From the IMG/VR virus record IMGVR_UViG_3300006914_000018, positions 1 to 33,334 of that record: a stretch of DNA of 33,334 nt. The stretch is one strand, 5' to 3'. The translations under genes and the position numbers were made by a program. This DNA comes from a virus. The notes beneath the pieces are model-generated. The model was not told the DNA's origin, did no database searches, and was given only the letters and a program-made list of their open reading frames with translations. Below are positions 1-33,334 of the stretch, piece after piece (position 1 is the stretch's first letter; each line of letters starts with the position of its first letter).

Positions 1-144
1 TCGCTCGTTATTGAGCGGTGTGGGCATTGCGGGACGCGGCTCCACGTCTCAGGCGTCATCCCGGAGCCCGTCCAGTATTGGGCCGATGATGCGTGGGATG
101 ACGATGAGGCCGACGATGACGATCCCACGCCGTGGCGCGCATGA
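1..144 (+). CDS. 5'-truncated small zinc-knuckle protein with acidic tail
   Basis: The reading frame is open from the first base and ends at TGA 142-144. The visible 47 residues contain a CGHCG knuckle near the left edge followed by a very acidic C-terminus rich in Asp (DDEADDDD). The start lies outside the window. This frame is preferred over the longer frame beginning at 11 because its stop overlaps the next start (ATGA at 141-144), the junction used throughout this operon, and because the competing frame is a low-complexity Ser/Arg/Pro translation. Function is unknown; a small metal-binding early protein is an inference. Confidence 0.5.
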   Translation, partial: SLVIERCGHCGTRLHVSGVIPEPVQYWADDAWDDDEADDDDPTPWRA

Positions 145-359
145 AGCGTCGCTGGGTGTCGTGGTCGATGGGCCGCAAGTGGGCGATGTGGCACCTCCCC
201 TACTTCGCGAGCGAAACGCGCCCGCTGCGCTCGAAGTGCTGGCGGATGGTCTCGCCCAATGCGCGGGTCTGCTTCAGTCTGAATCCGCCCCGTGAGCAAT
301 GCTGCTTGAAGTGCTTGGAAATCCAAGGGAGTCACGTCAACCTGAAGGTGAGCCGATGA
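141..359 (+). CDS. small putative zinc-finger phage protein
   Basis: 72 residues from ATG 141, overlapping the previous stop as ATGA. It has the layout of short phage zinc-finger proteins: a WHLPY element near residue 20, a TRPLRSKC element, then NPPREQCCLKCLEI near residue 55. The spaced cysteines and the CCLKC knuckle could form one zinc site. The same frame is open from a GTG at 132, but the ATG gives the operon-typical overlap. Role unknown; such proteins in phage early regions are usually thought to bind nucleic acid or protein partners. The similarity is judged from pattern only. Confidence 0.5.
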   Translation: MKRRWVSWSMGRKWAMWHLPYFASETRPLRSKCWRMVSPNARVCFSLNPPREQCCLKCLEIQGSHVNLKVSR

Positions 360-568
360 AAGAACTGGCCTTCTTGGTGCCCGAAGTCCCCGAAAAGGAA
401 CAAGCAGTCTCGTGGGGATTTTTGCGCCGCGTGATCGTGCATCTCGCCTACATCGCGCAAGATGCGCCGGGCGATCATCTGGAAACCCACGGGGAGTGTC
501 CCTGGTGCACGTACGCGCTGGCAGTGGTGCGGGAAGCGGAACAGGCCGAACGAAAGGGACCGGCATGA
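356..568 (+). CDS. small hypothetical protein with CPWC motif
   Basis: 70 residues from ATG 356, which overlaps the stop of the previous gene (ATGA). The middle is a predicted amphipathic helix (FLRRVIVHLAYIAQD). Near the C-terminus there is an ECPWC pair followed by a helix rich in Ala, Glu and Arg. One CxxC is not enough for a full zinc site unless the protein dimerises or uses His residues. It lies directly upstream of the ERF annealing protein and is translationally coupled to it, so a recombination or replication role is possible but not shown. Confidence 0.5.
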   Translation: MKELAFLVPEVPEKEQAVSWGFLRRVIVHLAYIAQDAPGDHLETHGECPWCTYALAVVREAEQAERKGPA

Positions 569-1281
569 CGATTACGAGCCCACAGGTTGACCTGATCGCC
601 AAGGCGCTTATTGAGTGCCAACACGAACTCAAGGTTGCGGTGAAAGACTCCACGAACCCCTTTTTCAAGTCCAAGTACGCGGACCTGGGGTCGGTCTGGG
701 AGGCGTGTCGTGACGCGCTCCACCATAACCGTCTCGCCGTGGTGCAGCTCCCTGGGTTCGAGAACGGGGTGGCGCAGCTCACGACCATCCTGCTGCACGA
801 GTCGGGACAATTCATCGAGGCCACTGCTGGGGCGCCGCTTAAGACGGCGGACGCGCAAGGTGTAGGCTCGGCGCTGACCTACCTGCGGCGCTATGCGCTC
901 GCCGCAGCGGTCGGCGTGGTCACGGAAGATGATGACGGCCAAGCGGCGAGTCCGAAGGACAAGGCGCGCCCGGTGCATAAGACGGTTGCTGAGGGCAAGG
1001 CGGGAGCATCCCACGCGAGTGTGGGGGCCAAGGACCCGGCTCCCGCCCCTCAGCCACTGTCGGAGAAGCCGAAGGCGCTGACCGAGAAAGAACCGATGCC
1101 GTGGGATGGCCCGAAGCCGCCAGCGTTGTGGCCCGCGCCCGGCCCGAAGAAAGGCAAGCCCTTGGTGGAATTGACGAGTGCCGAACTGGTCACGGGACTG
1201 GCGTGGATTCGGCGCACGGGGCGGTATCAGGAATTGGTTGAGCCCATGGAAACGCTCTTAGCGAGCCGCGAAGGTGAGTAG
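565..1281 (+). CDS. erf: ERF-family single-strand annealing recombinase
   Basis: 238 residues from ATG 565, overlapping the upstream stop; the open frame extends back to 412 but that part is another gene in a different frame. The N-terminal 125 residues match the ERF (essential recombination function) pattern: NPFFKSKYADL near 31-41, a glycine-bearing strand region with LLHESGQF near 77-83, and the signature QGVGSALTYLRRYALA near 98-113 followed by VTEDDDG. The tail is Pro/Lys-rich and may be a flexible or protein-binding region. ERF proteins of P22-type phages anneal complementary single strands, for example to circularise phage DNA or repair broken ends. No exonuclease partner is visible next to it. 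Confidence 0.88.
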   Translation: MTITSPQVDLIAKALIECQHELKVAVKDSTNPFFKSKYADLGSVWEACRDALHHNRLAVVQLPGFENGVAQLTTILLHESGQFIEATAGAPLKTADAQGVGSALTYLRRYALAAAVGVVTEDDDGQAASPKDKARPVHKTVAEGKAGASHASVGAKDPAPAPQPLSEKPKALTEKEPMPWDGPKPPALWPAPGPKKGKPLVELTSAELVTGLAWIRRTGRYQELVEPMETLLASREGE

Positions 1282-1624
1282 TCGGCACCAGCATTACGAG
1301 CCGCCCCGTGCCCTCAGCGACCCGTCCCTGTTTGAGCAAGAACCGCCGAGCGCGGCGGTGGACACAAGCGAGACCGCAGCGCAGAAGGTCCACCCTCGCA
1401 CAGCCTACTGGCGGGCGCGGATCGTGGATTACATCAAAAGTTGCGGGATGCGGGGCGCGACCGAACGTGAGGTGGAGCAGCACTTCGGCTTCTCGGGGAA
1501 CTATGTCCGTCCTCGTTTATGGGAAGCCGAAGGGAACGCCCCAGCCGGCAGACCGTTACGAGCGCCGCTGATTCGCAAAGGCGCCGCCAAGCGTGACGGG
1601 GCGCGCATTTACGTGGCTATCTAA
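1274..1624 (+). CDS. winged-helix DNA-binding-like protein
   Basis: 116 residues from GTG 1274, overlapping the end of the annealing gene by eight bases. The first 45 residues are polar and probably disordered. From about residue 46 a compact domain reads ARIVDYIKSCGMRGATEREV, then a helix ending NYVRPRLWEAEG and a basic hairpin-like end with IRKGAAKRDGARIYVAI. This helix-turn-helix-wing layout is common in small phage proteins near recombination and replication genes. DNA binding is inferred from fold pattern; the target is unknown, and a regulatory or replication accessory role fits equally well. Confidence 0.6.
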   Translation: MSSRHQHYEPPRALSDPSLFEQEPPSAAVDTSETAAQKVHPRTAYWRARIVDYIKSCGMRGATEREVEQHFGFSGNYVRPRLWEAEGNAPAGRPLRAPLIRKGAAKRDGARIYVAI

Positions 1625-1728
1625 TGGGGGCCGTCCGTCTGTGGCGATCTCAGGGCCTGCCGGTACGAGCGGCAGGGGGCTCCGTGGGGTCGTCTGGGCG
1701 GTCCCCCAAACATAGGCGGGAAATGTGA
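1624..1728 (+). CDS. possible very short ORF bridging two genes
   Basis: A 34-codon frame from ATG 1624 to TGA 1726-1728 fills the gap between two better-supported genes and overlaps both: its start overlaps the preceding stop codon and its stop overlaps the next GTG. The peptide is basic and Gly/Ser-rich (AAGGSVGSSGRSPKHRR) with no recognisable motif, and no clear Shine-Dalgarno site is seen. The overlaps resemble the rest of the operon, but the composition is also what GC-rich non-coding sequence gives. Weakly supported. Confidence 0.25.
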   Translation: MGAVRLWRSQGLPVRAAGGSVGSSGRSPKHRREM

Positions 1729-1964
1729 CGCGACTTGATAGCATCAAAGAGCGGTTCGCGATGGCCGATGCGTTGCGCGACAAGTTCTTGGGGCCGGTGC
1801 CAGACGATGATATGTCGTGGCTCCTGAAGCGCGCCGAGGAATTGGCGCTGGCGCTTGAGCCGTGGGCGCATTGGGACGTTCAGGAGTTCGGGAAGCAATG
1901 CATGGACGAGTGCGAGGCGGCGCGGCAGGCATTGCTGAACTATCGGGAACGGAATACGCGGTAG
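1725..1964 (+). CDS. small acidic hypothetical protein
   Basis: 79 residues from GTG 1725, with a GGCGGG purine stretch about six bases upstream. The protein is predicted almost wholly helical, with an acidic middle (PVDDDMSW-like segment around 25-31) and a C-terminal helix containing two cysteines (QCMDECEAARQAL). No known family was recognised. It ends about 100 bases before the replication gene, upstream of the putative operator and promoter. Confidence 0.5.
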   Translation: MTRLDSIKERFAMADALRDKFLGPVPDDDMSWLLKRAEELALALEPWAHWDVQEFGKQCMDECEAARQALLNYRERNTR

Positions 1965-1997
1965 TTCATGGGGCGGTCCCCCCAAGAGACTTGACCC

Positions 1998-2039
1998 GCG
2001 TGACAATCGTTTGCGTCACGCTTTGTCACATCATATATT
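1998..2039 (+). promoter_or_regulatory. putative promoter overlapped by GTGAC/GTCAC operator-like repeats
   Basis: An AT-rich patch in the 103-base gap before the replication gene contains TTGCGT (2011-2016), 17 bases, then TATATT (2034-2039). Around it lie GCGTGAC (1998-2004) and its inverse GTCACGC (2015-2021), plus another GTCAC at 2025-2029. The repeat covers the -35 and the spacer, as an operator would. The same pentamer forms a dense array inside the downstream gene, so the gene product may bind both places. The promoter call rests on spacing and partial consensus match only. Confidence 0.45.
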
Positions 2040-2067
2040 AGGCCACCTCTTGCGCTAGGGTCGCCCC

Positions 2068-2934
2068 GTGTATGTGAAACTCTTTGGCACCATCCTCGAC
2101 TCCTCGATCTGGGCGACCGACCTCCCGACGCGCGTCGTCTGGATCACCATGCTGGCGATGGCAGACGAGTACGGCATCGTCTCGGCGTCAGTGGGGGGGC
2201 TCGCCCGACGTGCCTGCGTCTCCGAGAAAGAGTGCAGCAAGGCCCTCAAGAATCTCCTCGCCCCTGACCCTGACAGCCGTACCAAAGAGCACGACGGACG
2301 CCGGATAGAGCCCCTCGAAGGCGGCTGGCGCTTGCTCAACTACGCGAAATATCGCGAGTTACGCACCAAGAAACAGATGGCCGATGCGATGCGCCAAACC
2401 CGCCACCGTCACAATAAGCGTGACGTGTCACAGCAACCCGTGACGAGTCACGATGTCACGACAGAAGCAGAGGCAGAGGCAGAAGCAGCACCAGAAGCAG
2501 AAGCAAATGCAAAGACAGAATCAAAGGCTCTTGTCGCGCTGACGCGCGACGGCATTGTCGCGGAACTCTCCACATTGTTCGATCACCAACACGTCAACGG
2601 CGGTCTCCGAGAAGCCAAGGCGAAGCTCATCTTCGCCTATTGGGCGGCGAAGTGGGATCACGGGAACGCGGTGTACGATGCGAGGCGCCAGGCGCGGCTC
2701 CACGCCCGCCTCCGCGAGAACTCGGACGATGTGAGCGAACTGCTCTGGGTCGTGGATGGGGCGAAGCGGGACGATTGGGTCGAGCGGAGCCGGTACGCGG
2801 GCATCGAACAACTGTTCCGGGATCGCGGCGCCGTTGAGAAGTTTGCGAGTCTGGCCCCCGGCTACCAGCGGCGGGAGTATCACCCGATGGCGGCGAAGTT
2901 TTGCCCGCAGGAGAAGAACGATGCGGTGGGTTGA
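2068..2934 (+). CDS. replication initiator-like protein (phage O-type layout)
   Basis: 288 residues from GTG 2068. Residues 1-100 form a winged-helix-like domain with the pattern seen in phage replication proteins: LPTRVVWITMLAMADEYG, GGLARRACVS, then a strand ending GGWRLLNYAKYRELR. Residues about 131-152 are a Glu-Ala linker (TEAEAEAEA). The C-terminal part (155-288) contains FAYWAAKWDHG, a basic stretch of Arg/His residues, a WVVDGAKRDDW element and a GIEQLFRDRGAVEKF helix, resembling the C-terminal region of phage helicase-loading or initiator proteins. Function is likely to recognise the origin and recruit host replication proteins. The gene itself carries a repeat array between the two domains, as in lambda O. 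No helicase or polymerase gene is visible nearby. Confidence 0.7.
   Translation: MYVKLFGTILDSSIWATDLPTRVVWITMLAMADEYGIVSASVGGLARRACVSEKECSKALKNLLAPDPDSRTKEHDGRRIEPLEGGWRLLNYAKYRELRTKKQMADAMRQTRHRHNKRDVSQQPVTSHDVTTEAEAEAEAAPEAEANAKTESKALVALTRDGIVAELSTLFDHQHVNGGLREAKAKLIFAYWAAKWDHGNAVYDARRQARLHARLRENSDDVSELLWVVDGAKRDDWVERSRYAGIEQLFRDRGAVEKFASLAPGYQRREYHPMAAKFCPQEKNDAVG
2408..2459. repeat. GTGAC/GTCAC array, candidate replication origin inside the initiator gene
   Basis: Six copies of GTGAC or GTCAC occur in 52 bases, starting at 2408, 2420, 2427, 2440, 2447 and 2455. They include two 12-bp palindromes, GTGACGTGTCAC (2420-2431) and GTGACGAGTCAC (2440-2451), whose starts are 20 bp apart, about two helical turns. 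Directly downstream (2461-2525) one strand is purine-rich with repeated GCAGAA/GCAGAG units. Iterons followed by an easily melted, strand-biased region inside the initiator gene is the lambda O origin layout. Origin function is inferred. Confidence 0.5.
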
Positions 2935-3205
2935 TCGCGTCAACGGCAACGGCAAACCGTTTCGCCAGTGGCAGGATACGGCGAAGGGTGAGAAGTTTCC
3001 CGAATGGCCGAGCGATGTCTGTCCGGGTTGTCCGGTGTGCGGCGAGGAATACGAGCCCCGCGAAATCCTCATCAATGGTGAGACGCGGGCGTCGCAGCGG
3101 CTCTATCTGTACCATGATCCGCAGCGCCATGCGGATTATCCGGTGAGCCAAGATCGTCTCGTTGAGGCGAGCGAGCTGCGCGCGCCGCGTGAACCTGGCG
3201 AGTAA
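2921..3205 (+). CDS. small putative zinc-ribbon protein
   Basis: 94 residues from ATG 2921, overlapping the 3' end of the replication gene by 14 bases. The frame is open further upstream, but that part lies over the replication gene. A CPGCPVCGEEYEP cluster at about residues 33-45 provides three cysteines of a probable zinc ribbon; a basic strand-rich region follows (SQRLYLYHDPQRH). The position immediately after the initiator suggests a replication accessory role, but no family was recognised. Confidence 0.5.
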   Translation: MRWVDRVNGNGKPFRQWQDTAKGEKFPEWPSDVCPGCPVCGEEYEPREILINGETRASQRLYLYHDPQRHADYPVSQDRLVEASELRAPREPGE

Positions 3206-3230
3206 CTTTGGGGGCGAGGGGGTTAGTCAA

Positions 3231-3437
3231 ATGAACGAGCCCGACAATCGGCGCATTGATGCGGCGCGGGCATCGCTGCGCGTCCTCGATCAAAAACTCA
3301 TCGCGCAAATGGAAGCCCCGTGGGGTCGCATGACGCACGCTCAATTCGACGCGTGGGCCACCGATATTCGCGCGTGGATCGCGAATACCCAAACAGCATT
3401 AGAGCCCGAACGTATCGCGCGCGTGGGGTCGGTATGA
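3231..3437 (+). CDS. small helical hypothetical protein
   Basis: 68 residues from ATG 3231, preceded by a purine-rich GAGGGGG site. The sequence is predicted helical throughout (DAARASLRVLDQKLIAQ, then AWATDIRAWIANTQTAL), with Trp residues in the second helix. No conserved family was recognised. The frame extends upstream to 3162 but the ribosome site favours 3231. It is coupled to the next gene by an ATGA overlap. Confidence 0.5.
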   Translation: MNEPDNRRIDAARASLRVLDQKLIAQMEAPWGRMTHAQFDAWATDIRAWIANTQTALEPERIARVGSV

Positions 3438-3577
3438 GCGTCCAAGAAGCGCGGGAGCGGCTCGAAGGGTATATCGCGGAGTGTTTCTTGAAGCATGAAA
3501 TGCCCGACCCCATCGTGATCCGGCGTCGCGAAAATGACCTCATCAGCGCTGCTCGGAGGGAAGTATTACCGTTCTGA
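3434..3577 (+). CDS. very small hypothetical protein
   Basis: 47 residues from ATG 3434, overlapping the previous stop (ATGA). It is predicted to be a two-helix peptide with a charged face (QEARERLEGYIAECF and RRRENDLISAARREV). No family recognised. The frame is open further upstream in the ORF that starts at 3320, but that part overlaps the preceding gene. Support comes from the overlap with its neighbour and ordinary composition. Confidence 0.4.
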   Translation: MSVQEARERLEGYIAECFLKHEMPDPIVIRRRENDLISAARREVLPF

Positions 3578-3597
3578 CGCCAGAGCTTGCGAGCGCT

Positions 3598-3777
3598 ATG
3601 CTGGGGGTGTGGCAGCGCCGCCGCCGTGACCCCAGAGGGACGATCTACGATTCCAGCCTCTTGGAATGTGCGCTCTACGGGCTGCCCGACTTCGCCCCGT
3701 CCCACCGTGGCTTGGCACAGTACCAGCATCTCCCGCGCTGGCGCTTTGAGGCCCCGAGAATCAAGCGGCGCCCATGA
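3598..3777 (+). CDS. very small basic hypothetical protein
   Basis: 59 codons from ATG 3598 to TGA 3775-3777. The peptide has an Arg-rich segment (WQRRRRDPRGTIYDSSLLE) and an aromatic end (YQHLPRWRFEAPRIKRRP). The frame stays open upstream, and a CTG at 3574 preceded by GGAGGG at 3555-3560 is an alternative start that would add LTPELASA. Composition looks like protein rather than noise, but there is no family match. Function unknown. Confidence 0.4.
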   Translation: MLGVWQRRRRDPRGTIYDSSLLECALYGLPDFAPSHRGLAQYQHLPRWRFEAPRIKRRP

Positions 3778-3827
3778 CTGCAAGAACTTGCACCAATCTT
3801 GGTACACAAGTTTCGGGTGTTTTCGGG

Positions 3828-3855
3828 TTGTGTGGGGGTGGTGAAGCCCTATCTT
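3828..3855 (+). promoter_or_regulatory. weak promoter candidate upstream of small-gene cluster
   Basis: In the 121-base gap between 3777 and 3899 there is TTGTGT (3828-3833), 16 bases, and TATCTT (3850-3855), about 43 bases before a start with a strong AGGAGAGG ribosome site. A new transcript here would fit the only strong Shine-Dalgarno site in this stretch. Hexamer matches are partial (3 and 4 of 6). The rest of the gap shows only G/T-rich sequence. Confidence 0.3.
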
Positions 3856-3898
3856 TAGGTCAAGCAGTTCACCCCAAGCCTTCTCAGGAGAGGCGAAT

Positions 3899-4099
3899 AT
3901 GACCCGAAACTTTCAGATTGGCCAGCGCGTAACGCTTCGCTCGGATCGTGCCGATGCCTACGGCATTCCACGCGAGGCGATTTTCACGGTCGCGCGTATG
4001 TATCCGCACAAGCACTACCAGCGCACATGGGTGGTCTTGGCCGAGCAGCCAATTGGCGATAACACGGTTGATTCACGCGAGTTGCGAGCGGCGCAGTGA
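3899..4099 (+). CDS. small beta-rich hypothetical protein
   Basis: 66 residues from ATG 3899, preceded by AGGAGAGG at a good distance, the best ribosome site in this part of the window. The sequence reads as a small beta-barrel-like domain: FQIGQRVTLRSD, then EAIFTVARMYPH and WVVLAEQPIGDNT. This is like KOW/SH3-type small domains, but that is only a pattern impression. First gene of a less GC-rich group of four overlapping small genes. Confidence 0.5.
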   Translation: MTRNFQIGQRVTLRSDRADAYGIPREAIFTVARMYPHKHYQRTWVVLAEQPIGDNTVDSRELRAAQ

Positions 4100-4293
4100 T
4101 CGTTCCCGATGATGCCGAATATGATGCGCGCCACGAATGGCCTAGCGATGACCGGTGCTACTGGTGTGCGGGTGAGGGCTGGGACGAATGTGACGATCCG
4201 ATCCAATGCACAAAGGAACACGATCAGTTAGGCCAACATCGTTGTAGCTCGTGCGGCGGTTCGGGATTAGCTAAGGACATGACGATATGGTGA
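4096..4293 (+). CDS. small Cys-rich protein with DnaJ-like zinc knuckles
   Basis: 65 residues from GTG 4096, overlapping the previous stop. Two CxxC-type knuckles are visible: CYWCAGEGWDEC near residues 21-32, with a further Cys at about 38, and CSSCGGSGLA near 50-59. CxxCxGxG units resemble the zinc-binding repeats of DnaJ, often seen alone in small phage proteins. A single zinc site joining the two knuckles is likely. Role unknown; possibly a chaperone-like or nucleic-acid-binding accessory protein. Confidence 0.5.
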   Translation: MIVPDDAEYDARHEWPSDDRCYWCAGEGWDECDDPIQCTKEHDQLGQHRCSSCGGSGLAKDMTIW

Positions 4294-4520
4294 GACGAAT
4301 GCCAATCTGCGGTCATCTCATTGCCGATCATTTGGCCTTCCTGAGCGCGCCGATGGCCGATGCATTTCGCATGGCTAAGGCCCCTGGACGTTCCCGATCG
4401 CATCGCGCACAGTGTCGTCGCGAGGCCAAACTCGTAAGCGATATCCTGCTGGCTGTGCGAGACATGAGCGGATACTGCTTTTGTGGTCGCGCCGCGCCAT
4501 GCAAAATACATCCCCAATGA
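4287..4520 (+). CDS. small Cys/His-containing hypothetical protein
   Basis: 77 residues from ATG 4287, overlapping the previous gene by seven bases. N-terminal PICGHLIADHLAF and C-terminal YCFCGRAAPCKIH patterns place Cys and His residues at both ends, with a basic helix between them. A metal site joining the ends is possible. No family recognised. Lower GC than the virion genes. Confidence 0.45.
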   Translation: MVRRMPICGHLIADHLAFLSAPMADAFRMAKAPGRSRSHRAQCRREAKLVSDILLAVRDMSGYCFCGRAAPCKIHPQ

Positions 4521-4828
4521 CTACCGATTGCTGGTATGGGTGCCCCGGATTGTGCTGTGACAATTGCGCCATTGCTAAAATGTGCATTCATCCCAAATCA
4601 CATAGTCTGCATGACAGAGAACAGCGTGAGCGGATCAAGCTTGGCGACTTCGCAGGATTTCGCGCTGCGCTCCTGGAAAGCATTCAATTGTATGCCGATA
4701 CAGAAGCGGGGCGTAGCGGAATGGGCTCCCCCGTGATGGCGCAACTCGTCCTTAGTGGAATCGAGAGTCAGATAGACATGCTAATAATTTCCGGTCGGGC
4801 CCCAAAGCCCGCGCAAGTCGCCTCCTGA
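4517..4828 (+). CDS. small Cys-rich hypothetical protein
   Basis: 103 residues from ATG 4517, overlapping the previous stop (ATGA); the same frame is open from 4412 but that part is over another gene. The N-terminus is strikingly Cys-rich (CWYGCPGLCCDNCAIAKMC within the first 25 residues), followed by a soluble helical region (FAGFRAALLESIQLYADTE) and a hydrophobic helix near residue 85. The cysteine spacing suggests a metal cluster or zinc-binding head. No family recognised. Confidence 0.5.
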   Translation: MTTDCWYGCPGLCCDNCAIAKMCIHPKSHSLHDREQRERIKLGDFAGFRAALLESIQLYADTEAGRSGMGSPVMAQLVLSGIESQIDMLIISGRAPKPAQVAS

Positions 4829-4846
4829 GGGCGAGCCGGATTCCCC

Positions 4847-5200
4847 ATGATTCGCGCCTCAGTCTATCACGGCGAGCGCGCCATCCAAAAGCAGATCGTC
4901 GCCGCGCTCCGCAAGGCCGGGTGGCTGGTCTATATCCTCTCGCGGAGTCGTGGGGCGCGGTATCACAAAGGGCTCCCCGACTTGTTCATCCGGCATACCG
5001 CGAGGAAGCTGCACGGGTGGGTGGAAGTGAAGCGCCCTGGCGAGAAGCTGCGCCCCGAGCAGGAAGCGTTTCGGAGAGCTGCGCTTGATGCGGGGGAATC
5101 GCATTGGGTGGTGTGTGATCTCTGGAACCTGCCTGGTCTCATCGAAACCGCCCCGGCCTCATATGCTTATCACCGCGAGACGGGTAGTGGGTCAATTTGA
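4847..5200 (+). CDS. VRR-NUC family nuclease
   Basis: 117 residues from ATG 4847. The sequence shows the PD-(D/E)xK layout of VRR-NUC proteins: an N-terminal helix with E10 and Q14, KGLPDLFI with Asp45, then GWVEVKRPGEKLRPEQ with Glu60 and Lys62 as the E-x-K pair and Gln72. The last part ends in a beta strand HWVVCD. Stand-alone VRR-NUC domains in phages are about this length and are thought to cut branched DNA such as Holliday junctions or replication forks. Here it could resolve recombination intermediates made with the ERF protein or trim concatemers before packaging. Catalytic residues appear intact. Confidence 0.85.
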   Translation: MIRASVYHGERAIQKQIVAALRKAGWLVYILSRSRGARYHKGLPDLFIRHTARKLHGWVEVKRPGEKLRPEQEAFRRAALDAGESHWVVCDLWNLPGLIETAPASYAYHRETGSGSI

Positions 5201-5217
5201 AAGGAGCGACCGTTCCG

Positions 5218-5331
5218 ATGGGCACGAAAGTTGAGCGACCGGTCATAGACATTAGCAATAACGAATGGCGGGGCCCGACCGACGCTGGGTTCTACATCAA
5301 ACCGGACGCGGAAGAAACTAAGGCAACTTAG
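5218..5331 (+). CDS. very small hypothetical protein
   Basis: 37 codons from ATG 5218, with AAAGGAG eleven bases upstream, to TAG 5329-5331. The peptide is polar and acidic (VIDISNNEWRGPTDAGFYIK). The last 14 bases overlap the 3' end of the convergent minus-strand gene. The ribosome site and composition favour a real gene. Function unknown. Confidence 0.5.
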   Translation: MGTKVERPVIDISNNEWRGPTDAGFYIKPDAEETKAT

Positions 5332-5602
5332 GGAAGTTGTTCTGCCTAATGCTCTCGAAGGTATTCTCAACGAGAGCCTTGCCGCCATCGCCCATGCCTC
5401 GATAGAACATGGCGAGCGCTTGCAGCGTTAGCATGGCTGGTCCCGCCAAGCTAAACTTGCAGTCATAGAAGTGGCTGGCCGTCAGCGTGAAAACGTCCAT
5501 AGCCTTGTACACGAAGACGCACTCGCGGAACGTGCACCCGGTGAATGTATTGCCATCAAGATTCACAGTCTCGTTCTTGAACGTACGATCACGAAACTCC
5601 AT
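5318..5602 (-). CDS. pentapeptide-like host-type protein
   Basis: 94 residues on the minus strand. The start ATG (5602) has AGGAG eight bases upstream; a GTG at 5611 is in frame but overlaps that site. The N-terminal half carries short beta-helix-like steps (NETVNLDGNTFTGCTF, then ECVFVY), followed by FYDCKFSLAGPAMLTLQALA and a C-terminal helix GGKALVENTFESI. It resembles small pentapeptide-repeat-like proteins of bacterial chromosomes rather than phage structural proteins. Opposite orientation and lower GC than the surrounding genes suggest recently acquired cargo. Role unknown. Confidence 0.6.
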   Translation of the reverse strand: MEFRDRTFKNETVNLDGNTFTGCTFRECVFVYKAMDVFTLTASHFYDCKFSLAGPAMLTLQALAMFYRGMGDGGKALVENTFESIRQNNFPKLP

Positions 5603-5619
5603 CTCTGTCACTCCTGGGA

Positions 5620-5649
5620 TTGCTAGAAGGCCGCACCATCCCCTATACT
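5620..5649 (+). promoter_or_regulatory. promoter for a probably leaderless small gene
   Basis: TTGCTA (5620-5625), 18 bases, TATACT (5644-5649). The expected transcription start, six to eight bases after the -10, coincides with ATG 5656, so the transcript would have almost no leader. No Shine-Dalgarno site precedes that ATG, consistent with leaderless translation. The promoter lies in the 53-base space between two divergent genes. Confidence 0.5.
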
Positions 5650-5655
5650 GTATCC

Positions 5656-5889
5656 ATGCCTAAACGCTCAAGCAAGCCACCCCAGGACATGAATGAGGCC
5701 GCCGCGCAGGCGGTGGCTCGCCTGACGGGCACCGAGCCCCCCCCACGCGAGAAGAATCCCGCAGCGGTCGCGCTAGGCCGTCTGGGTGGCAAGAAGGGGG
5801 GCTTGGCCCGCGCCGCTAAGCTCAGCGCACAGCGGAAGCGGGAGATTGCCAAGAAGGCGGCCCAGGCCCGATGGAAAGGTAAGGGCTAG
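5656..5889 (+). CDS. small basic KGG/GGxxGG-type host-like protein
   Basis: 77 residues from ATG 5656. The C-terminal half matches a widespread small bacterial protein pattern: KNPAAVALGRLGGKKGG, then ARAAKLSAQRKREIAKKAAQ and a final ARW. The N-terminal part (PKRSSKPPQDMNEAAAQAVA) also looks like that family. Its biochemical role is not established; the basic helical end suggests nucleic-acid binding. It has its own promoter and no ribosome site, and it is followed by a hairpin, so it seems to be an independent unit within the phage genome. Confidence 0.65.
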   Translation: MPKRSSKPPQDMNEAAAQAVARLTGTEPPPREKNPAAVALGRLGGKKGGLARAAKLSAQRKREIAKKAAQARWKGKG

Positions 5890-5910
5890 TGTGATACAGC
5901 ACACCAGCTT

Positions 5911-5953
5911 ACCTATGGACCCCCCTTGCGGTTTGGGGGGACTACCGATAGGT
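5911..5953 (+). terminator. hairpin after small host-like gene, probable terminator
   Basis: ACCTAT (5911-5916) can pair with ATAGGT at the right end, and CCCCCC (5920-5925) with GGGGGG (5935-5940), enclosing a TTGCGGTTT loop. No T-run follows, so this is not a standard Rho-independent terminator on the + strand, but its place 21 bases after a stop codon fits a transcript-ending or transcript-protecting structure. Confidence 0.45.
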
Positions 5954-5997
5954 TGATCGTACTTCGTGGGGCTGAATGCACAATAGGGGACGAAGAA

Positions 5998-6097
5998 CGG
6001 ACAGGATGGGATTCGAACCCACGAGGGGCCTAGCGTTCACTAGGTGATCCCTACCGGATTGACAGTCCGGCGCGTTCAGCCACTCTGCCACCTGTCC
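5998..6097 (-). tRNA. type II tRNA with GUC anticodon, unusually long variable arm
   Basis: Read on the minus strand, GGACAGG (6097-6091) pairs perfectly with CCTGTCC (6005-5999), followed by G73. Then come T8 G9, a D arm GCAGAGTGGCTGAACGC, an anticodon arm CCGGA-CTGTCAA-TCCGG with U33, anticodon GUC and A37, a 31-nt variable region containing CCTAG/CTAGG, and a T arm with loop TTCGAAT. CCA is not encoded. GUC reads Asp codons, but normal tRNA-Asp has a five-nt variable loop; the D arm and long variable arm look like tRNA-Ser or tRNA-Leu. One D-stem pair (A12-C23) is mismatched. The amino acid it carries cannot be assigned with confidence. Confidence 0.8.
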
Positions 6098-6106
6098 TGC
6101 TTCATG

Positions 6107-6134
6107 CCGGCCCGGGTTAGCTGTCCCGGGCCGG
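6107..6134. repeat. perfect 10-bp GC-only inverted repeat beside the tRNA
   Basis: CCGGCCCGGG (6107-6116), an 8-base loop, and CCCGGGCCGG (6125-6134) form a perfect, very stable hairpin nine bases upstream of the tRNA 5' end on the minus strand. There is no T-run on either side. It could be a processing signal for the tRNA precursor, a transcript barrier for + strand reading, or a protein-binding site. Confidence 0.6.
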
Positions 6135-6182
6135 TTCGCATTTCGGAGCCTAATCGTAATGGGGGAGGCACATGGCCATGAC

Positions 6183-6226
6183 CTAAAATGAGGGAGGCCA
6201 GCCGGTTGCACCCGACTGGCCCTCCC
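6183..6226 (-). terminator. Rho-independent-like terminator on the minus strand
   Basis: GGGAGG (6192-6197) pairs with CCTCCC (6221-6226), CCAG (6198-6201) with CTGG (6216-6219), and the stem continues to a TTGCAC loop. Read on the minus strand it is followed by TCATTTTAGG. On the + strand the following bases are AGGCCC, so the terminator works, if at all, for minus-strand transcripts. Confidence 0.5.
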
Positions 6227-6343
6227 CAGGCCCGACCGCCCACGAAGGGCGTCCATCACTCGCACAGGGAATGTATCGGGGACTCACCATCCCCGCAAGC
6301 CCATTGCGCCGATGTGGTAGCCTCGGGGCGGCTTGCGAACGCG
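6183..6343 (-). ncRNA. candidate structured small RNA
   Basis: This stretch lacks a convincing gene but the minus strand has consecutive stem-loops: GCAAGC/GCTTGC (plus 6331-6336 with 6295-6300), immediately followed by GGGGA/TCCCC (6278-6294), then CGCCC/GGGCG (6237-6251), then a terminator hairpin. A -10-like TGTAAT lies at 6354-6349 on the minus strand, which would place the 5' end just before the first helix. No clear -35 is seen. The terminator's T-rich tail exists only on the minus strand, which fixes the orientation. No known RNA family was recognised. Confidence 0.4.
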
Positions 6344-6366
6344 AACGGATTACACTAACGTAGGAC

Positions 6367-6651
6367 GTGCCTGAGCCCATCAGCCTCGATGAGCGCCGTC
6401 GCCGTGCGGAGCAATCCGCTCTCGCCAAACTGTCCCGCGAAGATCGCACCCGTTACGAAACGCTCCACGTCGCTGCGACCTTAGCTCGTCAGGAAGCCCA
6501 CCGGCAACTCGACCAACAGCTCGACCTCATCATGCCGGAACTCCTCGCCGCGATTGACGCGGGACGGACGTTCACCGTCTTAGTGATTGACCCAGAAGCC
6601 CTGCCGGTGATTCCCGACCCTGCTCCGAAAATCGTGGTCGTCGATGGCTAA
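6367..6651 (+). CDS. small helical hypothetical protein at head of packaging operon
   Basis: 94 residues from GTG 6367. The first 60 residues are strongly helical and charged (LDERRRRAEQSALAKLSRED, then RQEAHRQLDQQLDLIMPELL), ending in a short beta/proline segment (FTVLVIDPEALPVIPDP). No convincing Shine-Dalgarno site was seen; a TACACT element at 6351-6356 could be a -10 for a nearly leaderless transcript. The gene overlaps the next by eight bases and starts the terminase operon, so a packaging accessory role is possible. Confidence 0.5.
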   Translation: MPEPISLDERRRRAEQSALAKLSREDRTRYETLHVAATLARQEAHRQLDQQLDLIMPELLAAIDAGRTFTVLVIDPEALPVIPDPAPKIVVVDG

Positions 6652-7024
6652 AGCCGCCGCTGCGGAAGTGCGCGAAGTTTCGGCGGTTGAAGCACATATC
6701 GGCACACCAGGACGCCGGACCTCGGCCTACCGTGCGTGGCTCTCGCGCCTGTTGTCGGAGAAGAATCACCAATCGGCCTTCAAGCGGGCGATCACGAAAG
6801 ATACGCATCCGCACTTCATCAATGCCACGAAGCACGCCGCGGCGTACGCGGAAGGACTTCCCACCCAGCCGATACAGGATGTGACACCCCAAGCCCCCGC
6901 GCATATCGCCGCGACGGCCCTCCTCGAAGCGATCCCCCGCCTGCTCGGCATTCTCCCCCGCAGCGTGGAGGCTAAGGCGCGGCTGTTGGCGGTGCTCTCC
7001 ACGGATGGGGAGGAAGTCGAGTGA
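6644..7024 (+). CDS. putative small terminase subunit or packaging accessory
   Basis: 126 residues from ATG 6644, overlapping both neighbours. The sequence contains an all-helical middle (AYRAWLSRLLSEKNHQSAFK, then DTHPHFINATKHAAAYAEGL) and a C-terminal hydrophobic helix (LLEAIPRLLGILP) ending in acidic residues. Its size, place directly before the large terminase and helical character fit a small terminase, which would bind phage DNA and form a ring. No clear helix-turn-helix was identified, so this is an inference mostly from position. Confidence 0.5.
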   Translation: MAKAAAAEVREVSAVEAHIGTPGRRTSAYRAWLSRLLSEKNHQSAFKRAITKDTHPHFINATKHAAAYAEGLPTQPIQDVTPQAPAHIAATALLEAIPRLLGILPRSVEAKARLLAVLSTDGEEVE

Positions 7025-8607
7025 CCGCCATCGAGACGGTCGAACAATTTGAAGCGGGCCTCCAGCGCCTCTGGTATCCCCTGTTTGGCTGGTCCCCCCC
7101 GCAGCTCACCGCGCTGAAAGCCCATACCGACATCATCATGATTTTGGGCGGCTCACAGTCCGGCAAGAGCACGACCGGCGCGGGGATCGTAGGTCGGTTG
7201 ATTCGGCGTGAAGGCCCCGTGTATCGTCGTCTCCGCAATCCCGAACGCCCGCTCAAGGTCTGGGTGGCGCCCTTGACGTTGGAGAAATGGCGCTCGAACT
7301 GGGAATCGCGTTTGCTCACCGACGTGTTCTCGGGGCTTGGGGCGACCTATACCCAAAGCCCGCACCCCGTGATTACGTGGCGCGACGAGTACGGGGAGAA
7401 TCAGCTCTGGGGGAAATCGCAGGATCAGGGCTTCATGGCGTTCGAGTCGGATACGGTGGACCTGATCGTCCTGGATGAGGAGCCGGAGGACGTGAGGCTC
7501 TACGGGGCCTGTATGCAGCGCTTCGCTACGACGAACGGCGTGCTCGTCCTCGCGTTCACGCCCCTCTTGGGTATGGACTGGACCTACGCGAAGCTGTACG
7601 AGCCCTACGCGAAGCCCGAGTTTCAACGCGCCCCGCGCGTGTGGAAGTCCACCCCGAAAGGCGTCACCTCTGGGGTGACAATCGTGCAGATGGGCATGGC
7701 GGATAACCCGGCTGCCCTCGGAGCTGCGGAGAAGCTGGCGAACGATCCGGTCATCTCGGAGCAGGAAAAGCGCACCCGGCTCTACGGGGAGTACGGCTTC
7801 GTCGAAGGTCTGGTGTTCCCCGAGTTCCAGGATTGGAAGCGATACTTCCTCCCGAGTCTCCCCGTCGGGAAGCCCTACTCGTTTGTGCTGACGGCGGACC
7901 CGAACAAGCGCCACGCGGGGCTCTTGACGGCCTTGGACCATGAAGGCAACTGGTACTGCGTGGCCGAGCATTTCGAACTGGACAAGCCGGACTCGCATCA
8001 TGCGATGCAGTATGCCACAATCCTCGCGCGGTTTCACTGTCCGAACGCCCAGTGCTTCGCCGATCCCGGTGGGGCGGGGGCGCAGTCGATCATCAACATG
8101 GCCGAAACTGGCGTCTTTTTCGCCCCCGTGCCGAAAGACGCCGGGAGCGTGAAAGCCTCGATTGATGTCGTCAAGCGCATGGCGTGGGTCGATCCGGGCC
8201 ACTGGCATCCGACCGACATGGACGAGCGAGGACGCCGGAAGCTCGGGGCGCCACGGATGTACTTCGTCGGGAGTTTGTGGACTTCGCATTGGGACGGGCA
8301 CCAGAACGACTCAAGGCTCGTGTGGGAACTCCAGCGGTATCGCTGGCAGCAAAATCAGCCCTTCAAGCCGGTGAAAGCCGACGACGACGCGACGGACTGC
8401 TTGCGCTACCTCGCCCTCGTCCGGCCATTCCAAGCGGAGGAACCCGACAACCGCAAAGCCCGACTCAGGGAAACGCTCGATGGCTTGAGCTACCGGGAGG
8501 CGAAGGACTCGGAGGGGGTGATGAGTAAAGCCGTGGTGGGGAAGTATCGGCGGGACCGCGTGGACCCGGACTTCGACTTCGCCGCACCAGAAGTGGACCT
8601 GACGTGA
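7021..8607 (+). CDS. terL: terminase large subunit
   Basis: 528 residues from GTG 7021, overlapping the previous stop. It is the ATP-driven DNA packaging motor and headful or end-cutting nuclease. Visible motifs: Walker A GGSQSGKST at 43-51, Walker B LIVLDEEP at 148-155 with Asp152 and Glu153, coupling motif LAFTPLLGMDW at 178-188, and the C-terminal RNase H-like nuclease with Asp293 in TADPNKRHAG, Asp348 in FADPGGAG and the cluster KADDDATDCLRY at 452-463. Both activities therefore look intact. Length is typical of the family. It is followed, again with overlap, by a phosphatase gene rather than directly by the portal. Confidence 0.93.
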   Translation: MTAIETVEQFEAGLQRLWYPLFGWSPPQLTALKAHTDIIMILGGSQSGKSTTGAGIVGRLIRREGPVYRRLRNPERPLKVWVAPLTLEKWRSNWESRLLTDVFSGLGATYTQSPHPVITWRDEYGENQLWGKSQDQGFMAFESDTVDLIVLDEEPEDVRLYGACMQRFATTNGVLVLAFTPLLGMDWTYAKLYEPYAKPEFQRAPRVWKSTPKGVTSGVTIVQMGMADNPAALGAAEKLANDPVISEQEKRTRLYGEYGFVEGLVFPEFQDWKRYFLPSLPVGKPYSFVLTADPNKRHAGLLTALDHEGNWYCVAEHFELDKPDSHHAMQYATILARFHCPNAQCFADPGGAGAQSIINMAETGVFFAPVPKDAGSVKASIDVVKRMAWVDPGHWHPTDMDERGRRKLGAPRMYFVGSLWTSHWDGHQNDSRLVWELQRYRWQQNQPFKPVKADDDATDCLRYLALVRPFQAEEPDNRKARLRETLDGLSYREAKDSEGVMSKAVVGKYRRDRVDPDFDFAAPEVDLT

Positions 8608-9212
8608 GCCTCTACGTCATGCGCCACGCGCCCACCAGTCTCAACAAGGAAACCGCAGGCCCCGAGAAGATACGCGGCTGGGGCAATGTGGGCCTCGAAG
8701 CCGAAGGCCGCGCCGTGGCGAAGGACGCCGCCCAGCCGTTGCGGGGGAAACTGTCTCACGCGGTGGTCATCACCAGTGACTTGCCCCGAGCGCAGCAAAC
8801 CGCTGACGTGCTGGGGCAAGAACTCGGGGCGCACGTGGTCCCCGCTCCCGAATTGCGAACCTGGAACGTCGGGGATATCACCGGCCAGCCCGTCTCCAGC
8901 GCCAAGCCGCAACTCGACCAACTCCAGCATCAGACCCCGACCCAGACCGCGCCGAACGGGGAAAGCTACGCCGACTTCTACGGGCGCTGGTCCAAGGTCG
9001 TGGGGCAGCTGCAGCAGATCGCCAAGACGCACGACGTAATCGCGGTCGTGCATGGGCGGCAAGTCTATTCGCTCCCCAGTATCTTACGGGGGGATGGGCC
9101 ACGGAACATTCCGACGCACGGAGCCCCGAACCCGGGGGACATCTTGAAAGTGAACGGGACACAAGCGGAGTATGTCCATCAATCCGGCGCCAAGCCGAAG
9201 GTGACTTCGTGA
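8604..9212 (+). CDS. histidine phosphatase superfamily protein
   Basis: 202 residues from GTG 8604, overlapping the terminase stop. The catalytic set of the phosphoglycerate-mutase-like superfamily is complete: RHA at residues 7-9 (His8 is the expected phospho-accepting His), TSDLPRAQQTA with Arg62, PELRTW with Glu83, NGES near 118-121, and VHG with His150. These enzymes remove phosphate from small molecules or proteins. The C-terminal segment (GDILKVNGTQAEYV) fits the closing strands of the fold. Placement between terminase and portal, with overlaps on both sides, shows it is co-expressed with the head module. Its substrate cannot be told from sequence. Confidence 0.85.
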   Translation: MSLYVMRHAPTSLNKETAGPEKIRGWGNVGLEAEGRAVAKDAAQPLRGKLSHAVVITSDLPRAQQTADVLGQELGAHVVPAPELRTWNVGDITGQPVSSAKPQLDQLQHQTPTQTAPNGESYADFYGRWSKVVGQLQQIAKTHDVIAVVHGRQVYSLPSILRGDGPRNIPTHGAPNPGDILKVNGTQAEYVHQSGAKPKVTS

Positions 9213-9499
9213 GCTACGCTCCCCCGAAACTCGCCGATCTAGGCAGGATACTCGCGCCTCTCCAGGTCAGACGGGACCTCACTACGGATAGCACGCTCCT
9301 GATAGGTAGCCGAGTGCGGGGGAAGTTGGATAATTGCCTCCTCACGACCGTTCCCCGCCCGATAGAGGCGGTTGATATCGTCTTGCAAGACATGGCGCGC
9401 ACTGACCCGTTCGTGGCACGATATCGGCGCGACGAGGAAGTCGAAATCCACCCCGTGTTCGGCGGAGCCACCACGATGGAGTTACTAGCATGGCCGTGA
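9209..9499 (+). CDS. hypothetical protein
   Basis: 96 residues from GTG 9209, overlapping the phosphatase stop. The sequence looks like a compact mixed domain: a Leu-rich start (LADLGRILAPLQVRRDL), a strand region (DSTLLIGSRVRG), TVPRPIEAVDIVLQDMA and a C-terminal EVEIHPVFGGATTMEL. No family was recognised. It lies between the phosphatase and the portal, so it is probably a head or packaging accessory, but that is position only. Confidence 0.5.
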   Translation: MSYAPPKLADLGRILAPLQVRRDLTTDSTLLIGSRVRGKLDNCLLTTVPRPIEAVDIVLQDMARTDPFVARYRRDEEVEIHPVFGGATTMELLAWP

Positions 9500-9837
9500 A
9501 GTGGCCGTGGGTCTCTCGGGCGCTCTACGAGCAAGCCCTCGCGGTCTCGGCGCAGTTCCTCGCCGACAAGAAGATCGCTGAGGACCGGCTCTACGCCGCG
9601 TGGAAAGACGGCCACACCATTCCCCCACGGGAAGCCGTGACGCCGCGCGAACCCGTCGTCCTCCAGGCATTGCCCGAGAAGATCGCGGGTTACGTGAATA
9701 ATTGGGAAAGCGCGGAGACGCGCGGCGAGTTGGACCGCGAAGCGCGGCGGTTGCTGTTTGATTTGCACTTCCCCGAGGAGCGGGTCTTGGAACTCTGGCA
9801 GCAACGCGCTGGCAATGGGACGGAGGCGGACGAGTAA
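9490..9837 (+). CDS. hypothetical protein upstream of the portal
   Basis: 115 residues from ATG 9490, with GGAG eleven bases upstream, overlapping the previous gene by ten bases and ending one base before the portal start. Mostly helical, with several Trp residues; it contains ADKKIAEDRLYAAWKDGH and a C-terminal helix EERVLELWQQRAG. No family recognised. Possibly a small head-assembly protein. Confidence 0.5.
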   Translation: MAVKWPWVSRALYEQALAVSAQFLADKKIAEDRLYAAWKDGHTIPPREAVTPREPVVLQALPEKIAGYVNNWESAETRGELDREARRLLFDLHFPEERVLELWQQRAGNGTEADE

Positions 9838-12087
9838 ATGGCAACGAGTGTCGCACCTGAATCTACCCAGAACGACCCCAACCAACCGGGGACGCTGGCC
9901 TATGCCCGGACGCCCGATTACCCGGACCTCAAAGCCGATCCACGGAAAAAAGCCGACTACGTCCAACGCCTTCTCAACGATGGCCAAGGGGACGCAGTCG
10001 GGCGTTACAAACTCGCTGTGCAGCATCTCCTGTTCATTGACGGACGCCAGCACATCGACTGGGCGTTGCGGGAAAAAGTCTGGATGGATGCGCCGAACAT
10101 TGACCAGAAAGTGCGGGTCACCTACAACTACATTCGCCCGATTCTCCGGGCACGGTTGCAACGACTGATCCCCCCGTCGATGACGTGGCGGGCGATCCCC
10201 AAAACAAATGACTACGAAGAACACGACCGCGCCACGGTGGGCTCGAACTTTCTGACCGACCGCTGGAAAAAGACGCAGATGAGCCGGAAGATTCGCGCGG
10301 GTAAGTGGCTGGCGTTTGGCTGCGGCGCCTACTGGCTCAAGAGTTTCTGGAATCCCAAGATCGGCACGCTTCGGAATGCGACGGTGATGGCGCCGCATCC
10401 GGCCACGGGCGACCAGACCGAGTATCCCGTGGACGAGCAAGGCAACCTCTTGGCAGACGAGAACGGCAACCCGCAGACGGAAGGGGCCTTTCGCTACCGT
10501 CCGGGGGACGTGGATACGGCGGTGCGCTCGATCTTCAACATCCGCCTAAACCGGGATGCGATGGGGCTCGATGTCGCGGAAGGATTTCGTTGGCTGATTG
10601 ATACCGAAGTCGTCCCTATTTCCGTCGTCAAGGAGAAATACGGTGCCGCCGCGAAAAACGTCTCAACGGTTGCAGGCATCACCACTATTCGCAATTACGA
10701 AAGCATCGTACGATCCATTACCGCCCCCTACGGGACTGTTACCGGCAACGACTTGCTCACCGGACGCGACGGTGGTCGTATTCCTGACCGGGAGCTTACG
10801 CTCCTCTCGGAATACTGGGAGGCGCCCAGTGAATCCCTTCCCAACGGACGACTCTTAGTTATCGCGGGCAACGAACTGCTCTATCCGCAAACGCCGGACG
10901 ATGACGCGCAAGGACTCCCGCAAGGCGTCGTGCCCTACGTGGCGGTCTATGACGAGCGCCGACCCTACGACCCCTACGGGCGGGCGATGTGCCGGGACCT
11001 CATTTCGCCGCAGAAGGTCATCAACCAGCAATGGGGCCTCGCGCTCCAAGAGCAAGGACTCGCAGGCATCGGGCAATGGCTCGGCTTTGAAGTCCCCGGC
11101 TTGTTCGACAACATCACCAATGTGGCGGGGGGCCATATCAAGGTCCCGCTCCACTCGGCGGTGATGAACAAGAGCTTGAACGAGATCATCCAGAAAGTCG
11201 GTCCCGTGCAAGTCTCGCCGGATCGCTGGCGGATGATCGAGCAAGCCCTGAACGCCATGTTTGATATCGGGAGCTTCCACGAGATTCAGCGCGGGCAGGT
11301 GCCTCCGGGTGTGGATTCGGGGATCGCCGTCCAGCTCCTCCAAGAAGCGGAAGCGGGGCAGCTCGCCGATTCGGTGGAGGAGGACAAGAACTCCTACATC
11401 GAGTGGGGACGGCATCAGCTGAAGATCGCGAACTGGGGCTACGATACGGACGAGGAGCGCTGGCTCCCCGTGCATCGGCAGGATTTGGGGTTCATGATTA
11501 AGAGCATCACGGGGGATAACCTGCCGGACCCCGATGATATCGACATCGACCTGGAAGGCTTCAAGCCGCAAAGCCAAGCGGCGATGCGCGCGGATATCAA
11601 AGACTTCACCGAAAAAGGGTGGATGACCCCGCAGAAGGGGCTCCAGCTCATGGACCTGGGCCGTGGGATTGAGGGAGCCTTCGCGAGTCAGACGCGGCAC
11701 TACGCCAAGGCGCGACAGGAGAACGAGGACTTCCAAGACGGCAACATCCAGATGCGTCCCGGCGCTCCGGCGACGGACCCGATGACAGGGCAACCGATCA
11801 TCGACCCTGCAACCGGACAGCCGCAGCCGCAGATCACGTTTGTGAACGCGGATGGCTCGGACGTATTCTTACCGGATGATGACGATCATCATGCGCACAT
11901 CGACGTACATCAGGAAGTCATCTTGGACCCGAAGCAGCCGTGGAAAGTCCGGCAGATGCTGATTGAGCACTGTCAGGATCACCGGCAAGCGCTGATTCCG
12001 CCCCCGGGGATTAATCCGCAAGCGGACCCCCAAGCGGCTGGTGCGCCGCCCCCGAAACCCTCCGGCCCACCCGGAGCGCCCCAGTGA
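9838..12087 (+). CDS. portal protein, P22-like large type
   Basis: 749 residues from ATG 9838. Portals form the dodecameric ring through which DNA enters and leaves the head. Features seen: an N-terminal RQHIDWALREKVW region, NYIRPILRARLQRLIPP around residues 97-113, RWKKTQMSRKIRAGKWLAFG, a wing region with strands, and a long C-terminal helix-rich part including EDKNSYIEWGRHQLKIANWG. A His/Asp-rich segment (DDDDHHAHIDVHQEV) precedes a helical LIEHCQDHRQALI and a Pro-rich tail. Length close to P22 gp1 (725 residues) and the absence of other tail types point to the podovirus portal class. Family placement is by pattern. Confidence 0.85.
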   Translation: MATSVAPESTQNDPNQPGTLAYARTPDYPDLKADPRKKADYVQRLLNDGQGDAVGRYKLAVQHLLFIDGRQHIDWALREKVWMDAPNIDQKVRVTYNYIRPILRARLQRLIPPSMTWRAIPKTNDYEEHDRATVGSNFLTDRWKKTQMSRKIRAGKWLAFGCGAYWLKSFWNPKIGTLRNATVMAPHPATGDQTEYPVDEQGNLLADENGNPQTEGAFRYRPGDVDTAVRSIFNIRLNRDAMGLDVAEGFRWLIDTEVVPISVVKEKYGAAAKNVSTVAGITTIRNYESIVRSITAPYGTVTGNDLLTGRDGGRIPDRELTLLSEYWEAPSESLPNGRLLVIAGNELLYPQTPDDDAQGLPQGVVPYVAVYDERRPYDPYGRAMCRDLISPQKVINQQWGLALQEQGLAGIGQWLGFEVPGLFDNITNVAGGHIKVPLHSAVMNKSLNEIIQKVGPVQVSPDRWRMIEQALNAMFDIGSFHEIQRGQVPPGVDSGIAVQLLQEAEAGQLADSVEEDKNSYIEWGRHQLKIANWGYDTDEERWLPVHRQDLGFMIKSITGDNLPDPDDIDIDLEGFKPQSQAAMRADIKDFTEKGWMTPQKGLQLMDLGRGIEGAFASQTRHYAKARQENEDFQDGNIQMRPGAPATDPMTGQPIIDPATGQPQPQITFVNADGSDVFLPDDDDHHAHIDVHQEVILDPKQPWKVRQMLIEHCQDHRQALIPPPGINPQADPQAAGAPPPKPSGPPGAPQ

Positions 12088-12635
12088 TCGCCTACCAGCA
12101 AACGGATAGTGCGGCGACCTACACCGGCGCTGGACTGACGGGTCAGCCCACCAACGCGGGCGGGACGGTGAACCGCTTGTGTGTCGGGACGCCGGGGAGC
12201 ACGGTCAACACCGTCACCGTCGATGCGTTCGCGCGCGATCTCTACGCGGTGAGTTTCGATATCCCCGTCCCCAATTTCACGCTGTGGCTGGGTGGCGTCT
12301 GGACTGTCCGGCTCCGCATCTTCCTCGCCAATCCGTCCGTACTGTGGAACCGCACGTATCTCTACCGACTGAACAGTGCGGGGGCGAATCAAGGGTTGAT
12401 GGGCAGCCTCTTACGGGTGCCGCAGCATCTCACGACGCCAGGCACGAAGCAAATGCTCGTCCCGTGTGAGGCGCAACCGCTCAGGAGTTACGGGGACCGC
12501 GTGCTCGTGGTGCTGACGTTCTGCAACGTGGGGACCTTGCCCCCGGTGAACTTGACGATCAACTCGAACGTGCCGCAAGCCTTTAGCTTCATTCCGTCGG
12601 AGCTGCTCGATGCCCCCTTCTCGAACGGAAACTGA
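12084..12635 (+). CDS. putative virion beta-sandwich protein
   Basis: 183 residues from GTG 12084, overlapping the portal stop. The whole sequence alternates short strands and loops (VNTVTVDAFARDLYAVSF, FTLWLGGVWTVRLRIFLA, RVLVVLTFCNVG), as in beta-sandwich or jelly-roll virion proteins. No helices of note, no enzyme motif. Position between portal and scaffold suggests a head decoration or head-fibre protein. Family not recognised. Confidence 0.55.
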   Translation: MIAYQQTDSAATYTGAGLTGQPTNAGGTVNRLCVGTPGSTVNTVTVDAFARDLYAVSFDIPVPNFTLWLGGVWTVRLRIFLANPSVLWNRTYLYRLNSAGANQGLMGSLLRVPQHLTTPGTKQMLVPCEAQPLRSYGDRVLVVLTFCNVGTLPPVNLTINSNVPQAFSFIPSELLDAPFSNGN

Positions 12636-13180
12636 TGCCTAAGTACAGTTGGCCCCTACCGGGCGAAGGCGTCACCGCCGAAGAACTCCTCGTGGCGGAG
12701 ATTCGCGCGGCGCTTGGCGGGGTCTCAGCCTACTCCACGCAGGCGCGACGGGATGCAATGCTGGCGGAGGTCGTCGCGGCACTCTACAACGGGCAATCGC
12801 TGGCGAGTGCGCTCGTCACGCTTTTGACGGTGACGGACTTCCGCCCGACGCGGACGGGCCTCGCCATCGTGGCCCTGACTTCAGCGGGTGGCGCGGCGGT
12901 GAATGTCGATGTCTCCACGGGGACCTACTTCCAGGTTACCGTGAACTCGACGGGTGGCTACACGATCAACAACCCGACCAATCTCTACAGCAGCCTCAGC
13001 CAGCCGGTGCTGATCGAAGTCCACAACAGCTCGGGGGGCGCGATTACGACGACCTTCGCGGGCAACTGGCATCTCGCGGGGGCGTGGACCGACCCCGCGA
13101 ATGGCAAGTCACGGTTTGCGCGCTTCCAGCAGTCCGGGACGGTGTTCCAAGAGGTCTCGCGGAGTGTCGCCGATACCTAG
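12635..13180 (+). CDS. putative virion structural protein with helical head and beta body
   Basis: 181 residues from ATG 12635, overlapping the previous stop (TGATG). Residues 1-60 are helical (EELLVAEIRAALGG, then RDAMLAEVVAALYNG). From residue 65 the protein becomes a beta-rich domain (VNVDVSTGTYFQVTVNSTGG, VLIEVHNSSGGAITT) ending with ARFQQSGTVFQEVSRS. This is the style of small phage capsid decorations or fibre-like domains. No specific family recognised. Confidence 0.55.
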   Translation: MPKYSWPLPGEGVTAEELLVAEIRAALGGVSAYSTQARRDAMLAEVVAALYNGQSLASALVTLLTVTDFRPTRTGLAIVALTSAGGAAVNVDVSTGTYFQVTVNSTGGYTINNPTNLYSSLSQPVLIEVHNSSGGAITTTFAGNWHLAGAWTDPANGKSRFARFQQSGTVFQEVSRSVADT

Positions 13181-13318
13181 CGGCAAGCCCGGAATGACGG
13201 GCGGCGGGGCTTGGCGGAAATTGGGGACGGGACGGCGGTAGATGATGTGCAACTCGGGGGCGGGGGTCGGGAGATTCACGAGGAGCGCCCAGAAGATGAA
13301 ATCCATAGGGGGCAAGAT

Positions 13319-13543
13319 ATGCCGCTTGATGTGATTAACGTAGCCCATGTCGCCGATGGGAACGGGAAATGCTCACGCTGCGGCGCGGGGCTGGGGAGTT
13401 TCGTCACCTTCCATGACGACAACGCCACGTGGGAAGAACGCCCGTGGCGGGTTGGTGAACGCGTTTTGGAGTACGAGTGCCCCGACGGACGAAATCGCTT
13501 TGCCGATCAGGTGACGGGCTGGACCCAGGACTGCGTAGCCTAA
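13319..13543 (+). CDS. small Cys-containing hypothetical protein
   Basis: 74 residues from ATG 13319, preceded by AGGGGGC at a suitable distance. A GKCSRCGAGLG knuckle near residue 17 and a later EYEC could form a zinc site together with His31. Between them is FVTFHDDNATWEE. The same frame stays open upstream to about 13211, giving a longer acidic N-terminus, but the ribosome site supports 13319. The 138 bases before it (13181-13318) hold no good + strand gene; a minus-strand frame there is discussed among the findings. Confidence 0.5.
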   Translation: MPLDVINVAHVADGNGKCSRCGAGLGSFVTFHDDNATWEERPWRVGERVLEYECPDGRNRFADQVTGWTQDCVA

Positions 13544-13561
13544 CTCTGACTGGAGACGATC

Positions 13562-14680
13562 ATGCCTGACCCCAATCTTGCCACCCCGCCCGATACGTCC
13601 GCGTGGATTGCGGGAGGCTCTGCGACAGCGGTGGAAACGCCGTCTGCGGTCGAGACGCCGCCCGCGCCGCCAGCGGAACCCGTCGCCACGACCGAACCTG
13701 TCGCGCCAGCGGCTCCCGCCGAGCCGAGTCCCGCTGAGGAGATCGTCCAAGGACTCGCCAAGGCGGGGATGACGCCGGAACAAGCGCAAGCGCTCGTGAC
13801 GAAAGCCACGACGCCGCAGCCCATCAAGGACGCCTTGGAAGCGTATCTCGATGGGAAGCCGTATCCCGTCCCGAAGTCGCTGACGTTCAAGCTCAAGAGC
13901 GGGACGACGGAACGGCAAGCCACCCTCGAACAACTCCAGCGCGAGGGGATGCTGGCGACCGACTACCAGCGCAAGACGCAGGAACTCGCCCAGCAGCGCC
14001 GGGACCATCAACGGCAGGTCGCCGAGTGGACCGCGCGGGATGCGGCCTTGAAGGAACGCGAGAAGTGGTTCGAGGAACAGCGCAACGAGATGCTGACGGC
14101 GCAGAAGGACCCGAAGAAGTGGGAGGAGTATCAGGAAGTCCTCCGGCTGCGGCAGTCGAACCCGGCCTTCGACAAACTCTATCAGGACGCCATGAAAGCG
14201 CGCGAAGATGGGGCCATGAAAGGCGTGTTCGATCAGGCCCTCCAAGAGCAGGCCGTCACCGCAGGAGCAGAGCAGATGGTCGAGTGGATTCAGTCGGTCT
14301 CCTCCGAGTATCCGATGGTGAACCCGGAGCGGGTGCGGATCATCCTCGCCTACGCCTTGCAGAACGGGCAACTCGAAAACACCGAAGCGGCGGTGCGGCA
14401 GGTGTACCGCGGGGAAGCGGAGTACCTGACTTCTGGTCCAGCGGCGCAGGAAGCCGCCGCGCTAAAGGAACGTCTCGCGGCGCTGGAAACCGCACAGGCC
14501 GCCGAAGCGCACAACGCCAAAACCGCCCGCGTGTTGGAGCGGTCGAAGGCGCCGAATGTATCACCCGTGGGAGGGACTCCCGCAGGTCCCGCACGGGTGG
14601 AACCGCCGAAGCCCATTCCGCCTGACCGTCATGCGATCGACAAAGCTATCAATGACTGGAGCAAGGTGCGCGATCAGTAG
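13562..14680 (+). CDS. capsid scaffolding protein
   Basis: 372 residues from ATG 13562, with GGAG upstream. The layout is that of scaffolding proteins placed just before the capsid gene: an unstructured Ala/Pro/Glu-rich N-terminus (residues 10-60), a small domain near 85-115, long charged helices that look coiled-coil (QREGMLATDYQRKTQELAQQ, then DAALKEREKWFEEQRNEM), a helical region with YPMVNPERVRIILAYALQ, another charged helix and a short basic C-terminus (IDKAINDWSKVRDQ) that could bind the coat protein. Function is inferred from position and composition; sequence conservation among scaffolds is low. Confidence 0.75.
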   Translation: MPDPNLATPPDTSAWIAGGSATAVETPSAVETPPAPPAEPVATTEPVAPAAPAEPSPAEEIVQGLAKAGMTPEQAQALVTKATTPQPIKDALEAYLDGKPYPVPKSLTFKLKSGTTERQATLEQLQREGMLATDYQRKTQELAQQRRDHQRQVAEWTARDAALKEREKWFEEQRNEMLTAQKDPKKWEEYQEVLRLRQSNPAFDKLYQDAMKAREDGAMKGVFDQALQEQAVTAGAEQMVEWIQSVSSEYPMVNPERVRIILAYALQNGQLENTEAAVRQVYRGEAEYLTSGPAAQEAAALKERLAALETAQAAEAHNAKTARVLERSKAPNVSPVGGTPAGPARVEPPKPIPPDRHAIDKAINDWSKVRDQ

Positions 14681-14685
14681 GGGAC

Positions 14686-14714
14686 TTGCGAAGGGCAGGC
14701 AAATAGGCAATACT
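14686..14714 (+). promoter_or_regulatory. promoter candidate upstream of the capsid gene
   Basis: TTGCGA (14686-14691), 17 bases, AATACT (14709-14714), each matching 4 of 6 consensus bases. It lies at the start of a 207-base gap without any gene (14681-14887), giving a leader of about 165 bases. It shares the TTGC start of its -35 with the candidates at 2011 and 5620. An independent promoter for the most abundant virion protein would be sensible. Confidence 0.4.
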
Positions 14715-14861
14715 GAGGCGTCGGGCGTCAGCACCCTGTTGGGGACGGTTGGACACCACCCAGCAGACCTGCCACTACCCCGCTGCCCAAGCCGACCTCA
14801 CGGCCACCGTTCTATCGAGCCGCTGAGAGGCAACCGTTCCGTTTGAACTGTTGACTCTTAG

Positions 14862-14881
14862 GCCCCCCAGCGGGGCGGAGG
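14862..14881 (+). promoter_or_regulatory. stem-loop and strong ribosome site of the capsid gene
   Basis: GCCCC (14862-14866), loop CCAGC, GGGGC (14872-14876) forms a hairpin that ends directly at the Shine-Dalgarno GGAGG (14877-14881), six bases before GTG 14888. The arrangement could protect the messenger 5' side or hold the ribosome site open. The rest of the 14715-14861 leader shows no gene. Confidence 0.5.
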
Positions 14882-14887
14882 CTCTTT

Positions 14888-16192
14888 GTGGCCGCGACAC
14901 CGAACACCCTGACGGACCTCAACAACCTCGCCAAAGATTACTGGACGAACATCTACGTCCAGGCGGCGAACCCCGAGGTCCCCCTCAAAGCCCAATTCGG
15001 ACGCCTGGAAAACGCGCAGTTTACGGGGCGCGTGTGGATTTTCGGCGTCAAGACGATGATCGGCGGCGGCTCGGCCAACGCCGGGGCCAACGCCAACCTC
15101 CCCGCCGCAGCGGTGGGGCAGTATTCGCAAGGCCAGATCAACGTCGTGCGGACCTACACCCGCATGGCGCTCGATGGTCTCGCGATTGAAGTGACGAAGA
15201 AGCAGTCCGGGTCCTTCCGGCCCGCCCTCGCCGAAGTCATGTCCGACCGGCTCCAAGCCCACGACTTGGAAGTGAACCGCCAGATGTTCACCGGCTCGAC
15301 CCTCGGGGTCTCGCAAGTCTCCGTGGGCGCGAACTCCACCACGCAGACACTCACGGGTGGCGACTACGGCTTCGGCAACGTCGGCGGCACTCCGGCGAAC
15401 GGCGGGACGGGGACGCGGCATCTCTACATCAACGACGTGATCCAGTTCTACTCGGCGGTTTCCGGGGTGGCGAACACGATCCGCGCGGGTGGCCCGTTCA
15501 CCATCACGGCGGTTTCACATTCCGCGCAGACCATCACCGTTTCGGGCGGCACGCCGAACACCACCACGGGCGATCTCGTGGTTCGGGCGACTTCCTCGAC
15601 GGACAACACCGTGGCGGGGGAAGCGAACGGCCTCTCGGTCGGGACGCTCGACTCAGGGACGTTTGAGACGATCAACCCCTCGACGGTGGGGCAAGCGTGG
15701 AAAGGCGTCCGCCTGACGAACTCGGGCACCCTCCGGGACATTTCGGATTCGCTCGTCATGCAGACGATCGAGACGATCCGGGCCCGCGCCCGGATGACGC
15801 CAGACCTCCTCGTCTGCCGTCCGGGCATCGTGCTGAAATACTCGGAAATCTTCCTGCCGCTCCGCCGTCTCGATGGGCAGGATGTCCAGCTCAAGGGCGG
15901 CTACAAGCCGATGGCGGCGGTGATTCACGCCGGTGGGGCGATTCCGGTGATCGGGGACAACGACTGCCCGAACTCCCGGCTGTTCTTCATCAACACGTCG
16001 AGCCTGAAGCTGGCCGATGTGGTGGGGACGGACTGGGCCGACATGGATGGGGCCGTCTTTGACCGCGTGGTGGACAAGGACGCGATCGAAGGCTACCTGC
16101 GGAAATACTGGAATCTGGCGTGGATTCAACGGAACGCGAACGGGGTCATCGAGGACCTGAACGACGTGGGGAGTATCGATAAGGTAGCTTGA
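14888..16192 (+). CDS. major capsid protein
   Basis: 434 residues from GTG 14888 with a strong GGAGG site. It follows the scaffold and reads as a phage coat protein: helical N-arm (LTDLNNLAKDYWTNIYVQAA), a strand region, GQINVVRTYTRMALDGLAIE and SFRPALAEVMSDRLQAHDLE forming the spine-helix-like part, a Gly/Thr-rich inserted beta domain (about 135-260), then LVMQTIETIRARARMTPDLL and a C-terminal P-domain-like end with YLRKYWNLAWIQRNANGV. HK97 fold is the expected architecture. The call rests on position, size and general pattern of coat proteins that accompany P22-type portals. Confidence 0.8.
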   Translation: MAATPNTLTDLNNLAKDYWTNIYVQAANPEVPLKAQFGRLENAQFTGRVWIFGVKTMIGGGSANAGANANLPAAAVGQYSQGQINVVRTYTRMALDGLAIEVTKKQSGSFRPALAEVMSDRLQAHDLEVNRQMFTGSTLGVSQVSVGANSTTQTLTGGDYGFGNVGGTPANGGTGTRHLYINDVIQFYSAVSGVANTIRAGGPFTITAVSHSAQTITVSGGTPNTTTGDLVVRATSSTDNTVAGEANGLSVGTLDSGTFETINPSTVGQAWKGVRLTNSGTLRDISDSLVMQTIETIRARARMTPDLLVCRPGIVLKYSEIFLPLRRLDGQDVQLKGGYKPMAAVIHAGGAIPVIGDNDCPNSRLFFINTSSLKLADVVGTDWADMDGAVFDRVVDKDAIEGYLRKYWNLAWIQRNANGVIEDLNDVGSIDKVA

Positions 16193-16195
16193 TCC

Positions 16196-16243
16196 TTGTC
16201 CTGTAAGGGGTTACAGGCTACTTTATGCTGTAACTCTCTACAG
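16196..16243 (+). promoter_or_regulatory. promoter with two palindromic CTGTAA boxes before the HNH gene
   Basis: TTGTCC (16196-16201), 17 bases, TACTTT (16219-16224). The spacer is filled by a perfect inverted repeat CCTGTAA-GGGG-TTACAGG (16200-16217), and a second copy, CTGTA (16228-16232) with TACAG (16239-16243), lies around the expected start site. Centres are 27 bp apart. This looks like a repressible promoter with two operators; a capsid-gene terminator or part of a homing target are alternatives. Confidence 0.4.
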
Positions 16244-16254
16244 GTGAGGATTAA

Positions 16255-16782
16255 GTGGCGGTACCAAAAGGTGCTCCGAGAAAAGGCGAAGAACGGTCAC
16301 AAGAGGAGATCGAAGAAGAACTGCGGCTGTGGGAATTGCAGCGGAAGCGTAAGCGGAGAAGTTTGCCGTCGCTGCACCGAGAAGGAACGAACCCGTTTGT
16401 CGGTCGCACGCTAAGTGGGGAGTCGTGGTATCGCGCAAGCTGTGGTCACGTTGTTCGGAATCAGCGAACGAAGTTGTGCCGACGGTGCTGGTTTGTAGAT
16501 CAGGACAAGAACGCAGCGCGGTCGGTGCTGGGCGGATACAAGTCGGTGCCCTATGCACGACGCTACGAGAATCGCAAGCCCGTGTTTGAGCATCGAGAGA
16601 TTGCCGAGGCGACACTCGGTAGAAAACTCAAGGATGGCGAGATCGTGCACCACATCAACATGGACAAAACCGATAACCGACGGTGCAACTTGCTGATCTG
16701 CACGAAGAATTACCATCGCCTGCTGCACTACCGGATGCAACTCTACTGCGCTACGCGCATCCGCGCGCAGCAAGGAGTCTAA
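16255..16782 (+). CDS. free-standing HNH homing endonuclease, possibly frameshifted
   Basis: 175 residues from GTG 16255 with AGGTGAGGA upstream. A zinc knuckle ASCGHVV plus TKLCRRC lies at 61-77, and the HNH core IVHHINMDKTDNRRCNLLIC at 130-149, with His132-His133, Asn141, Asn145 and a following KNYHRLLHYR. Such enzymes nick or cut phage DNA near their own insertion site. Residues 20-53 look unnatural in this frame, while the +1 frame over 16300-16411 encodes a good zinc knuckle (NCGCGNCSGS and EVCRRCTEKE). The gene therefore may carry two compensating frameshifts, or the knuckle is vestigial. It splits capsid from the next structural gene. Confidence 0.8.
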   Translation: MAVPKGAPRKGEERSQEEIEEELRLWELQRKRKRRSLPSLHREGTNPFVGRTLSGESWYRASCGHVVRNQRTKLCRRCWFVDQDKNAARSVLGGYKSVPYARRYENRKPVFEHREIAEATLGRKLKDGEIVHHINMDKTDNRRCNLLICTKNYHRLLHYRMQLYCATRIRAQQGV

Positions 16783-16785
16783 GAC

Positions 16786-17442
16786 ATGGCCCTCTCTGCC
16801 TTGCTGAAAACAGTGCCCGCCGTCCCGATGGAGGCCCCGCTCGATTCCGGGGTCACGGCAGCGGGGGTGGTCGCGAAGCCGTCCGATACCTACGGCGTCG
16901 CGGGACTCGTCGTCGATGGCGCGGGTCTGAATGGCCGTGCTACGGGCGGCGCGGCGGTCGCGCAGTCGCACAACGCCCTCCTGCAACAGGCGCTCAACAT
17001 GGCGCTGACGGCGGCAGGGACGGCGACCGCGACCGTGACCTCGCAAGTCAAGACCGTCAACACGCTGACCTTCCTCATCAACGGGGCGTTCAAATCCAAA
17101 GCCGCGACGGACAACTTCTGGACCCTCACCGGCTCGGCGGTGACCGCTGGTGTGGGAGGCGCCACGATGCACTGGGCGCTCTGCATCAGCGCCGCTGGAG
17201 CTGCCTCCGTGGTGCAGGGACCGACCAATCAGGGTTCGACCACGGTCTGGACACCCGCACCGGCGAATCTGCAACCGGCGGACCTCTGCATCGTGGGCAT
17301 CGTCAAGGTCTCGCTGACGGCGACGACGGTCTTTACCCCAGGCACCACGCTGCTGGGCGCGGCGGGGGTCACGACGACGTACGTCGATGGCTGTGACGGC
17401 ACGCTGTGGGGGGCCTATCTCGTGACCACGCCGCTCATCTGA
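16786..17442 (+). CDS. putative head decoration or virion structural protein
   Basis: 218 residues from ATG 16786, with AAGGAG twelve bases upstream. Ala/Thr/Val-rich throughout, beta-strand-like (TATATVTSQVKTVNTLTFLI, then ADLCIVGIVKVSLTATTVF) and with no Glu-rich helices. Composition and place just after the capsid gene suggest an abundant structural or decoration protein. No family recognised. The homing endonuclease sits between it and the capsid gene, so the two probably once adjoined. Confidence 0.55.
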   Translation: MALSALLKTVPAVPMEAPLDSGVTAAGVVAKPSDTYGVAGLVVDGAGLNGRATGGAAVAQSHNALLQQALNMALTAAGTATATVTSQVKTVNTLTFLINGAFKSKAATDNFWTLTGSAVTAGVGGATMHWALCISAAGAASVVQGPTNQGSTTVWTPAPANLQPADLCIVGIVKVSLTATTVFTPGTTLLGAAGVTTTYVDGCDGTLWGAYLVTTPLI

Positions 17443-18269
17443 TGGCGGGTCTCGGGGGGGTTCAGACTCGGCCTGAGTGGGGGAACGTGGGGGTCTCGCA
17501 TCTCGCGGGCCCCCGGGCCTTGGGCTTTGCCAATATCGCCCTCTGGCTCGATGCGGACGCCATCGGGAACCGCTTCGGGGATGCGGCGTCTCCGGCAAGA
17601 GGCGGGAAGCTCGCGAGTTGGCCGGACCTCTCGACCAACAACACCCCGTTCATTCAGAACACCGGGGCGAATCAGCCGACCTATTCTGACCGGGGCGTGA
17701 ACCAGCACGCGAAAGTGACGTTCGACGGGACGGCTTCGTTTATGACCGCGACCGTCGTGGCCGCCGCCCCGTGCAGCATCTATCTCGTGGCGAAACTGCC
17801 GGTGGCTCCGAGCGGACAGAGTACCCTGTTCAACTCGACCGGGGCCTCGATCATTCCGATTGGCTTCGTGGCGACGAACTCGAACGTTACGGTCGGGAAT
17901 ACGGCGAACCTCGTGGCAGGCGTGGTGACGACCCAGCTCGTACCGTTCGGGGAGTCGGGGGTCTCCGGGACACAATTCCCCAGCATCGTCGGTCTCGAAA
18001 TCACCGGGGCCGGGAACTTGGGGAACGACTACTTCAACAACGTGACCTCGACGCATCCGGGCGGGGCCATCGGGGCGAATACTGGCTTCTCCGGGGTGAT
18101 GACGATTGGGGCCCAGAACGCTGGGGGCTCGAACTTTGCCGCCATCGACCTGTATGAGGTCATTATCTTGACCATCGTGCCGACGGTGGCCCAGCGGACC
18201 ACGCTGTTTACGTACTTCACGCAGAAGTACAACCTCGGGGCCGTCGGGATTGCGGGAGCGTTTTCGTGA
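17442..18269 (+). CDS. LamG/concanavalin-like virion protein
   Basis: 275 residues from ATG 17442, overlapping the previous stop. After a short start, the sequence shows the layout of a laminin-G/concanavalin-like beta sandwich: NIALWLDADAIGNRFGD, WPDLSTNNTPFIQNTGANQP, VTFDGTASFMTATV, CSIYLVAKLPVAP, and near the end FAAIDLYEVIILTIVPTVAQ followed by FTYFTQKYN. Such domains bind carbohydrates and appear in phage head or tail decorations. Sugar binding is inferred. Confidence 0.65.
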   Translation: MAGLGGVQTRPEWGNVGVSHLAGPRALGFANIALWLDADAIGNRFGDAASPARGGKLASWPDLSTNNTPFIQNTGANQPTYSDRGVNQHAKVTFDGTASFMTATVVAAAPCSIYLVAKLPVAPSGQSTLFNSTGASIIPIGFVATNSNVTVGNTANLVAGVVTTQLVPFGESGVSGTQFPSIVGLEITGAGNLGNDYFNNVTSTHPGGAIGANTGFSGVMTIGAQNAGGSNFAAIDLYEVIILTIVPTVAQRTTLFTYFTQKYNLGAVGIAGAFS

Positions 18270-18427
18270 GCCATCTCATTGCGGATCATGAGTGGGAGGA
18301 ATACCAAGCCCTGAAGGCGGCGGCTCGGAAGGCTCCAGAGCCGGAGGCCCCGGCACCAGAACCCGAGGAGCCGCTGGAGCCGTTTGAGGAAGATGCGAAG
18401 CCCAAGCGGCGCCGGAAAGAGACCTGA
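18266..18427 (+). CDS. small acidic Pro/Glu-rich protein
   Basis: 53 residues from GTG 18266, overlapping the previous stop, and ending at TGA 18425-18427 that overlaps the next ATG. The first 20 residues form a helix (ADHEWEEYQALKAAARK), followed by a Pro-Glu linker (PEPEAPAPEPEEPLEPFEE) and a basic end. Probably unstructured. Double overlap with neighbours and matching codon use support a real gene. Function unknown. Confidence 0.6.
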   Translation: MSHLIADHEWEEYQALKAAARKAPEPEAPAPEPEEPLEPFEEDAKPKRRRKET

Positions 18428-18924
18428 TGCCGACCGTCAAACCCGAATGGATTGCGGCGCTCAGGCAGATCGACGACAAGGCCGACCTGCGGTTCAACTA
18501 CCACGTCAATCGGTGGGAGTTCATCCTGACCGGGGCCGACATGAAGCCGCAGAGTCAGTTCTGGTGCCGCTTCGACGCGACGCGCATGGAAACCATCACC
18601 GATCCCGTGACGGGCAAGACGTACACGCAGGAAGTGCCCGACCGCGACCCCGTGACGGGCATGATGCCCTACCGGGACCTGAACGATCGCGAGTTTGCGG
18701 TGGCCTTGGCGAACCTCCAGCGCACGTTCGTGGGGAACCCCTACGACGGGCAGGGCACGGTCCAGCGGGACGTGGGACGCCGGTACTTTCACAACAAGTA
18801 TCTGCAAGAGAAGCGCTGGCAGCAGCGTGGCGAGGAGTTCGCGGACTTCGTGTGGGATCATCGCCGCCAGCTTCGGGATGCCGGAGCCGGTCCCCTCATC
18901 ACCGTGACGGAGGCGCTCCGCTAA
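18427..18924 (+). CDS. hypothetical protein of the head-tail module
   Basis: 165 residues from ATG 18427, overlapping both neighbours. A mixed alpha/beta protein: LRFNYHVNRWEFILTGADM, SQFWCRFDATRMETITDPVT, then DREFAVALANLQRTFVGNPY and helical RWQQRGEEFADFVWDHRRQ. No family recognised. The consistent composition and length suggest a genuine virion or assembly protein. Confidence 0.6.
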   Translation: MPTVKPEWIAALRQIDDKADLRFNYHVNRWEFILTGADMKPQSQFWCRFDATRMETITDPVTGKTYTQEVPDRDPVTGMMPYRDLNDREFAVALANLQRTFVGNPYDGQGTVQRDVGRRYFHNKYLQEKRWQQRGEEFADFVWDHRRQLRDAGAGPLITVTEALR

Positions 18925-19118
18925 TGGGCTGGCAAAAAGGCGCGCAGAGCCATCTCACCGCGAGTACCATCAAGCCGGGGCACACGCTGTTCGCGGTGTG
19001 GGACCCCGCTCTCGGGGATGATCTGGGCGCGACGTTCGACCGCGAGCCTCGGAAGAAAAAGGAAGCCCCGACCTCGACCTTGAAGAAAGGGGACACGGAA
19101 CACGTGGTCGCTACATGA
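18924..19118 (+). CDS. small hypothetical protein
   Basis: 64 residues from ATG 18924 (TAATG overlap with the previous stop). The frame is open from 18384 but that part overlies another gene. It contains KPGHTLFAVWDPALGDDLGA and a Lys-rich end. Overlap with the next gene is ATGA. Function unknown. Confidence 0.5.
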   Translation: MGWQKGAQSHLTASTIKPGHTLFAVWDPALGDDLGATFDREPRKKKEAPTSTLKKGDTEHVVAT

Positions 19119-19429
19119 AAATCCCCGTCCATAACTGGGAAACCCAGCAGCTCGATTACGAGGAGTATCCCGACGCGCTCTTTGCGCCGTTTCTGGTCTG
19201 GCTGCTCACCACGTCCGCGTGGTATGACGATCCTCGGCGGGTGCGGGACAAGGTGCTGATTTTGCGGCGGCAGATGGCGGACCATCGGAATCCGGTGGAC
19301 ACGCATCACGAAGCGGACGCCCCGCCCGCGCCAGCAGAGGCGTTGGCCGAGAGGCGGCGCGCGAACCTGGCGAAGGCGCGGGCGATCCGCGCGGAGAAGA
19401 AACGCGCACGGGAGGCGGTCGCCGTATGA
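19115..19429 (+). CDS. hypothetical protein with helical basic tail
   Basis: 104 residues from ATG 19115, overlapping both neighbours by four bases. The N-terminal part (YPDALFAPFLVWLLTTSAWY) is hydrophobic and could touch a membrane or bury in a complex; the C-terminal 40 residues form an Ala/Arg/Lys helix (LAERRRANLAKARAIRAEKK). No family recognised. Confidence 0.5.
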   Translation: MKIPVHNWETQQLDYEEYPDALFAPFLVWLLTTSAWYDDPRRVRDKVLILRRQMADHRNPVDTHHEADAPPAPAEALAERRRANLAKARAIRAEKKRAREAVAV

Positions 19430-19875
19430 GCAAGAAGGAATGGCTCGGGAAAATCCCCGCCGTCGATAAGGGCCTCGGGAAGGCTGGGGCATTCCAGGCC
19501 GACGACCGCTATACTTCGACCGAAGCGGGGCGTCATGTGAACCCCGAACATGACGCGGCGATTGAGAAGGCCATGAAACCGCTGTACGGGGGCTTGGTCG
19601 GGTCCCGCTGCGATCCGGTGGAGGAATGGCCCGGCGACCACGACGAAGCCTACGGGATGCCGAAGTCCGTGAAGGAAGGTGTGGACCCGAGCCGGACCTA
19701 CGGCGAAGCCGACCGGGACGACGCCCCGCCGATTATCACGGACAAGGGCGGGAAGCCGAACCGCCGGATTGGGGTCTCGGACTTGTCGGGGGCAGAGGAT
19801 CGGATCGCTGGGGACGACGATTTCGCGGAACGCGACAAGCCCGTTGACGACGACGGGTTCATCACGCACCACTAA
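19426..19875 (+). CDS. acidic hypothetical protein, paralogue of the next gene
   Basis: 149 residues from ATG 19426, overlapping the previous stop. It carries the segment AGAFQADDRYTSTEAGRHVN followed by PEHDAAIEKAMKPL, which is repeated in altered form in the next gene (DHHYADISEPGRHV, DEHDAAIAKVLGL). The C-terminal half is acidic and probably flexible (ADRDDAPP, GDDDFAERDKPVDDDG). No known family. Likely a structural or assembly protein because of position. Confidence 0.55.
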   Translation: MSKKEWLGKIPAVDKGLGKAGAFQADDRYTSTEAGRHVNPEHDAAIEKAMKPLYGGLVGSRCDPVEEWPGDHDEAYGMPKSVKEGVDPSRTYGEADRDDAPPIITDKGGKPNRRIGVSDLSGAEDRIAGDDDFAERDKPVDDDGFITHH

Positions 19876-19886
19876 CGGAGGACGGT

Positions 19887-20162
19887 ATGCCAGGCATTGG
19901 CGGTGTCAAAGGGGGGTCCAACGGCGTCGGCCCGTTCCAGAATGATCATCACTACGCCGACATCAGCGAGCCGGGGCGTCATGTGCATGACGAGCACGAC
20001 GCTGCGATTGCCAAGGTGCTGGGGCTGGAGCAGCGGAACGTCGCCCGCACGGACAAGGCGAGTTACGCGGACAAGCCCCCGGTGACGAGTCCGGGCAAGC
20101 TGACGACCGAGCGCCCGCAGCCGTCCAGTCAGGACCCGGCGGCGAAGATCAGCCGTCCGTGA
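19887..20162 (+). CDS. hypothetical protein, paralogue of the previous gene
   Basis: 91 residues from ATG 19887, with GGAGG upstream. Residues 16-50 repeat the previous gene's motif (HHYADISEPGRHVHDEHDAA), after which the sequence is polar and Pro-rich. A short tandem duplication followed by divergence is the simplest explanation. Function unknown. Confidence 0.55.
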   Translation: MPGIGGVKGGSNGVGPFQNDHHYADISEPGRHVHDEHDAAIAKVLGLEQRNVARTDKASYADKPPVTSPGKLTTERPQPSSQDPAAKISRP

Positions 20163-20389
20163 TCGTCTCGCAACCGCCGAAGGAGCCCTACCAGAGCGCG
20201 AAGCACAAACGCGAGCTGGCGAAGGCCGAGGCCACGCCGATCAAGGTCGGAGTGCCGGGGGCGGCGAGTCACGGGCGGGGGCTCCTCTCCCGAGGCCCGA
20301 AGGACCCAGCGGACCTGACCAACGCAGGGGTGAAGGCCAAGCAGTCCAAGGCCAGAGCCCCGAAGTTGCCGGACGGGACGGCGCCATAG
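20159..20389 (+). CDS. small basic hypothetical protein
   Basis: 76 residues from GTG 20159, overlapping the previous stop. Polar, Lys/Pro/Ala-rich and probably disordered (KEPYQSAKHKRELAKAEATP, then KAKQSKARAPKLPDG). It ends one base before the next ATG. No family recognised. Confidence 0.5.
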   Translation: MIVSQPPKEPYQSAKHKRELAKAEATPIKVGVPGAASHGRGLLSRGPKDPADLTNAGVKAKQSKARAPKLPDGTAP

Positions 20390-20566
20390 ATGCCGCCCGT
20401 CAGTCAGGCGCAACGCCGGTGGGCGTATGCTACTGCGGCTGGGAAAACCGACGCCCCCAAGGCCGTGGGGCGGGAGTTTCTCGGGCATGGCGTCACGGGA
20501 TTGCCGGAACGCAAGTCCGTGGCGAAAGAGATCGGCAAGAGGCTGCTCCAACCGAAGGGGCGCTAG
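20390..20566 (+). CDS. small DUF3008-like phage protein
   Basis: 58 residues from ATG 20390, immediately after the previous TAG, to TAG 20564-20566. It begins SQAQRRWAYATAAGK and continues KAVGREFLGHGVTGLPERKS, which resembles the SKAQQRFM...EF...LPE layout of DUF3008-type small phage proteins. Its biochemical role is not known. Next gene starts at the following base. Confidence 0.6.
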   Translation: MPPVSQAQRRWAYATAAGKTDAPKAVGREFLGHGVTGLPERKSVAKEIGKRLLQPKGR

Positions 20567-21253
20567 GTGTCGTCCCGCGCGGTGCTTCGCGCCACGCTCT
20601 TACAGTTTTTGAGCACCACGACCGACGACCCCCTGTTCACCCCAGCGGTGTTGAACGGGTTTCTGGAAGATGCCCACCACTCGCTCGTGGACGAGATGCA
20701 CCGCGTCAATCGGTCCTATCTCGTCAAAGACGTACTCTTGATTCCCGACGCGACGACGACGCCCGTCTGGTCCAGTGCCCCGGTGCTGCAGTTCACCCTC
20801 GCCACCCAGAATCCGGCGATCACGGACTTCGCCTACTGGGTGGAGCTGCGGAAAACGAACGACGACGGGGATTTGCTGCGCGAGTGCCCCATCGAGTCTT
20901 TACGGGATGCGGGCAACGGCTATTTCGCCGTGCAAGGGCCTGATGACTTGGCGGTGATCCGACTCTCCAAGGACACGGAGCAAGGCATCAACGTGTACCT
21001 GAAGTACGGCTACTGGCCTCCCGATATGCAGCTCGACACCGATGCGCCGCAGGGGATACCCGCGCAGTATCACGACCTCTTGCCGTTGGAGGCGTTGTTC
21101 AGCTTTGCGCTGGGGGGTGAGTCGGAAGTCCCGAAGGAGTTGATGCAGCGGTGGATTGACCGCAAGAGTGCGTTGCTCGCCCATGTCTCGAAGCGCGGGA
21201 CGCAAGTCGGGCAGACGAAGATCGACCCGTGGAGTGTGGAGCAGTACATCTAG
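20567..21253 (+). CDS. tail adaptor / gp4-like head-to-tail connector
   Basis: 228 residues from GTG 20567. The helical N-terminus (LRATLLQFLSTTTDDPLF, FLEDAHHSLVDEMHRVNRSY), central beta region (LRKTNDDGDLLRECPIESLR, INVYLKYGYWPPDM) and second helical part (QYHDLLPLEALFSFALGGES) match the pattern of adaptor proteins that sit below a podovirus portal (P22 gp4 / T7 gp11 type). It would close the head and receive the tail nozzle encoded two genes downstream. Assigned by layout and position. Confidence 0.65.
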   Translation: MSSRAVLRATLLQFLSTTTDDPLFTPAVLNGFLEDAHHSLVDEMHRVNRSYLVKDVLLIPDATTTPVWSSAPVLQFTLATQNPAITDFAYWVELRKTNDDGDLLRECPIESLRDAGNGYFAVQGPDDLAVIRLSKDTEQGINVYLKYGYWPPDMQLDTDAPQGIPAQYHDLLPLEALFSFALGGESEVPKELMQRWIDRKSALLAHVSKRGTQVGQTKIDPWSVEQYI

Positions 21254-21265
21254 CGAAGGAGCGGT

Positions 21266-21988
21266 ATGGACGCCTTAACCAATGCGAAGTTTCTCCAAGC
21301 CTCCGGGGCGCGGTGGGGGGCCTCGCAGGGCTGGTACTACAAAGCCATCAACGCGACGCCCGGAACCGGCATCGTGTCTGCCACGACGGCGGCGTTCAGC
21401 GCGACGGCGGCCTTGGTCGAGTTTCAGAACACCGCCCCCGCCGCCTCCAACGTGTTTTCCTTCCCGGACTACGTGAAACTCATCGTCTCCGTGGCCGATG
21501 TGGAATCGGCGGCAGGATCGTTCAATCTCGTCACGGCCTTGGACAATAAGCTCCGCTACAGTTCAGGCGGCACGCAGGTGGTCTTGCCGGGGACGTATGC
21601 CAACAACTACGGTCCCGCCCAAGCGCAGCGCACGGGGGCGGCCAACATCGTGGCGAACGGTCCCCAGACGGCGGTGTTCGCTGGGGCGTTGGTGCTCAAT
21701 GCGGAATCCGCCACCGTCGTCCGGACGGCGCGCAGCGTCGTGAAGGTGGGGGGCGCGACGAACTTCGGCGTCGTGGGGGACGAGTTCGTCTTTACCTTCG
21801 GTTCAGGGAGTGATGCCGGGGCTGGGGCGGCCAAGACCGGCACGACAGCGGCGATCTACCGCCAGAATCTCGGATTCCAGAGCATCGCGCCACAGTCCTC
21901 TCTAGCGATGCACTTCTGGTGCCCGAACATCACCACGGGCGTCACGGTGGAGTTGGATGTGGGCTGGTACGAGATGCCCGTCACCTAG
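21266..21988 (+). CDS. putative virion structural protein
   Basis: 240 residues from ATG 21266, with AAGGAG eight bases upstream. Ala/Thr/Val/Gly-rich beta-type sequence (GTGIVSATTAAFSATAALVE, YVKLIVSVADVESAAGSFNL, then FGVVGDEFVFTFGSGSD) and a C-terminal VTVELDVGWYEMP. No enzyme motif. It lies between adaptor and nozzle and ends directly before the next ATG. Probably a tail or head-completion component; family not recognised. Confidence 0.55.
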   Translation: MDALTNAKFLQASGARWGASQGWYYKAINATPGTGIVSATTAAFSATAALVEFQNTAPAASNVFSFPDYVKLIVSVADVESAAGSFNLVTALDNKLRYSSGGTQVVLPGTYANNYGPAQAQRTGAANIVANGPQTAVFAGALVLNAESATVVRTARSVVKVGGATNFGVVGDEFVFTFGSGSDAGAGAAKTGTTAAIYRQNLGFQSIAPQSSLAMHFWCPNITTGVTVELDVGWYEMPVT

Positions 21989-24049
21989 ATGCCGCGCCTC
22001 AAGGATGACGAGACCTTAGAGATTCCCGCCTGGATTGGCGGGCTGGAGAAGAACACCCCCCCGGCCTTGAACGAGCCGGGGACCTTGGCGGACGGCCAGA
22101 ATCTCGTGCCCACGCAAGCGTCGCGGCTCACGTCGCGTGGAGGGTCGCGCATCGTCAACACCCTGAAGAACGATGCCGGGTCGCCGGTGGAAGTGACGGG
22201 CCTCTGCGGCATTTGGCCGTGGACTTCGATTGGGGGCCTCGTGGTGGGCTATGACACCGCGCAGCACAAGTCGTATGCGTGGTACATGACGCAGGACATG
22301 GCCTTCAAAGGCGCCACGGAAGCGCAAAGCCGCGTGGATCTCTCCGCTGCCCCGACGGGGGTCGTCATCTCCGCTGGGGAGTGGAAGGACACGGGTGGGG
22401 CCCCGATACCCCAAGCGACGGAGTTGTTCGAGGGCATCTATCTCTGTGACGCGCAACTCGGCATCGCCCAGCGCCGCTACTTCATTTCGCTGAATCAGAC
22501 CGTCCCGGTGACGCAAGGCGCGAACGGGGCGGCGAACATGAAAGTCCCGCGCTTCGCCTTCGCGTCCTCGGGGGATAATGGGATTGCCACCGCTGGGACC
22601 GCGACGACCTTGACCGACTCGACGAAGGTCTGGAAGTCGAATCAGTTCGTCGGGTACTCGATCACCATCGTCGGGGGCACGGGGAAGGGCGAAGTCGCGC
22701 TCATCACGGCCAACAACACGACGGGGCAAGTGACGGTCGCGAGTTGGTCGATTGCCACGCCGGATACGACCTCGCTCTACGTCATCACGAATGGCGTGGC
22801 GCAGGAAATCCAGCCCTACTGCTTGGAGACCTACAACAACGTCCTGTTTATCGCGGGCTACGGCTCAGAGGCAGCGGGAGATGCAGACCGGCCTGAACTC
22901 GTGCGGCACAGTTTCCTCGGAGTGGCGCCGAGCAACAGCCTCGCCTTGGGGGACATCTCGGACGGGTTTGACAAGAACGCCTACAACATCTTGGGGGCGA
23001 AAGGCCAGCGCATCACCGCCATGAAGCAGGGGCGCGGGATTCTGCTCGTCGCGAAGGCCAACGAACTCTACCGCATCTCGGGAGCCGGGCGAGCGTATCC
23101 CGGCTGGCAGTACGCGACCGAAATGCTGATGAACACCTCCGGCTTTGGGGTGGCGAATCCCAACGCCTTGTGTTTCGCGGAAGGCTACTGGTACGGCATC
23201 GGGGCAGCGGGGATGTTCCGCACGGATGGGTTCTTGAAGGTGGAGCCGCTGACGGGTCCCCGGAAGCTCGACTTTTTGGGCCTCGACTTTCTAGCGAATA
23301 CGTTCTGTTTCTACCACCCGGACCGAAGGGGCATTTTGTTTGCGGTGCATCCCCAAGGGACCACTCCGGCGCAGTACCCTTACGAATTGTGGTTCTGGGA
23401 TGTGGAGCGGGAGCGGTGGCAGACGGATTGGATTCTCGCGACGCCCACGGCGTTCTTTCACGGGAGCAACATTCCGACGACCAGCGTCAGCGGGCCGACC
23501 GCGCCCCCGAATACGCCATCCACCACGAACGTGACAACGACGGGCTACACGGCGCATTGGGTGAATGGAGACGCCACGGCGCAGACGGAGTTCTGGCAAC
23601 TCGACACGACGTTGACGTGGGTCTTGAACTCGACGCAAGCGGCGGGGATCAACTCGGTGGCCGTCGTAGGCAACCAGGACCACTCGCAGTACCAGTGGAA
23701 GGTCCGACACATCAAGAACGGCCTGTTCTCCGCCTACACCAGTCCGTTGACGGTGCTCGAACTGATGGCGCCGCCGTCCATCGTCATTCAGATCATTCAG
23801 CATACGACGCTCAAGGGCGTGTTCACGACCAACCAGACGCACAATGGGACGGTCACGCTGACGCTCCAGCAATCGCCTACGGGCGCGAATACGTGGACGA
23901 CCGTGGCGACCTATACGAACGTCACGTTCGGGAATGGCGGCGTCTATGTGCCGTCGCCCCAAGGGACGCTCTTTGACTATCGGGCGAAGGCGAGCGATGC
24001 TGCTTGGACACCAACTGACTCCGCCTTCTCGGCCACGGTGAACGGGTGA
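21989..24049 (+). CDS. podovirus tail nozzle / gp10-like protein with FN3 module
   Basis: 686 residues from ATG 21989. The first 470 residues show repeated beta-blade-like segments: IPAWIGGLEKNTPPALNEPG, CGIWPWTSIGGLVVGYDTA, EGIYLCDAQLGIAQ, RITAMKQGRGILLVAKANEL, EGYWYGIGAAGMFRTDGF and ELWFWDVERERWQTDW. That matches the beta-propeller nozzle of short-tailed phages (P22 gp10, T7 gp12). From about residue 500 a fibronectin type III-like domain follows (STTNVTTTGYTAHWVNGDA, then QYQWKVRHIKNGLFSAYTSP), and another beta domain ends the protein. The nozzle lets DNA pass and anchors tailspikes; extra beta domains may touch the host surface. Confidence 0.75.
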   Translation: MPRLKDDETLEIPAWIGGLEKNTPPALNEPGTLADGQNLVPTQASRLTSRGGSRIVNTLKNDAGSPVEVTGLCGIWPWTSIGGLVVGYDTAQHKSYAWYMTQDMAFKGATEAQSRVDLSAAPTGVVISAGEWKDTGGAPIPQATELFEGIYLCDAQLGIAQRRYFISLNQTVPVTQGANGAANMKVPRFAFASSGDNGIATAGTATTLTDSTKVWKSNQFVGYSITIVGGTGKGEVALITANNTTGQVTVASWSIATPDTTSLYVITNGVAQEIQPYCLETYNNVLFIAGYGSEAAGDADRPELVRHSFLGVAPSNSLALGDISDGFDKNAYNILGAKGQRITAMKQGRGILLVAKANELYRISGAGRAYPGWQYATEMLMNTSGFGVANPNALCFAEGYWYGIGAAGMFRTDGFLKVEPLTGPRKLDFLGLDFLANTFCFYHPDRRGILFAVHPQGTTPAQYPYELWFWDVERERWQTDWILATPTAFFHGSNIPTTSVSGPTAPPNTPSTTNVTTTGYTAHWVNGDATAQTEFWQLDTTLTWVLNSTQAAGINSVAVVGNQDHSQYQWKVRHIKNGLFSAYTSPLTVLELMAPPSIVIQIIQHTTLKGVFTTNQTHNGTVTLTLQQSPTGANTWTTVATYTNVTFGNGGVYVPSPQGTLFDYRAKASDAAWTPTDSAFSATVNG

Positions 24050-24573
24050 TCCCGAGCTACTGTGTGACCCAAGTGGGCGGCAAGATTATCTCAGTCGATG
24101 ATCCGGCGACCGTCAACGATCTGGCGGCGGCGGACGGCACCGGGGGGACGTTGCCGGGCGTGTTTCTGCTCTCGACGATCTTTCCCTTGAAGCGGACACT
24201 CGGGTGGTATGACTTTCGGAAGTTCCGTCAGCGGGTGGATGCGCCGAGTGCGCTCACGATCACGATCACGCCGTGGCGGGATGGGAGTGATACGGGGCAG
24301 ATGATTACGCGGATGTTTCCCGTGAGCGCGGTGGACGTGACGAGTACGCCGCTTTGGGTGCCAGGGAGCGCATTTCAGGTGAAGGTGAGTTTCTCCGCCT
24401 ATACCCGAGCCTTTGAGGTGGGGAACGCGAGTGCGAGCTTTGTGCCGAGACGGCATAGCCGGGGCACGGGAGTTGGCGCGAACCCGTCATTGCCCCTGAC
24501 TGGTGATCTCATCTACTCTGGGGTGGCGATCTACGACGGTCACAATAACTATGACGGAGTGCTAGTCGTTTAA
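24046..24573 (+). CDS. putative tail structural protein
   Basis: 175 residues from GTG 24046, overlapping the nozzle stop. Mainly beta: SYCVTQVGGKIISVDD, GVFLLSTIFPLKRTLGWYDF, LTITITPWRDGSD and FQVKVSFSAYTRAFEVGNAS. No enzyme motif. Placed between nozzle and tailspike, it may be a tailspike adaptor or tail-tip piece. Family not recognised. Confidence 0.55.
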   Translation: MIPSYCVTQVGGKIISVDDPATVNDLAAADGTGGTLPGVFLLSTIFPLKRTLGWYDFRKFRQRVDAPSALTITITPWRDGSDTGQMITRMFPVSAVDVTSTPLWVPGSAFQVKVSFSAYTRAFEVGNASASFVPRRHSRGTGVGANPSLPLTGDLIYSGVAIYDGHNNYDGVLVV

Positions 24574-26441
24574 TGGCGAACACTGTCTTGCCGTGGACGC
24601 AATATACGGAAGCCGTCGTCGGACTCAATCATCCGACGCTGACAGATACGGACAATCGCGCCCTCCGGCAACTGTTATCCCGTTCGGGATTCGGGCCCGA
24701 TGCGACCTTCGGGGGGTTGCCGCTTGGGTCAAGCGTCATCAATGCAGGATCGTCCGATTACACGGGAACAGCCCCCCAGCGCATCACGGCGGCGGTGGCG
24801 GATTGTGTCGCTCAAAACAAGCGCTATTGCTTCATCCCACGCTTTGCGTCGGACGGCCTTGCCTTACTGCCCTATGCGGCGTCGAGCGTCACGTTCAATT
24901 CGACAGTCTGGATGATCCGCGAAGGGGGCAATCCGCTCGTTTATGACGTGTGGGCCTATGGCGCGAACCATGATGGCAGTGGTGGGGTAGGGACGGATGA
25001 TGCGGCGGCGATTAGCGCAGCCATTGCAGCGGCCAATGCCTCTGGCAATCACGCGACCGTGTTTTTCCCGCCAGGACAGTACGTCATCAAGACGACTATT
25101 ACCCTGACGACCGTCGTCGATGTGGTGTTGAAGGGTTCAGGAAGAAATGAAACCCTCCTCACGATGGGGCAAGCAGGCGTCACCATCTTCCAGACTTCGG
25201 GAGTGTGCACGCGGCTTCAGATTCGCGATATGTGGATCGGGAGCTTCAGCGCCTTTGCCACGGGCGGCGGTCTCAACTCAGTCAATGCGGGGTTTCCCAA
25301 TACCCCTACCTCGGAATTGATCGTCGAGCGGGTGTCGTTTCAGAATTTACCCAATCCGATCTACTTCGATAATGTGGCCCAATCGGGGCTCCGAGATGTC
25401 CGAATCGTCCAAACCATCGTGAGCGCGACGGTGGGCGTCGCGTTTTACATGATTCGGTCGGTGTCTATTGACTTAGACCAAATCCGTATCTTAGCGACCG
25501 TCGGGAACTTTCCGCTCCAAGCCGTCCAAATCGACTCGGATTGCGATACGGTGATTGCCCGCCATGTGGAGGCGGTGCTCTTGGGCAACAATGCGAACTG
25601 TATCGGGATTCACCTGACGGATAGCGTGGGCGGTCATCCCCCGCGCATCATTCGACTCACCGATTGTAGCGCCGAGAATGCCCAAACTGGCTTTCTCGTG
25701 GCAGCGGCGCGGGATGTCACCATTCATGGGTGGGAAGCAGCCAACAACAATGCCGAGGGACTTAAGGTCACAGGTGGCATTTCGGTCAAGGTTCTTCATG
25801 GGCAATCGTTTTTGAATCAAACGCACGGCATTTGGATTTCCGGGGGCTCAGGGGTGCTAGTCCACGGCAACACGTGCTCCAATAACAGCCAAGCTGCTAA
25901 CAACGTTTCTGACGGCATTGTGATTGGTACGAGTGATGTGCGCGTAACCGACAACCGTTCGGGGGATATCTTCTTCACGCTCGCTAACAAGCAACGGTTC
26001 GGGTTGAATCTGCAATCAGGAACCGATCACCTGGTGGTGGGCGGCAACAAACTCCAAGGGAACTTGGGGTCAGGATTCGAAGCGCCCATGACGAACCAGT
26101 CCACAGGAGCAAGCAACACGTTTCTCGGCTCGACCTATGCGGCGATTAGTGAGGCAACGGTTGTGGCTGGCGTGGTACTTGAAGGTCGCGCGCAAACGAC
26201 ATGGGAAATCACTTTGACGGCGGCTCGTCTTGTCGGAGCTCCGTTCACCCCCACTCGTGGAGAACGCATTACCTACACGTTCATTCAGAGTGGCGCGGGA
26301 GCCTTCGCCGTGACGTGGAATGCGATCTTCAAAACGTCATGGGCGGATGCGGGCAATGCCACGCCCAAACGCAGCTCGATCAGTTACATCTATGATGGCA
26401 CGAACTGGAACCAAGACGGCGCGCAGACGCCCTACGTATGA
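24573..26441 (+). CDS. tailspike with pectate-lyase-like beta-helix
   Basis: 622 residues from ATG 24573, overlapping the previous stop. The N-terminal 120 residues are an attachment region. At 124-175 is the hallmark of pectate_lyase_3 tailspikes: VWAYGANHDGSGG, TDDAAAISAAIAAANASG, HATVFFPPGQYVI. A right-handed beta-helix follows with regular short turns (LQIRDMWIGSF, GLRDVRIVQTIV, VTIHGWEAANNNAEGLKVTG, GVLVHGNTCSNNSQA). The C-terminal 100 residues (TWEITLTAARLVGAP, FAVTWNAIFKTSW) are a beta domain probably used for trimerisation or binding. Tailspikes cut or bind surface polysaccharide. GC is lower by eye than flanking genes, suggesting exchange. Confidence 0.85.
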   Translation: MANTVLPWTQYTEAVVGLNHPTLTDTDNRALRQLLSRSGFGPDATFGGLPLGSSVINAGSSDYTGTAPQRITAAVADCVAQNKRYCFIPRFASDGLALLPYAASSVTFNSTVWMIREGGNPLVYDVWAYGANHDGSGGVGTDDAAAISAAIAAANASGNHATVFFPPGQYVIKTTITLTTVVDVVLKGSGRNETLLTMGQAGVTIFQTSGVCTRLQIRDMWIGSFSAFATGGGLNSVNAGFPNTPTSELIVERVSFQNLPNPIYFDNVAQSGLRDVRIVQTIVSATVGVAFYMIRSVSIDLDQIRILATVGNFPLQAVQIDSDCDTVIARHVEAVLLGNNANCIGIHLTDSVGGHPPRIIRLTDCSAENAQTGFLVAAARDVTIHGWEAANNNAEGLKVTGGISVKVLHGQSFLNQTHGIWISGGSGVLVHGNTCSNNSQAANNVSDGIVIGTSDVRVTDNRSGDIFFTLANKQRFGLNLQSGTDHLVVGGNKLQGNLGSGFEAPMTNQSTGASNTFLGSTYAAISEATVVAGVVLEGRAQTTWEITLTAARLVGAPFTPTRGERITYTFIQSGAGAFAVTWNAIFKTSWADAGNATPKRSSISYIYDGTNWNQDGAQTPYV

Positions 26442-26917
26442 GCCGGAACCCCGTCGTGCAGTTCCCGACGATCCCCCCGGATCACCATACGGCTTTGCTT
26501 CAAGCCGCCATTGAACGGGTCATTGGCCGGGTTAGTTCCCATGCCACCATCCCGTTGCATCAAAACGTGGCTGGAACGACCGTAACCTTAGCGGGGGGAA
26601 TTGCCTCATCTCCAGCGATGGGGGCCAGTGTCGATCTAGCGGACGGTGGCCTCAATGGGGCGAGACTCGCGGTCTATGGGACCCCGCCCGCAAACGACGT
26701 ACAGGTCCAAGCCTTCAACGCTACGACAGGACAAGTGATTGCGACCGCCACGATGAAGGGTGGCGCACCCGCAGGCTGGTTCGTTGGCGCGGTCACTGGA
26801 GTAGTTCCTACTGGTGGGGATGAGGTTATCCAGACGCGCTTTGTGGGTACGGGTGCTCAACAACCAATCCTGAATACGATTCACCTTCAGGCTATGACAC
26901 TCAATCTTCAGCCATGA
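26438..26917 (+). CDS. putative tail-associated beta protein
   Basis: 159 residues from ATG 26438, overlapping the tailspike stop. Short helix (HHTALLQAAIERVIGRV) then beta-rich (TTVTLAGGIASSP, ARLAVYGTPPANDVQVQAFN, VIQTRFVGTG). It could be a tailspike chaperone, capping or lectin-like protein, but no family was recognised. Its stop overlaps the 3' end of the minus-strand homing endonuclease. Confidence 0.5.
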   Translation: MSRNPVVQFPTIPPDHHTALLQAAIERVIGRVSSHATIPLHQNVAGTTVTLAGGIASSPAMGASVDLADGGLNGARLAVYGTPPANDVQVQAFNATTGQVIATATMKGGAPAGWFVGAVTGVVPTGGDEVIQTRFVGTGAQQPILNTIHLQAMTLNLQP

Positions 26918-27459
26918 TCGTCCATCTTGGGATGACGCTCGCGCCACCGTTGGCGATAGATCGCAAGCCGCTCCTCGCGGTGTGCCCGCCACCATTTCCG
27001 CCATCTGGCGCGCTGCTTATCTCCGGTGTCCTTGTACTGCTTGCGGCGTGCCGCTCGGTGGCACGTGCGGCATCGACGGGTGCCACCCACCCACTTGATG
27101 TTATCTGGTGTGAAGGCGTGTCCACGCCGACAGTGAGTCGCAGCCGCCTTCAGGGATGCGGATTCTCGCTGATGCATAGCCAAGTGCCGAAGGCGTGGAA
27201 TGGCTATCAGATGGTCCGCTCGCACACAACTGCGATTCTTGCAAAGATGGTGGACATGGTGATGATGTGGTATCGAGCCGTTCGCCAGCAGATACGAAAA
27301 ACGGTGGGCGTTTATGATCTTGCCGTTCAGGTTGAATCGGCCATATCCGTTGTGTGTGGTAGCTTGCCAAAGCAAGCAATTGCCCACTTGTTGAACCTTC
27401 GTCCAGAAGCGATGACCTGGGGTGCGTCGCATGGAGTAGTAATATAATGCCCGGCGCAT
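26908..27459 (-). CDS. HNH homing endonuclease (minus strand)
   Basis: 183 residues from ATG 27459 on the minus strand; an inner ATG at 27432 is an alternative, and neither has a clear ribosome site. The HNH_3 pattern is complete: HRFWTKVQQVGNCLLWQATT, NGYGRFNLNGKIINAHRFSY, then VHHLCKNRSCVRADHLIAI with the central His residues. A second Cys/His unit HCRRGHAFTPDNI with CRTCHRAARRKQY follows, and a long Arg/Lys/Trp-rich helix ends the protein. It fits exactly between two + genes, overlapping the stop of one and the start of the other. Lower GC than neighbours. A selfish DNA-cutting element. Confidence 0.85.
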   Translation of the reverse strand: MRRALYYYSMRRTPGHRFWTKVQQVGNCLLWQATTHNGYGRFNLNGKIINAHRFSYLLANGSIPHHHHVHHLCKNRSCVRADHLIAIPRLRHLAMHQRESASLKAAATHCRRGHAFTPDNIKWVGGTRRCRTCHRAARRKQYKDTGDKQRARWRKWWRAHREERLAIYRQRWRERHPKMDDHG

Positions 27460-27701
27460 TCGGATACACCCGTCAGCCTGCTACCGTCGCGCCATCGGCG
27501 TCGGCCATTGGCCAAGCCTTACTGCAACGGAAGATGGCGAGCGACCCCGCGAACGCGCAGCTGGGGACCCCGCAGCTCGTCGGGAACACGGGACGCGGGA
27601 TGCTGCCACAGATCGGGCGCAGACTCCTCGGGGCGAATCCGTCGCAGATGCAAGAGGGGCTGCCGACACCCGCAGGTCAACAGTTTGGGGGAGGTTTCTG
27701 A
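27447..27701 (+). CDS. small hypothetical virion protein
   Basis: 84 residues from ATG 27447, which lies inside the start of the opposite homing gene. Polar, Gly/Pro/Gln-rich (MPGAFGYTRQPATVAPSASA, GLPTPAGQQFGGGF). It begins MPGxFG like the next gene, suggesting related N-termini. Probably an internal virion or ejection accessory protein judging from the neighbours. Confidence 0.55.
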   Translation: MPGAFGYTRQPATVAPSASAIGQALLQRKMASDPANAQLGTPQLVGNTGRGMLPQIGRRLLGANPSQMQEGLPTPAGQQFGGGF

Positions 27702-28120
27702 TGCCTGGCGTCTTTGGCCCCGGCGGGAATGTTGAGCAAGCCCAGAAAGCCGCGCAGAAAGGCGTCGAAGGCTTCGGGCAAGCCGCGCAACCGTATCTCT
27801 CGCGCCAGATCGGGACCGCACTCGGCAATCTCAACTCAACCGGGGCGCTCCGTAGTGGCGCGGTGCCAGTGGCGCTCGGCGATATCGCCACGGATTACGG
27901 TCGTGAGGTCGGTGGATTTGCCAAGATGGCCGGGGGGGAAGCCTTGAACGCGGGACTCGGGGCCTCGGAGTTGGACTTGGAACGCCAGCGCATGGAGCAG
28001 CAGCGGAAGTCGAGTCTCCTCGGCGCCATCGGCGGCTTGCTCGGCACCGGCCTTGGGTTCGCGGGAGCTGGCGGTCTCTTGGGCAAGGGGATTCAGAAGT
28101 CCTTCGGAGGGGCTTCGTGA
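27701..28120 (+). CDS. small ejection-type (internal virion) protein
   Basis: 139 residues from ATG 27701, overlapping the previous stop. N-terminal helical part rich in Gln/Ala, a charged helix (ASELDLERQRMEQQRKSS) and a strongly hydrophobic Gly/Leu stretch near the C-terminus (LLGAIGGLLGTGLGFAGAGG). This is typical of small podovirus ejection proteins that leave the head with the DNA and insert in the host envelope (P22 gp7 class). Assigned on composition and position. Confidence 0.6.
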   Translation: MPGVFGPGGNVEQAQKAAQKGVEGFGQAAQPYLSRQIGTALGNLNSTGALRSGAVPVALGDIATDYGREVGGFAKMAGGEALNAGLGASELDLERQRMEQQRKSSLLGAIGGLLGTGLGFAGAGGLLGKGIQKSFGGAS

Positions 28121-29283
28121 CCGCTCCGTGGACCTCCAGTTACGTCCCGAACGAGGACCCCATCGCCGCCTTGATCGGCAAGGGGCTCGCCGCCTTTGGC
28201 GCGGTGAGAACAGCACGCCAACAGGAAGCGGATCGCCAGCAACGCCGGGCGGATGAGCAGCAGAAGGAATCCGACGCGGCAGACTGGCGGAAGTTCCAGA
28301 TCACCCAAGCGGGCTACACGAACACGCCGCAGACCACGCCCGGCGCCCCGTTGCCGATGTCGGATTCGGCGAAGCAACTCGGACTCCGAGGCTTCACCGC
28401 GCCCGATACCCCAACAGCGCCCGCGTTTCACTTGGAAGGGGCGGACTGGTGGAAAGCGGGGCCCAGTGCCACCGAACAGCGACAGATCGACAAGGAAACC
28501 CACGACGACAGCGTAGCGCGGGCCGCTGGGCACGCCTACGCGAGAACCATCCTCAAGCAGGATGTCGATGACGACACGGCGCTCGGCATGGGACGCAATC
28601 TGACCCCGTGGACGAGTTTGCAGCGGACGACGGAACCCAACTACCTCCCCGTGAAAGGGCCGTCGGGTGATGTCCTCGCCTTCGATAGGCGCACAGGCCG
28701 GGCGACCGAATCCGGTGGTAATGTGGGTCAGTCGCAAGCCTTCGGGGGCATGGCGGGCGTCACGGGACGGGAAGCGGTCGCTGCCGCCAAGGCCGCGCAA
28801 GATGCGGCGCTCGAAATGGTGAATCTCTACAACGCGGACCACGAAGCCCCAGTCCGTGGGCTGGGGAGTGTGGTCGCCTCCGGTCTCGGGCACTTGGCTG
28901 GAAAGTTCGGTGGGCACGACGTAAACACCGCCATCAGTATGCAGGGACTCACGCCGCACCAGCAGCAGTTCCAGAAAGCTGCTGACCGAATGCTCCACAA
29001 TATTTCTGCCCTGTTGCCGAAGGGCGGACGGTCCGTGGCGATTCTTGACAATCTCCGCCAGAGCTTCACCCTCTCGCCGGGACAGACGGACGCCGCGACG
29101 GTACAGCGAACGGTCGATGCGGCCCAACAGGTCGCGGAACTGTACGCCCGCGCGCTCCGGGGCGAGAAGATTGACCTCCAGTCGGAGTTGGAGCGGGTGG
29201 GAAGTGGCACGAGGCCCCCCCGTCCGGCTGGCGGAGCCCAAGGGGGCAACTGGCACGACTACCTGCATCCGAGGCAGCCCTAA
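28117..29283 (+). CDS. ejection-type internal virion protein
   Basis: 388 residues from GTG 28117, overlapping the previous stop. The start (IAALIGKGLAAFGAVRTARQ) is a mildly hydrophobic helix followed by a Gln/Arg/Ala coiled region (QQEADRQQRRADEQQKESDA). The second half is helical (AAKAAQDAALEMVNLYNADH, QQQFQKAADRMLHNISALLP, AAQQVAELYARALRGEK). No catalytic motif was recognised. Position between two similar proteins suggests a DNA-ejection set of three. Confidence 0.6.
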   Translation: MTAPWTSSYVPNEDPIAALIGKGLAAFGAVRTARQQEADRQQRRADEQQKESDAADWRKFQITQAGYTNTPQTTPGAPLPMSDSAKQLGLRGFTAPDTPTAPAFHLEGADWWKAGPSATEQRQIDKETHDDSVARAAGHAYARTILKQDVDDDTALGMGRNLTPWTSLQRTTEPNYLPVKGPSGDVLAFDRRTGRATESGGNVGQSQAFGGMAGVTGREAVAAAKAAQDAALEMVNLYNADHEAPVRGLGSVVASGLGHLAGKFGGHDVNTAISMQGLTPHQQQFQKAADRMLHNISALLPKGGRSVAILDNLRQSFTLSPGQTDAATVQRTVDAAQQVAELYARALRGEKIDLQSELERVGSGTRPPRPAGGAQGGNWHDYLHPRQP

Positions 29284-30641
29284 TGGGCTCCCCCGTACAG
29301 CCCGTCTTTGATCCGCAGGCCGCTTGGGAAGCCCTGGTCCGCAAGGGAGTCTCGCGGGAGGAGGCCGCCCAGCACGTCTTTCGTCAGGTACAGAACCAAC
29401 CCCCAGACGTGCGGCAGCAGTATCTCAAAGACGTGGACCCCGGTACACTCGCGAGTTTCGGACTCGGGGCCGCAGATGCAATGAGTTTCGGGCTCGGGGA
29501 CCAGGTGGCCAAGACGCCCTTTGCCGTGCCGACGCCGTGGGGGATGTTTACCAACTCCCCATTAGATGCGTCGGCGGCAAAGGATACCCAAACTGCGGCG
29601 ATGCAAGAGCATCCCACCGCGCATACGCTCGGAGAGATCGCCGGGGTCATTGGTCCTGCCGGTGCGGAGTACGGGTTGGCGAAGGCGGGCGTCCTCGCGC
29701 CGACGGCGGTCGGGCGGGCACTCGGACGGATCAGCAACCGTCCCCTGCGCGCGGCAGCGAACACCGGCGTCAATGCCCTCATGGGAGCGGGATATGCGGG
29801 CGCCCAAGCCGCCGGGCACACGGAAGGTTCGCTGGGAGAACGCCTCCAGTCAGCAGAATTGCCAGCAGCCGTCGGCGCTGTCTTAGGGGCGGGGTTACCG
29901 ATCGCCGTCGGGGCCGGGAAAGCCGGAGTCGGGGGGTTTGGGAATCGGTGGCTTGATAACGTGGCGGGCCCCGTGACCGCCCCAGCGAGCAAGGTCGATC
30001 TGGGCACGCTCAACAATTTCGACTTGACCACCGAAGGCGTGGGCACCCTGCGCCCCCAATATCCGGCGACCCGGACTCTAGAGGACCCGTTGGAGGTCCC
30101 GACCTACCTGCGACGGCGGACGCTGGAGCAGCAGGTCCAAGACCTCACGCCATCGGGGGCGGCTCCTACGGTCCCCACAGAACCGCCAGCGGTGGGAGGC
30201 CGTCCGGGGCATCCGCTCTGGTACGGGGAGAAGGCTCCCACTAGGTCCCCAGAAGTCCGGGGCGGCGCACCGCTTACCCCTTCCGCCGCCGGGGTGCCAG
30301 GGAGCGTCAGTGCCATGCCTCCGGCACCAGCCTCGATGGTGGCGGCGAGTCGGCCTTTGGCCGAAGCGTTGGGACAAGCGTCTCCCGAACCCTTCACGGG
30401 CGGCGGGTTCAAGGGCGTCACGCAGGCGATGCAAAGCCCGGCCTACCAGCAAGCGGGGATGCTCGCGAGTCGAGCGGTAGCCCAAGCGTATCCCCCGTTC
30501 AACACTCCGGGGATGACGGTGGCGGACGCCACGGCCATGCTCCAACGGATGATTCTGGAGCACGTCCAACGGGGCGGGGAGATTCCCGCGCTGACCTCGA
30601 TTCCGAAGTTTCTGAGTCGCCTGCAACCGACGACCCCTTAG
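29283..30641 (+). CDS. large ejection-type internal virion protein
   Basis: 452 residues from ATG 29283, overlapping the previous stop. Residues 55-75 read GLGAADAMSFGLGDQVAK and 110-175 include HTLGEIAGVIGPAGAEYGLA and long Ala/Gly helices (AAVGAVLGAGLPIAVGAGKA) that could insert into membranes. These are the marks of podovirus ejection proteins. The central part (residues 270-370) is Pro/Ser/Gly-rich and probably disordered, and a helical end contains TVADATAMLQRMILEHVQRG. No lysozyme or transglycosylase motif was recognised. Confidence 0.65.
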   Translation: MGSPVQPVFDPQAAWEALVRKGVSREEAAQHVFRQVQNQPPDVRQQYLKDVDPGTLASFGLGAADAMSFGLGDQVAKTPFAVPTPWGMFTNSPLDASAAKDTQTAAMQEHPTAHTLGEIAGVIGPAGAEYGLAKAGVLAPTAVGRALGRISNRPLRAAANTGVNALMGAGYAGAQAAGHTEGSLGERLQSAELPAAVGAVLGAGLPIAVGAGKAGVGGFGNRWLDNVAGPVTAPASKVDLGTLNNFDLTTEGVGTLRPQYPATRTLEDPLEVPTYLRRRTLEQQVQDLTPSGAAPTVPTEPPAVGGRPGHPLWYGEKAPTRSPEVRGGAPLTPSAAGVPGSVSAMPPAPASMVAASRPLAEALGQASPEPFTGGGFKGVTQAMQSPAYQQAGMLASRAVAQAYPPFNTPGMTVADATAMLQRMILEHVQRGGEIPALTSIPKFLSRLQPTTP

Positions 30642-30654
30642 CCAGAGAGGTTCT

Positions 30655-30873
30655 ATGGCTGACGAACACGCGCGATACGTGTGGTTTCCTCCCGCGACGG
30701 TGCAAGCGTTGAAAGCGCGGCTGAATGACGCGGACCCCGAATCCATTTTGGTGGTCCGGGGGCAGGGCGAGCACATGACGCTCGAAGTCGTCGGCCCCGA
30801 AGCGACGATTATCGACGAAGCAGGACTCGGCGTCTTGAACGAAGCCCACCCCTGCCCACCTTTTTGCCGCTAA
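30655..30873 (+). CDS. small hypothetical protein
   Basis: 72 residues from ATG 30655 with GAGAGG upstream. A compact alpha/beta sequence (TVQALKARLNDADPESILVV, EHMTLEVVGPEATIIDEAGL) ends in a Cys-containing tail PCPPFC. Last + gene before the minus-strand NUMOD4 homing gene; its stop codon lies in an inverted repeat shared with that gene's stop. Function unknown. Confidence 0.5.
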   Translation: MADEHARYVWFPPATVQALKARLNDADPESILVVRGQGEHMTLEVVGPEATIIDEAGLGVLNEAHPCPPFCR

Positions 30874-30895
30874 GTCTTTGGGCTATAAGGACTTA
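30871..30895. terminator. inverted repeat containing both stop codons of convergent genes
   Basis: TAAGTC (30871-30876), 13-base loop, GACTTA (30890-30895). The first three bases are the stop of the + gene, and the last three, read on the minus strand, are the stop of the homing endonuclease. It could be a weak bidirectional terminator. There is no long T-run, so the call is tentative. Confidence 0.35.
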
Positions 30896-31438
30896 AGCGA
30901 CATGCTTCCAGGTACGGCGAGTGGTAATCCAGCGCACGTTGGAGGCGGCGATTCCGTACCGATCGGCGAGGGCTTGATATGTCCAGCCTTCCGTTCGCAG
31001 CCGCCGCAGTTCGCGTACTCGCTCCGGGGTCATCGTCGGTTTCCGGGGGCCGTTTTTGGTATGATGCCACACCAACCCCAGGGCCATTGCGTGATGCGCT
31101 TGCCGAACGAAGTCGGCCAACTCCAAGTTGTCGAGTCTGTTGTTGGCGGGATCGGCGTCCAAGTGATTGACCGTCAGGCCATCGGGAATGGGGCCGTGGA
31201 AGGCTTCCCAGATCGCCCGATGCAGGAACACGCGCTTAGGTTTATGGGTGCGCCAACAAGCTCCGAGTTGGATTTTGTAGTAGCCCTTCCGATACCAGAG
31301 GGGCGTCAGAATCAGCGGGTACGGCTCACGGCTGCGGAAGCCTCCCCGCTTGGGCTTTCGCATACTGCGCGCTCGGCCAAGGTTGCTGACTTCGTACCAT
31401 TCCTCAAATCCGAGCACCGGTCGCCACGTTTCTTGCAT
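30893..31438 (-). CDS. NUMOD4-HNH homing endonuclease (minus strand)
   Basis: 181 residues from ATG 31438 on the minus strand; the frame extends to 31474 but the promoter-like element lies in that extension. NUMOD4 is visible at 2-24 (ETWRPVLGFEEWYEVSNLGRARS), an HNH region with FLHRAIWEAFHGPIPDG and VNHLDADPANNRLDNLEL near 90-108, and a C-terminal helix-turn-helix (LTEGWTYQALADRYG-like) ending in SNVRWITTRRTWKHV. Such proteins bind a target with NUMOD and HTH modules and cut with HNH. It lies antisense between virion genes and the membrane-protein cassette. Motifs look intact. Confidence 0.88.
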   Translation of the reverse strand: MQETWRPVLGFEEWYEVSNLGRARSMRKPKRGGFRSREPYPLILTPLWYRKGYYKIQLGACWRTHKPKRVFLHRAIWEAFHGPIPDGLTVNHLDADPANNRLDNLELADFVRQAHHAMALGLVWHHTKNGPRKPTMTPERVRELRRLRTEGWTYQALADRYGIAASNVRWITTRRTWKHVA

Positions 31439-31444
31439 GTCCCA

Positions 31445-31473
31445 AATATAGCACAACCTGAGGACAGTTGCCA
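31445..31473 (-). promoter_or_regulatory. promoter candidate for the NUMOD4-HNH gene
   Basis: On the minus strand TATATT (31450-31445) lies six bases before ATG 31438, so transcription would begin at or next to the start codon, giving a leaderless messenger. A weak TGGCAA lies 17 bases upstream. No ribosome site is present. This is the only AT-rich patch around. Confidence 0.35.
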
Positions 31474-31476
31474 CCG

Positions 31477-32010
31477 GTGCCGCTAATCGCAGAGGTGGCG
31501 CATCAGATGGGTCTCCTGCCCGTCCTCTGGCTCGGCGTGCTCGCCTATCACGGGCAACGGCGTTCGGCCTTGTGGTGGGCGCTCGGCATTACCCTCAGCC
31601 TCTCGTGGGTGGCGGATACCGCCGCGCATTGGGTGGACCCGTGGCTCGTCAGTTCGCTCTATCCCATCGGGCAAACGTTGGTGATGGGCACCGTGCTGTT
31701 ACCGACCGTGCTCCTCTGGCGCTTCGTGGGCGCCGTGGCGTTGACGACGGGGCTCGCGTTGGCGCTCGCCGGACTGCATCATCCTGAAGTCATCATCCAT
31801 ACGATCTGCTGGACGGGGATTCTGGTTCTCGTCTGGCCGTATCGGGAGATTCGGGGGCCGACCGTCTGGACCTTTGGGGTGGGCTGGCTCGCGTGGGTGC
31901 TGTTCGCCAGCCTGCCCACCTTCGCGACGTGGGGCGTCTATCAAGCGATTCGGGGCATGGGTCTCGGCGTCTTTTGTTGGGCCACCGCCCCGCACCGGGT
32001 CCGGGCCTAA
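31477..32010 (+). CDS. multi-pass membrane protein
   Basis: 177 residues from GTG 31477; an in-frame TTG at 31468 is an alternative. Six or seven hydrophobic segments can be seen: MGLLPVLWLGVLAY, ALWWALGITLSLSWVAD, LYPIGQTLVMGTVLLPTVLL, FVGAVALTTGLALALAG, IIHTICWTGILVLVWPY, FGVGWLAWVLFASLP and a last one near GLGVFCWA. Charged residues are few, mainly in short loops. It could be an unusual holin or another phage envelope protein. No family assigned. It overlaps the next gene by one base. Confidence 0.65.
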   Translation: MPLIAEVAHQMGLLPVLWLGVLAYHGQRRSALWWALGITLSLSWVADTAAHWVDPWLVSSLYPIGQTLVMGTVLLPTVLLWRFVGAVALTTGLALALAGLHHPEVIIHTICWTGILVLVWPYREIRGPTVWTFGVGWLAWVLFASLPTFATWGVYQAIRGMGLGVFCWATAPHRVRA

Positions 32011-32333
32011 TGCCGGACAGCACGATCGTCGATCTCGTCAAACTCATCGGCGCTCCGGCGGTGATGTTCTTTGGCTTCGTCTGGATTTTTCGGAAGCTCC
32101 TGCTCCCGAAGCAGAACGGCCAAGCCCTCGCCGCGCAGACTTCGACGCTGAATGACTACACCGATGCCCAGACGCGAGAATTGAAACACCACTTGGATAT
32201 GGCGATCACGCAACACTTCGACCAACTGCGTCGGGATTTGGAGACGAAGATTGAGACCAGCACCAAGAACAACCTCCAGGCATATTTCTTCCAGCGCTAC
32301 GAGATGCAAATGCGGCAGAGGGACGACGCATGA
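32010..32333 (+). CDS. single-pass membrane protein with helical cytoplasmic-type tail
   Basis: 107 residues from ATG 32010. One transmembrane helix lies near residues 13-32 (GAPAVMFFGFVWIFRKLLLP), followed by a long polar helix with heptad-like spacing (TRELKHHLDMAITQHFDQLR, RDLETKIETSTKNNLQAYFF). No histidine-kinase motif is seen. It overlaps the receiver gene by four bases (ATGA), so the two are made together. It may be a holin-like or spanin-like lysis protein, or a membrane anchor for the receiver. Confidence 0.6.
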   Translation: MPDSTIVDLVKLIGAPAVMFFGFVWIFRKLLLPKQNGQALAAQTSTLNDYTDAQTRELKHHLDMAITQHFDQLRRDLETKIETSTKNNLQAYFFQRYEMQMRQRDDA

Positions 32334-32641
32334 ATATCCTGATCGTGGATGACGAGCCCATTATCACGGTGCTCGCCCAGCGGATTTTGTCGAAGAAGGG
32401 CTGGCACATCTTGACGGCCAACTCGCTGGCGGAAGCGCGGGAGGTGACGGGGCCCTTGGATGTGATCGTTGCCGATGTCGGCTTACCGAATGGGGACGGG
32501 CGTCATCTCCGGGACCTCTATCCGGGCGTCCCGTTCATTGTGATCTCGGGGAATCCCCAGGAGAAACCCGATCTCTACAAGCCGTTCGACCCCGCGCAGC
32601 TCGTCGAGAAACTGGAATTGGTCATCAAGGAGAAGGTATGA
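32330..32641 (+). CDS. stand-alone CheY-like response regulator receiver domain
   Basis: 103 residues from ATG 32330. All key receiver residues are present: ILIVDDEP with Asp7, Asp8 and Glu9, Asp49 in IVADVGLPNGDG as the expected phosphorylation site, Ser73 in FIVISGNP, and Lys84 followed by Pro in LYKPF. Only ten residues separate Ser73 from Lys84, against about 21 in CheY, so the helix-4 / strand-5 region is strongly shortened. No output domain is attached. A phage receiver could act as a phosphate sink or switch in a host two-component pathway; this is an inference. Confidence 0.85.
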   Translation: MNILIVDDEPIITVLAQRILSKKGWHILTANSLAEAREVTGPLDVIVADVGLPNGDGRHLRDLYPGVPFIVISGNPQEKPDLYKPFDPAQLVEKLELVIKEKV

Positions 32642-33291
32642 GACGATTGCTGGCGGTCGGGCTTTGCCTCCTGGGTAACGCGGGCGTTTCGCCTAAACCG
32701 TCATCTTCGGCTGACGGCATGGTGGCGACCGCGCCGCCAGCACTCACCCCCGCCGCCGTGACGGACCTCCGGGTTTCCGCCGTCACGGATACCAGCGCCG
32801 TCCTGACGTGGACCGAAGTCCCCACAGGGGGAGGCGTGGCCCGCTACGCCCTGCGGTATGCGCCCATCGGCCCCTTGATCTGGGCGAACCAGACGGATGT
32901 CTTAACGGGAGGCTGCGGAGCGCCGGTCTATGGCTCCACGGCGGGCGGCGGGAAAACGCGCTCCTGCGTCCAAGGCGGCTTGGGCTCGAACCTCGCCTAC
33001 CAATTTCAGATCGTCGCCTATACCGGGGTCCTGAACTCGACGGCGGTGTTTGGTCCGCTGTCGAATATCGCGCAAGCCACGACGGCGCAGCGGATCGGCC
33101 CGATGCTCGTCCTGCGGCCCCGGATGCTCCCCGATACGATTGAGATTGCGGAAGCCAGCGACCCCTACGATTTCGGGCCGCAGCACTATCCCATTCATGG
33201 GAAGTTCCTAACGGGGGATCGGGTCACGTCCTTCTACGACGCGACGGGCACCTTAGCCGCATGGGGATTTTTGCTCGTGGTCAAGCCCTGA
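32638..33291 (+). CDS. secreted fibronectin type III protein
   Basis: 217 residues from ATG 32638, overlapping the receiver stop. The N-terminus looks like a signal peptide (MRRLLAVGLCLLGNAGVSPK); the Cys at 10 is not in a good lipobox. Residues about 38-150 form an FN3 domain (AVTDLRVSAVTDTSAVLTW, ARYALRYAP, LAYQFQIVAYTG, FGPLSNIAQATT). A C-terminal beta-type domain follows (HYPIHGKFLTGDRVTSFYDA, AWGFLLVVKP). FN3 domains in phages are thought to help attach to cell surfaces or sugars. A surface-modifying cargo protein or virion protein are both possible. Confidence 0.65.
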   Translation: MRRLLAVGLCLLGNAGVSPKPSSSADGMVATAPPALTPAAVTDLRVSAVTDTSAVLTWTEVPTGGGVARYALRYAPIGPLIWANQTDVLTGGCGAPVYGSTAGGGKTRSCVQGGLGSNLAYQFQIVAYTGVLNSTAVFGPLSNIAQATTAQRIGPMLVLRPRMLPDTIEIAEASDPYDFGPQHYPIHGKFLTGDRVTSFYDATGTLAAWGFLLVVKP

Positions 33292-33334
33292 TGGATCGCT
33301 TCCTGACGTGGGTTGGGAACATCCCCACGACGCA
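33291..33334 (+). CDS. 3'-truncated ORF start
   Basis: ATG at 33291 overlaps the preceding stop (TGATG) and opens a frame that runs to the window edge (MDRFLTWVGNIPTT). Only 14 residues are visible. The junction style supports a real gene; nothing can be said on function. Confidence 0.45.
   Translation, partial: MDRFLTWVGNIPTT

Follow-up and report, generated by a model that had tools for sequence, protein, structure and literature searches.

A phage tRNA gene that combines a serine-type body with the GUC anticodon of aspartate

The 33,334 bases analysed here (the window, a whole IMG/VR virus record) encode a tRNA whose fold is intact and in which a body scored as Ser, not Asp, is joined to the anticodon GUC. 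The known kind to which it belongs is that of the SerRS-type tRNAs with non-Ser anticodons, and it is a real variant of these in a phage. Bacteria contain hybrids of a similar sort; the unusual features here are the ordinary stems, the very long arm and the location of the gene in a phage. According to the best explanation, which we rate at a probability of roughly 0.55, the tRNA would be charged with serine by the host and would read Asp codons, in the manner of an allo-tRNA or dual-identity tRNA.

The tRNA gene and its setting

The record contains the tailed-phage genes for an ERF recombinase, a VRR-NUC protein, the large terminase, the portal and the major head protein, together with a pectate-lyase-like protein and three HNH endonucleases. 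The terminase is about 26% identical to those of LUZ24-type Pseudomonas phages, a distant likeness. A cmscan search of the whole window finds a single tRNA, which matches the Rfam tRNA family over its full length (1-71) with 54.0 bits and an E value of 4.2e-9 (Table 1). ARAGORN calls no tRNA in the window, probably because of the long arm.

The gene lies alone in an intergenic gap, between an ORF that ends at 5889 and another that starts at 6367, and is antisense to both. A scan of the region found no sigma-70-like promoter on the tRNA strand. Terminator-like hairpins are present on both sides, but such consensus matches are weak evidence, with about one site expected by chance in the region; the upstream hairpin possibly insulates the tRNA. 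Two long GC-rich hairpins without clear poly-T tails, at 6107-6134 and 5911-5953, also flank the gene, with the sequences CCGGCCCGGG...CCCGGGCCGG and ACCTAT..CCCCCC...GGGGGG..ATAGGT. An attachment-site tRNA was considered and rejected, since none of the 22 scanned proteins is an integrase and no second copy of the tRNA 3' end is found in the window, with the proviso that the record may be incomplete.

Table 1. Features of the tRNA gene and its surroundings (window coordinates)
Feature	Position	Strand	Evidence
tRNA gene, type II, GUC, serine-type body, G73	5998..6097	-	cmscan RF00005, 54 bits; isotype models
Anticodon GUC (positions 34-36)	6061..6063	-	sequence and cmscan alignment
Loop CUGUCAA around the anticodon	6059-6065	-	sequence and cmscan alignment
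31-nt variable region, two-part hairpin AGGG/CCCU and CCUAGU/GCUAGG	6023..6053	-	sequence; constrained fold
Terminator-like hairpin downstream of the tRNA	5885..5908	-	consensus scan only
Terminator-like hairpin upstream of the tRNA	6195..6222	-	consensus scan only

From 5' to 3', the tRNA reads GGACAGG TG GCAG AGTGGCTGA ACGC G CCGGA CTGTCAA TCCGG (31 nt) GTGGG TTCGAAT CCCAT CCTGTCC G. All seven pairs of the acceptor stem (GGACAGG/CCUGUCC) are formed, the discriminator is G73, and CCA is not encoded (TTC follows). In the D arm (GCAG...ACGC), G10-C25 and C11-G24 are paired, A12 and C23 are mismatched, and G13/A22 is as in many type II tRNAs. The anticodon stem CCGGA/UCCGG has five of five pairs and may be extended by G26-U44, and the T arm GUGGG-UUCGAAU-CCCAU also has five of five, including a G49-U65 wobble. 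The preliminary description of a type II tRNA with a perfect acceptor stem and GUC in a CTGTCAA loop is thus confirmed by cmscan and the sequence. Its variable region of 31 nt was also correct in length, but the CCTAG/CTAGG stem proposed for it is only part of the structure. The region folds as AGGG-AUCA-CCUAGU-GAAC-GCUAGG-C-CCCU, and in the constrained fold the arm consists of a basal stem, an internal loop and an outer stem of six pairs. It is longer than in all reference Ser tRNAs examined (13-24 nt).

The lowest-energy unconstrained fold is not a cloverleaf. It arises because CUGUC of the anticodon loop repeats part of the 3' acceptor strand and is thus complementary to the 5' acceptor strand or to the D arm (regions 6059-6065 and 6091-6097). 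The forced cloverleaf has -40.4 kcal/mol, compared with -42.6 kcal/mol for the unconstrained fold, and this gap of 2.2 kcal/mol is within the range of most reference Ser tRNAs and ordinary for type II.

Identity of the tRNA body

The body was compared with a reference set of about 400 tRNAs from fetched phage, plasmid and bacterial loci. Home-made isotype covariance models (not the tRNAscan-SE set), built from 25 Ser, 15 Tyr and 10 Asp tRNAs, give 71.9 bits for Ser, 45.1 for Tyr and 28.2 for Asp. A position-specific classifier that ignores the anticodon, the D loop and the variable arm scores the tRNA at +12.2 for Ser, +6.6 for Tyr and -5.6 for Asp; its leave-one-out accuracy is moderate overall (237/359), good for Ser (44/51) and fair for Asp (9/13). 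Over the core positions, the closest reference tRNAs are Ser tRNAs, with 48 of 58 positions identical. Models, classifier and determinant counts agree on a serine-type body with an Asp anticodon and bear out this part of the preliminary description. An ordinary type I tRNA-Asp, with its short variable loop and Asp isotype score, is ruled out by the isotype models and the core positions, and a Tyr body with a single anticodon change by G73 and the 27-bit gap to Ser. In the reference set, G73 occurs in 42 of 53 Ser tRNAs, whereas A73 is found in all 18 Tyr and in 61 of 62 Leu tRNAs.

Bacterial SerRS recognizes the variable arm and G73 and does not read the anticodon (PMC9976931, PMC7609411). By the bacterial determinant table of PMC9976931, the tRNA has six of the seven listed Ser determinants. 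Its Ser features comprise the type II body, G73, G2-C71, C11-G24, G30-C40 and the long arm; the anticodon is GUC and not one of Ser (NGA or GCU/ACU). R4-Y69 is replaced by C4-G69. In view of this replacement, and of an arm that exceeds those of the reference Ser tRNAs, recognition by SerRS is not assured.

Counterparts and known hybrid tRNAs

Seven phage contigs have related terminases, four of them at 76-78% identity, but no such tRNA; their only tRNA is a Lys tRNA in a relative at 51% identity. Pattern scans of 2.9 million viral contigs yielded one clear counterpart, L119:5988-6086, in the 104.8-kb phage contig IMGVR_UViG_3300025924_000018. Like the window tRNA, it is of type II, has GUC in a CUGUCAA loop, G73 and 7/5 stems, and is overlooked by ARAGORN; its variable arm has 30 nt and a long stem, and an ordinary type I tRNA-Asp(GUC) is encoded in the same cluster. 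It has seven of seven Ser determinants and scores 64.8 bits for Ser, 47.6 for Tyr and 23.9 for Asp with the home-made models. Unlike these models, the position classifier places Tyr (12.8) above Ser (8.4); the exclusion of a Tyr body is less clear for this tRNA. Of the 58 core positions, 42 are the same in both tRNAs. Each matches ordinary Ser tRNAs at least as well, and the two therefore probably arose independently. With this second case, a one-time accident does not explain GUC on a body of this type. In 84,980 bacterial and archaeal species genomes, a strict pattern with set T-loop and D-loop spellings found just ordinary Ser-UGA tRNAs and chance matches. A further candidate, L023:1080-1163, was first flagged as a type II GUC tRNA and then rejected, as its score does not reach the Rfam gathering threshold and its acceptor strands do not pair cleanly.

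To make a serine tRNA, a long variable region is not enough. This is clear from L098:6049-6136, which has GUC and a 20-nt variable region on a true Asp body with C38; the Asp model gives it 42.5 bits, and its Asp score in the classifier is +12.5. Its source (L098, L132 and L155 are all the phage contig IMGVR_UViG_3300033067_002106) encodes 33 tRNAs, among them Cys, Val, Asp, His, Ile, Asn and Met tRNAs with variable regions of 15-20 nt, most with the proper discriminator for the anticodon, as in a general lengthening of the region. Other unusual tRNAs were also met. The Arthrobacter plasmid NZ_CP113344.1 encodes a tRNA (L160:595-683) with an Ile GAU anticodon and a strongly Ser-scoring body (75.7 bits); its first acceptor pair is broken, it is located between an AbiJ-NTD4 gene and a recombinase gene, and it is perhaps a remnant or recombination-site copy. 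L023:1316-1399 (minus strand), in a phage tRNA cluster, is a type II tRNA with the Cys anticodon GCA and U73, for which the Ser (66.5) and Tyr (67.0) scores are about equal. L075:1724-1813 looks like a type II tRNA; it has the Glu anticodon UUC, G73 and many features of Ser tRNAs, but also C33 in place of U33 and an imperfect T stem.

Among known systems, the allo-tRNAs (Mukai et al. 2017) are the most relevant. In PMC7609411, they are described as SerRS-type tRNAs with a long variable arm and non-Ser anticodons, with occurrences in Clostridia, Proteobacteria, Acidobacteria and soil metagenomes. Within the 8/4 class, GUC ranks among the three most frequent anticodons, and it appears again in a second, garbled list of that passage. 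Serine insertion in E. coli is known for allo-tRNAs with such anticodons, and insertion of Ser (or Ala) in vivo is among the criteria for the group. The window tRNA resembles them in its SerRS identity elements, long arm and non-Ser anticodon. In contrast, allo-tRNAs are defined in the same text by 8/4 or 9/3 acceptor and T stems, whereas the window and L119 tRNAs have canonical 7/5 stems and arms of 30-31 nt, and the window gene resides in a phage. An eighth acceptor pair is impossible, since positions 8 and 65 are both U, and the 7/5 stems rule out an allo-tRNA in the strict sense. The novelty first attributed to the tRNA is weakened by these published cases, but the phage 7/5 form stays unusual. 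In an open-licence library of papers, we found no description of a phage 7/5 serine-type GUC tRNA, which does not prove its absence.

Two further systems are described in PMC11415595. The tRNA-ProX of Streptomyces and Kitasatospora also joins the body for one amino acid to the anticodon for another, but has a Pro body, Ala, Asn or Thr anticodons and A33, whereas the window tRNA has a Ser body, GUC and an ordinary U33. The Candida CUG tRNA-Ser(CAG) is likewise a serine tRNA on the codon of another amino acid, with SerRS ignoring the anticodon; it belongs to a reassigned code in a cellular genome, and no reassignment is seen in the window phage. The tRNA-Ser of Thermus phage phiLo, an ordinary phage tRNA-Ser, is 72% identical over its full length and shares the context GUAGGG...CCCUCGUGGG around the arm, but its anticodon is GGA and its variable region has 24 nt. 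In phage tRNAs, the isotype score often disagrees with the anticodon, as it does for 14 of 26 in phage Sf14 (PMC12482277).

Charging and the decoding of aspartate codons

Serine charging appears to be the likeliest mechanism. The anticodon of a serine-type tRNA would have become GUC, and the host SerRS would charge the product by reading the long arm, the discriminator and acceptor and D-arm positions, not the anticodon. As SerRS ignores the anticodon, such a body would be expected to carry serine to Asp codons. The charged tRNA would compete with the host Asp-tRNA(GUC) at GAC and GAU and place serine at a low fraction of these codons. In this it would resemble the allo-tRNAs of bacteria or other natural tRNAs of dual identity. 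The absence of the gene from close relatives and the lack of an Asp-to-Ser signature in the proteins count against this explanation, as do the C4-G69 pair, the exceptional arm and the Asp determinants that the tRNA has kept.

The latter point to the strongest alternative, a functional tRNA-Asp or doubly charged tRNA, which we regard as unlikely. AspRS would read G34, U35, C36, G73 and G10, tolerating A38 and the long arm, and the tRNA would supplement Asp decoding, perhaps replacing cleaved host tRNA-Asp. The three anticodon bases are the strongest Asp determinants in bacteria (PMC9976931), and as five of the six listed determinants are kept, charging by AspRS is conceivable. C38 is lost, but A38 is also found in 5 of 13 reference Asp tRNAs, mostly from phages. 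A discriminator that suits the anticodon is also retained in several phage tRNAs whose variable regions are long, such as His C73, Cys U73 and Asp G73 in L098/L132. Against this, the Asp model score is 44 bits below that for Ser and lower than that of the true Asp tRNA of L098, which also differs sharply in the classifier, and the L119 tRNA already has a normal tRNA-Asp alongside.

Next in plausibility, and also improbable, is a non-translational element: a decaying relic, a decoy for a host protein that binds or cuts tRNA, or a transcript with another role. The gene is solitary, antisense to its neighbours and missing from relatives, it lacks a sigma-70-like promoter, and the RNA has a D-stem mismatch and a slightly more stable alternative fold. 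According to PMC7609411, one group of natural allo-tRNAs was inactive in E. coli translation. Yet the stems of the acceptor, anticodon and T arms are complete, the variable arm forms well, the cloverleaf is at most 2.2 kcal/mol from the minimum, and an independent counterpart exists. That faulty assembly or sequencing has altered an ordinary tRNA-Ser or tRNA-Tyr is very improbable even for a metagenome-derived contig, as at least two changes separate any Ser anticodon from GUC, the single change that would suffice from Tyr GUA is opposed by G73 and the Ser model, and the same loop was found independently in L119.

The phage itself does not appear to be recoded. GAC and GAU account for 53 per thousand of its codons. 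When window proteins are aligned with those of relatives that lack the tRNA, 79% of the Asp residues are conserved and the exchanges with Ser are symmetric (6 positions with Asp in the window and Ser in the relative, against 8 of the reverse kind). GAC and GAU therefore mean Asp in this phage, complete Asp-to-Ser recoding is ruled out, and deliberate recoding of the phage is not supported. Serine insertion, if any, must be partial, late or directed elsewhere. Since the phage proteins still depend on GAC and GAU as Asp codons, the gene would be an accessory one and not a change of the genetic code.

It is improbable that some phages use dedicated serine-charged, Asp-reading tRNAs with very long arms to mistranslate Asp codons on purpose in infection. 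If they did, the effect might be, for example, damage to host or defence proteins, or diversified virion proteins. If the window tRNA is charged with serine, as we favour, a phage-supplied tRNA would break the Asp rule of the code in infection, and natural mistranslating tRNAs would extend from bacteria and yeast to viruses. It would also offer a small portable system for testing the purpose of such errors. With two independent examples that have matching features, the question may be tested with two short genes.
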